Positions 1 to 64,000 of a stretch of DNA of 64,000 nucleotides are shown here, piece by piece (position 1 is the stretch's first letter; every line of letters starts with the position of its first letter). The position numbers and the translations under genes are program-made. The DNA lies in contig NZ_JADOTX010000001.1 in NCBI RefSeq assembly GCF_015751765.1, positions 4,278,001-4,342,000 of the forward strand, given 5' to 3'. The stretch comes from Micromonospora ureilytica. Lineage in GTDB: Bacteria > Actinomycetota > Actinomycetes > Mycobacteriales > Micromonosporaceae. The notes beneath the pieces were generated by a model that was not told where the DNA came from, ran no database searches, and saw only the letters and a list, made by a program, of their open reading frames with translations.

Positions 1-212
1 GCGAACCAGCTGTCGACTCGTCCAACCTGCCCGGTGACCCACTGGGCGACTGTCTGATCACCAGCGCGCGTTCCCGCGCCCACACGCTCACGCAACGGTA
101 CGAGGTGTGGGCGGACCAGATGACCGCCGGCCTGCACCGCGAGCGGGTGCCGTGGATGAACGACACCCTCCTGGGCCTGCGCATCACCACGCGCCTGACC
201 CACGCCAACTGA
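1..212 (+). CDS. C-terminal end of an unrecognised protein (partial)
   Basis: Only the last 69 codons are in the window; the frame is open from base 3 to the TGA at 210-212 and the start lies off the left edge. The visible tail contains WADQMTAGLHRERVPWMNDT and ends in RLTHAN. It is mixed polar and hydrophobic, with no membrane segment. I do not recognise the family. A strong hairpin nine bases after the stop (221-247) fits the end of a transcription unit, which supports this being a real gene end. Confidence 0.5.
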   Translation, partial: EPAVDSSNLPGDPLGDCLITSARSRAHTLTQRYEVWADQMTAGLHRERVPWMNDTLLGLRITTRLTHAN

Positions 213-220
213 AGCACACG

Positions 221-247
221 TTGCCGGCGCCTTCCGGGCGCCGGCAA
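221..247 (+). terminator. Hairpin terminator after the partial gene
   Basis: Perfect 11-bp stem (221-231 pairs with 237-247) with a 5-base loop, nine bases after the stop codon. There is no clear T tract, as is common in high-GC actinomycetes. Confidence 0.65.
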
Positions 248-767
248 CGCCTTATGTGAGGTTCAGTACCGCTTCCAGGTTCAGTGACGTTCCATGCCTC
301 GCAGGATCAGAGGGCGGGTGGAGCGGCCGACAGCTTCGCCAGCCAGTCCGGATCCGACAGGTCCACGGGACGGTCAGCGATGTTCCGGAGAAGAGCGTCG
401 ATAACGGCGACGTCTTCCCGAATCGCGGCGAGGGTCATACCCGGGGAATGCGTCGCCTCTGGTCACTGACGAGCGAGCAACGAATCTCCACGCGATAGCG
501 TTCGGTGCCATGGGATCTGTGGACTTGGTCTTGGCCGCCATCGTCGCCGCAGCCAACCTGGCTTTCGCCACTGTGCTGATCCGCCGGAGCCGTGGCGGCA
601 CGACGGTGCCCCGGATCTTCGGCCGCCCTCAACCCCTCCCGCGCCTACGGGCCACGATGCACGCCTGCCTGGGGCTGGGGATGAGCGACACAACAGCCCT
701 CTAGATCTGGAACTGCCGCGCGGTCGCCGCTCTGACGATCGAGCAGGCTTGATGCGGAACGGCCTCG
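248..767. other. Gene-poor stretch
   Basis: About 520 bases with no convincing full-length gene. Open frames here have poor codon use and lack Shine-Dalgarno sites. One 64-codon frame at 510-704 (+) begins with a hydrophobic segment that could be a membrane helix, but its remainder is not protein-like. A 43-codon minus-strand frame at 307-438 is listed separately. The stretch may hold decayed accessory DNA next to the toxin-antitoxin pair. Confidence 0.4.
307..438 (-). CDS. Possible 43-aa small protein or gene remnant
   Basis: A short minus-strand frame starting at an ATG (436-438) and ending at TGA (307-309). The product is soluble, with an N-terminal amphipathic stretch (IREDVAVIDALLRNIADRPV) and a C-terminal LSDPDWLAKLSAAPPAL. 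Its composition is more protein-like than the surrounding frames. There is no clear Shine-Dalgarno, and an in-frame stop lies 9 codons upstream of the ATG. It may be a small gene, an orphan antitoxin-like peptide, or the decayed end of a larger gene. No function is proposed. Confidence 0.2.
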   Translation of the reverse strand: MTLAAIREDVAVIDALLRNIADRPVDLSDPDWLAKLSAAPPAL

Positions 768-1322
768 TCACTCCGTAGGCAATCCTTGGGAGTTGCTCTG
801 CGGTTCCGATTCGCTGACGCGAGGCTGCGGAGGCCGCAGATGCAGAGTTTCAGCTGCCGCCTGACGCATCATCCCGACCGCAGACGTCATCCCGTAGCGA
901 CGGTTGAGAATCTCCAAGATGTCCTCTTCAGTCTGGACACGACCGATCCTGCCCGAGCGCTTGGCTATGGCGGCCACGGCAATACAAGCGCGCACCGGAT
1001 CAAGGGAAACGGTGTTGGCCGCAAACTCCTTGGGCGAGAGCACTTGCAATCCGTGAGGCAACTTGTCCGCAGGAAGGTCCCGCACGTTGAGCGTGATGAT
1101 GGCGCCCGCATTGGCTACAACCGCAGCGGCGACCAGATGTTCATCGTCAGGGTCAGGAACATTGCCCCGCTCGATCAACTTCGTTCTCTGCTCGTACTCC
1201 AACTCTTCGAGCACGACCGAACTCCAGACGGGCCGATACATACCCTCGATCGCAAGGGACAACAGGAAGTCGCGCTGCAGATCGGGCCAGAGAACACAGG
1301 TGTCGAGTAGCGCTGTGAACAC
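768..1322 (-). CDS. PIN-domain toxin-like protein (VapC-type ribonuclease candidate)
   Basis: 184 aa with a GTG start. The N-terminus MFTALLDTCVLWPD carries the first conserved Asp of PIN nucleases, followed by an Arg-rich helix, an acidic PDPDDEHLVAAA segment and ITLNVRDLP, which match the second and third acidic clusters of the fold. PIN toxins cut tRNA or mRNA with a metal-ion centre of 3-4 acidic residues. The C-terminal 60 residues run past the usual ~130-aa VapC and are Ala/Arg-rich. The gene lies 4 bases downstream of an HTH gene in the same direction, the usual antitoxin-toxin order. Toxicity is inferred from family and context. Confidence 0.75.
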   Translation of the reverse strand: MFTALLDTCVLWPDLQRDFLLSLAIEGMYRPVWSSVVLEELEYEQRTKLIERGNVPDPDDEHLVAAAVVANAGAIITLNVRDLPADKLPHGLQVLSPKEFAANTVSLDPVRACIAVAAIAKRSGRIGRVQTEEDILEILNRRYGMTSAVGMMRQAAAETLHLRPPQPRVSESEPQSNSQGLPTE

Positions 1323-1326
1323 CCGT

Positions 1327-1857
1327 CTATCCTGTCAGGCCCCTACGGCGTCGCGCGACCGCACTACGCGCCTCGCGCAGCCGCCGCGTTACCGCATCGA
1401 GGTCTTCCTCGTCATCAATGTCCATAGACGTTGCCTCAAGCGCCGCATACTGCTCGGCCCTGCGCTGCGTCCGGTACGCAAGTAGGTCAGGCAGAAGGAC
1501 TCGGCGGTGAGTTCCCAGTCGCTCAAACGGGATCTTGCCCTCGTCGAGCAACTTGACGACTGTTGGCCGACTGACTCCAAGTAGGTCGGCGGCTTGCTGT
1601 GTCGTCAGCTTCAGCGTCCTCGGAGCCACCGTCACTGCGAACCCCTGCTGAAGCGCCTCAACTACCTGGCGAAGCACACCGTAGATCTCGGCTGGAAGCT
1701 CGACGCGGTCGCCGGGGGTAGCTCCAGCCAGGAAGTACCGTGGCTCCACCGGCCCTCGGCCCGCCGTCTCATGCGCTTGCATAAAGTCGTGGACTTGGGC
1801 AACCTGCCCATCAGCTTCTGGCAGGTACGTCTCTTCCTTCAGAGCAGCCGCAGTCAT
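1327..1857 (-). CDS. Excisionase-family HTH protein, probable antitoxin of the PIN toxin
   Basis: 176 aa. The ATG at 1855-1857 was chosen because it follows a G-rich ribosome site and begins MTAAALKEETYLP; the frame stays open upstream but that part is low-quality. Residues ~85-135 (LKLTTQQAADLLGVSRPTVV followed by KLLDEGKIPFERLGTHRRV) form the winged HTH of the MerR/excisionase (BldC-like) class. The C-terminus is charged, with a DIDDEEDLDAVTRRLREAR helix, and could clamp the toxin. The stop lies 4 bases before the toxin start, so the two are co-transcribed. Autorepression through the palindrome in its promoter is likely. Confidence 0.75.
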   Translation of the reverse strand: MTAAALKEETYLPEADGQVAQVHDFMQAHETAGRGPVEPRYFLAGATPGDRVELPAEIYGVLRQVVEALQQGFAVTVAPRTLKLTTQQAADLLGVSRPTVVKLLDEGKIPFERLGTHRRVLLPDLLAYRTQRRAEQYAALEATSMDIDDEEDLDAVTRRLREARSAVARRRRGLTG

Positions 1858-1877
1858 GGCACCCCCATCTCGAAAGC

Positions 1878-1911
1878 ATCGTAACTTCCTTCGTTTCTTT
1901 CGTCTACGAAA
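1878..1911 (-). promoter_or_regulatory. Promoter and likely operator of the toxin-antitoxin pair
   Basis: On the minus strand TACGAT (1878-1883) is a good -10 box, 20 bases before the antitoxin ATG. A perfect palindrome TTTCGT-2-ACGAAA (1898-1911) covers the -35 position. This layout fits autorepression by the HTH antitoxin (inference). Confidence 0.5.
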
Positions 1912-2044
1912 CGCTGATCCTTGGCAAGAATGACGCGGGAGTGGCGTCTTGCTGAACAGGCTGGCCAAGCCGGCGCATGGCTGCCCGGCATCGCCGTGAC
2001 TCTCGCCGCACCGAGGGCCGTGGGCGCATCGGTACGGTCCACGG

Positions 2045-2380
2045 ATGACCGTCGTCCGCTCTGTCCTGCTGTTCATCGTCGCCGCCCTGTTCGAGATCGG
2101 CGGGGCGTGGCTGATCTGGCAGGGCTGGCGCGAGCACCGCGGCCTCTGGTGGATCGCCGCCGGAGTCATCGCCCTCGGCGCGTACGGATTCGTCGCCACC
2201 TTCCAACCCGACCCGAACTTCGGACGCATCCTCGCCGCCTACGGCGGCGTGTTCGTCGCCGGATCCCTCGCCTGGGGCGTGATCGTCGACAAGTTCCGGC
2301 CCGACCGATGGGACATCATCGGCGCCGGCATCTGCCTGATCGGCGTCGCCCTGATCATGTACGCGCCGCGTCAGGGATGA
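2045..2380 (+). CDS. YnfA-family (UPF0060) small membrane protein
   Basis: 111 aa, four predicted membrane helices. It carries the family signature [20 protein letters not shown] in helix 1 and [19 protein letters not shown] in helix 3. Length matches the family (~105-110 aa). YnfA proteins resemble one half of SMR-type drug exporters, and some have been reported to export toxic cations, but the function here is unproven. The stop overlaps the start of the downstream MFS gene by 4 bases, so both are probably translated from one mRNA. Confidence 0.85.
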
Positions 2381-3573
2381 GCCGCCGGCTGACGTTCCTT
2401 TTCGCGTTGGCGGCGGGAGTGGCGGTCGGCAACCTCTACTGGGCCCAGCCACTGCTCGGCTTCATCGCAGGCGACCTACGCGTCACGACCGCGACGGCCG
2501 GCTGGCTGATCACCGCGACGCAGTTCGGGTACGCCGTCGGCGTGCTGCTGCTCGTACCGCTCGGTGACGTCCTGGACCGCCGCCGGTTCGTCCCGATCAT
2601 GCTGCTGACCTCGGCCGCCGCACTACTGCTGTGCGCGCTGGCGCCGTCGATCGGCGTACTCCTGCTCGCACTCGGCGTGCTCGGCGTGACGACGATTTCC
2701 GGGCAGATCCTCACCCCGCTCGCCGGAGACCTTGCCGGCGACGCCCAGCGCGGTCGGATCGTCGGCGTCGTCGGATCCGGGACCCTCACCGGCATCCTGG
2801 CCTCCCGCGCAATCAGCGGTCTCGTCGCCGACGCCGCCGGGTGGCGAACGATCTTCGCCCTCGCCGCGGTCCTCGCCGTCCTGCTCGCGATCGTGCTCCA
2901 CCGCGCGATTCCACAGCTGGCACCGCGGACGCGCATGCCGTACCCGCAGCTCATCGCCTCGGTCGGCGCTGTGGTCGTGCGCGAGCGGGCGGTCCGATGG
3001 ACGCTGGTCCTGGCCGCCACCGGGTTCGCCACGTTCTCGCTGTTCTGGACCGCGCTGACGTTCCTCCTCAGCGGCCCGCCGTTCCGGTACCCGGTGGCGG
3101 TGATCGGGTTGTTCGGGTTGGCCGGCCTCGCCGGCGTCCTCTCCGGACTGCGCGGCGGCAGGCTGCACGATCGCGGTTGGTCGCTTCCGGCCACCGGCGC
3201 GGCCTGGGTACTGGCCCTCACAGCCTTCGTCGTCGCCGCGTTCGCCGTACGGTCCGTCGCCCTCGTCATCATCGTGATCGTCATGCTCGACGTCGCCCTC
3301 CAGACGCAGGCCCTGCTCAACCGGGCGCGGCTGTTCGCCCTCTCCCACGAGGCCCGGAGCCGGCTCAACACCGCGCTGGCCACCGGCAACTTCGTCGGCG
3401 CCGCCATCGGCTCCGCCGCCGCGACCGTGCTGTGGTCCGCGGGCGGCTGGACAGCTGTCACCGTCGCGGGAACAGCGCTCTGCTGCTTCGCGCTCATCGT
3501 GTGGGCGCTGGGACGTCGTGGTCCACTCGTGAGCCGGGTTGCCCCGCCGGACAACGCAATTCAGGGGGCATGA
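2377..3573 (+). CDS. MFS transporter (YgaY-like exporter)
   Basis: 398 aa, about 12 membrane helices. ATG 2377 overlaps the ynfA-like stop (ATGA). The N-terminus [17 protein letters not shown] and the loop 2-3 motif [13 protein letters not shown] are typical of the major facilitator superfamily motif A; another motif-A-like loop ([12 protein letters not shown]) sits at the matching place in the second half. Proton-coupled efflux of small molecules is likely, with unknown substrate. The gene ends inside a 38-bp palindrome, so its last codons double as a transcription terminator. Confidence 0.85.
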
Positions 3574-3596
3574 CCAATTGGTCATGCCCCCTGAAT
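3559..3596. terminator. 38-bp perfect palindrome, bidirectional terminator
   Basis: 19-bp arms meet at 3577/3578 with no spacer. The left arm includes the last codons and stop of the MFS gene. It can terminate both the MFS transcript (+) and the tRNA-Lys transcript (-), which ends 6 bases to the right. Confidence 0.75.
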
Positions 3597-3601
3597 ATCG
3601 C

Positions 3602-3677
3602 TGGTGCGCCGCCAGGGACTCGAACCCCGAACCCGCGGATTAAGAGTCCGCTGCTCTGCCAGTTGAGCTAGCGGCGC
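3602..3677 (-). tRNA. tRNA-Lys (anticodon CTT)
   Basis: 76-nt cloverleaf on the minus strand. The acceptor stem GCGCCGC/GCGGCGC is perfect. The anticodon loop reads CTCTTAA with anticodon CTT. The T loop is TTCGAGT and the variable loop is short. Discriminator A and a genome-encoded CCA (3602-3604) are present. No integrase or att-like duplication is seen next to it. Confidence 0.97.
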
Positions 3678-3695
3678 TCGTCGGCAACGGAGAGA

Positions 3696-3725
3696 ACATT
3701 AGCACCCCTCCAACGCGGGCTCCAA
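3696..3725 (-). promoter_or_regulatory. Promoter of tRNA-Lys
   Basis: Minus-strand TTGGAG (-35, 3720-3725) and TAATGT (-10, 3696-3701) separated by 18 bases, with the -10 box about 18 bases upstream of the mature tRNA 5' end. Confidence 0.5.
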
Positions 3726-3864
3726 TTCGGTTACCCGGGTCCCCCCTTCGGTCGAGCTTTGCCGGCAAAAAGCCCCAAACCGACCACCGTCGCCAAGATC
3801 GGGGCGTGGGTTGCGGCGGTGATGCGGCACGATGTCCGCCAGGTACGCGAGAACAGAGGTGGGC

Positions 3865-5127
3865 ATGGCACGGTTCACGCGAGCCGGGGCGGTGGTGGGC
3901 GCCCTGACTCTGGCGGCGTCGCTGGCACTGACCGGATGCGGCGGCGACGAGAAGAAGCCGGAATTCGTTGGCGGGGCGTCCTCGGACGTGAGCGCCACTC
4001 CTGGTTCAGCCACACCTTCGACGCCAGGCACACCGGGCGGGCCGCCGCTCACGCTGAGCCCGGCGAACGGCACGAAGAACAGGCCGGTGAGCACGGAGAT
4101 CAGCGCGAAGCTCCCGGACGGTGGGAAGGTGTCCGCTGTCACCCTGACGGCGGACGGTGGGGGCTCGATCCAGGGCAAGCTGCGTACCGATGGTTCGTCC
4201 TGGGTGCCGTCCACCCCGCTGAAGTGGGGCACCCGCTACACGGCCACTGTGACGGCGAGCGCGTCGGACGGCACGAGCAGCCAGGGGACCAGCAGCTTCA
4301 CCACGATGGCCAAGCCGAGGTCGACGATCGGGTCGGGCCTGTACCTCTTCGACGACAAGAGTTACGGGGTGGCCATGCCTGTGGTCACCGAGTTCCACCC
4401 GGGTATCCCGAAGAAGGACCGGGCGGCGGTCCAGAAGCGGATGTTCGTCCAGACCGACCCGCCGCAGCCGGGCGCGTGGCACTGGGTCAGCAACGGCACG
4501 CAGGCGTACTACCGGGCCCCGGAGTACTGGAAGCCGGGCACCACGATCACCGTGCGGATCGCCCTGGCGGGGGTGCCGCTGAGCAACGGCAAGTACGGCG
4601 ACATCGACCGCAAGGCCACCGCGAAGATCGGCCGGTCGTTCGAGATGAAGGTCGACAACGCCAACAAGAAGATGACTGTGTACGAGAACGGCGCGGCGGT
4701 GCGCACCATTCCGGTGAGTCTGGGCAAGAAGAGCACGCCGTCGTCGAGCGGCACGATGGTCGTGATGGAGAAGAAGGAAGCCACTGTCTTCGACACCCGG
4801 GACGATCCGGACCCGGCCAACCGCTACGTGACCGACATCCAGTTCGCCCAGCGGCTCACCTGGGGTGGCGAGTACATCCACGCCGCGCCCTGGTCGGAGC
4901 ACGTGCAGGGGCGGCGGAACGTCTCGCACGGCTGCGTGAACGTGTCGATGGCGAACGCCAGGTGGTTGTTCGACAAGACCCGGATCGGCGATCCGATCAC
5001 GATCAAGGGCACCGAGCGCAGGATCGCCGCCGGCAACGGTTGGACGGCGTGGAGTCTGAGCTGGTCGGAGTTCATCAAGGGCAGCGCGTTGCCGGTGCCC
5101 AGCGGTGGGGCCGGCCCGGCGGTCTGA
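3865..5127 (+). CDS. Lipoprotein L,D-transpeptidase (Ig-like + YkuD), copy 1
   Basis: 420 aa from ATG 3865, which has GAGGTGG just upstream; an in-frame ATG 33 bases earlier would spoil the signal peptide. A lipoprotein signal ends in LTGC with Cys25 as the lipid site. One or two beta-sandwich (Ig-like) domains follow, then a C-terminal YkuD domain with H339 (YIHAAPW) and SHGCVNVS carrying H355 and catalytic C357. These enzymes form 3-3 cross-links in peptidoglycan outside the membrane and are carbapenem-sensitive. A close paralogue lies directly downstream, but a hairpin between them suggests separate transcription. Confidence 0.93.
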   Translation: MARFTRAGAVVGALTLAASLALTGCGGDEKKPEFVGGASSDVSATPGSATPSTPGTPGGPPLTLSPANGTKNRPVSTEISAKLPDGGKVSAVTLTADGGGSIQGKLRTDGSSWVPSTPLKWGTRYTATVTASASDGTSSQGTSSFTTMAKPRSTIGSGLYLFDDKSYGVAMPVVTEFHPGIPKKDRAAVQKRMFVQTDPPQPGAWHWVSNGTQAYYRAPEYWKPGTTITVRIALAGVPLSNGKYGDIDRKATAKIGRSFEMKVDNANKKMTVYENGAAVRTIPVSLGKKSTPSSSGTMVVMEKKEATVFDTRDDPDPANRYVTDIQFAQRLTWGGEYIHAAPWSEHVQGRRNVSHGCVNVSMANARWLFDKTRIGDPITIKGTERRIAAGNGWTAWSLSWSEFIKGSALPVPSGGAGPAV

Positions 5128-5143
5128 GCCGTCGGCTCCGTTG

Positions 5144-5172
5144 CGCCGGCCCTGCCGTTGGCGGGGCCGGCG
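5144..5172 (+). terminator. Hairpin between the two L,D-transpeptidase genes
   Basis: A 9-bp GC stem (5144-5152 with 5164-5172), plus a small inner stem, lies 17 bases after the stop of copy 1. The remaining 200 bases before copy 2 hold no gene and probably its promoter. Confidence 0.6.
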
Positions 5173-5379
5173 TACCCTTGCACTCTCCCGCCGCGCGACA
5201 TCGGCGCGGCGACCCCCGCAATCCCGGTACGGAGACGAACCAGGCTCACGAAACGCCGGATAGTAGCAGTATTCGGGCACTATTGATGGCGTGTTTCGGT
5301 TCACCCTCGGCAACCGGGGCCGGCTCTGGCGCGTCAGTAGGAGACGATGGGGCAGCGACCACGACTTGTGAGGGAATTC

Positions 5380-6666
5380 ATGCGAGCTAGCCAGGACCAG
5401 CTGATCAGGCCCGGTGGGCGACGCCGCGTGTTCGCGGCGGGGCTTCTCGCCGTGGCGCTGGCCTTCACCTCCGCCTGTACCGACGACGGCGGTAAGCCGT
5501 CCTCGTGGCACGGCGGTGGCGAGAACCCGGCACCGAAGGCCGCGGCGACGATCAGTGAGCCGGCGGCCGACGCCAAGGACGTGCCGGCGTCCACAGGCAT
5601 CACCTTCACCACGAAGGACGCCGTGGAGACCGCTGTCGAGCTGAAGGACGCCGCTGGCAAGGCGGTCGAGGGCGCCGTCGCCAAGGACGGCAAGTCCTGG
5701 CTGCCGGCCGGCGCGCTGGCGTACGGCACGAGCTACACGGCGACAGTGACCGCCACCGGCGACGACGGGCGTCCGGCCACCACGACCAGCACCTTCACCA
5801 CAATGGCCAAGCCCGGCAATCAGGTACGCGTGAGCAGCTTCCTCGGTGACAACCAGGTGGTCGGTGTCGGCATGCCGCTGATCGTGAAGTTCAGCCGGGG
5901 CATCCCGGAGGACTACCGCGACGACGTGCAGCGCCGGATGACTGTCACCTCGACGCCGGCGCAGGCGGGGATCTGGCACTGGGTCAGCCCCACCGAGATC
6001 CGGTTCCGGCCGAAGGAGTTCTGGAAGACCGGCAGCAAGGTCTCCTACCGGGTCCAGGCGGGTGGCCTGCCGATGGGTGAGGGCTGGTACGGCCGCGCCG
6101 ACCTCTCGGTGGACGTCAAGATCGGCGCGTCGGTGGTCATGACTGTCGACAACAAGACCAAGCGGATGACGGTGACCCGCAACGGCTCAGTAGTCAAGAC
6201 CATCCCGGTCAGCCTGGGCAAGAAGAGCACCCCGTCGTCGAGCGGCACCATGGTCGTGATCGAGAAGTTGCGCAAGACGGTCTTCGACACGTTCGAGGAG
6301 CTGGGCCCGGAGGAGGGTTACCGCACCAAGATTGACTTCGCGCAGCGCCTCACCTGGGGCGGGGAGTTCATTCACGCGGCACCCTGGTCCGAAGGCCAGC
6401 AGGGCACCACTAACGTGTCGCACGGCTGCGTGAACGTGTCGATGGCCAACGGCGACTGGCTCTTCAAGAACACCCAGATCGGCGACCCGATCACGGTGAA
6501 GGGCACCGAGCGCAAGCTGCAGAACGGCAACGGCTGGACCGACTGGAACATGAGCTGGGACGAGTACGTGAAGGGCAGCGCCCTCCCGTACGAGCCTCCG
6601 GCCGACCCGGACGCCACGCCGACCCCGGACGGGGCGGTCACCCCGTCCCCCACGCCGACCTCCTGA
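5380..6666 (+). CDS. Lipoprotein L,D-transpeptidase (Ig-like + YkuD), copy 2
   Basis: 428 aa from ATG 5380 (AGGGA upstream); an alternative ATG at 5347 also has AGGAG but only 3 bases away. The signal peptide ends in FTSAC (Cys33 lipidated). Architecture matches copy 1: Ig-like region, then YkuD with H332 (FIHAAPW), H348 and C350 in SHGCVNVS. Several blocks are nearly identical to copy 1, including SLGKKSTPSSSGTMVV, so the pair arose by tandem duplication. The C-terminus adds a Pro/Thr tail (TPTPDGAVTPSPTPTS) missing from copy 1. Role: 3-3 peptidoglycan cross-linking. Confidence 0.93.
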   Translation: MRASQDQLIRPGGRRRVFAAGLLAVALAFTSACTDDGGKPSSWHGGGENPAPKAAATISEPAADAKDVPASTGITFTTKDAVETAVELKDAAGKAVEGAVAKDGKSWLPAGALAYGTSYTATVTATGDDGRPATTTSTFTTMAKPGNQVRVSSFLGDNQVVGVGMPLIVKFSRGIPEDYRDDVQRRMTVTSTPAQAGIWHWVSPTEIRFRPKEFWKTGSKVSYRVQAGGLPMGEGWYGRADLSVDVKIGASVVMTVDNKTKRMTVTRNGSVVKTIPVSLGKKSTPSSSGTMVVIEKLRKTVFDTFEELGPEEGYRTKIDFAQRLTWGGEFIHAAPWSEGQQGTTNVSHGCVNVSMANGDWLFKNTQIGDPITVKGTERKLQNGNGWTDWNMSWDEYVKGSALPYEPPADPDATPTPDGAVTPSPTPTS

Positions 6667-6675
6667 GCCAGCCGA

Positions 6676-6705
6676 CGAAAGCCCCCTCCTCGGAGGGGGC
6701 TTTCG
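6676..6705 (+). terminator. Terminator of L,D-transpeptidase copy 2
   Basis: Perfect 14-bp stem (6676-6689 with 6692-6705) starting with A-rich and ending with T-rich bases, 10 bases after the stop codon. Confidence 0.9.
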
Positions 6706-6732
6706 CGTAGGCCCTGTCTCGCCCCGACAACG

Positions 6733-6764
6733 ACTCAGGCCCCCTCCGAGGAGGGGGCCTGAGT
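6733..6764 (-). terminator. Terminator downstream of tRNA-His
   Basis: Perfect 15-bp stem (6733-6747 with 6750-6764), 12 bases past the 3' end of tRNA-His on the minus strand. It shares its CCCCCTCC/GGAGGGGG core with the facing terminator at 6676-6705. Confidence 0.75.
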
Positions 6765-6775
6765 GGTGAAACCTG

Positions 6776-6852
6776 TGGGGTGACTGAGGGGAATTGAACC
6801 CCCGACAACCGGGACCACAACCCGGTGCTCTGCCAACTGAGCTACAGCCACC
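6776..6852 (-). tRNA. tRNA-His (anticodon GTG)
   Basis: Minus-strand cloverleaf with the His-specific extra 5' G (6852) facing discriminator C73. The anticodon loop is TTGTGGT with anticodon GTG, and the T loop is TTCAATT. CCA is encoded (6776-6778). A TATTAT -10 box lies at 6898-6903, with a possible TGGACG -35. Confidence 0.96.
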
Positions 6853-6963
6853 ATGCCGCCGTCGCCCGGTCGATCGCTCCGGGCGGGGTGCGGACCAATA
6901 ATAGCCACACCACAGCGCGCCTCGTCCAGCGGGTTCCCTGCTCCCCGGGAGGAGCTGCCGTGG

Positions 6964-7554
6964 TCAGAGTTCGGCGGCGATGGCCTTGGCGGTCTCGACA
7001 TCCGGGCCGGGCAGCGGAACGAAGATCGTGCGCCGGTAGTACTCCAACTCCCGGATGCTCTCCCGGACGTCGGCCAGCGCCCGGTGCGCGAGACCCTTCT
7101 GCGGCTGGCCGAAGTACACGCGGGGGTACCAGCGGCGGCAGAGTTCCTTGATCGACGACACGTCGATCATCCGGTAGTGCAGGTGCGCGTCGAGGCGGGG
7201 CATGTCCCGGGCGATGAATCCCCGGTCGGTGGCGATGGAGTTGCCGCACAGCGGAGCCGTACGCGGATCCTTCACGAAGGTGCGGACGTAGTCCAGGACC
7301 AGGTCTTCGGCCTCGGCGAGGGTGACCGCCGAGCGGCGGACCTCCTCGGTGAGACCGGACTTGGCGTGCATGGTCTGCACGATCTCCGGCATCCCCTCCA
7401 GTGCCGCCTCGTCGGCGTGGATAACCACGTCGACACCGTCACCCAGCACGTTGAGGTCGGGATCGGTGACCAGTGCCGCAACCTCGATCAGTTTGTCCCT
7501 GCCGAGGTCCAACCCAGTCATCTCACAGTCGATCCAGACGAGGAGATCAGCCAC
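6964..7554 (-). CDS. orn: Oligoribonuclease
   Basis: 196 aa, GTG start (7552-7554) exactly 6 bases after a TAGGCT -10 box, so the mRNA is probably leaderless. A DEDDh 3'-5' exonuclease: D9 and E11 in [10 protein letters not shown], the middle Asp in [10 protein letters not shown], and His/Asp in [14 protein letters not shown]. The enzyme degrades 2-5-nt RNA and linear dinucleotides such as pGpG to mononucleotides, finishing mRNA decay and c-di-GMP turnover. Length matches the family. It reads towards tRNA-His. Confidence 0.96.
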
Positions 7555-7560
7555 CGGGAC

Positions 7561-7566
7561 AGCCTA
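7561..7566 (-). promoter_or_regulatory. -10 box of orn (leaderless promoter)
   Basis: Minus-strand TAGGCT ends 6 bases before the GTG start. No consensus -35 is evident. Confidence 0.55.
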
Positions 7567-7614
7567 CGCGCAGCCCGCGCCCCGCGGCTGCGCGCTCTCG
7601 GCGGGCCGGCCCGC

Positions 7615-7620
7615 TAGGGT
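7615..7620 (+). promoter_or_regulatory. -10 box of the GT87 gene (leaderless promoter)
   Basis: TAGGGT lies 6 bases before the GTG at 7627. The divergent orn -10 box is 48 bases to the left. Confidence 0.5.
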
Positions 7621-7626
7621 TTCGGG

Positions 7627-8910
7627 GTGCCAGCAGAACCCGTCGCACCGCCCGCCGTCACCGAAGACGATCCCGGCGGCCGTACGGTCCGTCGCCTGGT
7701 CGCGGTGGTGGCCCTCGGCGCTGTGCTGCCAGCGCTCTACCTGCCCGGTCTCGTGCACGACTTCTTCGATCTCAAGATCTACATGTCCGCGATGGACTGG
7801 TGGCGCGTCGGTCACCCGCTCTACGACTACGTCCAGCCCGACCGGGTGCAGGGCGAGCTGTACTTCACCTACCCACCATTCAGCGCGCTGCTGCTGTGGC
7901 CGTTCGGTCTGCTGCGGCTCGGCGCCACCGTGGCGATCTTCACGGCGCTCACCGTGCTGGCCGTCGTCCTGACCACCCGGTGGCTGGTGTCGCCGGTGAT
8001 CGCCCGACACGACCTGCCTCGCGCGTTCACCCTGGTCGCCGCCGTATTGCTGGTGCTGGCGGTGGAGAGCATCCGCGAGACGATCACCTTCGGCCAGATC
8101 AACATGCTGCTGGTCGTGCTGATTCTGGCCGATCTGCTGTTCGCGGTACCGCAGGCGCGACGCTGGGCCGGCGTGGGCGTGGGGCTGGCGACGGCGCTCA
8201 AGCTCTTCCCCGGCATCTTCATCGTGTACCTGCTGGCCACCCGGCGGTGGAGGGCCGCGGCGGTGGCGAGCGCGACCGCGGCGGCGGCGACCCTGCTCGC
8301 GGCGGCGATCGCCCCACGGGACTCGTGGCGGTTCTGGACGCACGAGCTGTGGACCACCGAGCGGGTGGGACGCACCGACATCGTCGGCAACCAGTCGCTG
8401 TTCGGTCTGCTCAGCCGGTTCACCGAGCCGGACAAGCCGGACCGGCTGCTCTGGCTGCTGGTGGTCGCCGTGGTCGCCGCCTACGGGCTGTGGCGGGCCG
8501 CCCGCGCGGCGCGGGCGGGTGACCCGTTGACGGGCCTGACGTTGACCGGGTTGGTCGGTTCCCTGGCGAGCCCGATCACCTGGACCCACCACATCTACTG
8601 GTTCGTGCCGGCGGTGGTGCTGCTCGCCGACGCGGCGTTGAGCGCCGACCGCCCGGACGAGGTGCGCCGACGGCGGTGGTTGGCCGGGCTCGCGCTGGGG
8701 ATCACCGCCGTGACCATCTACGGCGTTGTGACGTTCCAGGCCTGGGGCGCGGAACCGGTCCGCACTCACGACCCGGTGGACTTCGTCCTGCAGAACACGT
8801 ACGTGCTGCTCAGTCTGCTGCTGCTGGCGGCGTTGCCGGTGCGTCCGAAGCTCGGTGTGGAAAATCGCACCAATTGGACAGACCTCCCGAGTAGCCACGT
8901 TCGGCGCTAA
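7627..8910 (+). CDS. GT87-family (DUF2029) polyprenol-phosphate-mannose mannosyltransferase-like protein
   Basis: 427 aa, GTG start just after a leaderless -10 box. About 10 membrane helices. An early extracytoplasmic loop contains DLKIYMSAMDWWRVGHPLYDY with acidic residues, followed by YFTYPPFSALLLWP, both typical of actinobacterial GT87 mannosyltransferases. Such GT-C enzymes use polyprenol-phosphate-mannose outside the membrane to extend lipoglycans (PIM/LM/LAM) or other glycans. A hairpin at 8963-8999 ends the unit. The acceptor is unknown. Confidence 0.85.
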   Translation: MPAEPVAPPAVTEDDPGGRTVRRLVAVVALGAVLPALYLPGLVHDFFDLKIYMSAMDWWRVGHPLYDYVQPDRVQGELYFTYPPFSALLLWPFGLLRLGATVAIFTALTVLAVVLTTRWLVSPVIARHDLPRAFTLVAAVLLVLAVESIRETITFGQINMLLVVLILADLLFAVPQARRWAGVGVGLATALKLFPGIFIVYLLATRRWRAAAVASATAAAATLLAAAIAPRDSWRFWTHELWTTERVGRTDIVGNQSLFGLLSRFTEPDKPDRLLWLLVVAVVAAYGLWRAARAARAGDPLTGLTLTGLVGSLASPITWTHHIYWFVPAVVLLADAALSADRPDEVRRRRWLAGLALGITAVTIYGVVTFQAWGAEPVRTHDPVDFVLQNTYVLLSLLLLAALPVRPKLGVENRTNWTDLPSSHVRR

Positions 8911-8962
8911 CCTGTCCTCATCTACCTCAAGCGTCGCTCGGGTAGCACCGATCCCCCGGTGA

Positions 8963-8999
8963 GAGTGGCCCTCCGCGTCGGCAGCGCGGAGGGCCACTC
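8963..8999. terminator. Bidirectional terminator between convergent genes
   Basis: 15-bp perfect stem (8963-8977 with 8985-8999) with a 7-base loop, between the GT87 gene (+) and the membrane protein at 9015-10025 (-). Confidence 0.85.
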
Positions 9000-9014
9000 G
9001 CCGTTCCACCCCCG

Positions 9015-10025
9015 TCAGCCGGCAGGGTCGCCAACCGGTGGGACCGCCACCGGCCGGGCCGTGGGCTCGTCCGGGTCGGCCGGCGGCCAGGCGAGACTCA
9101 GCCGGACCTCTGGTGGGCGGGGCAGCCGGACCGGCTCGTCCAGGTCGGCGAGGGTGTCTGCGCGCGCGGCGCCGATCGCCGACCGGGAGGGTGCCGCGGC
9201 CCCGGCGCCGACCGGGGCCAATTGTCGTACCGGCAACGGCGGGGTCGGGTCGGGTTGCCGGGGACCCAGGCCGCTCAGCGAGGTGACGCCGAGGCGGCCG
9301 GCGAGCACCGGCACCTGGTCCGGCTCGACCACGAAGATCACCTCGCGCGGGCGCAGCGGTCGCAGCAGGAGCAGCGCCGCGCACACCACCAGCAGCACGC
9401 CGACGGTCAGCAGACCCCAGGTGGCCGGACCGGTCCACCCGGCCCGCAACTCCGCGCGCAGTTCCACTGCCACGTCGGCAGCGCCGTCGGGGCGCATCAC
9501 CACCAGGCTCATGGGTTCACCGGCGAGGTCGTCCGCGCTCCACTCCAGCGAGCCGATCCCCTCGCGTACCCAGAAGGGCCGGCCCAACGGCGTGACCGGC
9601 CCGCCGGCCGTCGCGGCGCCCGGGGTGTCGGTGGCCGGTCCCGCCGGATCGATCCGGACCGGCAGCGGGCCCCGGGCCAGCGCCACCCGGCGGACCGTGG
9701 CGTGCGGCACCGCCTCCAGCCAGCCACGCACCTCGGCGGTGGGCGCCAACCCGACGAAGGCTGGCCCGCCAGTGGTGTGGGCGTCCAGTCGGAGCCGCGT
9801 CTGCGCGGTACGCGCGAAGGGCGCCTCCTGTCGCAGCAACCGGTCGAGGTCGGTGATCACGACCGCGTGACCGGGCGTGCGGACCGTCTCGAAGCGGGCG
9901 GCGAAGGCCCCGCCGGGGTCGGCGTGACGGGTCACCAGCCACAACCCGCCGCCGGCGAACAACGCCGGAATTCCCACGACCAACAGCAGCACCCCGGCGA
10001 TCATCCGCACGAACCGCATCCGCAC
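9015..10025 (-). CDS. Membrane-anchored protein of unknown function
   Basis: 336 aa from GTG 10025, chosen because GGAGG sits 6 bases upstream; the next ATG (10019) would be 12 away. Topology: an N-terminal helix (~MIAGVLLLVVGIPALFAGGGLWLV), an extracytoplasmic domain of ~170 residues (TVRTPGHAVVITDLDRLL onward), a second helix (TWGLLTVGVLLVVCAALLLL), then a Pro/Ala-rich cytoplasmic tail of ~110 residues that appears disordered. I do not recognise a catalytic motif. It stands alone between two terminators. Confidence 0.75.
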   Translation of the reverse strand: MRMRFVRMIAGVLLLVVGIPALFAGGGLWLVTRHADPGGAFAARFETVRTPGHAVVITDLDRLLRQEAPFARTAQTRLRLDAHTTGGPAFVGLAPTAEVRGWLEAVPHATVRRVALARGPLPVRIDPAGPATDTPGAATAGGPVTPLGRPFWVREGIGSLEWSADDLAGEPMSLVVMRPDGAADVAVELRAELRAGWTGPATWGLLTVGVLLVVCAALLLLRPLRPREVIFVVEPDQVPVLAGRLGVTSLSGLGPRQPDPTPPLPVRQLAPVGAGAAAPSRSAIGAARADTLADLDEPVRLPRPPEVRLSLAWPPADPDEPTARPVAVPPVGDPAG

Positions 10026-10124
10026 CGTCCCCCTCCGTAGCAAAACACCCGGCCGACCTTACCGACGTACACCGTCTGATCAGGGGATATCCACGGCACG
10101 GCCGGTACCGACTCCGGAAAGCGC

Positions 10125-10155
10125 GCTGGCCCGCCGGATGATCCGGCGGGCCAGC
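10125..10155 (-). terminator. Terminator of the copper operon
   Basis: 15-bp inverted repeat (10125-10139 with 10141-10155) around a single central base, 15 bases past the stop of the YcnI gene. Confidence 0.85.
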
Positions 10156-10169
10156 GGGTGGGACGGGGG

Positions 10170-10904
10170 TCAGGCCTTGACGACCGGCTCCCGGCGGGTA
10201 CGCGCGAACGCCAGCCCGCCCAGCACCAGGCCGGCCAGACCGGCGACGAGACCGGCCACACCGAGGCCGACCGCGAGCCCGTTGCCGTCGTCGTCATCAT
10301 CGTCGTCGGGCGACGCGACGGCGGCGCTCGGCGCGGGCGATCCGGCCGGCGCCGCGGCGGCGGCCAGGGTGAGGACCGGAGCCGGGTGCTCCGGCTCCTC
10401 GGCACCCGGCGCCGGCTCGTCGATCCAGCGCGAGATGTTGCCGTCCGAGTAGGTCTGCAGGGTCTTGAAGACCATCGATTCGACCTGCGGCAGCGGCCCC
10501 AGCGAGACGGGGAACTCCTGGAACTGACCCGGCTTCACCGCCGCGTCGCCGGTGGCCGTCCAGGTGATCTTGGAAACCGCTTCGGTGAGCTGACTGCCGT
10601 GCACCTCGATCGGCGGGTCCACCTTGCGCTTCTCCGCGGTGACCGTCCAGCCGGGCACCGGCATCGTCGACACCGAGCCGACCGGGGCGTTCTCCGGCAG
10701 CACCACCTCCAGCTTGGTGGTGGAGGCGGTGTCGCTCTCGTTGGGCACCCGGAACGCCACACGGGCGTAGCCGCCCTGCGTCGCCTCCTTCGGGTTCACC
10801 GTGACGTGCGCGGACGCCGGTCCGGCGAAGCCGAGCACAGCGGTGGCGGCGGCGGTGAACGCCAGGGCGGCAGCGGCGGTTGCGGTACGCCGGAATCGGG
10901 TCAT
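10170..10904 (-). CDS. YcnI-family (DUF1775) copper-binding membrane protein
   Basis: 244 aa. A signal peptide ends in ASA, so the mature protein begins HVTVNPKEATQGGYARVAF; the new N-terminal His, followed by Glu and Trp residues, is the copper site of the YcnI family. A beta-sandwich of ~150 residues leads to an Ala/Asp-rich linker (SPDDDDDDDGN) and a C-terminal helix with a basic tail. The gene starts 17 bases after the CopC-CopD gene ends, the classic YcnI/CopCD pairing. Likely role: copper chaperone handing Cu(II) to CopC-CopD at the outer membrane face. Confidence 0.9.
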   Translation of the reverse strand: MTRFRRTATAAAALAFTAAATAVLGFAGPASAHVTVNPKEATQGGYARVAFRVPNESDTASTTKLEVVLPENAPVGSVSTMPVPGWTVTAEKRKVDPPIEVHGSQLTEAVSKITWTATGDAAVKPGQFQEFPVSLGPLPQVESMVFKTLQTYSDGNISRWIDEPAPGAEEPEHPAPVLTLAAAAAPAGSPAPSAAVASPDDDDDDDGNGLAVGLGVAGLVAGLAGLVLGGLAFARTRREPVVKA

Positions 10905-10921
10905 GGGTTTCGCGAGCCTCT

Positions 10922-12589
10922 CTAACGGATGGGCACGGTGGCGGTCACCGTGGCCTGGTCGATGTCGGTAGTGCGGGCGGTGATCTTCAGTTGCCACTCG
11001 CCGGCGGTCGGCAGGCTGATGTCGCCGTAGGCGTGACTGTCCGTCAACCGCAGCAAGGGCACCTCGATCGGCTCGATCCCCGCCGAGGGCAGCGCGGCGG
11101 TGGCCTTCCACTCCGCGACCAGCAGTGGTTTGTTGTCCTTGTCGTACGCGTACAGGTGCACCGAGTTGTTGCCCCGCTCGGCCGGGCTCACCTCGACCTC
11201 CACGGACAGCAGTGGGCTGGACAGCCTGGTGCTGAAGAGGCCGGATTCGGCCCCGGCGGACGGGCCGGCCGCGGCGGTGCGGGCGGGCGTGGTCTGCACG
11301 AGCGTGGCGGACACGGCCAGCACGACCACCGTGACGGCCAACTCCACCAGGACCGCCCGACGCACCGGCGCCGGGCGTTGCGCCGCGACCCGGCTACGCA
11401 CCAACTGCCGGGAGTACGCCGCCACGCCGATGACCAGCGCGAACAGGCCGATCTTGGCGAGCAGCAGGCGCCCGTAGGTGGTGTCGAAGAGCGCCTGCGG
11501 GGTGGCCACCTCGATCAACGCCTGGACGGTGCCGGCCAGCAGCAACGCCGAGACGGCGAGCGCCGCCCAGCGCGACCAGATCGGCAGGATCGCGCCCAAC
11601 TCCCGCTCGTCGGCCTGCCGCAGCAGGAAGACGGCGAGCATGAGCAGGCCGCCCAGCCAGACCGCCATGCTGCCCAGGTGGACCGCGTCGACCACCACCG
11701 AGACCGCTGGCGCCGGGGAGGCCGCCGGGTGCCCGGCCAGCGGCCAGGTCAGCAGGGCCGCACCGCCGAGCACGGCCAGGATGATCGCGTCCGCCCGGCC
11801 GGCGGGCCGGGCCAGCAGCGGGCGGAGCAGGAAGACGGACGCCGCCAGCAGGCCGAGCCGGACCAGGTGGGCGGCACCGAAGGCGCTGCCGAAGACACTG
11901 CCGAACCCCTCACCGGTGACGTCGAAGAGACCACCACCAGCGGTGTAGGGCACCTGCAACCACAGGTCCGCGAGGGTGGCGAAGGCCACCAGACCGAGGC
12001 CGATCCAGGCCAGCCGGGTCGGCCCCCGCCGGGAGAGCCGTCGTGGCCAGAGCGCAGCCAGCACCAGCGCCGGCCCCACCAGCAGCACCAGGCCGGCGTA
12101 GCCGAGGAAACGGGCCACCTTCACCGCCGTCTCCACCACCGGGTTGGCGCGGCTGTCCGTGCCGGAGTCGACGGGTGGGGTCGACGGCGCGCCGACCGAG
12201 TAGGTGAACGCCCCGGAGACCGGGTGGCTGTCGGCGGAGATCACCCGGAAGCTGACCAGGTAGGTGCCGCGGGCGCCGGCCGGATCCACCGGGATGGTCA
12301 CGACCCCGCCGCTGAACGACGGTTCGCCCCGGTCGGCCCGGGACCCGTCCGGCGCGATGACCCGGATCTTGTCGGGCACCTTACGGACCGACTCGCTGAA
12401 CGTGAGGACCACCTCGGACGGCCCGCTCGGCACGATCGACGCGGCGGCCGGACTGCTGCTCTCCAGCACCGCGTGGGCGCTGGCGGAGGTGGCTGGCGCG
12501 ATCAACAAGGCGACGACGGTGACCAGGAGGCCGGCGGCTGCGGCCAGCCGGGCAGCCCAACGGCGGGGGGCGACAGTCATGCCGGACAT
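10922..12589 (-). CDS. CopC-CopD fusion copper import protein
   Basis: 555 aa from ATG 12589 (or 12580, MTVAPRR). Signal peptide, then a mature N-terminus HAVLESSSPAAASIVPSGPS, the CopC fold with the N-terminal His copper ligand, and DSHPVSGAFTYSVG. Residues ~160-440 form an eight- to nine-helix CopD domain (AGHPAASPAPAVSVVVDAVH). The C-terminal ~110 residues are another small beta-domain like YtkA. The protein brings copper across the membrane or senses it in the periplasm-like space. It is divergent from the sigC operon and co-directional with YcnI. Confidence 0.9.
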   Translation of the reverse strand: MSGMTVAPRRWAARLAAAAGLLVTVVALLIAPATSASAHAVLESSSPAAASIVPSGPSEVVLTFSESVRKVPDKIRVIAPDGSRADRGEPSFSGGVVTIPVDPAGARGTYLVSFRVISADSHPVSGAFTYSVGAPSTPPVDSGTDSRANPVVETAVKVARFLGYAGLVLLVGPALVLAALWPRRLSRRGPTRLAWIGLGLVAFATLADLWLQVPYTAGGGLFDVTGEGFGSVFGSAFGAAHLVRLGLLAASVFLLRPLLARPAGRADAIILAVLGGAALLTWPLAGHPAASPAPAVSVVVDAVHLGSMAVWLGGLLMLAVFLLRQADERELGAILPIWSRWAALAVSALLLAGTVQALIEVATPQALFDTTYGRLLLAKIGLFALVIGVAAYSRQLVRSRVAAQRPAPVRRAVLVELAVTVVVLAVSATLVQTTPARTAAAGPSAGAESGLFSTRLSSPLLSVEVEVSPAERGNNSVHLYAYDKDNKPLLVAEWKATAALPSAGIEPIEVPLLRLTDSHAYGDISLPTAGEWQLKITARTTDIDQATVTATVPIR

Positions 12590-12747
12590 GGTCGCCGATA
12601 GGTGTCCCTTTCGGCGAGCCGAGGGGGGTGGGCGCGTCGGTGGTCGCACGTCATGAACTGGTAGTCGGCACGGGGCGCGGAAAAGTTCCCGACGTGGCGC
12701 AGACCATCCAAGAGCCGAACGACCCTGACGCGCCGCCGGCTGCCGCG

Positions 12748-12753
12748 TAACCT
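12748..12753 (+). promoter_or_regulatory. -10 box of the sigC operon
   Basis: TAACCT, 8 bases before the GTG at 12762. The divergent CopC-CopD start is 172 bases to the left, so the intervening segment holds both promoters. Confidence 0.4.
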
Positions 12754-12761
12754 GGTGTGTC

Positions 12762-13352
12762 GTGATCCCTGTCCCGCGTGACCCCGGTGCCGCCGGTCCG
12801 GCCGCACCTGTCGACCAGGTCGCCCGGGACCCGGCAACCGAGTGGGCGCTGACCGCCCGCGACGGCGACACCACCGCCCAGGCGGCGTTCGTCCGGCTGA
12901 CCCAGGCCGAGGTCTGGCGGTTCGCCGCCGCCCTGGTCGACCCGGACAGCGCCGACGACCTGACCCAGGAGACCTACCTGCGGGCGTTTCGGGCCCTGCC
13001 CGCGTTCGAGGGTCGCTCCAGCGCCCGCACCTGGCTGCTCGGCATCGCCCGGCGGGCCTGCGCCGACCACCTGCGCACCGTCATCCGGCGTCGGCGGCTC
13101 GACGAGCGCCTGGCGGCGAACGCGTACACCGACCACCCGCACCCGGACCCGGCCGGCCAGCTCGGCGCCGCCGACCTGGTCCGCCGCCTCGGCCCCGAGC
13201 GGCGCTCCGCGTTCGTGCTCACCCAACTGCTCGGCCTGTCGTACGCCGAGGCCGCCGCCGTCGAAGGGGTGCCGGTGGGCACCATCCGCTCCCGGGTCGC
13301 AAGAGCCCGTGACGACCTGGTCGAGGCGGTCGGCGACGCCCTGACCGGCTGA
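12762..13352 (+). CDS. sigC: ECF RNA polymerase sigma factor, SigC type
   Basis: 196 aa, GTG start. Region 2 spans DDLTQETYLRAFRALPAF and RSSARTWLLGIARRACADHL; region 4 is LLGLSYAEAAAVEGVPVGTI followed by RSRVARARDDL. The match to M. tuberculosis SigC runs through both regions and to the final LTG. No anti-sigma gene is adjacent, also as for SigC. The operon downstream (DoxX/MauE, DsbA-like, membrane protein) and the divergent copper genes are the obvious candidate targets. SigC of M. tuberculosis has been linked to copper acquisition, which fits this context (inference). Confidence 0.88.
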   Translation: MIPVPRDPGAAGPAAPVDQVARDPATEWALTARDGDTTAQAAFVRLTQAEVWRFAAALVDPDSADDLTQETYLRAFRALPAFEGRSSARTWLLGIARRACADHLRTVIRRRRLDERLAANAYTDHPHPDPAGQLGAADLVRRLGPERRSAFVLTQLLGLSYAEAAAVEGVPVGTIRSRVARARDDLVEAVGDALTG

Positions 13353-13385
13353 ACGCGGGAACTTCCGGCGCGGACGGGACGACAA

Positions 13386-13910
13386 ATGAGCGTGACAGCA
13401 CCTTCCGCCCGAGGCGGCCGTTGGCCAGTGATCCGCCCCTGGCTCGGCATCGCGGCCCGACTCGGCCTCGCCGCCGTCTGGCTGGTTGCCGGCGCGTCGA
13501 AGGTCAGCGATCTCGCCGCCTCCGGGCGGGCTGTCAACGCGTACCAGGTGCTGCCGTACGACGTGGCGACAGTGATCGGCGCGGCCCTGCCCTTCGTCGA
13601 GCTGGCGTTGGGGGTGCTGCTGCTACTCGGGCTGGCCAGCCGGCTCGTCGCCGGGGTCTCCGCCGCGCTGCTGGTGGTCTTCATCGCGGGGATCGCCTCG
13701 GCCTGGGCGCGTGGGCTGGCCATCGACTGCGGCTGCTTCGGCAGCGGCGGGCAGCTGGCCGCGGGGCAGGCACCCAGTTACCTCCCGGAGATCCTCCGGG
13801 ACCTGGGATTCTTGATTCTGGCCGGTTTTCTGCTGATCTGGCCGCGTACGCCGGTATCGGTGGACGGGTGGTTGTCCGGCGAACCCGTTGTGGAGGACGA
13901 GGATGAGTAG
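13386..13910 (+). CDS. DoxX/MauE-family membrane protein
   Basis: 174 aa, four membrane helices. The signature GASKVSDLAASGRAVNAYQV in the first loop and the redox-type motif DCGCFGSGG before helix 4 mark the MauE/DoxX family. MauE-like proteins pair with DsbA/thioredoxin-like partners in disulfide or heavy-metal handling. The 3' end overlaps the next (thioredoxin-like) gene by 8 bases, which indicates coupled translation and a shared role in extracytoplasmic thiol chemistry. Confidence 0.88.
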   Translation: MSVTAPSARGGRWPVIRPWLGIAARLGLAAVWLVAGASKVSDLAASGRAVNAYQVLPYDVATVIGAALPFVELALGVLLLLGLASRLVAGVSAALLVVFIAGIASAWARGLAIDCGCFGSGGQLAAGQAPSYLPEILRDLGFLILAGFLLIWPRTPVSVDGWLSGEPVVEDEDE

Positions 13911-14619
13911 TCGCAAGGGGCAGCGGGACGCAGCCCGGGTGGTCCGCGAGCAGTTGGCCCGTGAGCGGCGCCGCCGCCGCACGATCTGGGTCTCCGCCGC
14001 CGCTGTCGTCGTCCTGCTCATCGCCGGTGTCGTCGGCTGGGCCGTCTGGTCCAGCCAGCGCTCCGACGACTTCACCACGCCACCCGGCGCCAACGCGGCC
14101 GGCACCGGCATCGTCACCGGCGGCGGCCCGGTCACCGTCGACGTCTACGAAGACTTCCTCTGCCCGGCCTGCAGGCAGTTCGAGCAGACCAGCGGGTCGA
14201 CCCTCGAACAGTTGGTGGCCGAGAACAAGGCGACTGTGGTCTACCACCCGGTCGCGTTCCTGAACCGTTTCTCCACCACCGAGTACTCCACCCGCTCCTC
14301 GGCCGCCTCCGGCTGCGCCGCGGCGGGCGGCAAGTACCACGAATACGCCAAGGAGCTCTTCGCCCAGCAGCCGCCGGAGGGCAGCGCCGGGCTCACCGAC
14401 GACAAGCTCATCGACATCGGCACCGGCGTCGGCCTCGACCGGGGCTCCTTCGGCAGCTGCGTGAAGGACGACACGTACCGGACGTGGACCGAGCACGTCA
14501 CCGACGACGCCAGCCGGAGCAACGTCACCGGCACGCCGACCGTCAAGATCAACGGCCAGCCCCTCGAGAACCCCACCCCGGACGCTCTCACCGCAGCCGT
14601 GGCGGCGGCCGGCAAGTGA
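13903..14619 (+). CDS. Membrane-anchored DsbA-like thioredoxin (DSBA/thioredoxin_4)
   Basis: 238 aa. Basic N-terminus, one helix (~29-49), then a thioredoxin-fold domain. Residues 87-90 are the redox CPAC in EDFLCPACRQFE, and VTGTPTVKING supplies the cis-proline loop. The protein presumably oxidises or isomerises disulfides outside the membrane, recycled by the MauE/DoxX protein with which it overlaps. Start ATG 13903 has GAGGACGAGG just upstream. It overlaps the downstream gene by 4 bases. Confidence 0.9.
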   Translation: MSSRKGQRDAARVVREQLARERRRRRTIWVSAAAVVVLLIAGVVGWAVWSSQRSDDFTTPPGANAAGTGIVTGGGPVTVDVYEDFLCPACRQFEQTSGSTLEQLVAENKATVVYHPVAFLNRFSTTEYSTRSSAASGCAAAGGKYHEYAKELFAQQPPEGSAGLTDDKLIDIGTGVGLDRGSFGSCVKDDTYRTWTEHVTDDASRSNVTGTPTVKINGQPLENPTPDALTAAVAAAGK

Positions 14620-15701
14620 TCCGTACCCTGCTGGGGCGCGCCGGCCTGGTCGCCGCCGCAACCGGCCTGGTGACCGTGATCAGCGCTGCGCCCGCCGCCG
14701 CGCACGGCGCCGACGCACCGGACGGCACCGACTACCGCACCCGCACCACCGGGGTCGCACCGGCGCGGCCAGGGCTCGAGGTACGCGTCGTCGAGGCCGG
14801 CGCCCGACTGGAGCTGACCAACAGCACCGGCCGCGCCATCGAGGTCATCGGCTACTCCGGCGAGCCGTACCTGCGCGTCGGCCCGGACGGGGTCTTCGAG
14901 AACAGCCACTCCCCCGCCACGTACCTGAACCGCACCATCACCGGGGACACCGCGCTCCCGGCCGAGGCCGACCCGGCCGCCGCACCGTCCTGGCGGCGGA
15001 TCGCCGACGGCACCACCGCGCGGTGGCACGACCAACGCGCGCTGTGGCAGGAGTCGGCACCGCCGGCCGCGGTACGCGCCGCGCCGGGCCGCGAGCACCG
15101 CGTCCGGGACTGGACCATCCCGCTGCGCGACGGCACCGACCCGGTGGTGATCGGCGGCACGCTGGACTGGGTGCCACCGCCGGACGCGTACACCTGGTGG
15201 GCGGTGACCATCGTGGGGCTGCTCGCGGTGGGCGCGCTCGGCCTGCTCGCCGCCTCTGCCCCGGCCGGCGCCCGCGCGCTGTCCGCGCTGGGCGTGTTGC
15301 TGATCGTCGGCGGCGCGCTGGCCGTCGGGTACCCGGTGGGGCGAGAACTGGACGCCGGCGCCCAGGGCGTGGGTGGGGTGCTGGTCGGGCTGCTGTCCGG
15401 GCAGATCTGGTCCCTGCTCACCGGCCTCGGCGCGATCGCCGCCGGTTGGTACGCGCTGAGCCGCCGCCCGGCCGCCGACTTCGTGGTCGCGCTGGCCGGG
15501 AGCTGCCTGGCACTCTTCTCCGGAGCGGCGAACGCCGCCGTGTTCGCCCGCTCCATCGCCCCGGTGCCCTGGTCGCCCACGACCGCCCGCGTGCTGGTGG
15601 CGCTCTTCCTGATCAGCGGCGCCGGCGCGACAGCCGCCGGTGTCCTGCGCCTACACGCCACCTCCCGCACCACCGCCCGAATACCAACCCCAACCCCCTG
15701 A
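14616..15701 (+). CDS. Secreted/membrane protein of unknown function in the sigC operon
   Basis: 361 aa, GTG start in a GTGA overlap with the thioredoxin gene. A signal peptide ends ...AAPAAAHGADAPDG, so the mature N-terminus has a near-terminal His. A ~170-residue extracytoplasmic beta-rich domain (EVRVVEAGARLELTNSTGRA, HSPATYLNRTIT) is followed by five membrane helices and a short Thr/Pro tail. Conserved in actinobacteria near copper genes but without an assigned function. Its signal-peptide/His start resembles CopC and YcnI, so copper binding is possible (speculative). Confidence 0.75.
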   Translation: MIRTLLGRAGLVAAATGLVTVISAAPAAAHGADAPDGTDYRTRTTGVAPARPGLEVRVVEAGARLELTNSTGRAIEVIGYSGEPYLRVGPDGVFENSHSPATYLNRTITGDTALPAEADPAAAPSWRRIADGTTARWHDQRALWQESAPPAAVRAAPGREHRVRDWTIPLRDGTDPVVIGGTLDWVPPPDAYTWWAVTIVGLLAVGALGLLAASAPAGARALSALGVLLIVGGALAVGYPVGRELDAGAQGVGGVLVGLLSGQIWSLLTGLGAIAAGWYALSRRPAADFVVALAGSCLALFSGAANAAVFARSIAPVPWSPTTARVLVALFLISGAGATAAGVLRLHATSRTTARIPTPTP

Positions 15702-15729
15702 CCCCCGCACCCCGCACCCCTGTCCTGCG

Positions 15730-15801
15730 GCGATCTTGCACTTTGTGTTGGTGATATGCGGCTTTTCCCCGCAAAGGCGGGGACAGAAACTGCAAGATCG
15801 C
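15730..15801. repeat. Structured intergenic repeat candidate
   Basis: Between two convergent genes. Outer arms of 11 bp (15730-15740 and 15791-15801, GCGATCTTGCA and its complement) enclose a 6-bp hairpin CCCCGC/GCGGGG (15767-15782). The bases between the arms also pair partially (CTTTGTGTT against AACACA-like sequence is not perfect). It may end both transcripts, but it resembles a dispersed palindromic element; copies elsewhere could not be checked. Confidence 0.5.
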
Positions 15802-15818
15802 GGGGGTGAGGTGGGGGG

Positions 15819-16573
<755 letters not shown>

Positions 16574-16577
<4 letters not shown>

Positions 16578-17344
16578 GACAGCACGACGGCGGTGGCGGC
16601 GATCGAGGCCGCCAACACCGGCACTGTCGCGGCGACCAGCCACTGACCGGCGCTCGCCGCACCCTCGCCCTGCCACACGGCGGGCATCCGCCCGGTGTAA
16701 CCCCGGGACAGCATCGCCAGATAGACCCGCTCGCCGCGCTCGAAGGCGCGCAGGAACAACGCCCCGATCCCGGCGGCGAAGCCGCGCAGCTGCCACAGGA
16801 AGCGCGGGTCGTCACCCCGAGAGATCCGGGCCACCCGCATCCGCCGCGCCTCGCCGACCAGCACGTCCAGGTAGCGCAGCATGAACGTGGCGATCTGGGT
16901 GAGCACCTGCGGGCAGTGCAGCCGGTCCAGCCCCACGATCAGGTCCCGGGTGGTGGTGGTCGCGGCGAGCAGCAACGAGGCGAGCACCCCCAGCGTGCCC
17001 TTGGCCAGGATGTTCCACGCACCGTGCAGCCCGTCCTCGGACAGGCGCAGGCCCAGCACCTCGACCCGGTCGCCGGTGCCGAGGAACGGCAGGGCGACGG
17101 CGAACAGCACGAACGGCAGCTCGATCAACGCTCGGCTGAGCAACCACCGTGGTCCCACCCGGGCCAGCGCCGCCACCGCCGCCACCAGCACGGCGTACGC
17201 GCCGAAGGCCCAGAACGCCTCGCGTGGGGTGGCCACCACGGCGAGGGTGAAGACCACCATCGCAACGATCTTGACCTCGGGCGGGAGCCGGTGCACCGGC
17301 GAGTCCGACTCGCGGTACAGCACGTGCCCGTGACCGGCTCCCAT
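16574..17344 (-). CDS. cbiQ: Cobalt/nickel ECF importer transmembrane protein
   Basis: 256 aa, about 5-6 helices. The coupling-helix region ARRMRVARISRGDD and ERGERVYLAMLSRGYTGRMP carries the two Ala-Arg-Gly type motifs that contact the ATPase in EcfT/CbiQ proteins. N-terminus starts HVLYRESDSPVHRLPPEVKI as in CbiQ. It lies between the CbiN-like gene and cbiO in a minus-strand operon. Confidence 0.93.
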
Positions 17345-17358
17345 TCGCGTACCCCTGC

Positions 17359-17787
17359 TCAGCTGGCCGTGCCGGCGCGCGACGCCGCAGCGTCACCCTC
17401 GGCGGGCGTGGCGCTCTCGGCGGGCGTCGTCGCGTCATCGTCGGTCGGCGTGCCGCCTCGACGGCGCAGCAGCCAGAACCCGCCGGCCCCGATCGCGAAG
17501 GTGACCAGCACCCCGAGCACCCCGGAGAGGCCGGTGGAGACGAAGCTGTTGCGTACGCCCCGTACGCCGTAGTCGGCGAGCGGGCTGTCGGCCAACTCGT
17601 GGTCGCGGGCCTGCTGCGCCGGGCAACTCCCCCCGACGATGTTGTCGTCGGCGTCGACGGTGCAGCCCTTGAGCAGGGACGAGTCCAGCCCGTCCGGGTG
17701 CGACGAGGCGTAGTTGCTCACCACACCGGCGAGCAGCAGGGCGACCAGCAGGCCGCCGGCCAGGAAGGCCCAGGATCGGTTCTTCAT
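17359..17787 (-). CDS. PDGLE-domain (CbiN/NikN-like) protein
   Basis: 142 aa with two membrane helices and a loop between. Just after helix 1, SNYASSHPDGLDSSL is the PDGLE motif (here PDGLD) of the CbiN/NikN small component. The loop holds two cysteines (KGCTVDADDN, GGSCPAQ). The C-terminal tail is acidic and Ala/Thr-rich. CbiN/NikN is needed for metal loading of CbiM/NikM. The start overlaps the cbiM stop by 4 bases. Confidence 0.85.
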   Translation of the reverse strand: MKNRSWAFLAGGLLVALLLAGVVSNYASSHPDGLDSSLLKGCTVDADDNIVGGSCPAQQARDHELADSPLADYGVRGVRNSFVSTGLSGVLGVLVTFAIGAGGFWLLRRRGGTPTDDDATTPAESATPAEGDAAASRAGTAS

Positions 17788-18485
17788 CGGACACCTCCGG
17801 CGACCGGAACGGCGGGGGCGGTGGGCGTGCGCAGGGACCGCAGCGCGTACACCAGGTCGGGGCGCACCTTCGCGACGGTGAGCACCGTGGTCGCGGTGAT
17901 CAGACCCTCGCCGATGCCGATCAGCAGGTGGACGCCGGCCATCGTGCCGGCCAGGCCACCCAGGTTGCTGCCCAGGTCGGTGGTGCCACCCAGCCAGTAC
18001 TCCAGGACGAAGCCCTGCGACGCCACCACCACGCTGAGCGTCGCGGCGACGAACGCGGTCACGGCCAGTCCGGCCCGCGTGCGGGGCAGCACCCGCAACA
18101 GCAGCGCGATCAGCGCGTACGCCGCCGCGGTGCCGAGCAACGCCATGTTGGTGATGTTGAGGCCGAGCATCGCCACGCCGCCGTCACCGAAGATCAGTGC
18201 CTGCACGACAAGCACCACGGCCACGCAGAGCGCTCCGACCCAGGGGCCGACCAGCATGGCGGCGAGCGCGCCACCGAGCAGGTGACCACTGACACCGGCC
18301 GTGAAGATCGGGAAGTTGAGCATCTGGACGGCGAAGATGAACGCCGCCACCAGGCCGGCCATCGGGGCCAGCCGGTCGTCCAGGTCGCGCCGGCCGCGTA
18401 GAACGCAGGCGGTGAGCGCGGCAAGAGCGAGCGCAGCGAAGATCGCTGCCACGGGACCGTCGATGATCCCGTTCGAGATGTGCAT
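17784..18485 (-). CDS. cbiM: Cobalt/nickel ECF importer substrate-binding component
   Basis: 233 aa, about 7 helices. ATG 18485 gives the N-terminus MHISNGIIDGP; Met1 and His2 of CbiM/NikM are themselves metal ligands, so this start is far better than the upstream GTG (18512). GGAG lies 9 bases before. The second His site is in AGVSGHLLGGALAAMLVGPW. First gene of the cbiM-PDGLE-cbiQ-cbiO operon. Metal choice (Ni or Co) cannot be told from sequence; an adjacent palindromic operator suggests metal-responsive repression. Confidence 0.92.
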   Translation of the reverse strand: MHISNGIIDGPVAAIFAALALAALTACVLRGRRDLDDRLAPMAGLVAAFIFAVQMLNFPIFTAGVSGHLLGGALAAMLVGPWVGALCVAVVLVVQALIFGDGGVAMLGLNITNMALLGTAAAYALIALLLRVLPRTRAGLAVTAFVAATLSVVVASQGFVLEYWLGGTTDLGSNLGGLAGTMAGVHLLIGIGEGLITATTVLTVAKVRPDLVYALRSLRTPTAPAVPVAGGVR

Positions 18486-18563
18486 CGCCAGTGTCTCCAC
18501 GCGACCTCCCACGCGTCAGCGGGCCCGACCGGGCCAGCGTGGGTCAGCCTATTTCCCAAGCAT

Positions 18564-18590
18564 CGTTGTTGCCAGACTCTGGCAACAACG
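18564..18590 (-). promoter_or_regulatory. Palindromic operator in the cbiM promoter region
   Basis: Perfect 12-bp inverted repeat (18564-18575 with 18579-18590, CGTTGTTGCCAG and complement) around a 3-base spacer. On the minus strand it covers the -35 zone of a TAGGCT -10 box (about 18546-18551). The TTG...CAA ends recall Nur/Fur-family sites of Streptomyces, so a nickel- or cobalt-responsive Fur-type repressor is a reasonable guess. Confidence 0.6.
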
Positions 18591-18685
18591 CATGGCCTTG
18601 ATCACTCCAGGTCAGGGTCCACCATCCACCCGCCCACCCACACGCCGACGCGTCCCGGCGGCGGCGGCACCCCCCGGCTCGGCGG

Positions 18686-18691
18686 TAGGGT
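18686..18691 (+). promoter_or_regulatory. -10 box of bcp (leaderless promoter)
   Basis: TAGGGT lies 6 bases before the ATG at 18698. Confidence 0.5.
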
Positions 18692-18697
18692 CGGGCC

Positions 18698-19174
18698 ATG
18701 ACCGCGCCCGACCGCCTCTCCCCCGGTGACCCCGCGCCCGAGTTCACCCTCGGCACCGACACCGGCGACCAGCTCTCCCTCGCCGACCTGCGCGGCCGCA
18801 AGGTCGTCCTGTACGCCTACCCGGCCGCGATGACCCCCGGCTGCACCAAGCAGGCCTGCGACTTCCGCGACTCGCTCGCCTCACTCCAGGCCGCCGGCTA
18901 CGAGGTCGTCGGCATCTCCCCCGACAAGCCGGAGAAGCTGGCGAAGTTCCGAGAGCGCGACGCGATCACCTTCCCGCTGGTGTCGGACCCGGACAAGGCG
19001 GTGTTGATCGCGTACGGCGCGTACGGCGAGAAGCAGCTGTACGGCAAGACCGTCACCGGCGTGATCCGCTCGACGTTCGTGATCGACGCCGACGGCAAGA
19101 TCGAGCGGGCGCTCTACAACGTCAAGGCCACCGGGCACGTCGCCAAGCTCCGCCGCGACCTCGGCCTGGACTGA
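18698..19174 (+). CDS. bcp: Thioredoxin-dependent peroxiredoxin (Bcp/PrxQ)
   Basis: 158 aa, full length. AhpC/TSA fold with peroxidatic Cys49 in TPGCTKQACDFRD and resolving Cys54 five residues on (CxxxxC), the PrxQ/Bcp pattern; the usual F before T is replaced by AAM. VGISPDKPEKLAKF and STFVIDADGKIE are also diagnostic. Reduces H2O2 and organic peroxides with thioredoxin. Probably leaderless mRNA. Confidence 0.95.
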   Translation: MTAPDRLSPGDPAPEFTLGTDTGDQLSLADLRGRKVVLYAYPAAMTPGCTKQACDFRDSLASLQAAGYEVVGISPDKPEKLAKFRERDAITFPLVSDPDKAVLIAYGAYGEKQLYGKTVTGVIRSTFVIDADGKIERALYNVKATGHVAKLRRDLGLD

Positions 19175-19192
19175 CCTGTCGTACCGGTTCGC

Positions 19193-19198
19193 TACGGT
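19193..19198 (+). promoter_or_regulatory. -10 box of the HNH gene (leaderless promoter)
   Basis: TACGGT, 6 bases before the GTG at 19205. Confidence 0.45.
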
Positions 19199-19204
19199 CC
19201 GTCA

Positions 19205-19801
19205 GTGGTCCGATACAAGTACACGCCCGAAGCGCTGGCCGCCGCTGCCGCCGTCGCCCGCAACATCACCGAGGTGATGCGGTTGCTCGGCGTACGCGTC
19301 AGCGGTGGCTCGCACGCGCACATCAGCCGGCAGCTCAAGCGGTTCGGCATCGACACGTCGCACTTCACCGGTCAGGCACACAATCGAGGCGTGCGTTGGC
19401 GGCGGATGTCCCCTACAGAACTGCTGGTAGTGCTGCCGGCCGACTCTCGCCGAATTCCAGGGATCCGCCTCAAACGCGCCTTGGCGACAATCGGCCTCCC
19501 CGAGACCTGCGAGGTGTGCGGCACCGGGTCAACGTGGCAAGGCGCCAGACTGACGCTGCACGTGGACCACATCAATGGCGATTTTCTCGACAACCGGCCA
19601 CGCAACCTCCGCCTGCTTTGCCCCAATTGCCACAGCCAGACCTCCACATACGCTGGTCAGCGACGGCCTGCACTCGTCGAGCCCGAGGTGGTCTACGATC
19701 CTGATGCGGTTACTCCGACCGGCTTCCCGATAGGCAGGCGACTGCCGAGTCGGCAGGACTGGCCGTGGACGCTTGTGGAGTTCAGCTTCAAGGGGCCGTA
19801 G
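19205..19801 (+). CDS. HNH endonuclease (homing-type) overlapping a tRNA gene
   Basis: 198 aa, GTG start. Residues ~5-55 form a DNA-binding region (ARNITEVMRLLGVRVSGG followed by AHISRQLKRFGIDTSHF) typical of stand-alone actinobacterial and phage HNH proteins. The HNH core is at ~102-146: Cys102-x2-Cys105, LHVDHINGDFLDNRPRNLRL with D121/H122 and N130, and CPNCH with Cys139/Cys142, so it is zinc-bound and intact. The stop TAG (19799-19801) lies inside the tRNA gene that begins at 19792. It follows bcp by 30 bases. It probably nicks or cuts DNA; target unknown. Confidence 0.85.
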   Translation: MVRYKYTPEALAAAAAVARNITEVMRLLGVRVSGGSHAHISRQLKRFGIDTSHFTGQAHNRGVRWRRMSPTELLVVLPADSRRIPGIRLKRALATIGLPETCEVCGTGSTWQGARLTLHVDHINGDFLDNRPRNLRLLCPNCHSQTSTYAGQRRPALVEPEVVYDPDAVTPTGFPIGRRLPSRQDWPWTLVEFSFKGP

Positions 19802-19865
19802 CCCAACGGCAGGAGGCATGCGGTTTAGGTCCGCACCAGTGCGGGTTCGAATCCCGTCGGCCCCA
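19792..19865 (+). tRNA. Unusual tRNA, anticodon UAG (Leu-type) with a short variable loop
   Basis: 74 nt fold into a clean cloverleaf: acceptor GGGGCCG/CGGCCCC, D stem GCC/GGC with GG in the loop, anticodon stem TGCGG/CCGCA with loop TTTAGGT (anticodon TAG), 5-nt variable loop CCAGT, T stem GCGGG/CCCGT with loop TTCGAAT, discriminator A. Bacterial tRNA-Leu normally has a long (type II) variable arm, so this is atypical. CCA is not encoded, unlike the other two tRNA genes here. Its first 10 bases overlap the HNH reading frame. It may be functional, specialised or a pseudo-tRNA. Confidence 0.8.
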
Positions 19866-19887
19866 CATCGCCTTTAGTGACGACGGA

Positions 19888-19910
19888 TCCTGGCTCGGTC
19901 AGAGCCAGGA
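19888..19910 (+). terminator. Terminator after the HNH-tRNA unit
   Basis: 9-bp stem (19888-19896 with 19902-19910) and a 5-base loop, 22 bases past the tRNA end. Confidence 0.65.
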
Positions 19911-19964
19911 CTGAGTGTCGGGCGCGTCACTGTCGCGGGTCGTGGGCCTGGTCGTCGGGTCAGG

Positions 19965-20501
19965 ATGGCGAGCGTGAGTCTGCGCTTCGTCCTCGACCCC
20001 GATCTGACCCCGCGGCTACGTGCCGAGATCGTCGACCTCTGGGTGGACGTCAGCAACGCAGGCGGCGCCGTCGGCTTCGTGCCACCGGTCAACGCCGCCG
20101 AGGTGCACGTCATCGCCGGCCCGACATTCGCCGGCATCGTCGACGGACCGGACCGGCTGCTGGTCGGTTACTCCGGGGGTCGACTGGCGGCTATGTTGAT
20201 CTTCAGTGACAACCGTTTCCCGCTCAAGGCGCACTGGTGTGTGTTGAAGCGGGTGATGGTCCACCCGGACACCCAGGGCGCCGGCTACGGCTCGGCGCTG
20301 ATGGTGGAGGCCGCCCGGCTGGGCAGGGTGTTCGGCCACGAGGCGCTGCACATCACGGTGCGCGACGGGCTGGGGCTGGACAAGTTCTACGGTCGCCTCG
20401 GGTATCGGGAGATCGGCCGACTGCCGGGCGCGCTGCGGGTGGCCGCCGACGACGACCGGGACGAGATCCTGATGTGGCTCGATCTGACGGTGGCCGACTG
20501 A
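19965..20501 (+). CDS. GNAT-family N-acetyltransferase
   Basis: 178 aa. GNAT fold with the acetyl-CoA pyrophosphate loop QGAGYGSALMVEAARL after the strand VLKRVMVHPD, and the C-terminal GLDKFYGRLGYREIGRLPGA. The protein should acetylate a small amine or protein; the substrate is not deducible. ATG 19965 was taken. It stands alone, converging with the expansin-like gene 4 bases away. Confidence 0.85.
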   Translation: MASVSLRFVLDPDLTPRLRAEIVDLWVDVSNAGGAVGFVPPVNAAEVHVIAGPTFAGIVDGPDRLLVGYSGGRLAAMLIFSDNRFPLKAHWCVLKRVMVHPDTQGAGYGSALMVEAARLGRVFGHEALHITVRDGLGLDKFYGRLGYREIGRLPGALRVAADDDRDEILMWLDLTVAD

Positions 20502-20505
20502 GCGG

Positions 20506-21495
20506 TCAGCCCTCGCACCACCGGGCGTTCGCGCGGGCCGAGCTGGTGGTCGGCGCGTCGGTGGCCGGCGCGCTCGCCTTCGCCACCTCGACCGGGCGAC
20601 GAGCCGGTGTCGGAGTGACGGCCGGTCGGGTGTTCGGCGGTCGGGTCGACGCGGACGGGCGTCGGGTGGCCGCCCCGGCACCGGGTGCGTACATCCGGGT
20701 CGTGCTGTTCTGCACCTGGCCGGGCGCCATCCGAATGCCGCCGGCGGTGACCCGGTTGCCGTACACGTCGCTGATTCGCAGGTTGAACGGGCCCGGCCCG
20801 GCGCCGGAGGCGATCAACCAGTAGTTGTAGTCCTGCCGGGCGGCCGACTGCCAGGGGCCGCTGTCCCCCTGCCGGACCTCGACGGACCGCAGCGGGTTGC
20901 CGTGGTTGCCGACGCGGACGGCGAACCACCACTGCGACGCGCCCTCCTTGATCCGGAAGGTGAGCGGTCCGGGCAGCGGCGGGTTGACCACCGCGCGGTA
21001 GGTGACCGGAACGAGGCCCTGGACCGGGTCGGCGATCCGGGCGAACGCCTCGCGGGACAGGTCGAGGTGGCCGGGCTCGCACTCCGGGCACTGGTCCATG
21101 ATGAGCACCCGGACGGTGCCCTTCGGGCCGACGACGTCGAGGAATCCGCCGCAGGCGGCACCGGCGGAGTATTCCGCCGGTCCGAGCGCGACGTAGAGCC
21201 GGTTGGCCGGGGCAGCCGGGTTCGAGCAGTTGCCGCCGGCACCCTTGGAGTCGTAGAAGGTCGCCTTGCCGCTGTGCGTGGCGTTGCCGGTGGGTGGCGC
21301 GGCGGCGAGCGTCCGGCCCGCGGCGCAGGCCGGGGTGGAGCCGGAGCGCAGGGTGAGGGTGAGCCCGAGCGCCGCCGCGAGGACTGTGACGCCGGTGGCG
21401 ACCAGCCAGGGCTTCGCGCCGGACGACGGCGCGGGCCGGTCCTCTGGAGGATGGTCCAGGTCGATGTTGATGTCGACAGCGCCTTCGTCCGTCAC
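20506..21495 (-). CDS. Membrane-anchored expansin-like (double-psi beta-barrel) protein
   Basis: 329 aa, GTG start. A cytoplasmic N-terminus, one helix (~30-50), then a secreted part. GKATFYDSKGAGGNCSNPAA and AACGGFLDVVGPKGTVRVLI then MDQCPECEPGHLDLSREAFA form the double-psi barrel with the expansin/RlpA-like catalytic-type Asp and paired Cys. PGPLTFRIKEGASQWWFAVR resembles the second expansin domain (CBM63-like) with aromatic residues. A Thr/Pro/Ala tail ends the protein. Bacterial expansins loosen cellulose or bind peptidoglycan without hydrolysis. Confidence 0.85.
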   Translation of the reverse strand: MTDEGAVDINIDLDHPPEDRPAPSSGAKPWLVATGVTVLAAALGLTLTLRSGSTPACAAGRTLAAAPPTGNATHSGKATFYDSKGAGGNCSNPAAPANRLYVALGPAEYSAGAACGGFLDVVGPKGTVRVLIMDQCPECEPGHLDLSREAFARIADPVQGLVPVTYRAVVNPPLPGPLTFRIKEGASQWWFAVRVGNHGNPLRSVEVRQGDSGPWQSAARQDYNYWLIASGAGPGPFNLRISDVYGNRVTAGGIRMAPGQVQNSTTRMYAPGAGAATRRPSASTRPPNTRPAVTPTPARRPVEVAKASAPATDAPTTSSARANARWCEG

Positions 21496-21606
21496 GACGG
21501 CGATGCTGCCGGACCGGGGCGCGTACCGACAAGCGGGCTAAGCCAAAGCTAAGACAGCATCGACGGACAGTGATCGTGGGGTGCCGATTGCCGGTCGGCG
21601 ACCCGA

Positions 21607-22425
21607 TCAGGGGTCGATGACGATCGGGGCGCCAACGGCCAAGGGTCCACTGTCGAGCGGCACCAGGTGCAGTCCGAAGAGGAGCTTCTGGTCGACGTTG
21701 CGGTGCCGCCCGAGGGTGCGCAGCGGCTCCTTCGTGCGTACCCCGGTCTCCTGGTCGGTGGTGGTCACCACGCAGCGGTTGCACGGCCCGGCGGCCCGGA
21801 ACGACAGGTCGCCGATGCGCAGCGGCCGACCGACCCAGTCGTCCTCGGCCCAGGCCGGCGCGCCGCCGACCACCAGGTTCGGTCGGAACCGGCTCATCGG
21901 CACCGGCTCCTCCCCCACCTCGGCCAGCCAGTCGTTGAGGACGTCGAGGGAGGCGGCGTTCACCAGCAGCAGCGGGTAGGTGTCGGCGAAACTGACCTGG
22001 TCGCCGGTGTCGTGGTCGCGGACCCCGGCGACCAGGTGACGGGTCGGCTGGGCCAGCCAGACCAGCCGGACCGGTCGGCCGAGCAGGGCGCCGAGCCAGT
22101 CGTCGGCCGCCTGACCGGCCGGCAGCGCGGGGACCGGGAAGGTCCGGTTGCGGAAGGTACGCACCGCGACCGGTTCGCCGCCGGCCGGCTCCGGCACGTC
22201 GAGGTCGGGCTGCCCGTCGGCGCGCAGCGACAGACCTCCCGGGCGCACCGAGGCGCGCAGCCCGACCAGCCGGGTCGTGTCCCGTTGGGTGACGCCGACG
22301 CCGTCGGCGTCGACGACCATCCAGCGCCGGTCGCCGGCCAGACCCCAGGGATGCACGAACGCGCCGTCGTGGTCGAGCCGGTGACAACCCTTGACGGGGT
22401 ACGTGTGAATCGAGGTCAGCCGCAC
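21607..22425 (-). CDS. MOSC-domain protein (YcbX-like)
   Basis: 272 aa, GTG start. An N-terminal MOSC_N beta-barrel (SIHTYPVKGCHRLDHDGAFV, GLAGDRRWMVVDADGVGVTQ) leads to a MOSC domain with the conserved MSRFRPNLVV and AAGPCNRCVVTTTDQETG, whose Cys binds molybdenum-cofactor sulfur in the family. YcbX/mARC proteins reduce N-hydroxylated compounds with a [2Fe-2S] partner, but no ferredoxin domain is fused here. The stop of the methyltransferase gene upstream lies 4 bases from this start, so both are co-transcribed. Confidence 0.88.
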   Translation of the reverse strand: MRLTSIHTYPVKGCHRLDHDGAFVHPWGLAGDRRWMVVDADGVGVTQRDTTRLVGLRASVRPGGLSLRADGQPDLDVPEPAGGEPVAVRTFRNRTFPVPALPAGQAADDWLGALLGRPVRLVWLAQPTRHLVAGVRDHDTGDQVSFADTYPLLLVNAASLDVLNDWLAEVGEEPVPMSRFRPNLVVGGAPAWAEDDWVGRPLRIGDLSFRAAGPCNRCVVTTTDQETGVRTKEPLRTLGRHRNVDQKLLFGLHLVPLDSGPLAVGAPIVIDP

Positions 22426-22429
22426 CCGG

Positions 22430-23293
22430 CTACCATGCCACGCCGATCCCGTCGCCCGGGTACCAGTGATTTGCCGGGCTCTCCCGATAGGCGAGGAACC
22501 GTCGGCCGGTGCGTTCGGCGTGCTCGGCGAGCACGTTGGTGCTTGTGACGTTGTCGGTGAGCAGGATCGCGCCGGGGGCGAGCTTGGGCTCCACGGCGTC
22601 GAACTCGCGCTTCTCGTGGGCGCGACTGTGGTCGCTGTCGTGCAGGAACAGGTCGACCGGGCGATCCAGTGCGCCGATCGAGGCGATCGAGTCGCCGATC
22701 ACCAGGTCGACGACCTCCGACCAGGGCGCGACCTGGGCGAGGTAGCCGGCCTCGGGGTTGATGTCCAGCGAGGTGACCCGGCCCGGGTGCCCCTCCTGAG
22801 CGTTGCGCAGCAGGGCGGACGCCAGAACGCAGGTGCCCAACCCCTTGTCGACGCCGGTCTCCACCACGTGCGCGGGGTGGGTGGCCCGGACGATGGCGTA
22901 CCAACCGACGCGTCGGGCGTAGTGGACCTTCTTGTCGGCGAGACCACGGCGGGCCGCTGTGGCGGTGGCCTGCTCGATGTGTTGCCGCAGCACGTCGTCG
23001 GACTCGATTTCGGCGACGTAGCCACGGACCTGCTTGACCGGGAGGTCGCAGACGATGCTGACGAACCAGGTCAGGTGGTGACGACTGAGCTTGGTCAGTT
23101 CGTACGTGTAGTTGTGATGTTCTCGGGAGGTGACCAGCCACCGCGCTGAGACGCGCAGCACCTTGGCGTCGTGGCGGGCGATCCGGGCGAGCCGCTTGGG
23201 GAACGCGGCGACGGGCGCGAGCGGGCTACGGGCGATGGCTCGGCGCAGCGGGGTGGCGTCCACGGAAGGTTCATACCACCTCTGCGGGGACAC
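22430..23293 (-). CDS. Class I SAM-dependent methyltransferase
   Basis: 287 aa (GTG start; a later start at SVDATPLRR is possible). The SAM-binding motif I is VVETGVDKGLGTCVLASALL, motif II DINPEAG, and DLFLHDSDHSRAHEKREFDA resembles the metal-dependent O-methyltransferase (Methyltransf_24) group. The ~100-residue N-terminal part is helical and basic. Its substrate is unknown; it precedes the MOSC gene by 4 bases on the same strand and is divergent from the LCP gene. Confidence 0.82.
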   Translation of the reverse strand: MSPQRWYEPSVDATPLRRAIARSPLAPVAAFPKRLARIARHDAKVLRVSARWLVTSREHHNYTYELTKLSRHHLTWFVSIVCDLPVKQVRGYVAEIESDDVLRQHIEQATATAARRGLADKKVHYARRVGWYAIVRATHPAHVVETGVDKGLGTCVLASALLRNAQEGHPGRVTSLDINPEAGYLAQVAPWSEVVDLVIGDSIASIGALDRPVDLFLHDSDHSRAHEKREFDAVEPKLAPGAILLTDNVTSTNVLAEHAERTGRRFLAYRESPANHWYPGDGIGVAW

Positions 23294-23390
23294 CGGGAGA
23301 GAGAAGTCACGGATGGTCCGCCGCCCGATTCGGAACCCGCGTCGCGCGATGGTGGCCGGACGAGGGTACGCGGCAGGAAAGCACGTTCAG

Positions 23391-23396
23391 TAGCAT
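23391..23396 (+). promoter_or_regulatory. -10 box of the LCP gene (leaderless promoter)
   Basis: TAGCAT, 7 bases before ATG 23404. Confidence 0.45.
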
Positions 23397-23403
23397 CGCG
23401 CCC

Positions 23404-24483
23404 ATGCCACGTCGTGAACAAACAGCGGAGCACTGGACGGAACCGAGTTACGGCGCCGCCGGCGGGCCTCAACCGACCGAGGAACCGTCGCCGGACGCCG
23501 CGCCACCGCGCCGCCGCCGCTGGCGCCGGATCGCCCTGTTCAGCCTGCTGATCGTGCTGGTACTGGGCGGCGGCGGCATGGTGGCCGGCGGTCTCTACCT
23601 GCGATCGGTCGAGTCGGGTATCGAGCGGGTCGACGCCTTCGACGGCGTGCCCGAGGAGTCCCGCCCACAGGCGGGCGTCGACGGTGCCATGAACATCATG
23701 ATTTTGGGCAGCGACTCACGCGACCCGGAGAAGACGGGCGGCTCGCGTACCGACACGATCATCCTGGCCCACCTGCCGAAGGACCGGAAGAGCGCCCAGC
23801 TGATCTCGATCCCCCGTGACACCTGGGTTTCGGTGCCGAAGTCGAAGGACGGCAACAACGGTGGCCGGGACGCCAAGGTGAACGCCGCGTACGCCTGGGG
23901 TGGGGTGCCCCTGATGGTGCAGACGGTGGAGAAGTTCACGGGTGTCCGGGTGGACCACGTGACGCTGATCGACTTTGCCGGCTTCAAGGAGATCATCGAC
24001 GCGCTGGATGGCATCGACATCAACTCGGAGAAGAGCTTCACCTCGATCCACGAGCCGTTCCGCAAATTCCACCAGGGCGTGCAGCGGATGGACGGCGAGG
24101 CGGCTCTGGACTACTCCCGCCAGCGCAAGCAGTTCGCCGACGGTGACTTCGCCCGGATCCGCCACCAGCAGCAGGTGATCCGCGCCATCATCGACAAGGC
24201 CTCCTCGGGGGGCATCCTCACCAACCCCGGCAAGTTGAACAGTTTCCTCAAGGCCACCTCGAACTCGGTCTCGGTGGACAAGGAGCTGTCGCTGTTCGAC
24301 ATGGCGAACCAGATGCGCGGCGTTCGCGGCGGGAACATGACCTTCGTGACCAGCCCCACCAAGGGCACCGGCCGGATCGGCTCGGAGAGCGTGGTGTTGG
24401 CCGACAACGCCCGAGCCAAGACGTTCTACGACGCGGTCCGTCGGGACTCCGTCGGCGAGATCGTCAGCCTCGGCAAGAAGTGA
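23404..24483 (+). CDS. LytR-CpsA-Psr (LCP) family cell-wall polymer ligase
   Basis: 359 aa. A cytoplasmic Arg-rich N-terminus, one helix (~43-65), and an LCP domain with GSDSRDPEKTGGSRTDTIIL, LISIPRDTWVSVP, and DGEAALDYSRQRKQFADGDF followed by ARIRHQQQVI, including the Arg/Asp residues for the lipid pyrophosphate. LCP enzymes move polyprenyl-linked glycopolymers to peptidoglycan. It sits next to the EPS locus and could attach the polymer made there. A strong hairpin follows. Confidence 0.94.
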   Translation: MPRREQTAEHWTEPSYGAAGGPQPTEEPSPDAAPPRRRRWRRIALFSLLIVLVLGGGGMVAGGLYLRSVESGIERVDAFDGVPEESRPQAGVDGAMNIMILGSDSRDPEKTGGSRTDTIILAHLPKDRKSAQLISIPRDTWVSVPKSKDGNNGGRDAKVNAAYAWGGVPLMVQTVEKFTGVRVDHVTLIDFAGFKEIIDALDGIDINSEKSFTSIHEPFRKFHQGVQRMDGEAALDYSRQRKQFADGDFARIRHQQQVIRAIIDKASSGGILTNPGKLNSFLKATSNSVSVDKELSLFDMANQMRGVRGGNMTFVTSPTKGTGRIGSESVVLADNARAKTFYDAVRRDSVGEIVSLGKK

Positions 24484-24523
24484 CCTGGGGCCGGCGCGGG
24501 AACCGCCGGCAGTCGAAACACCA

Positions 24524-24555
24524 GACGGGCGGCGGCCTCACGGCCGCCGCCCGTC
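24524..24555. terminator. Bidirectional terminator between LCP and sugar transferase genes
   Basis: 14-bp stem (24524-24537 with 24542-24555) and a 4-base loop, followed by a short T-rich run on the + strand. Genes on both sides converge. Confidence 0.9.
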
Positions 24556-24602
24556 GTTGTAGGTAGGTGGCCCTGCCGGGGACCACCAGTGGATCGGGTC
24601 GG

Positions 24603-26156
24603 TCAGTACGCCCCGCGCCGGGCCAGCACCACGCTGGCCGTCTTCCAGAGGATGGCGAGGTCGTACACCAGCGACCAGTTGTCCACGTAGTGCAGGTCCA
24701 GTCGGACCGCGTCGTCCCAGGTGAGGTCGGAGCGGCCGGAGATCTGCCACAGGCCGGTGATGCCCGGCCGCACCAGCAGCCGCCGACGGACGTCACCGCG
24801 GTAGTCGTCGTCCTCAGTGGGCAGCGGACGCGGGCCGACCAGCGACATCTGCCCGCGCAGCACGTTGATCAGCTGGGGCAGTTCGTCCAGTGAGAGCGCC
24901 CGCAGGTGCCGGCCGATCGGGGTGACCCGGGGGTCGTCCTTCATCTTGAAGAGCAGGCCGTCGCTCTCGTTCCGGTGCTGCAGCGCTGCCAGCCGCTGCT
25001 CGGCGTCGGTGTACATCGTCCGGAACTTCCAGACCTTGAACGCGCGACCCTCGTGGCCGATCCGGGTCTGCCGGAACATGACCGGCCCGGGGTCGTTGAA
25101 CTTGATGGCCAGGGCGATGGCGAGCAGCACCGGGCTCAGCAGCACCAACCCGACCAGCGCGGTCGCCCGGTCCAGGACGCTCTTGGCCAACAGCGAGAGA
25201 CCGGAGATGGTCGGCTCGTCCACATTGAGCAGGGGAAGGCCCTCGATGGGCCGGACGTGGATGCGGGGGCCGGTGACGTCGGTGACCTGGGGGACCACCA
25301 CCAGGTTCAGGCCGGTGCCCTCCAACTGCCAGGCGAGCTTGCGAAGCTCGTACGACTCCAGGCTGGCCGGGCCGCAGACCGCGATGGTGTCCGCGCCGAG
25401 TTGCTGGACCAGCGGCACCAGATCCCAGCCCACGTACACCGGCACCGGGGCGTTCACCCGCTCGCCTGGGCGGGGGTGGTGTGGCAGGTGGATGGCGACC
25501 GGGTGCAGCCCGGCCCCGTAGTTACGGGTCACCACCTCGTGCACCGCGAGCGCGTCAGCGAGACGGCCGACCAGCAGCACCTTCTGCGATGCCTGGCCGG
25601 TACGCCGGATCCGCCGCAGCACCACACGGGCGGCGAACCGAACCACCAGCGTGTAGAGCAGCAGGCAGATGATGATGGCGGCGACCGTCGCCCGGGACAG
25701 GTCCTTCTTGAAGCCGAGCGCCAGGAACGAGACCACGGCGGCCATCGCGAGGCTGGCCCGGGCGACCCGCTTGAGTTCTTCGGTGCCCAACCCGAGCGCA
25801 CGCTGGTCGTACGCTCCGGCGGCGACGAGCATGATCAGCCAGCCCACCGGGACGCCGACAAAGGCCGCGAGGCTGAAGGAGCTGACGTTCCCGAGCACAC
25901 GCTGGTCCCAGAAACCTGCGTCGGCGTCGGCCAGCAGGCTGACGACGGTTCGGCTGGCGGCCAGGGCCGCGAGTATGTCGAGCAGGACCAGCCAGGCCAC
26001 GTAGTGGCGCCGCCAGTTGGCCCGAGGTGCGACCGGACGTGCGAACACCGACCGGGCCATGCCGTTGGAGGGGGGCGTGATCACCCCCAGGTCGGGGTCG
26101 AAACTCGGCCGCTGCTGTGACGTGACAACCGCGAGGAACTCGGTATGTGCGGACAC
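24603..26156 (-). CDS. Exopolysaccharide-initiating sugar-phosphate transferase (WbaP/WcaJ type)
   Basis: 517 aa, GTG start after AAGGAAGGTC. Four N-terminal helices, a CoA-binding-like middle domain (KVLLVGRLADALAVHEVVTR), another helix, then the catalytic sugar-transferase domain with IKFNDPGPVMFRQTRIGHEG, KVWKFRTMYTDAEQRL, LDELPQLINVLRGQMSLVGP and RPLPTEDDDYRG. It transfers hexose-1-P to undecaprenyl phosphate to start an EPS repeat unit. Typical PNPT length (~470-520). First committed gene of the EPS locus. Confidence 0.94.
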   Translation of the reverse strand: MSAHTEFLAVVTSQQRPSFDPDLGVITPPSNGMARSVFARPVAPRANWRRHYVAWLVLLDILAALAASRTVVSLLADADAGFWDQRVLGNVSSFSLAAFVGVPVGWLIMLVAAGAYDQRALGLGTEELKRVARASLAMAAVVSFLALGFKKDLSRATVAAIIICLLLYTLVVRFAARVVLRRIRRTGQASQKVLLVGRLADALAVHEVVTRNYGAGLHPVAIHLPHHPRPGERVNAPVPVYVGWDLVPLVQQLGADTIAVCGPASLESYELRKLAWQLEGTGLNLVVVPQVTDVTGPRIHVRPIEGLPLLNVDEPTISGLSLLAKSVLDRATALVGLVLLSPVLLAIALAIKFNDPGPVMFRQTRIGHEGRAFKVWKFRTMYTDAEQRLAALQHRNESDGLLFKMKDDPRVTPIGRHLRALSLDELPQLINVLRGQMSLVGPRPLPTEDDDYRGDVRRRLLVRPGITGLWQISGRSDLTWDDAVRLDLHYVDNWSLVYDLAILWKTASVVLARRGAY

Positions 26157-26296
26157 GACCTTCCTTTCCCATGTCGCCCCCGTCGGGAGATCGCGACGTG
26201 CACCCTATGCGTCGGAAAGGCGTCCTGCCTAGTGGCGGTTCGGGTGCTCCTGCTATGGCCTGGTCAGCCGCTCCGCTGCGACTCGCCGACGGTGGA

Positions 26297-27268
26297 TCAC
26301 CGACCGGCGGCGGTGACCGCCCATTTGCCGATCTCACTCACCGCACGCACCGTCACGATGCACAGCGCGAGGCCCGGAACACGTGGGCGGACGTACCTCT
26401 TGATCATCTTGCGCCAGGCGATGAGGCCGGCGATGCGCCGCCGGCTGATGCTGCCACTGTGCCGGTGGAATCGAACGATCGGATCGTCGAGTCGTTGCAG
26501 GTGCACCCCGTTGCTGAGGGCGCGCAGCACCAGCTCGACATCCACCTTGATCGACATCTGCTCGTCGTACCCGCCGAGTTCAAGCAGCAACAGGCGGTCG
26601 ATGGTCATGCCGGAGTGCTTGAAGGGCAGCCGGGGTCGGGTCAGCACCGACCAGAGCATCCGACGGGCATCGGGGAACGAGGGGAGCCTGATCACCTTCG
26701 TCGAATCGCCGACGATCTCCTCGTAGTCGGTGTAGACCCAACGTGCGCCCGTCTGAGCGAGGAACTCGTGCAGCCTGGCCAGGCCGTCGGGTGCCAGCTC
26801 GTCGTCCGAGTCGAGCACGGTGACCACTCTGCCGCGGGCGACGCGCAGGGCGGCGTTGCGCGCCGCGCTGATCCCCGTCGGGTCCTGGCGGACGACACGG
26901 ATCCGACGGTCGGAGAGCAGGCCCGCGGCGGCCAGCCCGTCCCGTACGGCAACCGCCGAGCCGTCATCGACAACGATGAGCTCGAAGTCGCTGAAAGTGC
27001 CGGCGAACACACTCCGGATGGACTTGACCAGGAGCTCCGGCCGGTCCCGGACGGCGATGCACACCGAGAATGCGGGGGTCACCTGCTCCACCGCCCGCAT
27101 CGTCGGGAGCGTCGCGGCGTCGACAGCCGGCATCGCCGGCACCGTCGGCCCGTCGATCATCGGCGGCTTGGTGTCCTGTTCGGACGAGAAGGTGTTGCCA
27201 GCGGAGTCATGCCGCAGGGAGGGAAGCGAGTATGCGGGGTGGTTCGTCACGGACGGAAGCCGCCGCAT
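26297..27268 (-). CDS. Family 2 glycosyltransferase
   Basis: 323 aa from ATG 27268; the start is uncertain because recognisable sequence begins at AFSVCIAVRDRPELLVKSIR, and an ATG at 27160 is also possible. GT-A fold with FELIVVDDGSAVAVRDGL, PTGISAARNAALRVARGRVV and the metal-binding Asp pair in VTVLDSDDELAP. Adds a sugar to the lipid-linked EPS unit. It reads into the sugar-phosphate transferase gene 140 bases downstream. Confidence 0.88.
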   Translation of the reverse strand: MRRLPSVTNHPAYSLPSLRHDSAGNTFSSEQDTKPPMIDGPTVPAMPAVDAATLPTMRAVEQVTPAFSVCIAVRDRPELLVKSIRSVFAGTFSDFELIVVDDGSAVAVRDGLAAAGLLSDRRIRVVRQDPTGISAARNAALRVARGRVVTVLDSDDELAPDGLARLHEFLAQTGARWVYTDYEEIVGDSTKVIRLPSFPDARRMLWSVLTRPRLPFKHSGMTIDRLLLLELGGYDEQMSIKVDVELVLRALSNGVHLQRLDDPIVRFHRHSGSISRRRIAGLIAWRKMIKRYVRPRVPGLALCIVTVRAVSEIGKWAVTAAGR

Positions 27269-27752
27269 AGCCCGCCAGAACTGCCCAGGCCCTCCAAGAG
27301 ACCGTCTCCGTCGGTCCACGTGACACGACGATTCAACACGCCCACCTTCGCCACCCCCATGAAAAGCCACCATTCGCAGCGATTTTCAGCGACGCGTTCG
27401 CAGGACCGTTCCCTCGATCGACGACAATGAAGATCCATCGCGCAACAAGACGGAGTATAGCGATCGCCGCACCGGGGCACCATCACCTGGCGGCGCCCTC
27501 GATGTCGATCGAAAACGCTGACTCAGCAAGCGGATTCGCTGGCCAACGCCTGGATTGACACAGGGTGAACACTCCGTCGAAGCCGGCAAGCCGAGTAGCA
27601 CCCTCCGGTGAATCGGCTCATCCGAACATCTACTCTTTCCCCCGGTACGGATTGTTTGTTGTGGGTGAATGACCAATGAGGGCAATCACCAACGGGGAAA
27701 CTTAGCGTTCTATATTCCGATGTGTCCGATCCGCGAAATTGGTGACCAATGG
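27269..27752. other. 484-bp intergenic stretch, lower GC
   Basis: No gene is supported on either strand. The segment is more AT-rich than its surroundings. It holds a minus-strand TATACT -10 box (27454-27459) that could drive the glycosyltransferase gene, leaving a ~190-base leader, and a 7-bp inverted repeat GGTGACC/GGTCACC (27741-27757) across the stop of the next gene. Confidence 0.4.
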
Positions 27753-29729
27753 TCACCGGTCGCGCCGACGGATGAGCAGCACGGCGAGGATCACGAGGGC
27801 GACGAGCAACACGCCGGCGCATCCGACCAACACGAGTACGAGGGTGCTGGACTGCTGCCGCGACGCGTCCTCCAACCGCTGCCGCTCGGTGGCGTTCTGC
27901 CGGTACGCCTGCGCGAGCAGGTTGTCGGGCGTCGCGGCTGCCGCCTTCTGGAGCTGCGTGATGGCACTGGACGAGTCACCGCGGAAGTACGCGTCCAGCC
28001 CGCTGCGGTAAACCTTGTCGGCGTCGCCGAGCGTGTTCGCGACACCGGCCTCGCCCAGCAGCGCGCTGATCGTCGACGCCGGCAGGATCGCTCGGTTCGC
28101 GCGGTCTGGCGCCGCCTGGTCCTGGTAGATGAGGCCAGCGACCCGGCCGGCGGAATCGAGGGCGACACCCCCGTGCGAGGCGGGCCCCAGGTCCTCGTTG
28201 ACGAGGTAGATAGAGACCGGCCCGCGCTGACTCGTTCCGGTGATCGTCACCATCGTCGACTGGGGCCGGTACGCGGCGTTACGAAAGACGACGTCGGAGG
28301 TCGCATAGGCGAGGATGCGCACCGGGGAACCCTCTGCGAGGCTCGCCGACGGATTGAGCTCCACCGCGGGCAGGTTGCCCCGGGCGAGCTTGATCAGCGC
28401 GGTGTTGCCGCTGTCTTCGGGCAGGCTCCGGACGACCTCGGCCTTGATGGCCGGCTCCTCCACCGCGTTTCCCTTGGCCCTGTTGAGCTGACCGTAGACC
28501 GCACTCGTCGGCTCGGTACCCGGCTCGACGCCCGTGAAGCGAACCTTCGGAAGGTTGGCCGCGATATACGAGGAGATCTGCGCGGCGGGAAGTTGCTTTC
28601 CCTGCACGAGCATCCTGGCCAATGCGTCGACGGCGAGCCACCGGGCGTGCCCCTCGGCGGGCTTGACGCAGGATCCGTTGGTGACGGCGTGGCCGTCCGG
28701 AGTCAGCAGGAAACCACTGCACCGACGGATGAACGATACGGGCTGGGGGTGCACCAGGGCGTTCGTCCTGGCGTCCCGGACGTACCCGGTGAAGACGGCT
28801 TCGACGAAGACCAGCGACGGCGCGGCGACGGCGAGGGCCTTCTCCTCCGGGCTGTACAGGGAGGCCTGCGCCCACGGCTTCAACGCCGGCTCGATCGGAG
28901 CGACGGTGGAGGACCCCGTGGTGGAGGCGCCGGTCGGCGGAACGTACGGATCGGGCTGCTCGTTGCCGGCGATCGCCCAGATGCCCACGCCGCTCGCCAC
29001 GGCCACCACCAGCACAACCGCGGCGAGCCCTACCCAGAGCCCGGTACGCCGCGGCGGCGGCTCCGACGGCTTGATCCGCCGGACCGGGGCGCGGAACGGA
29101 TCGTACGGCGGTGGATCCGCCGGAGCGGCGGACACCGGTGCGGGTGACTGGGGTGCGTCGTCGGCGGGCGGCGGCATCGGGGCGGGCGGCACGGTGGGCA
29201 GCGCGCCGGAATGCAACGCCCATGGCGCGATCGGCGCTCCGGAGGTTGGCTGCGGCGCACCAGAAACGGGCTGTGGCGCACCGGAGACGGGCTGTGGCGG
29301 CGCGGAGACCGGATGCGGCGGGCCGGACACCGACTGTGGAGGCCCGGACGGCTGACGCGGCACCCCGCTGACCGGCTCCGGGGAGTCGCCCTGCTTCGGC
29401 GAGCCAGCCTGCTCGGTCGGCACCGGGTGATATTCCTGCCCCAGCGCGCGGAACAACTTCTCGGCACCCGGGCCCGCCTCAGCGGGGTAGGCCGCCCACG
29501 GCTCGTCGGCGTAGAAGTCGGCGTACGTGAATGCCTGGCCGTCCGGCCGTTGCGACATGGCGTTGGCAGTTCCAGCGAAGGCTTCCCGCCAGCCGGGTGT
29601 GTTCGCCGCCACGGCGTTCAGCACGGCGACGGTCGCGAACCGGCCCTGCTCATCGATGGCGGCCCAGGCTTTGCCCACGGGGCAGGTGCCCAACATGTGG
29701 GTGAACCGGTACGGGCCAACCGACTGCAT
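27753..29729 (-). CDS. Membrane protein: pseudokinase N-lobe fused to inactive trypsin-like domain
   Basis: 658 aa from ATG 29729 (AGAGGAG 5 bases before). Residues ~1-60 (GPYRFTHMLGTCPVGKAWAA) look like beta1-3 of a Ser/Thr kinase N-lobe without the P-loop glycines or the catalytic Lys. Residues ~100-225 are a Pro-rich linker with repeats of PQPVSGA. Helix 1 is ~231-255. Residues ~335-560 resemble a trypsin-like fold, but the triad places read GSC (353, for AHV), T443 and SHGG (519, for NSGG). A TPR-like segment (~572-620) and helix 2 (~630-653) end it. Probably a scaffold or sensor, not a protease. Confidence 0.7.
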   Translation of the reverse strand: MQSVGPYRFTHMLGTCPVGKAWAAIDEQGRFATVAVLNAVAANTPGWREAFAGTANAMSQRPDGQAFTYADFYADEPWAAYPAEAGPGAEKLFRALGQEYHPVPTEQAGSPKQGDSPEPVSGVPRQPSGPPQSVSGPPHPVSAPPQPVSGAPQPVSGAPQPTSGAPIAPWALHSGALPTVPPAPMPPPADDAPQSPAPVSAAPADPPPYDPFRAPVRRIKPSEPPPRRTGLWVGLAAVVLVVAVASGVGIWAIAGNEQPDPYVPPTGASTTGSSTVAPIEPALKPWAQASLYSPEEKALAVAAPSLVFVEAVFTGYVRDARTNALVHPQPVSFIRRCSGFLLTPDGHAVTNGSCVKPAEGHARWLAVDALARMLVQGKQLPAAQISSYIAANLPKVRFTGVEPGTEPTSAVYGQLNRAKGNAVEEPAIKAEVVRSLPEDSGNTALIKLARGNLPAVELNPSASLAEGSPVRILAYATSDVVFRNAAYRPQSTMVTITGTSQRGPVSIYLVNEDLGPASHGGVALDSAGRVAGLIYQDQAAPDRANRAILPASTISALLGEAGVANTLGDADKVYRSGLDAYFRGDSSSAITQLQKAAAATPDNLLAQAYRQNATERQRLEDASRQQSSTLVLVLVGCAGVLLVALVILAVLLIRRRDR

Positions 29730-29841
29730 GCGCACTCCTCTGCTCGACCGCCGTGCGGATCCTACAGAGGGGACGCTCGCCTGGTCGCCCGCCGGTCGAC
29801 CAACCGACCGCTCCGCGGATCGGGTGGCTCGACGCGAACGG

Positions 29842-29871
29842 TTGCCCTCTGAAAGTTTTCATGCATAGAGT
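29842..29871 (+). promoter_or_regulatory. Promoter and operator of the hut regulator gene
   Basis: TTGCCC (-35, 29842-29847), 18 bases, TAGAGT (-10, 29866-29871), then 6 bases to GTG 29878, so leaderless. Between the boxes lies TGAAA-2-TTTCA (29850-29861), a palindrome of the kind bound by RpiR-family regulators. Confidence 0.5.
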
Positions 29872-29877
29872 CATCGC

Positions 29878-30729
29878 GTGAATGAAGGAGCTGTCGGGGC
29901 GTCGGTCGAGCAGGTCCTCGACCTGTTCGACGGGGTGCGGCTCACCCCGACCCAGCGCCGGATCGCGCACTGTCTGGTGCAGCACGCCCCCACCGTGGCC
30001 TACCTGTCCGCCGCCGAGGTCGCCGAGCTGGCCGGGGTCAGCCAACCGTCGGTCACCCGGTTCGCCGTCGCGCTCGGCCACGACGGCTACCCGGCGCTGC
30101 GCCGCCGCCTGCGCGACCTGACCACCGCGACGCCGGGCGGATCGACGGACGCCGGCAACGAACTCCAGCAGGCGGTACGCGCCGAAATGGGCAACCTGGA
30201 CCGACTGGCCGGTCAGCTCGCCGACCGGGACCGGATCGCCGAGACCGGGCGAATACTCGCCGAGAGTCGCCCACTGCCGGTGCTCGGCCTGCGCGCCGCC
30301 GCGCCGCTGGCCGCGTACTTCGCCTACTTCGCCGCCAAGGTGCACCCGGACGTACGGGTCCTCGACGACGGCGGCAGCCTGCTCACCGACCGTTTGGAGC
30401 AGGCCGCCGAGGCCGGGGCGTCGGCCGTTCTCGCCTTCGTGCTGCCCCGCTACCCGCGGGAGACCCTGGACGCGCTGCGCGACGCCCGCGACGCCGGGTT
30501 GACAGTGGTGGCGATCACCGACTCGCCGGTCAGCCCGGCCACCGAACACGCCCACGTGGTGCTCGCCGCCGCCGTCGGCGCGCAGCTCGTCTTCGACCTG
30601 CACACCGCCCCGATGACCCTGGCCATGGTGCTGTTGCAGGCGATCTGCGATGCCGCGCCGGCCGACACCCAGCGCCGACTGGAGGCGTTCGAAGCCTCCG
30701 CGGCCCGCCGACAGTTGTTCCTCGGTTGA
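29878..30729 (+). CDS. MurR/RpiR-family transcriptional regulator of the hut operon
   Basis: 283 aa, GTG start. N-terminal HTH ([31 protein letters not shown] with the RpiR recognition helix) and C-terminal SIS domain (~115-260, [52 protein letters not shown]). SIS domains bind phospho-sugars in most relatives; here the gene lies 17 bases before hutU, so it is likely to sense a histidine catabolite such as urocanate (inference). Probably both autoregulatory and operon-controlling. Confidence 0.88.
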
Positions 30730-30746
30730 CCGGAGGAGAACCAGAG

Positions 30747-32405
30747 ATGACCCAGTCCATTCGTGCCGCACGGGGCAGCCAGCTCACCACCCGCGGGTGG
30801 CAGCAGGAGGGCGCCCTGCGGATGTTGATGAACAACCTCGACCCCGAGGTGGCCGAACGCCCCGACGACCTGGTGGTCTACGGCGGCACCGGCAAGGCGG
30901 CGCGGGACTGGCCGTCGTACCACGCGTTGGTCCGCACACTGACCGACCTGCGCGAGGACGAGACGATGCTGGTGCAGTCGGGCCGCCCGGTCGGGGTGAT
31001 GCGCACCCACGAGTGGGCGCCCCGGGTGCTGCTGGCCAACTCGAACCTGGTCGGTGACTGGGCGACGTGGCCGGAGTTCCGCCGCCTCGAACAGCTCGGC
31101 CTGACCATGTACGGGCAGATGACGGCCGGTTCGTGGATCTACATCGGCACGCAGGGCATCCTCCAGGGCACCTACGAGACGTTCTCCGCGGTGGCCGCCA
31201 AACGGTTCGACGGCACCCTCGCCGGCACGCTGACCCTCACCGCCGGTTGCGGCGGAATGGGCGGCGCGCAGCCACTCGCTGTCACCATGAACGGCGGCGT
31301 CTGCCTGATCGTCGACGTGGACCGCAGCCGGCTCGACCGCCGGGTGCGCGACCGCTACCTGGATGAGGTCGCCGACTCCCTGGACGACGCGATCGCTCGG
31401 GTCCGCGCGGCGAAGCGGGATCGCCGGGCGCTGAGCGTGGGCGTGGTCGGCAACGCCGCCGAGGTCTTCCCGGAACTGCTGAACCGGGGCGTCGAGATCG
31501 ACATCGTGACCGACCAGACCAGCGCGCACGACCCACTGGCGTACCTGCCGGTGGGGGTTGAGCTGGCCGAGGCCCGGGACTACGCCGCCGCGAAGCCGGT
31601 CGAGTTCACCGACCGGGCCCGCGCGTCGATGGCAAAGCACGTGGAGGCGATGGTCGGCTTCCTCGACGCCGGCGCAGAGGTGTTCGACTACGGCAACTCG
31701 ATCCGGGGTGAGGCGCAGCTCGGCGGATACCAGCGCGCCTTCGACTTCCCGGGGTTCGTGCCCGCGTACATCCGGCCGTTGTTCTGTGAGGGTAGGGGCC
31801 CGTTCCGGTGGGCGGCGCTCTCCGGCGACCCGGCCGACATCGCGGCCACCGACCGGGCCATCCTCGACCTCTTCCCGGAGAACGAGTCGCTGGCCCGTTG
31901 GATCAAGCTGGCCGGTGAGCGGGTCGCCTTCCAGGGTCTGCCGGCCCGGATCTGCTGGCTCGGCCAGGGCGAACGGGACAGGGCTGGCGTGCGGTTCAAC
32001 GACATGGTCGCCTCCGGCGAGCTCTCCGCCCCGGTGGTGATCGGCCGGGACCACCTGGACACCGGCAGCGTCGCGAGCCCGTACCGGGAGACCGAGGGGA
32101 TGGCCGACGGCTCCGACGCCATCGCCGACTGGCCGCTGCTCAACGCTCTGGTCAACACGGCCAGCGGGGCTTCCTGGGTGTCCATCCACCACGGCGGAGG
32201 GGTGGGCATCGGCAGGTCGATCCACGCCGGGCAGGTGTGTGTGGCCGACGGCACCGCACTCGCCGGTCAGAAGATCGAGCGGGTGCTCACCAACGACCCG
32301 GCGATGGGCGTCATCCGGCACGTCGACGCCGGCTACGAGAGCGCCCGCGAGGTAGCCGACCGCACCGGCGTCCGGGTGCCCATGACGGAGGGGGGACCCG
32401 CATGA
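30747..32405 (+). CDS. hutU: Urocanate hydratase
   Basis: 552 aa, normal length. ATG 30747 follows GGAGGAGA. N-terminus [20 protein letters not shown] and [11 protein letters not shown] are the family start; the NAD-binding region has [19 protein letters not shown]; the catalytic Cys is in [32 protein letters not shown] is near the C-terminus. It converts urocanate to 4-imidazolone-5-propionate with tightly bound NAD+. Overlaps the next gene by ATGA. Confidence 0.97.
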
Positions 32406-33604
32406 GCGACGAACTTTCCGCCCGGTTCCGGGCGCTGTGGGACGAGATCGCGCCGGTCGGGCGGGACGCCGACAGCGGCGGCTACCTGCGGTACGCGTTG
32501 ACCGAGCCGGAGCGGGAGCTGCGCGCCTGGTTCCGCGCGCAGGCCGAGCGCCGTGCCCTGCCGGTCACCGAGGACGGCAACGGCAACCTCTTCGCCCACT
32601 GGGGCGACCCGGAGGCGTCCGACGCGGTGCTCACCGGCAGTCACTTCGACTCGGTGCCGCACGGCGGGGCGTACGACGGGCCGCTCGGCATCGTGAGCGC
32701 GTTACTCGCCGTGGACGAGCTGCGCGCCGCCGGTGTCACCCCGGGCCGGCCACTGGTGCTGGGTGCCTTCGTCGAGGAGGAGGGGGCGCGCTTCGGCGTG
32801 CCGTGTCTGGGGTCGCGGCTGCTCACCGGGGCGCTGTCGGCCGAGCGCGCGGCCGGCCTACGCGACGCGGCCGGGGTGAGCTTCGCCGAGGCGCTCGGTG
32901 ACCGGCCGGCGGGCGCCCGCCCGGAGCTGCTGGGTCGGTTCGGCGCCTTCGTGGAGTTGCACGTCGAGCAGGGCCGCGCGCTCGTCGACACGGACGCGCC
33001 GGTCGCGGTGGCCAGCGCGATCTGGCCACACGGGCGGTGGCGCTTCGACGTCGTCGGCGAGGGCAACCACGCGGGCACCACCCGGATGGCCGACCGGCGC
33101 GACCCGATGCTGACCTACGCGTTCACGGTGCTGGCGGCCAACAAGGAGGCCCGGCTGCGTGGCGCGCACGCCACAGTGGGCCGGGTCGCCGTCGAGCCCA
33201 ACGCCACGAACGCGATCCCGTCGAAGGTGACCGGTTGGCTGGACGCGCGGGCCGCCGATCCGGAGACGCTGACCGGGCTGGTCGACGCGGTGCGCGGCAA
33301 GCTCGCCGAGCGGGCCCGCCGCGACGGTACGACGGTGACCGTCACCGAGGAGTCGGCCACTCCGGTGGTCGCCTTCGACGACGGGCTGGCCAACCGACTG
33401 GCGACGCTGCTCGACGCTCCGGTGCTGCCCACCGGCGCGGGGCACGACGCCGGGGTGCTCGCCGCGTACCTGCCCACCGCGATGCTCTTCGTGCGCAACC
33501 CGACAGGCGTCTCGCACTCCCCCGCCGAGGCCGCCACCGACGACGACTGTGCGGCCGGGGTACGGGCGCTGGCCCGGGTGTTGGAGGAGCTGACATGCCG
33601 GTGA
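32402..33604 (+). CDS. M20-family amidohydrolase (allantoate/N-carbamoyl-amino-acid hydrolase type), likely HutG substitute
   Basis: 400 aa. Zinc ligands in [36 protein letters not shown] and [12 protein letters not shown], plus VSHSPAE near the end, place it in the amidase/hydantoinase-carbamoylase group. It lies inside the hut operon between hutU and hutF. HutF yields N-formyl-L-glutamate, which needs a deformylase (HutG) that is otherwise absent, so this enzyme probably hydrolyses N-formylglutamate to glutamate and formate. Family annotation alone would say allantoate hydrolase. Confidence 0.85.
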
Positions 33605-33697
33605 ACGAGGTGGCGAGCCGGTCGCTGGCTGGCCCGGATCTGCGACGTCCGCGGGTGCGAGGGCTCCGGCGCGGGGGTCGACACCTCGTGCTCGCGT

Positions 33698-33837
33698 CCT
33701 TTGGAGCTGATGTCGTAAACGAATCAGCCGGAGCGCCCCAACTCTCGGCGTCGCCCCGACCGCCGTTGTCATCGCGACCGCCGATGTCACCTGGACCGCT
33801 GATGTCGCAGACGATTCAGCTCCAAAGGCTCCAAAGG
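33698..33837. repeat. Palindrome-bounded insert inside the hut operon
   Basis: The 244-base gap between two genes of an otherwise overlapping operon. Perfect 13-bp arms (CCTTTGGAGCTGA at 33698-33710 and its complement at 33816-33828) bound it. AGCTGATGTCG-like and GATTCAGC-like sub-repeats sit at both inner ends. The last nine bases CTCCAAAGG are repeated at once (33829-33837), and the second copy makes the AAAGGAGG ribosome site of hutF. Looks like a MITE or dispersed repeat; no ORF within. Confidence 0.6.
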
Positions 33838-33848
33838 AGGCGAGGAGC

Positions 33849-35210
33849 ATGACCGCCACCCGCTGGCTGGCCGAGTACGCCTGGCTGCCCGAGCACGCCG
33901 AACCCACACCCGACGTGCTGATCGAGGTCGAGGGCGGCCGGATCACGGCGGTGACGCCGCTGACCCCCGGCAGCAGGCCACCGGCCGGGGTCGAGGTGTA
34001 CGCCGACGCGGTCTCGCTGCCCGGCCTGACCCTGCCAGGGTTGTCGAATGTGCACTCGCATACCTTCCACCGGGCGCTGCGCGGGCGTACCCACGGCGGG
34101 CGGGGTGACTTCTGGACGTGGCGGGACCAGATGTACGCCGTCGCGGACCGGCTGGACCCGGACACCTACCTCGCCCTGGCCCGGGCCGTCTACGCCGAGA
34201 TGGCGCTCGCCGGGATCACAGGTGTGGGCGAGTTCCACTACCTGCACCACAGGCCGGACGGCGGCGCGTACGACGACCCGAACGCGATGGGCGCCGCGCT
34301 GGTGGAGGCCGCCGCGCACGCCGGGATCCGACTCACACTGCTGGACACCGCCTACCTGACCTCCAGCGTGGACGGTCGGCCCCTCGCCGGGCCACAGCGC
34401 CGCTTCGGCGACGGTGACGCGGGCCGCTGGGCCGAGCGGGCGGCGGCGTTCCAGCCGACGGACTCGCACGCCCGGGTCGGCGCGGCAGTGCACTCGGTGC
34501 GGGCCGTCCCGGCCGACCAGTTGCGCACTGTCGCCGACTGGGCGCGGGAGCGGCAGGCGCCGCTGCACGTGCACCTCTCCGAGCAGCCCGCCGAGAACGA
34601 CGAGTGCCGGGCCGTGCACGGGCGCTCGCCCACCGCGCTGCTCGCCGAGCACGGCGTGCTCGGGCCGCACACCACCGCAGTGCACGCCACGCACCCCACC
34701 AGCGCGGACCTGACAGTGCTCGCCGACAGCCGGACCGGTGTGTGCCTCTGCCCGACCACCGAGCGGGACCTCGCCGACGGCATCGGGCCGGCCCGGCTGA
34801 TGGCCGACGCGGGCATCCGGTTGAGCCTCGGCAGCGACAGCCACGCCGTGATCGACCTGTTCGAGGAGGCTCGCGCGGTGGAGCTGGACGAGCGGCTGCG
34901 TACCCGCCGGCGCGGCCACTTCGCGCCGCTCGACCTGCTCAACGCGGCCAGCGTCACCGGGCACGCCGCGCTGGGTTGGGCCGACGCCGGCAGGATCGCG
35001 GTGGGTGCCCGCGCCGACCTGGTGACGGTACGCCTGGACAGCGCCCGCACCGCCGGGGTGCCGCCGGTGGGCGCGTTCTTCGCGGCGGGCGCGGCGGACG
35101 TCGAGCAGGTAGTGGTGGACGGCCGGGTGGTGGTGGCCGAGGGCCGACACCTGACCGTCGACGTGCCGGCCGAGCTGTCGTCCGCGATCGAGGCAGTGAT
35201 CCCCTCATGA
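33849..35210 (+). CDS. hutF: Formimidoylglutamate deiminase
   Basis: 453 aa. Amidohydrolase-superfamily enzyme: [20 protein letters not shown] holds two metal-binding His, [20 protein letters not shown] a third site, and [20 protein letters not shown] the catalytic Asp/His. It converts N-formimino-L-glutamate to N-formyl-L-glutamate and ammonia. Its strong ribosome site (AAAGGAGG, plus GAGGAG) is partly provided by the upstream repeat. Overlaps hutI by ATGA. Confidence 0.95.
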
Positions 35211-36391
35211 GCAGTCTGCTGGTCGGCAACATCGGGGAGCTGGTCACCAACGGTGTCGGCGAGGGCCCACTCGGCATCCGCCGCAACGCGGCCGTGCTCA
35301 TCGAGGAGGGCCGGGTGGTCTGGGTCGGGCCCTCCGCGTACGCGCCGGCCGCCGACCATCACGTCGACGCCGGCGGGGCGGCCGTGCTGCCCGGTTTCGT
35401 GGACAGCCACGCCCACCTGGTCTTCGCCGGGGACCGGGCCGTCGAGTTCGCCGCCCGGATGGCCGGTCAGCCCTACACCGGCGGCGGCATCCGGACCACT
35501 GTCGGCGCCACCCGGGCCGCGACCGACGAGGAGCTGCGGGTCACCGTGCGCCGGCTGCGCGGGGAGGCCCTGCGCCAGGGCACCACGACCATGGAGATCA
35601 AGAGTGGGTACGGCCTGACCGTCGCCGACGAGGCCCGCTCACTGCGGATCGCCGCCGAGAGCAGCACCGAGACCACCTTCCTGGGCGCGCACGTGGTGCC
35701 CGCCGAGTACGCCGACCGCCCCGACGACTACGTCGGGTTGGTCTGCGGGCCGATGCTGGCCGCCGCCGCTCCGTACGCGAAGTGGATCGACGTGTTCTGC
35801 GAGCGGGGCGCCTTCGACGTGGACCACGCCCGCGCCATCCTGGCCTGCGGTCAGGCCGCCGGGCTGGGCGTCCGGTTGCACGCCAACCAGCTCGGTCCCG
35901 GCCCCGGGGTGCAGCTGGGTGTGGAGCTGGACGCGGCAAGCGTCGACCACTGCACCCACCTGAGCGACGCCGACGTGGCCGCGCTGGCCGACACGGCCCA
36001 CAGCGACGGATCGGGCACCCGCACGGTGGCAACCCTGCTGCCCGGCGCCGAGTTCTCCACCCGCTCGCCGTACCCGGACGCCCGCCGGCTGCTCGACGCC
36101 GGTGTCACAGTGGCGCTGGCGACGGACTGCAACCCCGGTTCGTCGTACACCTCGTCGATGCCGTTCTGCGTCGCCCTCGCGGTCCGCGAGATGCGGATGA
36201 CCCCGGCGGAGGCGGTCTGGGCCGCCACCGCCGGTGGCGCGCGGGCGCTGCGCCGCGACGACATCGGTGTCCTCACCCCCGGCGCGCGGGCCGACCTCGT
36301 GGTCCTCGACGCGCCGTCGCACCTGCACCTGGCCTACCGGCCCGGTGTCCCCCTGATTCGCCAGGTAATACGCAACGGAGTTCCGCAATGA
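35207..36391 (+). CDS. hutI: Imidazolonepropionase
   Basis: 394 aa. Amidohydrolase with metal site [20 protein letters not shown], the substrate/metal loop [20 protein letters not shown], a His in [10 protein letters not shown], and [20 protein letters not shown] with the catalytic Asp. It opens the ring of imidazolone-propionate to N-formimino-L-glutamate. Start and stop overlap both neighbours by 4 bases, so the three last hut genes are translationally coupled. Confidence 0.96.
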
Positions 36392-37926
36392 CGAACGTGA
36401 CCATCCAGCCCACCGGGATCACCGCCGACGACGTTCTCGCGGTGGCCCGCGGCACCGCCACTGTCGTCCTCGCCCCGGCCACCATCGACGCGATGGCGAC
36501 CAGCCGGGCCATCGTGGACGGCATCGAGTCGTCCGGCCGTCCCGTCTACGGGGTCTCCACCGGGTTCGGCGCGTTGGCCAACACCTTCATCGCCCCGGAG
36601 CGGCGGGCCGAGTTGCAACACGCGCTGATCCGTTCGCACGCCGCGGGGGTGGGCGCCCCGATGCCGCGCGAGGTGGTCCGGGCCATGATGCTGCTGCGGG
36701 TCCGATCCCTCGCCCTGGGCCGCTCCGGGGTCCGGCCGCTGGTCGCGGAGGCCCTTGTCGACCTGCTCAACCACGACATCACCCCGTGGGTGCCCGAGCA
36801 CGGCTCGCTGGGCGCCTCCGGCGACCTGGCACCGCTGGCGCACTGCGCGCTGGTGCTGCTCGGCGAGGGCTGGGTGCTCGGCCCGGCCGGTGAGCGGCAG
36901 GACGCGTCCGACGCGCTGACCGCCGCCGGGCTCAAGCCGATCGAGCTGGCCGCCAAGGAGGGGCTGGCGCTGATCAACGGCACCGACGGCATGCTCGGCA
37001 TGCTGCTGCTGGCCATCCACGACGCGGAGCACCTGTTCGCCATGGCCGACGTGACGGCAGCGCTGGCCATCGAGGCGATGCTCGGGTCGGAGCGGCCGTT
37101 CCTGCCCGAGCTGCACGCGATCCGGCCGCACCCCGGTCAGGCGGCGTCGGCGGCGAACATCCACCGGTTGTTGCAGGACTCCCGGGTGATGGACTCACAC
37201 CGCGACGACCTGGCGCACGCCGTGCAGGACGCGTACTCGATGCGCTGCGCGCCGCAGGTGGCCGGCGCGGCCCGCGACACCCTGGACTTCGTCCGCACGG
37301 TCGCGGCCCGGGAGTTGGTGTCCGTGGTGGACAACCCGGTGGTGCTGCCGGACGGCCGGGTCGAGTCGACAGGTAACTTCCACGGCGCGCCGCTCGGCTT
37401 CGCCGCGGACTTCCTCGCCATCGCCGCCGCCGAGGTGGGCGCGATCGCCGAGCGGCGGGTGGACCGGCTGCTCGACGTCACCCGCTCCCGGGAGTTGCCG
37501 GCGTTCCTCTCCCCCGACGCCGGAGTCAACTCCGGGCTGATGATCGCCCAGTACACGGCGGCCGGGATCGTCGCCGAGAACCGTCGGCTGGCCGCCCCCG
37601 CCTCGGTGGACTCGTTGCCCACCAGCGGCATGCAGGAGGACCACGTCTCGATGGGCTGGGCGGCAACCAAGAAGCTGCTTACGGTGCTGGACAACCTGAC
37701 CAGCCTGCTCGCGGTGGAGCTGCTGGCCGGCGTACGCGGCCTGCAACTGAGGGCCCCGCTGGAGCCGTCCCCGGCCGGCCGGGCGGCCGTCGCCGCGCTC
37801 GGCGCGGCAGCCGGCGAGCCGGGCCCGGACGTGTTCCTCGCTCCGGTGATGGAGGCGGCCCGCCATACGGTGTCCGACCGTGACCTGCGCACCGCAATCG
37901 AACGCGAGATCGGGCCGCTGGCCTGA
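36388..37926 (+). CDS. hutH: Histidine ammonia-lyase
   Basis: 512 aa, normal length. The self-made MIO electrophile comes from A143-S144-G145 in [14 protein letters not shown]. Other signature stretches: [29 protein letters not shown] and [20 protein letters not shown]. It deaminates L-histidine to urocanate, the first step of the pathway, although it is the last gene of the operon. A terminator follows at once. Confidence 0.97.
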
Positions 37927-37932
37927 CCATCG

Positions 37933-37961
37933 GCGGCCCCGGCGCACGGCGTCGGGGCCGC
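37933..37961. terminator. Bidirectional terminator between hutH and the flippase gene
   Basis: 9-bp stem (37933-37941 with 37953-37961), 7 bases past the hutH stop. Its right arm touches the stop of the convergent flippase gene. Confidence 0.7.
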
Positions 37962-39325
37962 TAGCTCTTGAGGACCATCCGTCGGATCTCCGCCCAGGAG
38001 GGGAGGTCGGCGCCCGCGACGACGTCACGCTTCGCTCGGGACCAGAACAGGACGAGGATGATCGCCTCGGACAACACTGTCGCCCATGCGGCGCCAGCCA
38101 CGCCGAACAGTGGGATCGCGATGGCCAGCCCGGCCAGGTAGGCGAGCGAGCCCAGCCCCTGGTACAGCACCTTCTGCCGCACCAGGCCGCCGCTCATCAG
38201 GAGCGACTCGACGCTGGCCGAACCGAAGCGCAGGGGGATGGCCAGCGCGAGGACGGCCATCACCGGAACGGACGTCCGGTACTCCGCGCCGAAGATCAGC
38301 GGAATGGCGTAACGGCCGACAATCGCGACGACGGCGCCGAGGAGCAGCCCGAGACTGATCATCCCGACCGTGCCGGCACGGTACGCGATGAGGACCGCGC
38401 TGCGGTTGGACCGGGACCACCTGTGCAGTTTCGCCAGGAAGTACTGCTGGTAGACGATGCGCGGCAGAAGGTAGATCGCGGTCAGCAGCGTCATGGGCAC
38501 GGCGAGCACCGCGGCGGACTCCGCGCTCAGGAACTCCGCCGAGACGACGACGCCCAACTGCATGCCGAGCTGGTAGAACAGGCTGCCCAGTAGGAACAGC
38601 CACGTCGCGGCGACGAGATGGCGCGCCCGGGGTGGCCGTGTCGACCGGCGGAGCACCGGCGGGTGACCCTCCAGCGTCGCTCGCCCGTACCAGAACGGCG
38701 CGATCACCAGGACACTCATCGCAACCGTGACGGCTGCCACGAGCGCGTACCCCAGCACCACCATGAGCGCCGACAACCCGAAGGCCAGAGTCAGGACGGC
38801 CACGAGGAGCCGACCAACCTGCGGTGCCAGCTGCAGCGCCGCGAGCCGCCCGTAGGCGCCCTGCAGTTGGAGAGCGGACCCGGACAGCGCCATGGCGACG
38901 AGCGACAGGATGATCGGGGCGAGCCCGATCCGCAGGTCGCCGCCGTGGGGGTCGTGCCGGTCGAGCAATCCCCAGACGACGAGCGCGGCGACCAGCACAC
39001 CGGACGTGACGACGACCAACGCGATGGACGGGCGTACCCAACGGAACGCCCGTTCCCCCTCGCGCCCGAACCGTTGCAGCCAGAACTCGGCGACCCCGAA
39101 GATGGCCAACGGCCCGGCCAGCGTCACCAGGGAGATGACCGCCATGAAGGCGCCGAAGTCGGCCTTGGGCAGGCTACGGGCAAGCAGCACCTGGGTGAGG
39201 AACGCGAGCACGGTGACGCCGGCCTGGCTGACCCCGAGCAGTCCCAGCTGACGAAGGCGGCGGGCCATACCGCTGCCGGACCGGCCGGCGGTAGCCGTAT
39301 CGGCCTGCACCTGGACTCCGGTCAT
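37961..39325 (-). CDS. Polysaccharide flippase (Wzx-like, MOP superfamily)
   Basis: 454 aa, 12-14 helices. N-terminus LRQLGLLGVSQAGVTVLAFL then LARSLPKADFGAFMAVISLV is the start of Wzx/RfbX flippases. It should move the undecaprenyl-linked EPS unit to the outer face. It is 10 bases downstream of the glycosyltransferase stop, last in the minus-strand group polymerase-GT-flippase. Confidence 0.88.
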   Translation of the reverse strand: MTGVQVQADTATAGRSGSGMARRLRQLGLLGVSQAGVTVLAFLTQVLLARSLPKADFGAFMAVISLVTLAGPLAIFGVAEFWLQRFGREGERAFRWVRPSIALVVVTSGVLVAALVVWGLLDRHDPHGGDLRIGLAPIILSLVAMALSGSALQLQGAYGRLAALQLAPQVGRLLVAVLTLAFGLSALMVVLGYALVAAVTVAMSVLVIAPFWYGRATLEGHPPVLRRSTRPPRARHLVAATWLFLLGSLFYQLGMQLGVVVSAEFLSAESAAVLAVPMTLLTAIYLLPRIVYQQYFLAKLHRWSRSNRSAVLIAYRAGTVGMISLGLLLGAVVAIVGRYAIPLIFGAEYRTSVPVMAVLALAIPLRFGSASVESLLMSGGLVRQKVLYQGLGSLAYLAGLAIAIPLFGVAGAAWATVLSEAIILVLFWSRAKRDVVAGADLPSWAEIRRMVLKS

Positions 39326-39335
39326 CGTTCGACCG

Positions 39336-40292
39336 TCACGCTGTCGCTCTGGCCGGCACGTGCGACCGCAACGTCTCCAACTCGGCGTCCGTCCGCCGCA
39401 TCCACGCCTCGCGGGCCGTCGCGATCCGCCCGGCCGCGGCCGGGTCCTCGGCGATGGCCTGCCGGACGCCCTCGACCAGGGCGTCGCTCTGGTTGGCGAC
39501 GAGCGTGGCGAAGCTTCCGAACAGGGCCTCGGTCGTCTGGGTGCGGGACAGGACCAGCGGCCGACCCGCGCTCAGGGCCTCACAGGCGCCACTGGGCTGG
39601 GTGGCGTCCCGGTCGGTCAGTACGACGACCGCGCGCGCGGCGGCGACAGCCGCCTCGTAGTCGGGGAGGTCGAGGAAGCCCAGGGTGGTGAGGTTGGGCA
39701 GGCGCTCCGCGCGCTCACGCAGTGGCGGTGGCAACCGGTGCAGTGGTGCGGTGGTCGCGAAGGGGACGTCTGGCATGGCCTCGATCGCGTCGATGAGGAC
39801 GTCCATCGGCTCGTCCGGGGCGACGGTCGCCACGACGAACACCCAGCCCCGTGGCGGTGCCGGTGGGATCTCCCGAAGTGGGTCGTGCACGACGAGCGTG
39901 CGCAGGCCCGGGAACTCCGCGCGGGCGATGGCGTCGGCCTCCGCGGTGTGGGTCAGGACCAACTGCGCGCCACGCAGGATCGAGGCGGTGCTGGGTACCC
40001 GGCGCCACCACGACTGGAACTGCCCGTTGTGCGCGTCGACGATGTACGGAACCCGGCCAAGGTAGGGCGCCAGTGCGGACAGGTGCGGCTGCGCCTGCGC
40101 GACCACGAACGATGGCCGACGCGAGCGGATCAGCTTGAGGTCGTTCCTCGTGTGGGCCACGTAGTCGAAGGGCCGGAGGATCTTCGGTGTCGCCTTGGAC
40201 GGCCGCCAGGCCACCTCCGCGCCCAACGCCTCCGCAAGCACGTCGGAACGACGCTGATAACGCTTCCACGAAATGAAGAGGGGGGAACTCAT
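39336..40292 (-). CDS. Glycosyltransferase (GT4-like)
   Basis: 318 aa, start overlapping the upstream polymerase gene by 4 bases. GT-B fold: the N-terminal half includes FVVAQAQPHLSALAPYLGRV and YIVDAHNGQFQSWWRRVPST; the C-terminal half has RGWVFVVATVAPDEPMDVLI and VVVLTDRDATQPSGACEALS-AGRPLVLSRT, the donor-binding GPGxxE-like region in degenerate form (SGACEAL with Glu). Shorter than most GT4 enzymes (~360-400). Adds a sugar to the EPS unit. Confidence 0.78.
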   Translation of the reverse strand: MSSPLFISWKRYQRRSDVLAEALGAEVAWRPSKATPKILRPFDYVAHTRNDLKLIRSRRPSFVVAQAQPHLSALAPYLGRVPYIVDAHNGQFQSWWRRVPSTASILRGAQLVLTHTAEADAIARAEFPGLRTLVVHDPLREIPPAPPRGWVFVVATVAPDEPMDVLIDAIEAMPDVPFATTAPLHRLPPPLRERAERLPNLTTLGFLDLPDYEAAVAAARAVVVLTDRDATQPSGACEALSAGRPLVLSRTQTTEALFGSFATLVANQSDALVEGVRQAIAEDPAAAGRIATAREAWMRRTDAELETLRSHVPARATA

Positions 40293-41707
40293 CTGGGATC
40301 ACCACTAGCATCGTTGGGCACACCGACCGGCGCGCTCGGAACGGGGAAGAACCTGACCAGAAGCAGGATGGAAAGGAAGAACAACCACATGAAGTACGAG
40401 TATGAGGTTGGCTTCTGCGTCAGGGCGGAGATGATCGTCAGAACGTAGAGGACCGTGAGCATCCATCGGGCTTCGACCGCGATGGCCCGCTTCGTCACGC
40501 GCCACAGGTTAACGAAGATAATCGCCATCAGGGCGAGCCCGAGCAATCCCCAGACCACGAATATCCGCAACGGGTCGGCGTGGGTGTTCCAGGGTTCGTA
40601 GCCGAGTCCGATGAGCCAGACGTCCCACGGCGCGTCCTGCCACACATCCACCACACGGAACCAGATCTGACCGCGACCGTGCAGGAACTCGTCGTTTGTG
40701 GGATTGAGCGAACCGACCTGCGTGAGCAGGAACAGCGCACGATCCCACAGATAGGCTCCCCAGCGGATCGCCGCCAGGACCATCAGAACGACGAGGACGC
40801 CGGCCCCCCAGACGGCCGTGCGGAACGGCAGGTCGGAGATCTGCCGGAGGAGTTCGGGGAGGCGGCGCAACTCGAACGCGACAATCACCAACGCCACACA
40901 GAGGATGGTGATCCGGTGCGTGCTGACGACAGCGGTCGCGGCCAGGAATGCGACGACGCCGTACCGGGCCAGCGCGCTGACCCGTAGCCGGTTACCGGCG
41001 GCGTAGAGGATGAACACCGCGAAGAGCAGGAGCCGCCCGAGCGAGGCGGGATGGAAGTAGCCTCCCGACGCGCGCCCGACCTTGCCGCTCATGAGGTTGA
41101 AGAAGTAGGTGTACGGAACGACGCCGACGACCTGCAGCCAGGCGATCACCGAGTGCGCGACGGCACCGAGAATCACGAGCAGCAGCACCCACCGCAGCAG
41201 ATCGAGGGAGAACCAGTTCGGCCTGAAGAACATGACCGCCAACAACGCGATCGGCGCGAACCCGACCGCGAGTTGGGCGCCCTGCGTGATGACCCCACTC
41301 TTCGGCGCGACGTGTGGCCCGAAGATCTCGCGTACGTCGGCCGTGGCGAAGACCTGGACGAAGTCCTCCCGTGCAGATATCGCCAGGAGGCCGATGACCG
41401 AGAACAGGCCGATAATCAGCACCGCGAGGATCGAGGGCGCCAAAGTGGTCGGAAATCGCTTCGCCGCGATGATCGTGGCGACGAAAGAACCCACCATGAG
41501 GAGGGCGCCAATCACCGTCACGATCATTCCGGCGTCCACGGTGTCCGCCGCGACCTTCTCACCGAAAATGTCGAAGAATGACTTGACGCCGATAACCGCC
41601 ATTGCGAGCGCGGCCATGATTTGGGCAGCGGCCCACGGATAACGCCCGAGTCGCCGGCCACTGCCCTCGGTCGGGGCCGTCGCCGCCTTTCGAGGCATTA
41701 TGTCCAT
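40289..41707 (-). CDS. O-antigen ligase / polysaccharide polymerase (Wzy/WaaL-like)
   Basis: 472 aa, ~12 helices, ATG 41707 preceded by GAGG. The large loop near the C-terminus with NDEFLHGRGQIWFRVVDVWQ and LIGLGYEPWNTHADPLRIFV is the conserved periplasmic loop of the Wzy/WaaL superfamily (RxxxW, HN-type motif). It should polymerise or ligate the EPS repeat. In the window it is the only such candidate. Promoter at 41740-41745. Confidence 0.85.
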   Translation of the reverse strand: MDIMPRKAATAPTEGSGRRLGRYPWAAAQIMAALAMAVIGVKSFFDIFGEKVAADTVDAGMIVTVIGALLMVGSFVATIIAAKRFPTTLAPSILAVLIIGLFSVIGLLAISAREDFVQVFATADVREIFGPHVAPKSGVITQGAQLAVGFAPIALLAVMFFRPNWFSLDLLRWVLLLVILGAVAHSVIAWLQVVGVVPYTYFFNLMSGKVGRASGGYFHPASLGRLLLFAVFILYAAGNRLRVSALARYGVVAFLAATAVVSTHRITILCVALVIVAFELRRLPELLRQISDLPFRTAVWGAGVLVVLMVLAAIRWGAYLWDRALFLLTQVGSLNPTNDEFLHGRGQIWFRVVDVWQDAPWDVWLIGLGYEPWNTHADPLRIFVVWGLLGLALMAIIFVNLWRVTKRAIAVEARWMLTVLYVLTIISALTQKPTSYSYFMWLFFLSILLLVRFFPVPSAPVGVPNDASGDPR

Positions 41708-41739
41708 TTCATGATCCTCTCAGCGCTATCCCTCGGGGC

Positions 41740-41745
41740 ACTATA
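41740..41745 (-). promoter_or_regulatory. -10 box upstream of the polymerase-GT-flippase operon
   Basis: Minus-strand TATAGT at 41740-41745, about 33 bases before the ATG. The 207-base gap to the acyltransferase gene holds nothing else recognisable. Confidence 0.4.
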
Positions 41746-41914
41746 CGCGAGCGTCATAACCGATAGAGGCCGCCTCGGTCGGCGCCGAACCCGCCCGTTG
41801 ACCTCCGGACACCGCGTCGATTTCCCCTCTTTCGCCCACCCCGCGCGGGCAGTCGCGCGACCGTTCTGGACCGTCGGCACGCGTCGCGCGGTGTGCTGCC
41901 TCGCGGGCCGCGCG

Positions 41915-43975
41915 TCAGGGCGCGAGACGTGCCGCGACACGCTCGACGAGATGGGGTCCAAGGGTCCGCGCGTAGGTCGCCGTCATGTGGTGCGCGTCGC
42001 GGTAGACGATGACGTTACCGATCACCAACGGACACTGGGTCTCGGTGCAGAACAGATCGGTCAGGTCGACCATCTGCACCTTGCCGTCGGTCCGCTTCGC
42101 GGCCTCCTCGAGGGCGTCCCCTGTGCCGAGCGAGCCCTTCCGGTCGACCGCGCACCGCGTCGGATCCCCGCCGTTGGCCGTGTCGTCCACCAGGCAGCCG
42201 AGGTCTGTCGCGCCGAGCGCCGGGTTGTCCACCACCACGACGATCCTGGTTCCCCGCTCCAGCACCGGACGCCACGCCTCGACGTACCTGCGGATCTGGC
42301 CGGCCGCCGCCTGGGGGTTGACGCTCATATTGCGCTTGCCGGTCACGATCACGAAGTCGTACTTCGGGCCGCCGCCGAGCCGCTCCATCATCGCCTGCCG
42401 TCGCGCATAGCACGAGTCGGACTGATCTGCCGCATCCACCTTCGCCCAGATGCAGCCACGGGCGACGTAGGTGTCGACCGCCCAGTTCCGGGAGTTGAGC
42501 TGACCCTCGATGGCGGGGATGAGCATGGCAGCGTGCGAGTCGCCCACGAGCGCGACACGGGTCGCGTCGGCCCGTTGCGAACCGACACGACACGACGTGA
42601 GCGTCGCGCCCGGCTCCTGGTCATAGCATCCGTAGGCGGAACCCGTGTCCTTCGTGAGCATCGACATCTCGGGGAACAACTCCTGGCCGAGGGCACCGTC
42701 CTCGCAACGCTGCGCCTCGACCATGGCGTTCGCACCGAGGCACGGCGTGCCCATGGCCATCAACTGTTCGAGACGCGACTTGTTCGCCTGACTGCTCTGT
42801 TCGAGCAGCTGGTTACCGGCGACGACCACGGACAGCACCAGCACCATCGACGTCGCGGCAGCCGCGTACTGCGGCCACAGCCGCCGCCCACCGCTGAACA
42901 GGCCGAACCGCACCGGGTCCTCGACGAGGCGCTTGGTCAGCGCGGCCAACACCACCACACCGGCGATGACGACGAGCTTCACCGGCCAGGTCATCTTGTC
43001 GCCGGTCGCCAGTTCGAAGATCACGATTGGCGGCCAGTGCCAGAGGTAGATGGAGTACGACCAGTCGCCGAGCTTCTGCACCGGCGTCGACGCCATCGGC
43101 CGCAGCGGAGACCAGCGCGGGCTGGGGGCGCCGGCCCAGATGGCGGCGAGCGTGCCGACGACGGGCAGCGCCGCGGCGTAGCCCGGGAACGGTGTCCCGG
43201 AATGGAGGACGAAGGCGGCGACGCCGATCAGGAGCAGCCCCAGCCAGGAGACCGCCGCCCGAGTACTGTCACTCGCCGACCGTCCGAGCCCCGGCAGGGT
43301 CGCCAGCATCGCGCCGGCCCCGAACTCCCATGCCCGGGTGGGCGTCACGAAGTAGGCCGCGGCGCTGTTCGCGGACGTCTCGTAGACGGAGTAGGCGAAC
43401 GAGGCCACGAGGATCAGACCCAGCGTGACCCGGATCGCGCCGATCGGGTCCGTCCGCCGGACCCGGCGGGCGACCAGGACGGCGAGGACGATCAGGAGGG
43501 GCCAGACCAGGTAGAACTGCTCCTCCACGGACAGCGACCAGTAGTGCTGTACCGGCGACCGGACGTTCTCCGCGGCGAGGTAGTCCACGGCGTCGTGCGC
43601 CAGTTGCCAGTTCTCGACGTAGACCGTCGCTGCCGCGATCTCCCGGAGTATCTGTGGCCAGTAGAGCTGCGGCACCCAGATGAAGACGGCCCCCGCGGTG
43701 GCGACGAGCACGAGCAGAGAGGCCGGCAGCAGACGCCGGATCCGGCGCGCCCAGAAGGTACGGAGGCGGACCGAGCCGTTCTTCTCCACCTCCCGTACGA
43801 GGTGGGCGGTGATGAGGAAACCACTGATCGCGAAGAAGACGTCGACGCCGACGTATCCGCCCGGGATCCGGTGCGGCCAGAAGTGGAACAGCAGCACCAG
43901 CAGCACCGCGAGCGCCCGCAATGCCTGGATCTCCGGTCGCAGAAGCCCACTAGCGGTCTGCTTCGAATCCGTCAC
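41915..43975 (-). CDS. OafA-type acyltransferase with SGNH domain
   Basis: 686 aa, GTG start after GAGG. Ten-helix acyltransferase-3 domain (RPEIQALRALAVLLVLLFHF, GGYVGVDVFFAISGFLITAH, YSIYLWHWPPIVIFELATGD) to ~residue 390, then a SGNH hydrolase-like domain with nucleophile motif VALVGDSHAAMLIPAIEGQL and Asp-His in YRDAHHMTA near the C-terminus. Such proteins O-acetylate surface polysaccharides. Likely decorates the EPS encoded here. Confidence 0.92.
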   Translation of the reverse strand: MTDSKQTASGLLRPEIQALRALAVLLVLLFHFWPHRIPGGYVGVDVFFAISGFLITAHLVREVEKNGSVRLRTFWARRIRRLLPASLLVLVATAGAVFIWVPQLYWPQILREIAAATVYVENWQLAHDAVDYLAAENVRSPVQHYWSLSVEEQFYLVWPLLIVLAVLVARRVRRTDPIGAIRVTLGLILVASFAYSVYETSANSAAAYFVTPTRAWEFGAGAMLATLPGLGRSASDSTRAAVSWLGLLLIGVAAFVLHSGTPFPGYAAALPVVGTLAAIWAGAPSPRWSPLRPMASTPVQKLGDWSYSIYLWHWPPIVIFELATGDKMTWPVKLVVIAGVVVLAALTKRLVEDPVRFGLFSGGRRLWPQYAAAATSMVLVLSVVVAGNQLLEQSSQANKSRLEQLMAMGTPCLGANAMVEAQRCEDGALGQELFPEMSMLTKDTGSAYGCYDQEPGATLTSCRVGSQRADATRVALVGDSHAAMLIPAIEGQLNSRNWAVDTYVARGCIWAKVDAADQSDSCYARRQAMMERLGGGPKYDFVIVTGKRNMSVNPQAAAGQIRRYVEAWRPVLERGTRIVVVVDNPALGATDLGCLVDDTANGGDPTRCAVDRKGSLGTGDALEEAAKRTDGKVQMVDLTDLFCTETQCPLVIGNVIVYRDAHHMTATYARTLGPHLVERVAARLAP

Positions 43976-44134
43976 TGTGCCTCACCGCGTCGGTAGGGGT
44001 AAGGGTGGCGTGCAGCGGCCACACCGCCACGGGTGGTGGCGACGGCGAGGGTATACGGTTGTTGGGCCGTTCCTCTATCCGGGGATCGTCGGTCCGATGT
44101 GCGTCCCCTTCGGACACACTGTCCCCGACCGTGG

Positions 44135-45676
44135 TCAGACGCGTCCCGTGGGCAGCCAGAGCGACACCGTGACCCCGGTGAGCTGAACCACCCGGGCCTG
44201 CTCGAAGCCGGCCAAATGCGGCTTCAGTGACGGATGCAGGTCAACCTGGGTCGGCCCGCTGATCAGCCACAGCCGCTTGGCGGAGCTGAGGCACTCCCCG
44301 TTTCGGCAGGTCTGGGCGTACGTTGGGACGCCGCCGGGCCAAGCCGTGAAGACGGTGTCCAGTCTCGGACCTGCGGTCCGACGCAGGTAGTAGTTCACGC
44401 CGTCCTGTAGTCGGCTGGCGTATGCGGCATGGATTCCGAGCGCGTCGCCGACGGTGGCGTCCGTCGCGAGGACCGCGACCGCGCCCCGCAGATCTGGCTC
44501 GCCCGGCACGACGTTGCCTCGGTTCTCCACGTGCGTCGGCAGCGCGAAAGCGGCACACAGCAAGACCAGCATCACCGGCACCACGCGTCGCCGCCAGGGC
44601 GCCGTCGCCGCGCCGGGCGCTGCTGACGTCGCCGTATCGGACGCTGGCTGCACGTGCCGGGTCACGGCCACGACGGCCAGCAGGCACCATGCCGGCAGGG
44701 TGAACAGCACGTACCGGTGGATGAGTAGCGCCGCCACCGGCGAGATGAGGAGCAGCACGTAGAACGGCGCGACGGCCCAGGTGCCGAGCAGAGCACCGCG
44801 ACGGCCGAGCGTCACTGCGCCAAGAAGGGCCAGCCCGACGATCAGCGCACTGACCGTGACGCTGCCCGTCACCCGCACGATCTCGTTGCCGGTGCTCTCC
44901 CAGGTGGCCTCCGGGATCCACGACACCTGTTGGGCCTGCTCAGACCCCTTCCAGGCGAGGGGAAGAACGGGGATGACACCTGCGGTCGCCCCCAGGAACC
45001 AGCGCACGATGACCTTCTTTTGGCGAAGGCTCAGCACGTACACCAGGTGCGCCGGCAACAACAGCAACGCGACCATGTGCAACAACCCGGCCGCGGCCAC
45101 CACGAGGGCGTACGCGAGCCACCGCAACCACGTCGGCCGCTCCGTCGCGCGCAGCAGCAGCAGGGTCGCCAGCGCCACCGCCGCGGCGGCGAGAGCGTAG
45201 GGGCGCGTCTCCTGGGCGTACCGGGAGATGGTTGGCATCACGGCGACGAGCAGACCGGCGAGCAGTCCAGTCGTCGGGTCGAACAGCTTCCGGCCGATGA
45301 CGGCGGCCAGCGAGGCGGTGAGCGCCACCGCGAGAACGGACGGCATCCGCAGGGACGCCTCCGATTCGCCGAACACGGCGATCCACCCGTGCATCAGAAG
45401 GTAGTAGGGGGCGATGACCGCGTCGGTCACCTCCACCAGGCCCCGCAGCCCCTCCAGGGACTTCGTTGACGCCGCCCACGTGGCGATCTCGTCACGCCAG
45501 AGCTGCCGGCGGTCGACACCGTAGAGCGCGATGAGGAACGCGGCGAGGGCGGGCACGATCGGCACCATCCAGCGCGCCACCTGATCCTGCCGGGCAGCGG
45601 GACGGCGTGCTTCCGCGCGTACCGGGTCTGCGGCGGTCACCTCCGGCGAACTGGCGAGGGGGGCCAACTCGACCAT
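44135..45676 (-). CDS. GT39-like (ArnT/PMT-type) membrane glycosyltransferase
   Basis: 513 aa, ~11 helices. The first loop has GVDRRQLWRDEIATWAASTK with the conserved Asp-Glu of GT-C enzymes, and PTISRYAQETRPYALAAAAV is the hallmark (QExRPY) of this DUF/GT39 group. It uses a polyprenyl-phosphate sugar at the outer membrane face. AAGGA lies 9 bases before the ATG. It extends or caps the EPS or glycosylates proteins. Confidence 0.85.
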   Translation of the reverse strand: MVELAPLASSPEVTAADPVRAEARRPAARQDQVARWMVPIVPALAAFLIALYGVDRRQLWRDEIATWAASTKSLEGLRGLVEVTDAVIAPYYLLMHGWIAVFGESEASLRMPSVLAVALTASLAAVIGRKLFDPTTGLLAGLLVAVMPTISRYAQETRPYALAAAAVALATLLLLRATERPTWLRWLAYALVVAAAGLLHMVALLLLPAHLVYVLSLRQKKVIVRWFLGATAGVIPVLPLAWKGSEQAQQVSWIPEATWESTGNEIVRVTGSVTVSALIVGLALLGAVTLGRRGALLGTWAVAPFYVLLLISPVAALLIHRYVLFTLPAWCLLAVVAVTRHVQPASDTATSAAPGAATAPWRRRVVPVMLVLLCAAFALPTHVENRGNVVPGEPDLRGAVAVLATDATVGDALGIHAAYASRLQDGVNYYLRRTAGPRLDTVFTAWPGGVPTYAQTCRNGECLSSAKRLWLISGPTQVDLHPSLKPHLAGFEQARVVQLTGVTVSLWLPTGRV

Positions 45677-45871
45677 GCGTCCGGGTCCTTCGGATCGGGC
45701 TTGCCGGCACGGCGGGCGCCGTCCGGGGTGTGGCTCGCAGCTGCGTAGCCTAGACGCCCTCGGACGGGATCAGCCACGGGGTGCCGCTGGTCGACCCAGG
45801 CCGACCAGGGGGCGCGTTGACGGAGTCACAGCGATCCGAGCTGGTCGCGGTGGCGGGGATCCGCGGTGCGG

Positions 45872-47143
45872 TCAGTTCGGGTTTCCGGCGTGGGTCAACG
45901 TCTCCCAGGCGTAGAAGTAGGCGGGCGGTCCGGCCGGTCGGTCCGCCTCCACCACCCGCCTGGTGTTCGGCAGGTCGAGCTTCATCCTGGTGGTGTAGTG
46001 GTTCAGGGCGATCTCGGGCGAGGGCGCCAACCCCGTCACGAGCCGACCGCCGCACAGCCAGGGCGGCACCGACTTGCCCAGCTCGAACCCGGTGTGGAAC
46101 TCCAAAGCACGGGTCAACCGCTCGCGCGCCTCGGCATACAGGTCGCGGCCCTGGATCCACGCCGTCTCGGCGACGTGGGCCGCCGCCGCGAGACCCCAAC
46201 CGGTGTGCAGGAAGTCTCGGCAAGTCTCCTGTGCGAGCCCGTCGACGAGCGGGGTCTGCCCGCCCCAGTAGTCGGTGAGCTGCGACTTCGTGAAGGCATC
46301 ACCGGGCGGCGCGTACGGCATGGGTCCGTCGCCACTCAGATAGACATACGCCCGCAGGCGCAGCCGCCACTTTTCAGTCGCCTTGAGGAACGAGGCGCGA
46401 TCGTCGAGGAAGACCGAGATGCCGACCGCAGCATCGAGCATGATCAGCTCCCAGTTCCCCGCCCTGGTGCCGTTGGTGCCGGCGAGCACGGCCGGCAGGT
46501 AGACCGTCCGGAGCATCCGTTGGGCGCGGGCCAACGATGCCGGATCCCAGCCGGTGTAGGTGTGCTTGATCAGCTCTGCGGTTCGTGCGAACGTCGCCCC
46601 AGCCCAACCCGCCTGCAGCGGCGCGTTGGAGTTGGTGTGCTTCTTGAGCACGCCCGACCAGGCGTCCACGATGTCGATGGCCTTCTCCGCGTACCTGCGG
46701 TCACGGGTGAAGCACCACATCAACGCATGCGTGTACGCGGCCACCGCGTCCTCGGCCTCTGCTGTGCATCCGGCGTCCGGCTGGGAGTAGAAGCCACAGT
46801 CCACCGTGGACATGGGTCGCGGGCGCCAGGACAGCTCGGCGTACTGGCTGCGCTGCATGGCGAGCCAGGCCGATCGCCAGGGCTCCTCGCCAGCCCTGAC
46901 CTTGCGGCTCACGAAGTTCAACTGCTCGCTGCTCACCAACACACCAGGATGGACGAACCCGCTGCGGGGATCGCGCGACTCGGTCAACGGTGGCGCCGGC
47001 GGAATGGGATCGACGAGCCAGGCGGCTCGCGCCGCCTCGCTCTCCGGCTCGTCGGCCGAGAAGGCCAGGAGACCACCGCTGACGGCCAGGAGGCCGAGGC
47101 CCATCAGTGCCGCCAGCACGCCGCGCCTACCGGCCCATGCCAT
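45872..47143 (-). CDS. Secreted alginate-lyase-family protein (PL5-like alpha/alpha-barrel)
   Basis: 423 aa. Twin-Arg-like/Sec signal or anchor (GRRGVLAALMGLGLLAVSGG), then HPGVLVSSEQLNFVSRKVRA, the family start. NSNAPLQAGWAGATFARTAE and THAGNWELI-like RAGNWELIMLDAAVGISVFL with Asn/Trp/His positions match the alginate lyase (AlgL/PF05426) helical fold. It may trim or edit the exported polysaccharide, as AlgL does. Placed at the end of the EPS region. Confidence 0.85.
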   Translation of the reverse strand: MAWAGRRGVLAALMGLGLLAVSGGLLAFSADEPESEAARAAWLVDPIPPAPPLTESRDPRSGFVHPGVLVSSEQLNFVSRKVRAGEEPWRSAWLAMQRSQYAELSWRPRPMSTVDCGFYSQPDAGCTAEAEDAVAAYTHALMWCFTRDRRYAEKAIDIVDAWSGVLKKHTNSNAPLQAGWAGATFARTAELIKHTYTGWDPASLARAQRMLRTVYLPAVLAGTNGTRAGNWELIMLDAAVGISVFLDDRASFLKATEKWRLRLRAYVYLSGDGPMPYAPPGDAFTKSQLTDYWGGQTPLVDGLAQETCRDFLHTGWGLAAAAHVAETAWIQGRDLYAEARERLTRALEFHTGFELGKSVPPWLCGGRLVTGLAPSPEIALNHYTTRMKLDLPNTRRVVEADRPAGPPAYFYAWETLTHAGNPN

Positions 47144-47253
47144 CCCGTCTCCCCGACAAGCTGCCTACCCGGATGCTCCGGACTCCCGAGATCAGTACAT
47201 GTCATCGACCGATTGCTTCGCCACCCGTCACTGACAACCGGACAAGCCCGGTC

Positions 47254-47874
47254 TCAGTCTGTGGACGGCGGCAGCACCTTGGCGACCAGTTTGGCCAACT
47301 CGCGCAACGCCTTGCCCCGGTGGCTGATGGCGTCCTTCTCCGCCGGGGTCAGCTCGGCGTTGGTCCGGTCCTGCCCGTCGCCCAGGAAGATCGGGTCGTA
47401 GCCGAACCCGCCGTCACCGCGCGGCGCGCGCAGCACCCGCCCGGGCTGCCGGCCGTCGACGAGGTGCTCCTTGCCTCCGGGCAGCACCAACGCCACAGTG
47501 CAGACGAACGAGGCCGCCCGCTGCTCGTCCGGCACGTCGGCGATCTGATCCAGCACCAGCTGAAGGTTGGCCCCGTCGTTGCCGTGCTGGCCGGACCAGC
47601 GGGCGCTGAACACCCCAGGCATCCCGTTGAGCGCGTCGACCGCGAGCCCGGAGTCGTCGGCTATGGTCGGCAACCCGCTCTGCCGGCAGCCCTCCCGCGC
47701 CTTGATCAGCGCGTTCTCGCCGAAGGTCAGGCCGGTCTCCGGCAGCTCGGCGTACTGCTCGACGTCGTCCAGCCCGAGCAGGGCGATCCGGTGCGCGCCG
47801 AGCGCGCCGTCCAGGATCCGCTGCAGCTCAACCAGCTTCTTCCGATTACGGGTGGCAAGCAGGACCCTGTTCAT
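47254..47874 (-). CDS. rdgB: dITP/XTP pyrophosphatase (RdgB/HAM1)
   Basis: 206 aa, normal length. NRKKLVELQRILDGALGAHR, TFGENALIKAREGCRQSGLP, ADDSGLAVDALNGMPGVFSA and GFGYDPIFL are the canonical motifs, with substrate Lys and metal Asp/Glu intact. It hydrolyses non-canonical purine NTPs to monophosphates. The ATG has AAAGGTG 7 bases upstream, which is the end of a 50-bp repeat unit. Gene order rph-rdgB as in mycobacteria. Confidence 0.96.
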   Translation of the reverse strand: MNRVLLATRNRKKLVELQRILDGALGAHRIALLGLDDVEQYAELPETGLTFGENALIKAREGCRQSGLPTIADDSGLAVDALNGMPGVFSARWSGQHGNDGANLQLVLDQIADVPDEQRAASFVCTVALVLPGGKEHLVDGRQPGRVLRAPRGDGGFGYDPIFLGDGQDRTNAELTPAEKDAISHRGKALRELAKLVAKVLPPSTD

Positions 47875-47880
47875 GCTAAA

Positions 47881-47984
47881 ACACCTTTGTTCGCGACTGC
47901 GGGGCTCGCAAGCTCACTCCTCGCGCTCACCGCGACACCTTTGTTCGCGACTGCGGGGCTCGCAAGCTCACTCCTCGCGCTCAC
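47881..47984. repeat. Perfect tandem 50-bp direct repeat between rph and rdgB
   Basis: Two identical 50-bp copies (47881-47930 and 47935-47984) separated by 4 bases. The right copy includes the stop codon of rph (47981-47983). The left copy ends 6 bases from the rdgB start and supplies its Shine-Dalgarno. On the minus strand the units read open in one frame, encoding [15 protein letters not shown] in each copy. Confidence 0.85.
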
Positions 47985-48709
47985 GAGGCGAGAGCCTTTC
48001 GCTGGGCTTCGGCCAACTCGGCGCAGCCGGCGACGGCCAGGTCGAGCAGGGCGTCGAGCTGGTCGCGGGCGAACACGCCCGCCTCGCCGGTGCCCTGCAC
48101 CTCGACGAAGTCGCCCGCGCCGGTGCACACCACGTTCATGTCCACCTCGGCGGCGACGTCCTCCTCGTAGCAGAGGTCGAGCCGGGCCTCCCCCGCGATG
48201 ATCCCCACGCTGACCGCGGCCACCGAACGGTGCATCACCTTCTCCGGCTTGCCGGCCAACGCCTTCCGGGCGGCGAGCCAGCCCACCGCGTCGTGCAACG
48301 CGACGTACGCGCCGGTGATCGCTGCCGTGCGGGTGCCGCCGTCGGCCTGGAGCACGTCGCAGTCGAGGACGACCGAGTTCTCGCCGAGCGCCTTGAGGTC
48401 GATGCTGGCCCGCAGGCTGCGGCCGATCAGCCGGGAGATCTCGTGGGTGCGGCCACCGACCCGGCCCTTGACGCTCTCCCGGTCGGAGCGGGTGTTGGTG
48501 GCCCGGGGCAGCATCGCGTACTCGGCGGTCACCCAGCCGAGCCCGGAGCCCTTGCGCCAGCGGGGCACCCCCTCGGTGACGCTCGCCGTGCAGAGCACCC
48601 GGGTGCCGCCGAACTCGACGAGCACCGAGCCCTCCGGATGGGTGCTCCAGGCACGGGTCAGGGTCACCGGTCGAAGTTGAGAGGGCCCTCGCCCGTCAGG
48701 TCGCGCCAT
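47981..48709 (-). CDS. rph: Ribonuclease PH
   Basis: 242 aa. N-terminus [71 protein letters not shown] and [20 protein letters not shown] are all intact, including phosphate-binding Arg/Thr residues. Trims tRNA 3' ends by phosphorolysis. ATG 48709 is 6 bases after a TAGGGT -10 box. Its stop lies within a 50-bp repeat unit. Confidence 0.97.
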
Positions 48710-48715
48710 GCCTGC

Positions 48716-48721
48716 ACCCTA
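48716..48721 (-). promoter_or_regulatory. -10 box of rph (leaderless promoter)
   Basis: Minus-strand TAGGGT ends 6 bases before the rph ATG, just beyond the stop of the upstream glycosyltransferase gene. Confidence 0.5.
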
Positions 48722-49888
48722 TGCGGTGCGGCGATCCACCTCGCTCGGGGTGCCCCGGAGAACGTCCGCGTCGTGCACACCGAGGAACCCGGCGACCGCG
48801 GCCGGCCAGCCGAACTCCTCGGCCCGTGCCCGGGCGGCCCGCCGCCGCCCCGCCTCCGGCCGGGCCGTCAGGCGGGTCACCGCCGCCGCCATCGACACCC
48901 CCGAGCCGTACGCCGCCAGGCCGGCCGCGCCGACCACCTCGGGCAGCGCGCTGGCCGCGTTGACCACCACCGGAGTGCCGCAGGCCAGCGCCTCCAGGCC
49001 GGCGAGACCGAAGGTCTCCACCGGGCCCGGCGCCAGCACCACGTCCGCGCTGGCCAGCAACGCTGCCACCGCGGCGCGGTCTGGCAGGAAGCCGGTGAAC
49101 GTGACAGGCAACCCCGCCGCCCGTCGGGCCAGCGCGCCGCGTAGCGGGCCGTCGCCGGCCAACACCAGCACCGCCGGTACGCCCGCCCGGCGCAGTTCGG
49201 CGAGGGTCTGCACGGCCAACTCCGGTCGTTTCTCCGGGGAGAGCCGCGCGCAGTGCACCAACAGCAACTCGGTGGAGTCGGCGTACCGCTCGCGGACCCG
49301 CGGGTCGGCCCGCTGCGGGGAGAAGGTGTCCAGGTCCACCCCGAGCGGCACGAGGTCCACGTTGTCGGCGCCGATCCGGTCGAACTCCTCGGCAGCCCAT
49401 CGGGTCGTGCAGACGATCCGGTCGTACGCCCGACTGGTGGCCCGGTTGAGGCGGTCGGCGGTCGGGCGGCGCAGCGGGTCCGGCACGCCCCACTGGCCGA
49501 GCAGCCCGGTCAGCGACTCGTGCGACACCATCACCGACGGCACCCCGCGCGTCCGCGCCCACCGGCCCGTCCAGCGCAGCGACGACCGGTCGGAGACCTC
49601 CAACCGGTCCGGTGCCAGGTCGGCGAGGAGTCGGGCCAACCGGCGTCGGCCGGCCAGCAGCCGGTAGCCGCCACTGCCCGGCAGTTGCGGCCCGGGCACT
49701 GTGACCACCCGTCCCCACGGGTACGTCTCGTCGGCGGCCCGCTGCCCGGGTATCACCAGCACCGGATCGTGCCCGGCCGCCCGGTAGCCCGCACCGAGAT
49801 GCCGCAGCGCCGTCCGCAGGCCGCCGGAGCGTTCCGTGACGAAGTTGGCGAGCCGCACGATCCGCAGCCCGCCGGCGGTACCGGTCAC
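48719..49888 (-). CDS. Family 4 glycosyltransferase
   Basis: 389 aa, start overlapping the stop of the upstream glycosyltransferase by 4 bases. GT-B fold: LRIVRLANFVTERSGGLRTA at the N-terminus, SLTGLLGQWGVPDPLRRPTA, LLLVHCARLSPEKRPELAVQ, and GPVETFGLAGLEALACGTPV with the donor-binding Glu residues. Likely a mannosyltransferase acting on a lipid acceptor together with its partner MgtA-like enzyme; substrate not deducible from sequence. Confidence 0.85.
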   Translation of the reverse strand: MTGTAGGLRIVRLANFVTERSGGLRTALRHLGAGYRAAGHDPVLVIPGQRAADETYPWGRVVTVPGPQLPGSGGYRLLAGRRRLARLLADLAPDRLEVSDRSSLRWTGRWARTRGVPSVMVSHESLTGLLGQWGVPDPLRRPTADRLNRATSRAYDRIVCTTRWAAEEFDRIGADNVDLVPLGVDLDTFSPQRADPRVRERYADSTELLLVHCARLSPEKRPELAVQTLAELRRAGVPAVLVLAGDGPLRGALARRAAGLPVTFTGFLPDRAAVAALLASADVVLAPGPVETFGLAGLEALACGTPVVVNAASALPEVVGAAGLAAYGSGVSMAAAVTRLTARPEAGRRRAARARAEEFGWPAAVAGFLGVHDADVLRGTPSEVDRRTA

Positions 49889-51027
49889 GACGCGGCCGGC
49901 AGGCCGACGGTGGCGGCAACTGCGCGTACCGCGTGGTAGTGCCCGATCAACTCGTCGCCGACGGCCCCCCAGCTGCGGCGACTGACCGCGACCCGGGCGG
50001 CCAGCCCGTAGGCCCGCCGCCGGTCGGCGTCGCCGGTCAGTTCGGCCACCGCCGCGGCGAGCGCGTCGCCGTCGTTCGGCGGCACCAGTAGCCCGGTCAC
50101 GCCGTGGTCGACGAGGTCGACCGGGCCGCCGCTGGCCGGCGCCACGACCGGCACCCCGGAGGCCAGCGCCTCCTGGATGGTCTGGCCGAAGGTCTCGTGC
50201 GGTCCGGTGTGCACGAACAGGTCCAGGCTGGCGTAGAGCCGCGCCAGTTCCTCGCCCTGCTGCACGCCCAGGAAGGTCACCCCGGGCAGGTCCCGCGCCA
50301 ACTGGCGGCGGGTCGGACCGTCGCCGGCCACCACCACCCGTACGCCGGGAAGTCGGGACGTCGCCGCCAGCAACTCCACCCGCTTCTCCGGCGCGAGCCG
50401 ACCGACGTAGCCGACCAGCAGCTCACCGCCGGGCGCCAGCCGGTCCCGCAGCGCCGCGCACCGCTTGGTCGGATCGAAGCGAACGGCGTCCACGCCGCGC
50501 CGCCACAGCCAGATCCGCTGCACTCCGTTGGCGATCAGGTCGGCGGCGGCCCGGGTCGAGGGGGCGAGGGTGCGCTGCGCCGAATTGTGGATCTCGCGGA
50601 TCCGGCGCCAGGCCGCCGCCTCGCCCCAACTCACCCGGTACGCCCGGGCGTACGCCGCCACATCGGTCTGGTAGACGGCCACCGTGGGCAGCCCGTGCCG
50701 GCTGGCCAGCGTGGCCGCCCGAGCACCCAGGACGAACGGACTGGCCAGGTGGACCACGTCCGGCTCGGCCGACAGCAGCGCCCCGGTCAGTCGGGCGTTG
50801 GTCGGCAGGCCCAGCCGGAAACCCTGGTAGCGGGGCAGCGGCACGCTCGGAATGCGCACCACCGGGTACGGCAGCCGCTCGATGCCCTGCCGACCGCCGG
50901 GCGGGGAGGGCGCGATGACCACCGGCTCATGGCCCCGGTCGAGCAGGTGCTCCGCCGTCCGCACCACGGAGTGCGCGACGCCGTTCACATCCGGTGGGAA
51001 CGACTCGGTCACGATGGCGATCCGCAT
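49885..51027 (-). CDS. mgtA: GDP-mannose-dependent alpha-mannosyltransferase (MgtA-like)
   Basis: 380 aa from ATG 51027 (a GTG at 51033 would add two residues). MRIAIVTESFPPDVNGVAHS, VVHLASPFVLGARAATLASR, VYQTDVAAYARAYRVSWGEA, GYVGRLAPEKRVELLAATSR and HETFGQTIQEALASGVPVVA match M. tuberculosis MgtA (Rv0557) closely. MgtA mannosylates glucuronosyl-diacylglycerol, a step toward lipomannan-like glycolipids. Both GT4 genes lie between the Rv1339-like gene and rph, a place held by other genes in mycobacteria. Confidence 0.85.
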   Translation of the reverse strand: MRIAIVTESFPPDVNGVAHSVVRTAEHLLDRGHEPVVIAPSPPGGRQGIERLPYPVVRIPSVPLPRYQGFRLGLPTNARLTGALLSAEPDVVHLASPFVLGARAATLASRHGLPTVAVYQTDVAAYARAYRVSWGEAAAWRRIREIHNSAQRTLAPSTRAAADLIANGVQRIWLWRRGVDAVRFDPTKRCAALRDRLAPGGELLVGYVGRLAPEKRVELLAATSRLPGVRVVVAGDGPTRRQLARDLPGVTFLGVQQGEELARLYASLDLFVHTGPHETFGQTIQEALASGVPVVAPASGGPVDLVDHGVTGLLVPPNDGDALAAAVAELTGDADRRRAYGLAARVAVSRRSWGAVGDELIGHYHAVRAVAATVGLPAAS

Positions 51028-51136
51028 GCCCACACCGTGCGGGTGCCACTGGTGCGCCAGACGACGGTCCGCTGACCGGCCGGCGAACAGTACGGCACAA
51101 CACCGCGGTCCGGCCCCGCGAACCGGACGCGTCGCG

Positions 51137-51880
51137 TCAGACGTCGTAGCTGGCGCCGGGCCGGACCACCTCGAGCGGGCCGGTGTACGCGGAGGCGGCC
51201 GACTCCAGCGTGTGCGCCTCGCTGCCCCAGGCGGGCACCAGGTGGGTGAGCAGCAGTCGGCCCACCGCGGCCTTGGTCGCCGCCTCGCCGGCCTCCCGAC
51301 CGGTCAGGTGCAGATCCGGCGGATTGTCCATGCCGTCGAGGTAACTGGCCTCGCAGAGGAACACGTCGGCGTTCTGGGCCAGCCGCAGCAGCGCCTCACA
51401 GGGCGCGGTGTCCGACGAGTAGCACAGCGAACGGCCGTCGTGTTCCAGCCGCACGCCGTACGTCTCGACGGGGTGGTTGACCCGGTCGACGGTGATCGTG
51501 AACGGGCCGATCGGGAAGGTGCCCGGCTGGAGCGCGTAGAACTGGTACACGTCCTCCACCGAGCCGTCGTCGCCGTACGCGGCGCTGAGCCGGTCCGGCG
51601 CACCGGCGGGCGCGTACACCGGCAGCGCCGGGTAGGGGCCGTCCGGGGCGTACCGGCGCACCACCACGTACAGCACGGCGTCGAACATGTGGTCGCAGTG
51701 CAGGTGGGTCAGCAGGATCGCGTCCGGGGCGTGCAACCCCGCGTACCGCTGGAGGCTGGACAGCGACCCCGAGCCGAAGTCGACCAGGAGCCGGAAGCCG
51801 TCGGCCTCGACGAGGTAGGCCGAGCAGGGCGACTCGGGGCCAGGGAAGCTGCCGGCACTTCCCAGAACGGTCAGTCGCAT
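51137..51880 (-). CDS. MBL-fold hydrolase, Rv1339-type cyclic-nucleotide phosphodiesterase
   Basis: 247 aa. Metal motif LLTHLHCDHMFDAVLYVVVR (HxHxDH), LCYSSDTAPCEALLRLAQNA with the bridging Asp, CEASYLDGMDNPPDLHLTGR-EAGEAATKA and a final LLLTHLVPAWG His. Position between the cysM region and rph equals Rv1339, and sequence matches it well throughout. Rv1339 was shown to hydrolyse cAMP; RNase Z-like annotation is also common. Confidence 0.88.
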   Translation of the reverse strand: MRLTVLGSAGSFPGPESPCSAYLVEADGFRLLVDFGSGSLSSLQRYAGLHAPDAILLTHLHCDHMFDAVLYVVVRRYAPDGPYPALPVYAPAGAPDRLSAAYGDDGSVEDVYQFYALQPGTFPIGPFTITVDRVNHPVETYGVRLEHDGRSLCYSSDTAPCEALLRLAQNADVFLCEASYLDGMDNPPDLHLTGREAGEAATKAAVGRLLLTHLVPAWGSEAHTLESAASAYTGPLEVVRPGASYDV

Positions 51881-52055
51881 CGAGTGGTCTCGCTGTCACT
51901 ATCAGTAGCATCCGTGCCGGCGATGGTCCCGGCCATGATCTCTACCGACGCGTACGCCACGCTGCGCAGCCTACGCTGGCGCGCCCGGCAGCAAGAATCA
52001 TCCAACGGAAGTTGTCACGAACGTGACACCTGCTCGCGGTACGCCGGGCAGCGAG

Positions 52056-52083
52056 CGGGCCGTCGACGAATGTCGACGGCCCG
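52056..52083 (-). terminator. Terminator of the mec-cysO-cysM operon
   Basis: 12-bp stem (52056-52067 with 52072-52083) and a 4-base loop, 21 bases after the cysM stop. Confidence 0.85.
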
Positions 52084-52103
52084 TAGTCGGGAGACCAGAT
52101 CGG

Positions 52104-53467
<1,364 letters not shown>

Positions 53468-53533
53468 GATGTCGAACTCCTCGATCGGGTGTGCCTACGG
53501 TGACGGGACGAGACGAGCTGCGGCGCTGACAGG

Positions 53534-54022
53534 TCAGCGGCCGGAACACTCGTAATCGACAGTCGCCGGGCTCTGCCCGAACATGTAGGACTGGACGGCG
53601 TGCGGGTCGACGCCGGCCTCGACGACACGGACCGGCTCCTCGGTGACCACGCCGTCGACGATCCGGAACGAGCGGATCTCCTCCGAGTCGGGCTCACGGG
53701 TCGAGACGAGCAGGTAGTGCGCCCCCGGCTCACCGGCGAAGGAGACGTCCGTCCGTGACGGGTACGCCTCGGTGGCGGTGTGCGAGTGGTAGATGACGAC
53801 GGGCTCCTCGTCCCGGTCGTCCATCTCCCGCCACACGCGCAGGTGCTCCATCGAGTCGAACTCGTAGAAGGTCATCGACCGCGCGGCATTGTCCATCGGG
53901 ATGTGCCGGGTCGGGGTGTCGCTGCCGACGGGACCGGCGACCACGCCGCACGCCTCATCGGGGTGATCCCGGCGCGCGTGGGCGACGATCGCGTCGATGA
54001 TCGACCGGTCGATGCTCAGCAC
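53534..54022 (-). CDS. mec: Mec metallopeptidase (JAMM/MPN+, M67)
   Basis: 162 aa from GTG 54022, seven bases after TAGGCT (54030-54035); a GTG at 54028 is too close to that box. JAMM motif: Glu in RDHPDEACGVVAGP, then VVIYHSHTATEAYPSRTDVS with both His and the Asp. M. tuberculosis Mec (Rv1334) matches along its length. It frees cysteine from CysO-cysteine, and JAMM relatives also trim carrier proteins to expose Gly-Gly, which may matter for the extended CysO. Zinc-dependent, cytoplasmic. Confidence 0.94.
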   Translation of the reverse strand: MLSIDRSIIDAIVAHARRDHPDEACGVVAGPVGSDTPTRHIPMDNAARSMTFYEFDSMEHLRVWREMDDRDEEPVVIYHSHTATEAYPSRTDVSFAGEPGAHYLLVSTREPDSEEIRSFRIVDGVVTEEPVRVVEAGVDPHAVQSYMFGQSPATVDYECSGR

Positions 54023-54029
54023 GTGCACC

Positions 54030-54035
54030 AGCCTA
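54030..54035 (-). promoter_or_regulatory. -10 box of mec
   Basis: Minus-strand TAGGCT, preceded by TT. It is 7 bases from GTG 54022, matching the leaderless spacing of other genes here. Confidence 0.45.
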
Positions 54036-54074
54036 ACGCCTGCCGAGCACGTGCCGAAGTGGTGCCGGTCACCC

Positions 54075-54575
54075 CTAGTCGATCAAGGCGTTGAGCAGCG
54101 ACTCCTGTAGATACCCGAGATAGGCGTAGACCGACAGCTGGAACACCCGGCTGGAACCCGGGTCCTCGGCGACCGCGTCGTCCAGCTCCTCGCCCAGATC
54201 CGTGCCGTCCTTGATCTCCAGGCGGACACCCATCGCGAGCCGGGCGTCGTTCAGCGCCCGCAACCACGCCTCGGCGGCCTCGGCGTCCAGCCGCACCTCG
54301 CCGCCGGCGTCGTCCGGCAGCGCGGCCAGGATCGCCCCGGCCTGATCGATCTTCGAGGTCTTCAGGTCGCCCTCGGTGTAGCGGCGAAACTCGGCGGTGC
54401 CCGGAGCATCCTGCGGGTAGACCGCCGGAAAGAGCCGACCGACGACCGGGTCGGTGTGGTCGAAGCCATCGGTGAGCAGACCCACCACCTCGGAGGCGAC
54501 CTTGCGCAGCACGCGCACCTCGTCGACGGCGAAGACGGCGACGTAGTGGCCGGCCTGGCGCCGGAACATGCTCAT
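54075..54575 (-). CDS. DUF2017-family protein
   Basis: 166 aa from ATG 54575, whose ATGA overlaps the clpS stop. DUF2017 signature: [20 protein letters not shown] at the start, [20 protein letters not shown] in the middle, [20 protein letters not shown] and [17 protein letters not shown] at the end. Helical and acidic, no known function. Constant neighbour of clpS and mec in actinobacteria, suggesting a link with proteolysis or cysteine supply. Confidence 0.88.
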
Positions 54576-54871
54576 GATCTGTCCACCGTCGCCCACAGCC
54601 CGTACGCGTGCAGCTGCGACGCGTCGTGCTCCATCCGCTCCCGGGCGCCTGTGGAAACCACGGCACGGCCCTTGTGGTGCACGTCCAGCATCAGCTGTTC
54701 GGCCCTCTCCCGGCTGTAGCCGAAAAGCTTCTGAAAAACCCAGGTCACGTACGTCATCAGGTTGACCGGGTCGTCCCACACGATGGTCACCCACTGCCGG
54801 TCGGACGCCGGCACCTCGTCAGTGTCCGGCGTCTCGACCGGTACAACCTGCGGAGCCGCCATGCCCCCCAT
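54572..54871 (-). CDS. clpS: ATP-dependent Clp protease adaptor ClpS
   Basis: 99 aa from ATG 54871 (or 54862). Core [20 protein letters not shown] with the N-degron pocket Asn-Asp-Met region in actinobacterial form, and [30 protein letters not shown]. ClpS brings N-end-rule substrates to ClpC/ClpP. First gene of the clpS-DUF2017 pair; the same order holds in mycobacteria. Confidence 0.94.
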
Positions 54872-55010
54872 CGTGCCACCGGTTTCCCGGAACCGAGGAA
54901 CCGGAACGCCGGCCCGGCGCGGATCGCCCACCCCGGGCACTCCCGACCCGCCCCGCACGCCATCGGAGCCGGGGTCCGGCCCGGACCCGCACCAACCGGT
55001 GGGCGCGCCG

Positions 55011-56561
55011 TCAGGCGAGCAGGATGCCGTGATCGACTGCATCGGAGAGCACCACGCCCAGCGAGAGGCGGATCACCTCGAACCGTCGGGAGATCTCCCT
55101 GGACAACCCCAGCTCGACCTCGCGTACCGCCCGCTGGGACCAGGCCCGCGCCGCGCTGTGGTCGGCGTTGCCGGGGGCACGCCACTGCTGCCAACACCCG
55201 CCGGAGAGCGCCACCGCGACCGGTGGGAGCACCTCGTCACGGGACGCCGACGGATAGCTGGCGGCAGCGTCGATCGCTTCCGCGCCGGTCAGCTCGGCCA
55301 CGCCGGCCGTGCTGGTGATCAAGAGCACCTTGTCCAATTCGTGGCCGGGTCGGTGATCGGCCAGGCCGTACTGCACGGCAGCGGCGATGCGGCGGCGCAC
55401 GCCCTCGGCCGGCGGCGCGCCCAGCACCCGGGACGCGACGTCGGTCACGATGCCGCGCACCGCCTGATCGCACTGCGCGGTCGCCAACAACGACAACGCC
55501 GCCATCTCCCGGTCGAGGAGATCCGGGAGGCCGGCACAGCCGACTCCGAACACGATCTCCTGAACGGCCCGCAGGTGGATGTTCGCCAACTCCAGGGCGA
55601 GATGCTGGCGGATCCGTTGAGCACACGAGCGGGCGTGGCGGTCGAGCCGTTCGGACCAGTCACCCGGATCGGCGACCACCGCGACGCGGCCCTGCTGGCC
55701 AGGCAGGACCGGTGGGTCGACGCTGGCCCGCTGCAACCCCTCACGCGACGCCCAACCCACCAGCGCCCGCCGCAGGTCGGCGGCGGTGTCGGCGTCGTCG
55801 ACCGGGAACCACCGCGCGCCGGCCAGCGCCGGCACCGCGGCCAGGAGCGCCGCCCGATGTGCCTCCACCGTCACCGCGACCGCATCCACCTCGGTCTCCG
55901 CACCCCCGACCGGCGGGACGGACGCCCCCGCGCCCTCCGTAGTCGCCGCGCCGTCGGCCAGCGGAGCCCAACCCGCCGCGCCGGGGGTGACCGCGAAGAC
56001 GACCTCCACCGAGGTCGGGGCGACTTCGGCGAGCAGGTTCAACTCGGCGGCGGTGAAAGCCTGGTCGGCGGCGATCACGAAGAGCAGCGCGCCGGCCCGG
56101 CCCGCCGCCTCCAGCAGCACCCGGGTGCCGGACACGCCAAGTGTGGCGGTGTCCGGAACGTCGATCAGGGTGAAGTGCCGCAGCAGTGGCTCGGGCACGC
56201 TCAGCTCGACACGCCGGGGCGGGCGGGCCAACGCCGGACCAGCGGCGTCCCGGTCCGCGCCGTACGAGTGCGGCAGGCGGTAACCGGGCACGAACGCCGC
56301 CCGGGTGGGCACCTTGGCGTTGCGCACCACCAACCAGCTACCGGCCGGCACGGTGAGCATGACCGGGTCGAGCCCGAGCAGGGTGGCGAGCACGGCACGC
56401 CGCTCGGCGCCGGCCGGGCCGACGGCGACCACACCGAGCGGCTCGTCCGGGGCGGGACCGGCCGCGCCGACCCGGGTGGGGAGCGGACCGCAGACGGGTA
56501 GGTCGGTCGGGCCGGTCATGTCGTCCGGCGAGTCGACCGAGGGGAGAGGGCCCTGCTTCAT
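55011..56561 (-). CDS. Degenerate dynamin-like GTPase-fold protein
   Basis: 516 aa from ATG 56561 (GGAGG 6 bases upstream). Residues ~42-63 ([20 protein letters not shown]) sit where a P-loop should be but lack GK[ST]. [14 protein letters not shown] (~129-142) keeps a G3-like Asp, and [20 protein letters not shown] is typical after G3 of dynamin-like proteins. G4 (N/TKxD) is replaced by FAVTPGAAG. The C-terminal half is helical. Nucleotide binding is doubtful, so a pseudo-GTPase is likely. Diverges from the LuxR-family regulator. Confidence 0.65.
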
Positions 56562-56742
56562 CAGGTGCCTCCCGTTGCAGGTGACCGAAGGTCCGGTCGC
56601 GAAAATCCCGGTGCGTGAACCGGATGTCGGAAGACTACGGCCGGGCTGGCGACCGGGCGGAACACCCAGAATACTCACCGGTAATTGTGCGACTACTCAA
56701 CTTCGTACGGTGACGCTACGGGCGCGGACGGATTCCGATCGA

Positions 56743-56748
56743 TATGCT
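56743..56748 (+). promoter_or_regulatory. -10 box of the LuxR-family regulator (leaderless)
   Basis: TATGCT, 6 bases before ATG 56755. The 193-base divergent gap also contains a minus-strand TATTCT (56668-56673) that may serve the pseudo-GTPase gene. Confidence 0.5.
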
Positions 56749-56754
56749 GCGCGG

Positions 56755-59433
56755 ATGAGTCGATGGGAGTTCGTCGGCCGCACGGATGAGCTCAACCGCC
56801 TGCTGGAGGCGGTGACCGGCGAGGCCGGCCGCGGGCTCTTCTTCAGCGGCAGCGCTGGCATCGGCAAGAGTCGGTTGCTGCGCGAGGGCGTGGGCGCGTT
56901 GCCCACCGACCGGTTCGCGATCTGGTCCATCGCCGCCAGCGCCACCACGGCGGCGCTGCCGTTCGGCGGGCTGGTCCAGGTCCTCCCCGCCGAGCAGCCC
57001 CAGGGTCTCTCCCCCGCCGGCGTGCTGCGCTGGGCGCTCAACGTGCTGCAACAGCAGGCGGCCGGCCGACGGATCGTGCTCGCCATCGACGACGCCCACC
57101 TGCTCGACCCACCCTCGGCAGCACTGGTGCACCTCGTCGCCCGCGCCGAGAACGCCACAGTGGTCGGCACCCTGCGCGACGGCGAGCAGATCCCGCTGCC
57201 GATCCGCGCACTCTGGACCGACGACCTGGTCGAGCACGTCGAGCTGACCCCGATGCCCCAGGCGGAGACCACCGACCTGCTGGCGGCGATCCTGGGCGGC
57301 CCGGTCGACGCCGGTTCCGCCGACCGGCTCGGTCGGCTGTCGGCCGGCAACCCGCTACTGCTTCGCGAGCTGGTGCACGCCGCCAACGGCAGCGCCGAGT
57401 TGAAGCGCACGTACGGGATCTGGAAGTGGACCGGGCGGCTGGAGCTGGCGCCCAGCCTGACCGACCTGATCGACACCCGGGTCGGCAAACTCACCGACGG
57501 CGTCCGCGCTGTCGTCGAGCTTGTCGCGTTCGGCGAACCACTGGGTCTGCACCTCCTGAAGCAGGCTGCCGACCAGTCGGACGTGGAGACCGCCGAGGAA
57601 CGCGGGCTGATCACCGTGGTTCAGCACGACCGGCGCACAAACGTCCGGCTGGCGCACCCGCTGTACGGCGAGGTGATGCGCCGGCGCTGCCCGGTCAGCC
57701 GCACCCGCCGACTTCAGGCACACCTCGCCGAGCTGCTCGAACAGGTCGGCAAGCGCCGCCGCGACGACCTGCTGCGGGTGGCCGTCTGGCGACTCGACTC
57801 GGGCACCGCACAGGATCCGGCCCTGCTGCTGGACGCCGCGGTGCAGGCGTTCACCCGCTACGACGTGCCGCTGGCGACCCGCCTGGCGCGGGCCGCGCTG
57901 AACGCCGACGGCGGCTACGACGCGGCGGAGCTGCTGGCCACCATCCTGATGTTCGCCGACCGACCCGACGAGGCGATCGACGTCCTCGACGCGGTCACTC
58001 CCGAGCCGGGCGACGAGCGGCGGCTCTGCCGCTGGCTGACCGTACGCGGCATGGTCAGCTACTGGGGGCTGAGCCGGCAGTCCACGGTGGAGGAGATCGC
58101 GAGCCGGGTCGAGCAGCTCAGCGACTCCGCCGACCGGTCCCGGGTGCACGCCTTCGAGGCGATCATGCGCCTGCACCGACTGGACACGGCCACCGCTGTG
58201 AAGCTCAGCCGACAGGTTCTGGACCGGCCGGCGGCCGGCGTCGCCGCCCGCGAGCTGGCCCGTTCCACAATCGCGTACGTCCAGGCCGCACAGGGCGAGC
58301 TGACCCGCAGCGGTACGGCGATCGCCCAGGTGCACTCGGCCGCGGCGAGCTGGCGCACCGACATGCCGTACCTCCAGTTGGCCCTGGAGCTGGCCCGAGG
58401 CACCCGACTCATGCTCACCGGCGACCTGGTCGGGATCGACGCGATCGTGGCCGACGAGTTCGCCGACCTCGCCGGAGCCGGCGACTTCCGCCTCGGCACC
58501 GGCTACCTGGCCATCCTCCAGGCGTACGCGGCCCGGCTGCGCGGGCAGAGCGATGCGGCCATGCGGACCTCCCTGGGCGCCTGCGCGGTGCTCGCCACCA
58601 GTCGGGTCTACGCCGGTCTGGCCCAGGCCGAACGCGCCCAGTCGGCGGCGCTGCGCGGTGACGCCGCCCAGGCGGTCGCGGCGATGGCCGAAGCCGACCG
58701 CACCCACGCACCGGGCATGGCGGTGCTCTACCCGTGGCTGGAGCAGGCTCGGGGCGCGTCGCTCGCCGCGTCGGGTGACCTGCCGGGCGCGATCAAACAC
58801 CTCGGCGACCTGGTGGATCGGCTGCGCTCGGACGGCTTCGCCGGGCACGAGGTGCACGTCCTGCACGACCTCGTCCGACTGGACCAGGCGGGCATGGCGG
58901 TCGGGCCCACCTGCTCCGACGGTGGCCGGCGCACCGTCGCGCAGCGCCTCGCCGAGCTCTCCGAGCGGGTCGACGGGGTGCTCCCGCCGCTACTGGCCCG
59001 GCACGCCCGCGCCGCGGTGACCGACTCCCCCACCGATCTGCTCGCGGTCGCCGACGACTACGCCACCCTGGAGTTGACCGTGTACGCCGCCGAGGCCACC
59101 TCCCAGGCCGTCCAGCGGTTGCGCCGCCAACACTCGGCTGGGGCCAACGACGCCCGGGAGCGCCTCGCCGGGTTGCTCGGGCGCTGTGACCTGATCCGGA
59201 CGCCGGCACTCCAGGCCGGTGCGCCAGTGCTCACCGAGCGGGAGTGGCAGGTGGCCCGCCTCGCCGCGCACGGCGCCCCCAGCCGGGCCATCGCCGAACG
59301 GCTCTACCTGTCGGCGCGCACAGTGGAGAACCACCTCCAACGGATCTACGCCAAGCTCGGGGTCACCGGCCGCGCCGAGCTGTGGGCGGCGTTGCGCTCT
59401 ATCCCGGGCCACGACGGCGGCGACGCGAGCTGA
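56755..59433 (+). CDS. Large ATP-binding LuxR-family regulator (LAL)
   Basis: 892 aa. AAA-type ATPase N-terminus with Walker A GSAGIGKSRL (~32-41) and Walker B VLAIDDAHLLDPPSAALVHL, a long TPR-like helical middle, and a C-terminal LuxR HTH (LTEREWQVARLAAHGAPSRA, IAERLYLSARTVENHLQRIY). LALs activate transcription in response to unknown ligands. It is 16 bases upstream of pncB, but pncB has its own -10 box, so the regulated target is unclear. Confidence 0.93.
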   Translation: MSRWEFVGRTDELNRLLEAVTGEAGRGLFFSGSAGIGKSRLLREGVGALPTDRFAIWSIAASATTAALPFGGLVQVLPAEQPQGLSPAGVLRWALNVLQQQAAGRRIVLAIDDAHLLDPPSAALVHLVARAENATVVGTLRDGEQIPLPIRALWTDDLVEHVELTPMPQAETTDLLAAILGGPVDAGSADRLGRLSAGNPLLLRELVHAANGSAELKRTYGIWKWTGRLELAPSLTDLIDTRVGKLTDGVRAVVELVAFGEPLGLHLLKQAADQSDVETAEERGLITVVQHDRRTNVRLAHPLYGEVMRRRCPVSRTRRLQAHLAELLEQVGKRRRDDLLRVAVWRLDSGTAQDPALLLDAAVQAFTRYDVPLATRLARAALNADGGYDAAELLATILMFADRPDEAIDVLDAVTPEPGDERRLCRWLTVRGMVSYWGLSRQSTVEEIASRVEQLSDSADRSRVHAFEAIMRLHRLDTATAVKLSRQVLDRPAAGVAARELARSTIAYVQAAQGELTRSGTAIAQVHSAAASWRTDMPYLQLALELARGTRLMLTGDLVGIDAIVADEFADLAGAGDFRLGTGYLAILQAYAARLRGQSDAAMRTSLGACAVLATSRVYAGLAQAERAQSAALRGDAAQAVAAMAEADRTHAPGMAVLYPWLEQARGASLAASGDLPGAIKHLGDLVDRLRSDGFAGHEVHVLHDLVRLDQAGMAVGPTCSDGGRRTVAQRLAELSERVDGVLPPLLARHARAAVTDSPTDLLAVADDYATLELTVYAAEATSQAVQRLRRQHSAGANDARERLAGLLGRCDLIRTPALQAGAPVLTEREWQVARLAAHGAPSRAIAERLYLSARTVENHLQRIYAKLGVTGRAELWAALRSIPGHDGGDAS

Positions 59434-59437
59434 ACCT

Positions 59438-59443
59438 TAGGCT
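59438..59443 (+). promoter_or_regulatory. -10 box of pncB (leaderless promoter)
   Basis: TAGGCT, 6 bases before the GTG at 59450, just after the regulator's stop codon. Confidence 0.5.
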
Positions 59444-59449
59444 GGGGCG

Positions 59450-60736
59450 GTGAGCATCCACCGCCCCGCGCTCCTGACCGACCACTACGAGCTGACCATG
59501 GTCAGCGCGGCATTGAAGGACGGCACCGCCGACCGCCGGTGTGTCTTCGAGGTGTTCAGCCGCCGGTTGCCGAGCGGCCGCCGGTACGGCGTGGTCGCCG
59601 GGACGGCCCGGCTGATCGAGTTGATCCGCGACTTCCGGTTCGACCCCGCCGAGGTCGAGTTCCTGCTCCGGACCGGGGTGGTCGACGAGACGGCGGCGGC
59701 CTGGCTTACCGACTACCGCTTCACCGGCGACGTCGACGGGTACGCCGAGGGCGAGCTGTTCTTCCCCGGTTCACCGATCCTCACCGTCTCCGGCGGTTTC
59801 GCCGAGTGTGTGGTGCTGGAGACGCTGGCGCTGTCCGTGCTCAACCACGACAGCGCGGTGGCTGCGGCGGCAGCCCGGATGGTGACAGCGGCGCGGGGCC
59901 GGGCACTTATCGAGATGGGGTCGCGGCGGGCGCACGAGGAGGCGGCGGTGGCCGCAGCGCGGGCCGCGTACCTGGCCGGGTTCCGGTTCACCTCCAACCT
60001 CGCCGCCGGTGCGCGCTACGGCATCCCGACGGCGGGCACGGCGGCGCACGCGTTCACCCTGCTGCACGACGACGAGCGCGCGGCGTTCGCCTCGCAGGTC
60101 GCCACGCTGGGCAAGGACACCACGCTTCTGGTCGACACGTACGACATCAGCCAGGGCATCCGCAACGCGATCGCGGTGGCCGGCCCGGAGCTGCGGGCGG
60201 TACGAATCGACTCCGGCGACCTCGCGGTGATCGCTCAGCAGTCCCGGGAGCTGCTCGACTCGCTGGGCGCCACCGAAACCAAGATCATCGTCTCCGGCGA
60301 CCTGGACGAGTACGCGATCGCGGCGCTGGCCGCCGAACCGGTGGACATGTACGGCGCCGGCACGGCGGTGGTCACCGGCTCCGGGGCGCCGACCGCCGGG
60401 CTTGTCTACAAGCTGGTCGAGGTCGAGGGACGGCCGGTGGTGAAGCGTTCCGAGCACAAGGCGACCATCGGCGGCCGGAAGGTCGCTGTCCGCCGGCACA
60501 AGCCGACCGGCACCGCCACCGAAGAGGTCATCGTTCCGCAGGGCGTTCCGGATCGGCAGCCCAACGACCGCCTGCTCCAGCAGTCGTACGTGGTCGCCGG
60601 TGAGCCGGTGCGGCTGCCCACGCTCGACGAGTCACGGGAGCACCTGCGGGAGTGTCTGATCTCCATCCCGTGGGAGGGGCTGAAGCTCTCGGCCGGCGAC
60701 CCGGCCGTGCCGGTCACCGTCGTACCCGCTGGCTGA
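59450..60736 (+). CDS. pncB: Nicotinate phosphoribosyltransferase
   Basis: 428 aa, GTG start. LLTDHYELTMVSAALKDGTA at the N-terminus, FEVFSRRLPSGRRYGVVAGT, GSRRAHEEAAVAAARAAYLA, LVDTYDISQGIRNAIAVAGP, VRIDSGDLAVIAQQSRELLD and IIVSGDLDEYAI include the phosphate and PRPP residues. It makes nicotinate mononucleotide for NAD salvage. Followed 27 bases later by pncA, giving the full nicotinamide salvage pair. Confidence 0.95.
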   Translation: MSIHRPALLTDHYELTMVSAALKDGTADRRCVFEVFSRRLPSGRRYGVVAGTARLIELIRDFRFDPAEVEFLLRTGVVDETAAAWLTDYRFTGDVDGYAEGELFFPGSPILTVSGGFAECVVLETLALSVLNHDSAVAAAAARMVTAARGRALIEMGSRRAHEEAAVAAARAAYLAGFRFTSNLAAGARYGIPTAGTAAHAFTLLHDDERAAFASQVATLGKDTTLLVDTYDISQGIRNAIAVAGPELRAVRIDSGDLAVIAQQSRELLDSLGATETKIIVSGDLDEYAIAALAAEPVDMYGAGTAVVTGSGAPTAGLVYKLVEVEGRPVVKRSEHKATIGGRKVAVRRHKPTGTATEEVIVPQGVPDRQPNDRLLQQSYVVAGEPVRLPTLDESREHLRECLISIPWEGLKLSAGDPAVPVTVVPAG

Positions 60737-60763
60737 CTCGATCACCGAGAGAGGAAACCCCCG

Positions 60764-61345
60764 ATGGCCAACGCGCTGATCATCGTGGACGTGCAGAACG
60801 ACTTCTGCGAGGGCGGCTCGCTGGCCGTCGCCGGCGGCGCAGGGGTGGCCGCCGGCATCTCCCGGTCACTCGCCTCCGAGCCGGACCGGTGGGCGCACGT
60901 CGTCGCCACCAAGGACTACCACGTCGACCCGGGTGCCCACTTCGGCGATCCGCCGGACTTCGTGGAGTCCTGGCCCCGGCACTGCGTGGTCGGCACCACC
61001 GGTTCGGAATTCCACAGGGAACTGGACACCGCCCGGGTCGAGGCGATCTTCCACAAGGGCGAGCACGCGGCGGCGTACTCCGGTTTCGAGGGGCATGCCG
61101 ACGACGGCGAGTGCCTGGCCGACTGGCTGCGTCGACACGACGTGGACCGGGTCGACGTGGTCGGCATCGCCACGGACCACTGCGTTCGGGCGACAGCGCT
61201 GGACGCCGCCCGGGAGGGTTTCGCCACCACCGTGCTGCTTGAGCTGACCGCCGCCGTCGCCCCGGCGACCACCGATGTGGCCGTCCGCGCGATGGACGGC
61301 GCCGGGGTGATCATGCACGGCCAGCCTGTGATCAGGGCCGCATAG
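60764..61345 (+). CDS. pncA: Nicotinamidase (isochorismatase superfamily)
   Basis: 193 aa. Catalytic Asp in IIVDVQNDFCEGGSLAVAGG, metal/Lys region TKDYHVDPGAHF with KGEHAAAYSGFEG giving the catalytic Lys, and nucleophile Cys in VVGIATDHCVRATALDAARE. The fold and triad (D-K-C) are intact. Converts nicotinamide, and the drug pyrazinamide, to the acid. ATG follows GAGAGAGG. Co-transcribed with pncB. Confidence 0.95.
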   Translation: MANALIIVDVQNDFCEGGSLAVAGGAGVAAGISRSLASEPDRWAHVVATKDYHVDPGAHFGDPPDFVESWPRHCVVGTTGSEFHRELDTARVEAIFHKGEHAAAYSGFEGHADDGECLADWLRRHDVDRVDVVGIATDHCVRATALDAAREGFATTVLLELTAAVAPATTDVAVRAMDGAGVIMHGQPVIRAA

Positions 61346-61409
61346 GGCGCTAATTGGTTGGCCAAGGGGCTGTCGCCGGTCGAAGATGTCGCCGGAGGTA
61401 CGGACCCAC

Positions 61410-62633
61410 GTGAACATGAAGCCTTACCGGCGGGCGCTCGCCCTGCCCGGCCTGCGGTCGCTGCTGTTGGTCGCCGTCCTCGCCCGCATCCCGCTCACGG
61501 CGACGGGGGTGACGCTCACCTTCCACGTGGTGCTCGATCTTGATCGGGGCTACGGGGCGGCCGGCCTGGTGGGCGCGGCCATCACCGTGGGTGCGGCGAT
61601 CGGCGGGCCGCTGCTCGGCCGACTAGTGGACCGGCGAGGACTGCGCCCGGTCCTGGTCCTCACCGGGATCGCCGAGGCGATCTTCTGGTCCGTCGCGCCC
61701 TCGCTGACGTACCCCGTGCTCCTGCCGGCCGCCTTCGTGGCCGGCTCCCTGGCCCTGCCCATCTTCTCCGTGGTCCGTCAGTCGATCGCCGCGCTGGTCC
61801 CCGAGGACCAACGCCGCCCGGCCTACGCACTGGACTCCATGTCGGTCGAGCTGTCCTTCATGATCGGCCCGGCGTTGGCGGTGGCCCTGGTCACCGCGAT
61901 CTCCGCGCAGACCACCATGTATCTGGTCGGTGGCGGCATCGTCGCCGCCGGGATCGCCCTGTGGCTGGTCAACCCGCCGATCCGAGGTGCTGCCGAGCCC
62001 ACCGGCCCACGGCGCCGGGTGCCACGCAGGGAGTGGCTGACACCCCGACTGCTCGCCGTGCTGGCGCTCAGCGCCGCCGCGACTCTCGTGCTCGGTGGTA
62101 CCGACGTGGCGGTGGTCGCCGTCCTGCGGGCCAGCGGCGACGTCGGCTGGACCGGCGTGGTCCTGGCCATCTGGGCGGTCGCCTCACTGGTGGGTGGTTT
62201 CGCCTACGGGGCCGTCCACCGCTCGTTCTCCCCGCTGGCACTGACCGGCGCGCTGGCCCTGTGCACAATTCCGGTGGGGCTGGGCGGTGCGCACTGGTGG
62301 CTGCTGTGCCTGGCGCTGATCCCCGCCGGCGCCTTGTGCGCGCCGACCATCGCGGCCGGCTCGGACACCGTCAGCCGCCTGGTTCCGGCCGAGGTACGCG
62401 GTGAGGCCATGGGTCTGCACGGCTCCGCGGTCACCGTCGGCATCGCGGTCGGCGCGCCGCTCGCCGGCGCGGTGATCGACGCCAGCGCGCCACTCTGGGG
62501 CTTCGTGGTGACCGGTGCGCTCGGCGCGCTGGTCACCCTGGTGGTGCTCCCGATCGAGTTGCGCCGCCGCAGCAACGCCGCCGCGGCCACCCCGCCGCCC
62601 GTCGAGGCCGACCTCACCCCCGCAGCCCACTGA
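61410..62633 (+). CDS. MFS transporter
   Basis: 407 aa from GTG 61410 (GGAGG 11 bases before), or ATG 61416. Twelve helices. Motif A-like GGPLLGRLVDRRGLRPVLVL between helices 2 and 3, and ALDSMSVELSFMIGPALAVA in helix 5 (motif C region). The long central loop has TGPRRRVPRREW. An exporter of small compounds is likely; substrate unknown. Not overlapping pncA; distance ~64 bases. Confidence 0.85.
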   Translation: MNMKPYRRALALPGLRSLLLVAVLARIPLTATGVTLTFHVVLDLDRGYGAAGLVGAAITVGAAIGGPLLGRLVDRRGLRPVLVLTGIAEAIFWSVAPSLTYPVLLPAAFVAGSLALPIFSVVRQSIAALVPEDQRRPAYALDSMSVELSFMIGPALAVALVTAISAQTTMYLVGGGIVAAGIALWLVNPPIRGAAEPTGPRRRVPRREWLTPRLLAVLALSAAATLVLGGTDVAVVAVLRASGDVGWTGVVLAIWAVASLVGGFAYGAVHRSFSPLALTGALALCTIPVGLGGAHWWLLCLALIPAGALCAPTIAAGSDTVSRLVPAEVRGEAMGLHGSAVTVGIAVGAPLAGAVIDASAPLWGFVVTGALGALVTLVVLPIELRRRSNAAAATPPPVEADLTPAAH

Positions 62634-62727
62634 CGGCCGCCGCCGCAGCGGAACTGATTGGTCCCCGTCCCTTGCCGGTCGCCGCACGGCGCTGTGTCCC
62701 CAGGGCAGCCGGCAGGCATACCTGTTG

Positions 62728-62779
62728 GTGAGCCTGATGTCTGTGAGTCATCGTGATGATTCACAGACATCACGCTCAC
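62728..62779. repeat. 52-base near-palindrome
   Basis: GTGAGC (62728-62733) pairs with GCTCAC (62774-62779); TGATGTCTGTGA (62735-62746) with TCACAGACATCA (62761-62772); TCATC (62748-62752) with GATGA (62755-62759). It resembles a dispersed cruciform repeat or a MITE end. Could also act as a terminator of the MFS gene. Confidence 0.65.
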
Positions 62780-62808
62780 TAGGGACATGGCTTGCCTGGA
62801 GCCGAGCA

Positions 62809-62847
62809 GACGCCGAGCCAGGCCGGGCCGACGCCGAGCCAGGCCGG
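62809..62847. repeat. Two 18-bp direct repeats
   Basis: GACGCCGAGCCAGGCCGG at 62809-62826 and again at 62830-62847 (period 21). No function is apparent. Confidence 0.7.
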
Positions 62848-62930
62848 AGCTGCGGAACACGGCCGCCGGTAGACGGCGTGGAGCGGCCGGAACGAGGCGA
62901 GACGCGGGAGTGGCAGTGGCTGGACATGGC

Positions 62931-62971
62931 GACGGGCGCCGCTCCCGGGTGTCCCGGGGGCGGCGCCCGTC
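62931..62971 (-). terminator. Terminator of ctaD
   Basis: 12-bp outer stem (62931-62942 with 62960-62971) plus a 6-bp inner CCCGGG stem (62944-62949 with 62953-62958), 20 bases past the ctaD stop. Confidence 0.88.
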
Positions 62972-62990
62972 GTACTGCTGGGCTTGAGCG

Positions 62991-64000
62991 TCAGTGCCGG
63001 TCGACGTCGCTCGCGGTGTCCTCGCGGTAGCTGGCTCCGCCGTCCGACTCGCTGGTGAGCGGCTTGGCGCCACCCTCCGGCGGGCCGGCCAGGCTTTGGC
63101 CACCGGCCGCCAACTCCGGGAACTTCATGTCGAACGCCGGCCGCTCGGAACGGATCCGCGGCATCCGGTCGAAGTTACGCAGCGGCGGCGGGCTGCTGGT
63201 CGCCCACTCCAGCGAGTTGCCGTGACCCCAGGGGTCGTTCACCTCGACCACCGGGCCGGTCTTGTACGACTTCCAGCAGTTGTAGATGAACGGCAGCGTG
63301 GAGATACCGGTGATGAACGCGCCGATCGTGGAGATCGTGTTCAGCGTGGTGAAGCCGTCGCTGGGCAGGTAGTCGGCGTACCGGCGGGGCATGCCCTCGT
63401 TGCCGAGCCAGTGCTGCACCAGGAAGGTGGTGTGGAAGCCGATCATGGTGAGCCAGAAGTGCACCTTGCCCAGGCGCTCGTCGAGCATCCGGCCGAACAT
63501 CTTCGGGAACCAGAAGTAGATGCCCGCGAAGACCGCGAACACGATGGTGCCGAAGAGCACGTAGTGGAAGTGCGCCACCACGAAGTACGAGTCCGACACG
63601 TGGAAGTCGATCGGCGGGCTGGCCAGCAGCACACCGGTGAGACCACCGAAGAGGAAGGTGACCAGGAAGCCGACCGCCCAGAGCATGGGCGTCTCGAAGC
63701 TGATCTGGCCCCGCCACATGGTGCCGATCCAGTTGAAGAACTTCATACCGGTCGGCACGGCGATCAGGTAGCTCAGGAAACTGAAGAACGGCAGCAGCAC
63801 CTGGCCGGTGGCGAACATGTGGTGCGCCCAGACGCTCATGGAGAGCGCGGCGATCGCGACGGTCGCGGCGACCAGACCCTTGTAGCCGAAGATCGGCTTG
63901 CGGGAGAAGACCGGGATGACCTCGCTGATGATGCCGAAGAACGGCAACGCCACGATGTAGACCTCGGGGTGCCCGAAGAACCAGAACAGGTGCTGCCAGA
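62991..64000 (-). CDS. ctaD: Cytochrome c oxidase subunit I (partial)
   Basis: The C-terminal ~335 residues; the 5' end lies off the right edge. The frame begins [20 protein letters not shown], so the HPEVY with CuB His and cross-linked Tyr is visible. [11 protein letters not shown] holds two further CuB His. [20 protein letters not shown] contains the heme a and a3 His ligands (HFH). A ~70-residue hydrophilic tail follows helix 12 (ending DTASDVDRH), as usual for actinobacterial aa3 oxidases. Terminal oxidase, proton-pumping, in the membrane. Confidence 0.96.

What the first reader, a model, noticed from the sequence alone, without database searches (positions are those of the whole stretch)
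19205..19910. HNH endonuclease gene fused end-to-start with an atypical UAG-anticodon tRNA
The stop codon of an intact HNH gene lies within the first 10 bases of a perfect cloverleaf. The tRNA has anticodon UAG (reads Leu CUA) but a 5-nt variable loop, whereas bacterial tRNA-Leu has a long variable arm. It lacks encoded CCA, while tRNA-Lys and tRNA-His in this window have it. Both lie between one leaderless promoter and one terminator, so they form a single unit. Possible roles: a selfish cassette that restores or marks a tRNA target, a specialised tRNA, or a decoy. Other stand-alone HNH genes may share this pattern.
Basis: partly seen in the sequence, partly recalled or inferred. Interest (0 to 1): 0.78.

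Follow-up and report, generated by a model that had tools for sequence, protein, structure and literature searches.

The report
Nuclease-linked short leucine tRNA allele
In this soil bacterium the only tRNA that matches the leucine codon CUA lacks the long arm that bacterial leucine tRNAs normally carry, and it is swapped between species as one block with a virus-type DNA-cutting enzyme, which suggests that a selfish gene has been replacing a host tRNA gene.

Summary
An intact HNH gene (19205-19801) ends at U8-A9-G10 of a tRNA (19792-19865, anticodon UAG) with a 5-nt variable loop. It is no pseudo-tRNA: it is the genome's only tRNA-Leu(UAG), its stems covary, it keeps leucine identity bases, and CUA codons sit at leucine positions. 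In 101 genomes of the genus the locus behind bcp holds either this short (class I) tRNA (20) or a normal long-arm one (81), never both. The HNH gene is present in 43 of 101, each time beside this tRNA; 15 of the 43 look damaged, and all 10 class I alleles without it keep a relic of its 3' end. On a tree of the flanking genes the tRNA class, with the HNH nuclease half, changes 12 times among 35 species, as often as random. Viral relatives of the HNH sit beside tRNA-Leu genes (odds ratio 9). Best reading: a free-standing homing nuclease specialised on tRNA-Leu genes that replaces the host gene with its own cleavage-proof tRNA. Swapping, association and decay are shown; cutting, immunity and charging are inferred. 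A LAGLIDADG gene beside a class I tRNA-Leu(CAA) repeats the layout.

The parts
18698..19174 (+). bcp-type peroxiredoxin (AhpC-TSA), conserved upstream flank of the locus
   Evidence: Pfam PF00578; 67-180 bases upstream of the tRNA in 18 of 19 HNH-less loci of the genus fetched, 889 bases in the 19th, L170
19205..19801 (+). HNH endonuclease gene, 198 aa, GTG start, stop codon TAG inside the tRNA
   Evidence: Pfam HNH, PHROG 10822 E 1e-44, PADLOC homing endonuclease E 7e-11
19205..19354 (+). codons 1-50, helix-turn-helix half, shared between the two allele types and inherited with the flanks
   Evidence: class changes 11 against shuffled 11.1; three helices at residues 8-46 in the AlphaFold2 model
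19355..19798 (+). allele-specific part of the HNH gene: nuclease domain (best Pfam stretch residues 102-145, 19508-19639) and C-terminal tail
   Evidence: class changes 2 against shuffled about 11 for codons 51-150; identity to five near class II species falls from 94-100% (bcp to codon 50) to 48-75% here
19688..19701 (+). GTGGTCTACGATCC, promoter-like motif inside the HNH 3' end, kept in HNH-less class I copies
   Evidence: GTGGTYTAC in 10 of 10 HNH-less class I copies of the genus, 0 of 9 HNH-less class II; promoter role inferred
19792..19865 (+). class I (5-nt variable loop) tRNA-Leu, anticodon UAG at 19826-19828, no encoded CCA
19799..19801 (+). HNH stop codon = U8-A9-G10 of the tRNA
19884..19913 (+). 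hairpin behind the tRNA, possible terminator without T run
   Evidence: -20.7 kcal/mol, 0 of 200 shuffles as low
19965..20501 (+). GNAT acetyltransferase, downstream flank in the 35 named Micromonospora loci
   Evidence: Pfam PF00583; tblastn hits; absent from some HNH-less stretches

Best explanation
The tRNA is the cell's working tRNA-Leu(UAG): a short (class I) leucine tRNA that stands in place of the usual long-arm (class II) gene at the bcp locus. The HNH gene in front of it is a free-standing homing-type endonuclease of a family, common in viruses, that lives beside tRNA-Leu genes. Proposed mechanism: the HNH protein cuts tRNA-Leu(UAG) alleles of the other type; repair copies the HNH nuclease half plus its own structurally different, cleavage-proof tRNA from the donor, with crossovers in shared flanks (upstream one inside the HNH gene near the HTH/HNH linker, downstream one just behind the tRNA). 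The host keeps a functional tRNA, so the swap is tolerated; later the HNH gene decays and is lost while the foreign tRNA stays. Shown: sole tRNA, allelic alternation, block exchange, near-invariant tRNA-Leu association, intact motif under purifying selection, decay and relics. Inferred: cutting, its site, self-immunity, charging by LeuRS.
For: Sole UAG tRNA in own genome among 66 tRNA hits. 101 genomes of the genus: 20 class I, 81 class II, 0 both. bcp+GNAT tree of 35 species: class changes 12 times (shuffled 11.1-11.3), class I as one clade rejected, p-AU 4e-13. HNH codons 51-150: 2 changes; codons 1-50: 11 (34 rows). HNH in 43 of 101, all beside the tRNA, 15 of 43 in pieces, with a stop or very short. 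HNH 3' relic in 10 of 10 HNH-less class I, 0 of 9 class II. dN/dS medians 0.15 and 0.28. Viral relatives: adjacent tRNAs are Leu in 63 of 98 against 71 of 437 elsewhere in the same loci, p 2e-20. All 77 viral tRNAs found with the class I D-arm motif have Leu anticodons (80 listed loci of 120). Leucine identity bases: A73, U8, A14, G18G19, A20a in 44 of 44, A15 in 41, U48 in 36 (bases after PMC9976931, passages). CUA at Leu positions 18 of 18. One LeuRS gene above cut-off in each of 16 genomes, 8 class I and 8 class II. Second locus: LAGLIDADG ORF (or its pieces) beside class I tRNA-Leu(CAA) in 15 of 17 loci.
Against: HNH is not tied to class I: in the genus it is in 10 of 20 class I and 33 of 81 class II genomes (p 0.46), so it also sits before class II alleles. 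Within class I, HNH core distances follow the flanks (Mantel r 0.88-0.93), which looks like two old allele lines sorted or exchanged among near relatives, not rampant long-range transfer. Outside the genus most class I loci fetched have no HNH (16 of 20), and none of those 16 shows a clear relic of the Micromonospora type (best 8 of 200 shuffles as good). No cleavage, conversion or charging was measured. Fold search gave no significant match.
Confidence: 0.65

Rival explanations
1. Balancing selection acts on the tRNA itself: tRNA-cutting toxins or phage systems attack one tRNA-Leu(UAG) shape, so two shapes are kept by frequency-dependent selection, and the HNH gene is a passenger.
For: Two allele lines that track the flanks within each class and alternate between sister species; HNH-less alleles of both types persist.
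Against: The exchanged block includes the HNH nuclease half, not the tRNA alone; HNH is under purifying selection and its viral relatives also sit beside tRNA-Leu; every HNH-less class I copy fetched in the genus has an HNH relic (10 of 10).
Confidence: 0.2
2. tRNA genes are recombination hot spots and the HNH gene is an inert resident; swapping is background recombination.
For: Recombination at this locus is plainly frequent.
Against: The two flanks agree with each other much better than with the HNH core (Mantel 0.77 against 0.27-0.32 over all 33 rows); motif residues are invariant in 17 sequences and dN/dS is low.
Confidence: 0.1
3. The HNH protein is domesticated and serves the host, for example in processing or regulating the overlapping tRNA.
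For: Overlap of reading frame and tRNA is seen in many species.
Against: No hit at E 1e-15 in 58 of 101 congeners and damaged in 15 of 43; class I tRNA persists without it.
Confidence: 0.04
4. A pseudo-tRNA or decoy unrelated to CUA decoding.
For: Odd structure for a bacterial tRNA-Leu.
Against: Only UAG tRNA in the genome; 120 double-change cells with 100% pairing; CUA at Leu sites 18 of 18.
Confidence: 0.01

Closest known systems
Phage T4 SegB, free-standing homing endonuclease of the tRNA gene region (PMC2988022, passages; PMC13096335, abstract start in search listings 24 and 56)
   Same: Free-standing nuclease among tRNA genes, inherited at high frequency in mixed infections; promoters of neighbouring genes embedded in such nuclease genes favour retention (PMC2988022)
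   Different: SegB is GIY-YIG and phage-borne; here an HNH in a bacterial chromosome beside the sole tRNA-Leu(UAG), with two structurally different tRNA alleles
PHROG 10822 phage HNH endonucleases
   Same: Best family, residues 3-153; viral relatives of the HNH are often flanked by tRNA-Leu
   Different: Viral copies sit in tRNA arrays, before or behind the tRNA; the chromosomal ones lie 5' of the tRNA, mostly overlapping it or within about 150 bases
Goddard-Burt homing cycle of invasion, decay and loss (recalled)
   Same: Intact, damaged and lost copies coexist among congeners
   Different: Loss leaves a foreign tRNA allele behind
Synthetic cleave-and-rescue and home-and-rescue gene drives (search listing only)
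   Same: Nuclease plus cleavage-proof version of an important gene in one cassette
   Different: Natural, bacterial, and rescue by a differently built tRNA; neither cutting nor rescue is shown here
Bacterial class II tRNA-Leu
   Same: Leucine identity bases, anticodon, locus
   Different: No long variable arm; [quoted passage not shown]

Membership tests
Free-standing homing endonuclease (HNH) | Intact nuclease motif under selection | tested here: met
   D121, H122, N134, H143 and Cys 102/105/139/142 invariant in 17 sequences (their catalytic or zinc role is recalled); dN/dS 0.15 and 0.28
Free-standing homing endonuclease (HNH) | Fixed target locus | tested here: met
   43 of 43 in the genus beside tRNA-Leu(UAG); 31 of 33 class-wide, the others at tRNA-Leu(UAA) and tRNA-Arg(CCU)
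Free-standing homing endonuclease (HNH) | Sporadic presence with decay | tested here: met
   43 of 101, 15 of them damaged; relics 10 of 10
Free-standing homing endonuclease (HNH) | Cassette moves independently of flanks | tested here: met
   but within one class it follows the flanks
Free-standing homing endonuclease (HNH) | Cuts the allele that lacks it, spares its own, biased inheritance | not testable with these tools
   needs biochemistry and crosses
tRNA-Leu | Leu anticodon and identity bases (A73, A14, G18G19, A20a, A15-U48) | tested here: met
   A15 in 41 and U48 in 36 of 44, the rest in 44 of 44
tRNA-Leu | Decodes a Leu codon | tested here: met
   indirect: CUA at Leu positions 18 of 18, sole UAG tRNA
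tRNA-Leu | Long variable arm (bacterial class II) | tested here: not met
   5 nt in 43 of 44, 6 nt in one
tRNA-Leu | Charged by LeuRS | not testable with these tools
   one LeuRS gene above cut-off in 16 of 16 genomes
Anti-phage defence system | Matches a defence gene set | tested here: inconclusive
   PADLOC hits over the nuclease domain only (homing endonuclease, ZorE, one weak effector); three proteins scanned, neighbours not scanned

The most novel reading that the evidence does not exclude
The locus is a natural cleave-and-rescue duel: two self-immune tRNA-Leu(UAG) alleles, each with its own nuclease aimed at the other's tRNA gene, have kept converting each other over the history of the genus (and with further tRNA shapes in Streptomyces-like genomes), so that the shape of a tRNA thought fixed in bacteria is set by a selfish-gene arms race.
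Probability: 0.35. Interest if true: 0.92.

Novelty: new variant of a known kind. Interest (0 to 1): 0.8.

Why it matters
It indicates that bacterial chromosomes can run on a class I tRNA-Leu, against the stated rule that tRNA-Leu has a long arm outside animal mitochondria, and it offers a mechanism: tRNA-specific homing nucleases that swap the host gene for their own version. About one in six sampled Actinomycetes genomes (52 of 296) carries such a tRNA. It makes testable whether selfish nucleases remodel the translation machinery, what LeuRS really needs from its tRNA, and how a natural rescue-type drive behaves over evolutionary time.

Tried and rejected
Chance pseudo-tRNA, decoy and code reassignment were rejected. 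Missing CCA as a sign was rejected. HNH frames that run on through the tRNA in Streptosporangiaceae were not followed as a fusion protein because their ends vary. Fold search was uninformative: no match at E 0.001, best weak hit ScoMcrA (the sequence search likewise, E 0.019). Consensus promoter and terminator scan: nothing. An extra LeuRS for class I tRNA: none among 16 genomes (listing cut below the cut-off rows). Enrichment of class I with HNH: not seen within the genus (p 0.46), weak class-wide for the R1 type (12 of 34 against 40 of 262, p 0.007; species are not independent, and other class I shapes in HNH-less genomes would be missed). A 50-locus pattern search gave a cut listing and was replaced by the models. 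For exclusivity class-wide, searched 50 of the 52 class I genomes; its listing was cut, 38 genomes are listed in full, and none of their matches is a class II UAG tRNA (judged by eye).

Dropped rows: L067; L067 and L005; L015 from the within-class I sums; L057 and L072 from the class I alignment; L072 from the counts. G440 was HNH-positive but its neighbour was not fetched.

Papers: nothing on class I tRNA-Leu in bacterial chromosomes, or on HNH genes with tRNA-Leu, was seen in searches (open-access PMC only). I saw listings, and passages of PMC7609411, PMC9976931, PMC9437257, PMC2988022, PMC4810241 and PMC2265525. A legend in PMC2265525 notes that several Sec, Ser, Tyr and Leu tRNAs of its set have short arms, without saying which.

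Full report
What is there. Behind a bcp-type peroxiredoxin gene lies a 198-aa HNH gene (19205-19801) whose stop codon is bases 8-10 of a tRNA at 19792-19865. Rfam and ARAGORN both accept the tRNA (53.2 bits; Leu, anticodon UAG). Its variable loop is 5 nt. A hairpin without T run follows, then a GNAT gene.

It is the only tRNA of its kind in the genome. Of 66 Rfam tRNA hits, all were read (window). Class II tRNA-Leu exist for CAG, UAA and GAG. The only UAG tRNA is the one in the finding, and the only CAA tRNA-Leu is class I too. In 40 long window ORFs CUA makes 19 of 1620 Leu codons, so the codon is rare but used. In class I loci 18 of 18 comparable CUA codons stand where class II species mostly have Leu by other codons; the other way round it is 23 of 27. 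The class I tRNAs keep A73, U8, A14, G18G19 and A20a in 44 of 44, A15 in 41 and U48 in 36, which are the E. coli leucine elements listed in PMC9976931 (passages). That review says that E. [quoted passage not shown] Sixteen genomes, eight of each class, have one LeuRS gene above the cut-off. Covariation in 34 distinct class I sequences is strong: all cells paired, 120 double-change cells against 36 in shuffles.

The locus is dimorphic. Of 80 HNH relatives from named genomes plus own, all 81 have a UAG tRNA: 45 class I and 36 class II. In an even sample of 101 genomes of the genus, class I occurs in 20 and class II in 81 (79 by model, G148 by L162, G114 by pattern), and no genome has both. All 10 HNH-less class I copies sit 91-180 bases behind bcp. 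Class-wide, 52 of 296 Actinomycetes genomes have this class I type. Of 50 of these searched for a class II partner, 38 are listed in full and none shows one. Of 20 such loci fetched, 16 have bcp in the stretch and 4 have the HNH.

The block moves. Against five near class II species (L017, L018, L021, L024, L026) the window is 94-100% identical through bcp and the first 50 HNH codons, then 48-75% to the end of the tRNA, then 88-95% in GNAT. On a bcp+GNAT tree of 35 species, tRNA class changes 12 times, as often as random, and one clade is rejected (p-AU 4e-13). HNH codons 1-50 behave like the flanks (11 changes) while codons 51-150 follow the tRNA class (2 changes). The change falls near the poorly modelled linker (residues 58-64) between the HTH and HNH halves of the AlphaFold2 model. 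Over 33 rows the two flanks agree (Mantel 0.77), but the HNH core agrees little with them (0.27-0.32); within class I it does (0.88-0.93), within class II partly (0.44-0.52). So the two lines look old and swap mostly among near relatives.

The nuclease behaves like a homing gene. It is found in 43 of 101 congeners, each time within about 150 bases of the tRNA by coordinates (L162 for G148). Fifteen of the 43 come in pieces, hold a stop or cover under 70 profile positions. Motif residues are invariant in 17 sequences and dN/dS is 0.15 (class I, 75 pairs) and 0.28 (class II, 187 pairs). All 10 HNH-less class I copies keep a relic of the HNH 3' end (9 with 0 of 200 shuffles as good, one with 1 of 200), against none of 9 class II copies and no clear one among 16 class I copies of other genera (best 8 of 200). 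The relic includes a promoter-like motif; nuclease genes that carry a neighbour's promoter are known in T4 (PMC2988022, passage). L015 groups with the class II-type HNHs yet stands before a class I tRNA; in G058, which by contig and position looks like the same genome, a second HNH fragment lies between them, its type untested.

The family is a tRNA-Leu specialist. Best family is phage PHROG 10822. Among 80 viral relatives, 72 loci hold tRNAs and 52 have a tRNA-Leu adjacent; adjacent tRNAs are Leu in 63 of 98 against 71 of 437 elsewhere in 76 distinct loci (p 2e-20). Near the viral HNH, 43 of these 63 are class II and 20 class I. Class I tRNA-Leu occurs widely in viral contigs: 77 tRNAs with the D-arm motif, all with Leu anticodons (chosen by motif). 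Class-wide, 34 of 296 genomes have the HNH at E 1e-25; of 33 examined, 31 lie at tRNA-Leu(UAG), 1 at tRNA-Leu(UAA) and 1 at tRNA-Arg(CCU). Of the 31, 18 tRNAs are class I by length and 13 class II. Twelve of 15 HNH-bearing genomes of one unnamed genus (g23, Streptomyces-like by my inference) show two HNH matches, and further class I shapes occur there. A second locus has the same layout with another nuclease: a LAGLIDADG ORF overlaps the 3' end of class I tRNA-Leu(CAA) in the own genome, and it or its pieces lie beside that tRNA in 15 of 17 loci.

Judgement. The simplest account is homing with rescue: the nuclease cuts the other allele and repair brings in its own working tRNA. Against a simple link, the HNH is as frequent with class II as with class I alleles in the genus (33 of 81 and 10 of 20), which fits two rival nuclease-tRNA alleles better than one invader. 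Cutting, immunity and charging are untested. Balancing selection on tRNA shape is the main rival.

Noticed in passing
L130:3224-4082 (G000:C1 about 497.7-498.6 kb): Class I tRNA-Leu(CAA), the only CAA tRNA-Leu of the genome, with a LAGLIDADG ORF overlapping its 3' end; the ORF or its pieces lie beside this tRNA in 15 of 17 CAA loci.
   Followed up: partly
   Followed up: no
L112 (G000:C1:3631500-3633900): Array of about 20 tRNA genes in this genome; tRNA arrays in relatives (L142, L148, L150) hold class I tRNA-Leu with GAG or CAG anticodons, L145 one with GAG.
   Followed up: no
G014:C19:36957-36985 (genome of L016): A second class I UAG-like match in Actinoplanes xinjiangensis besides the HNH-linked one; it may be a second tRNA-Leu(UAG), not examined.
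   Followed up: no
L121 (G000:C1:2916285-2916413): tRNA-like gene interrupted by about 55 nt near the anticodon loop; may be a remnant.
   Followed up: no
L403, L411: Members of the same HNH family beside a class I tRNA-Leu(UAA) and beside tRNA-Arg(CCU).
   Followed up: no
L067:4543-6646: About 2.1 kb lie between HNH and tRNA in Micromonospora fulviviridis, content not examined.
   Followed up: no
L351:407-480: ARAGORN calls a tRNA-Pyl (CTA) in a viral contig.
   Followed up: no
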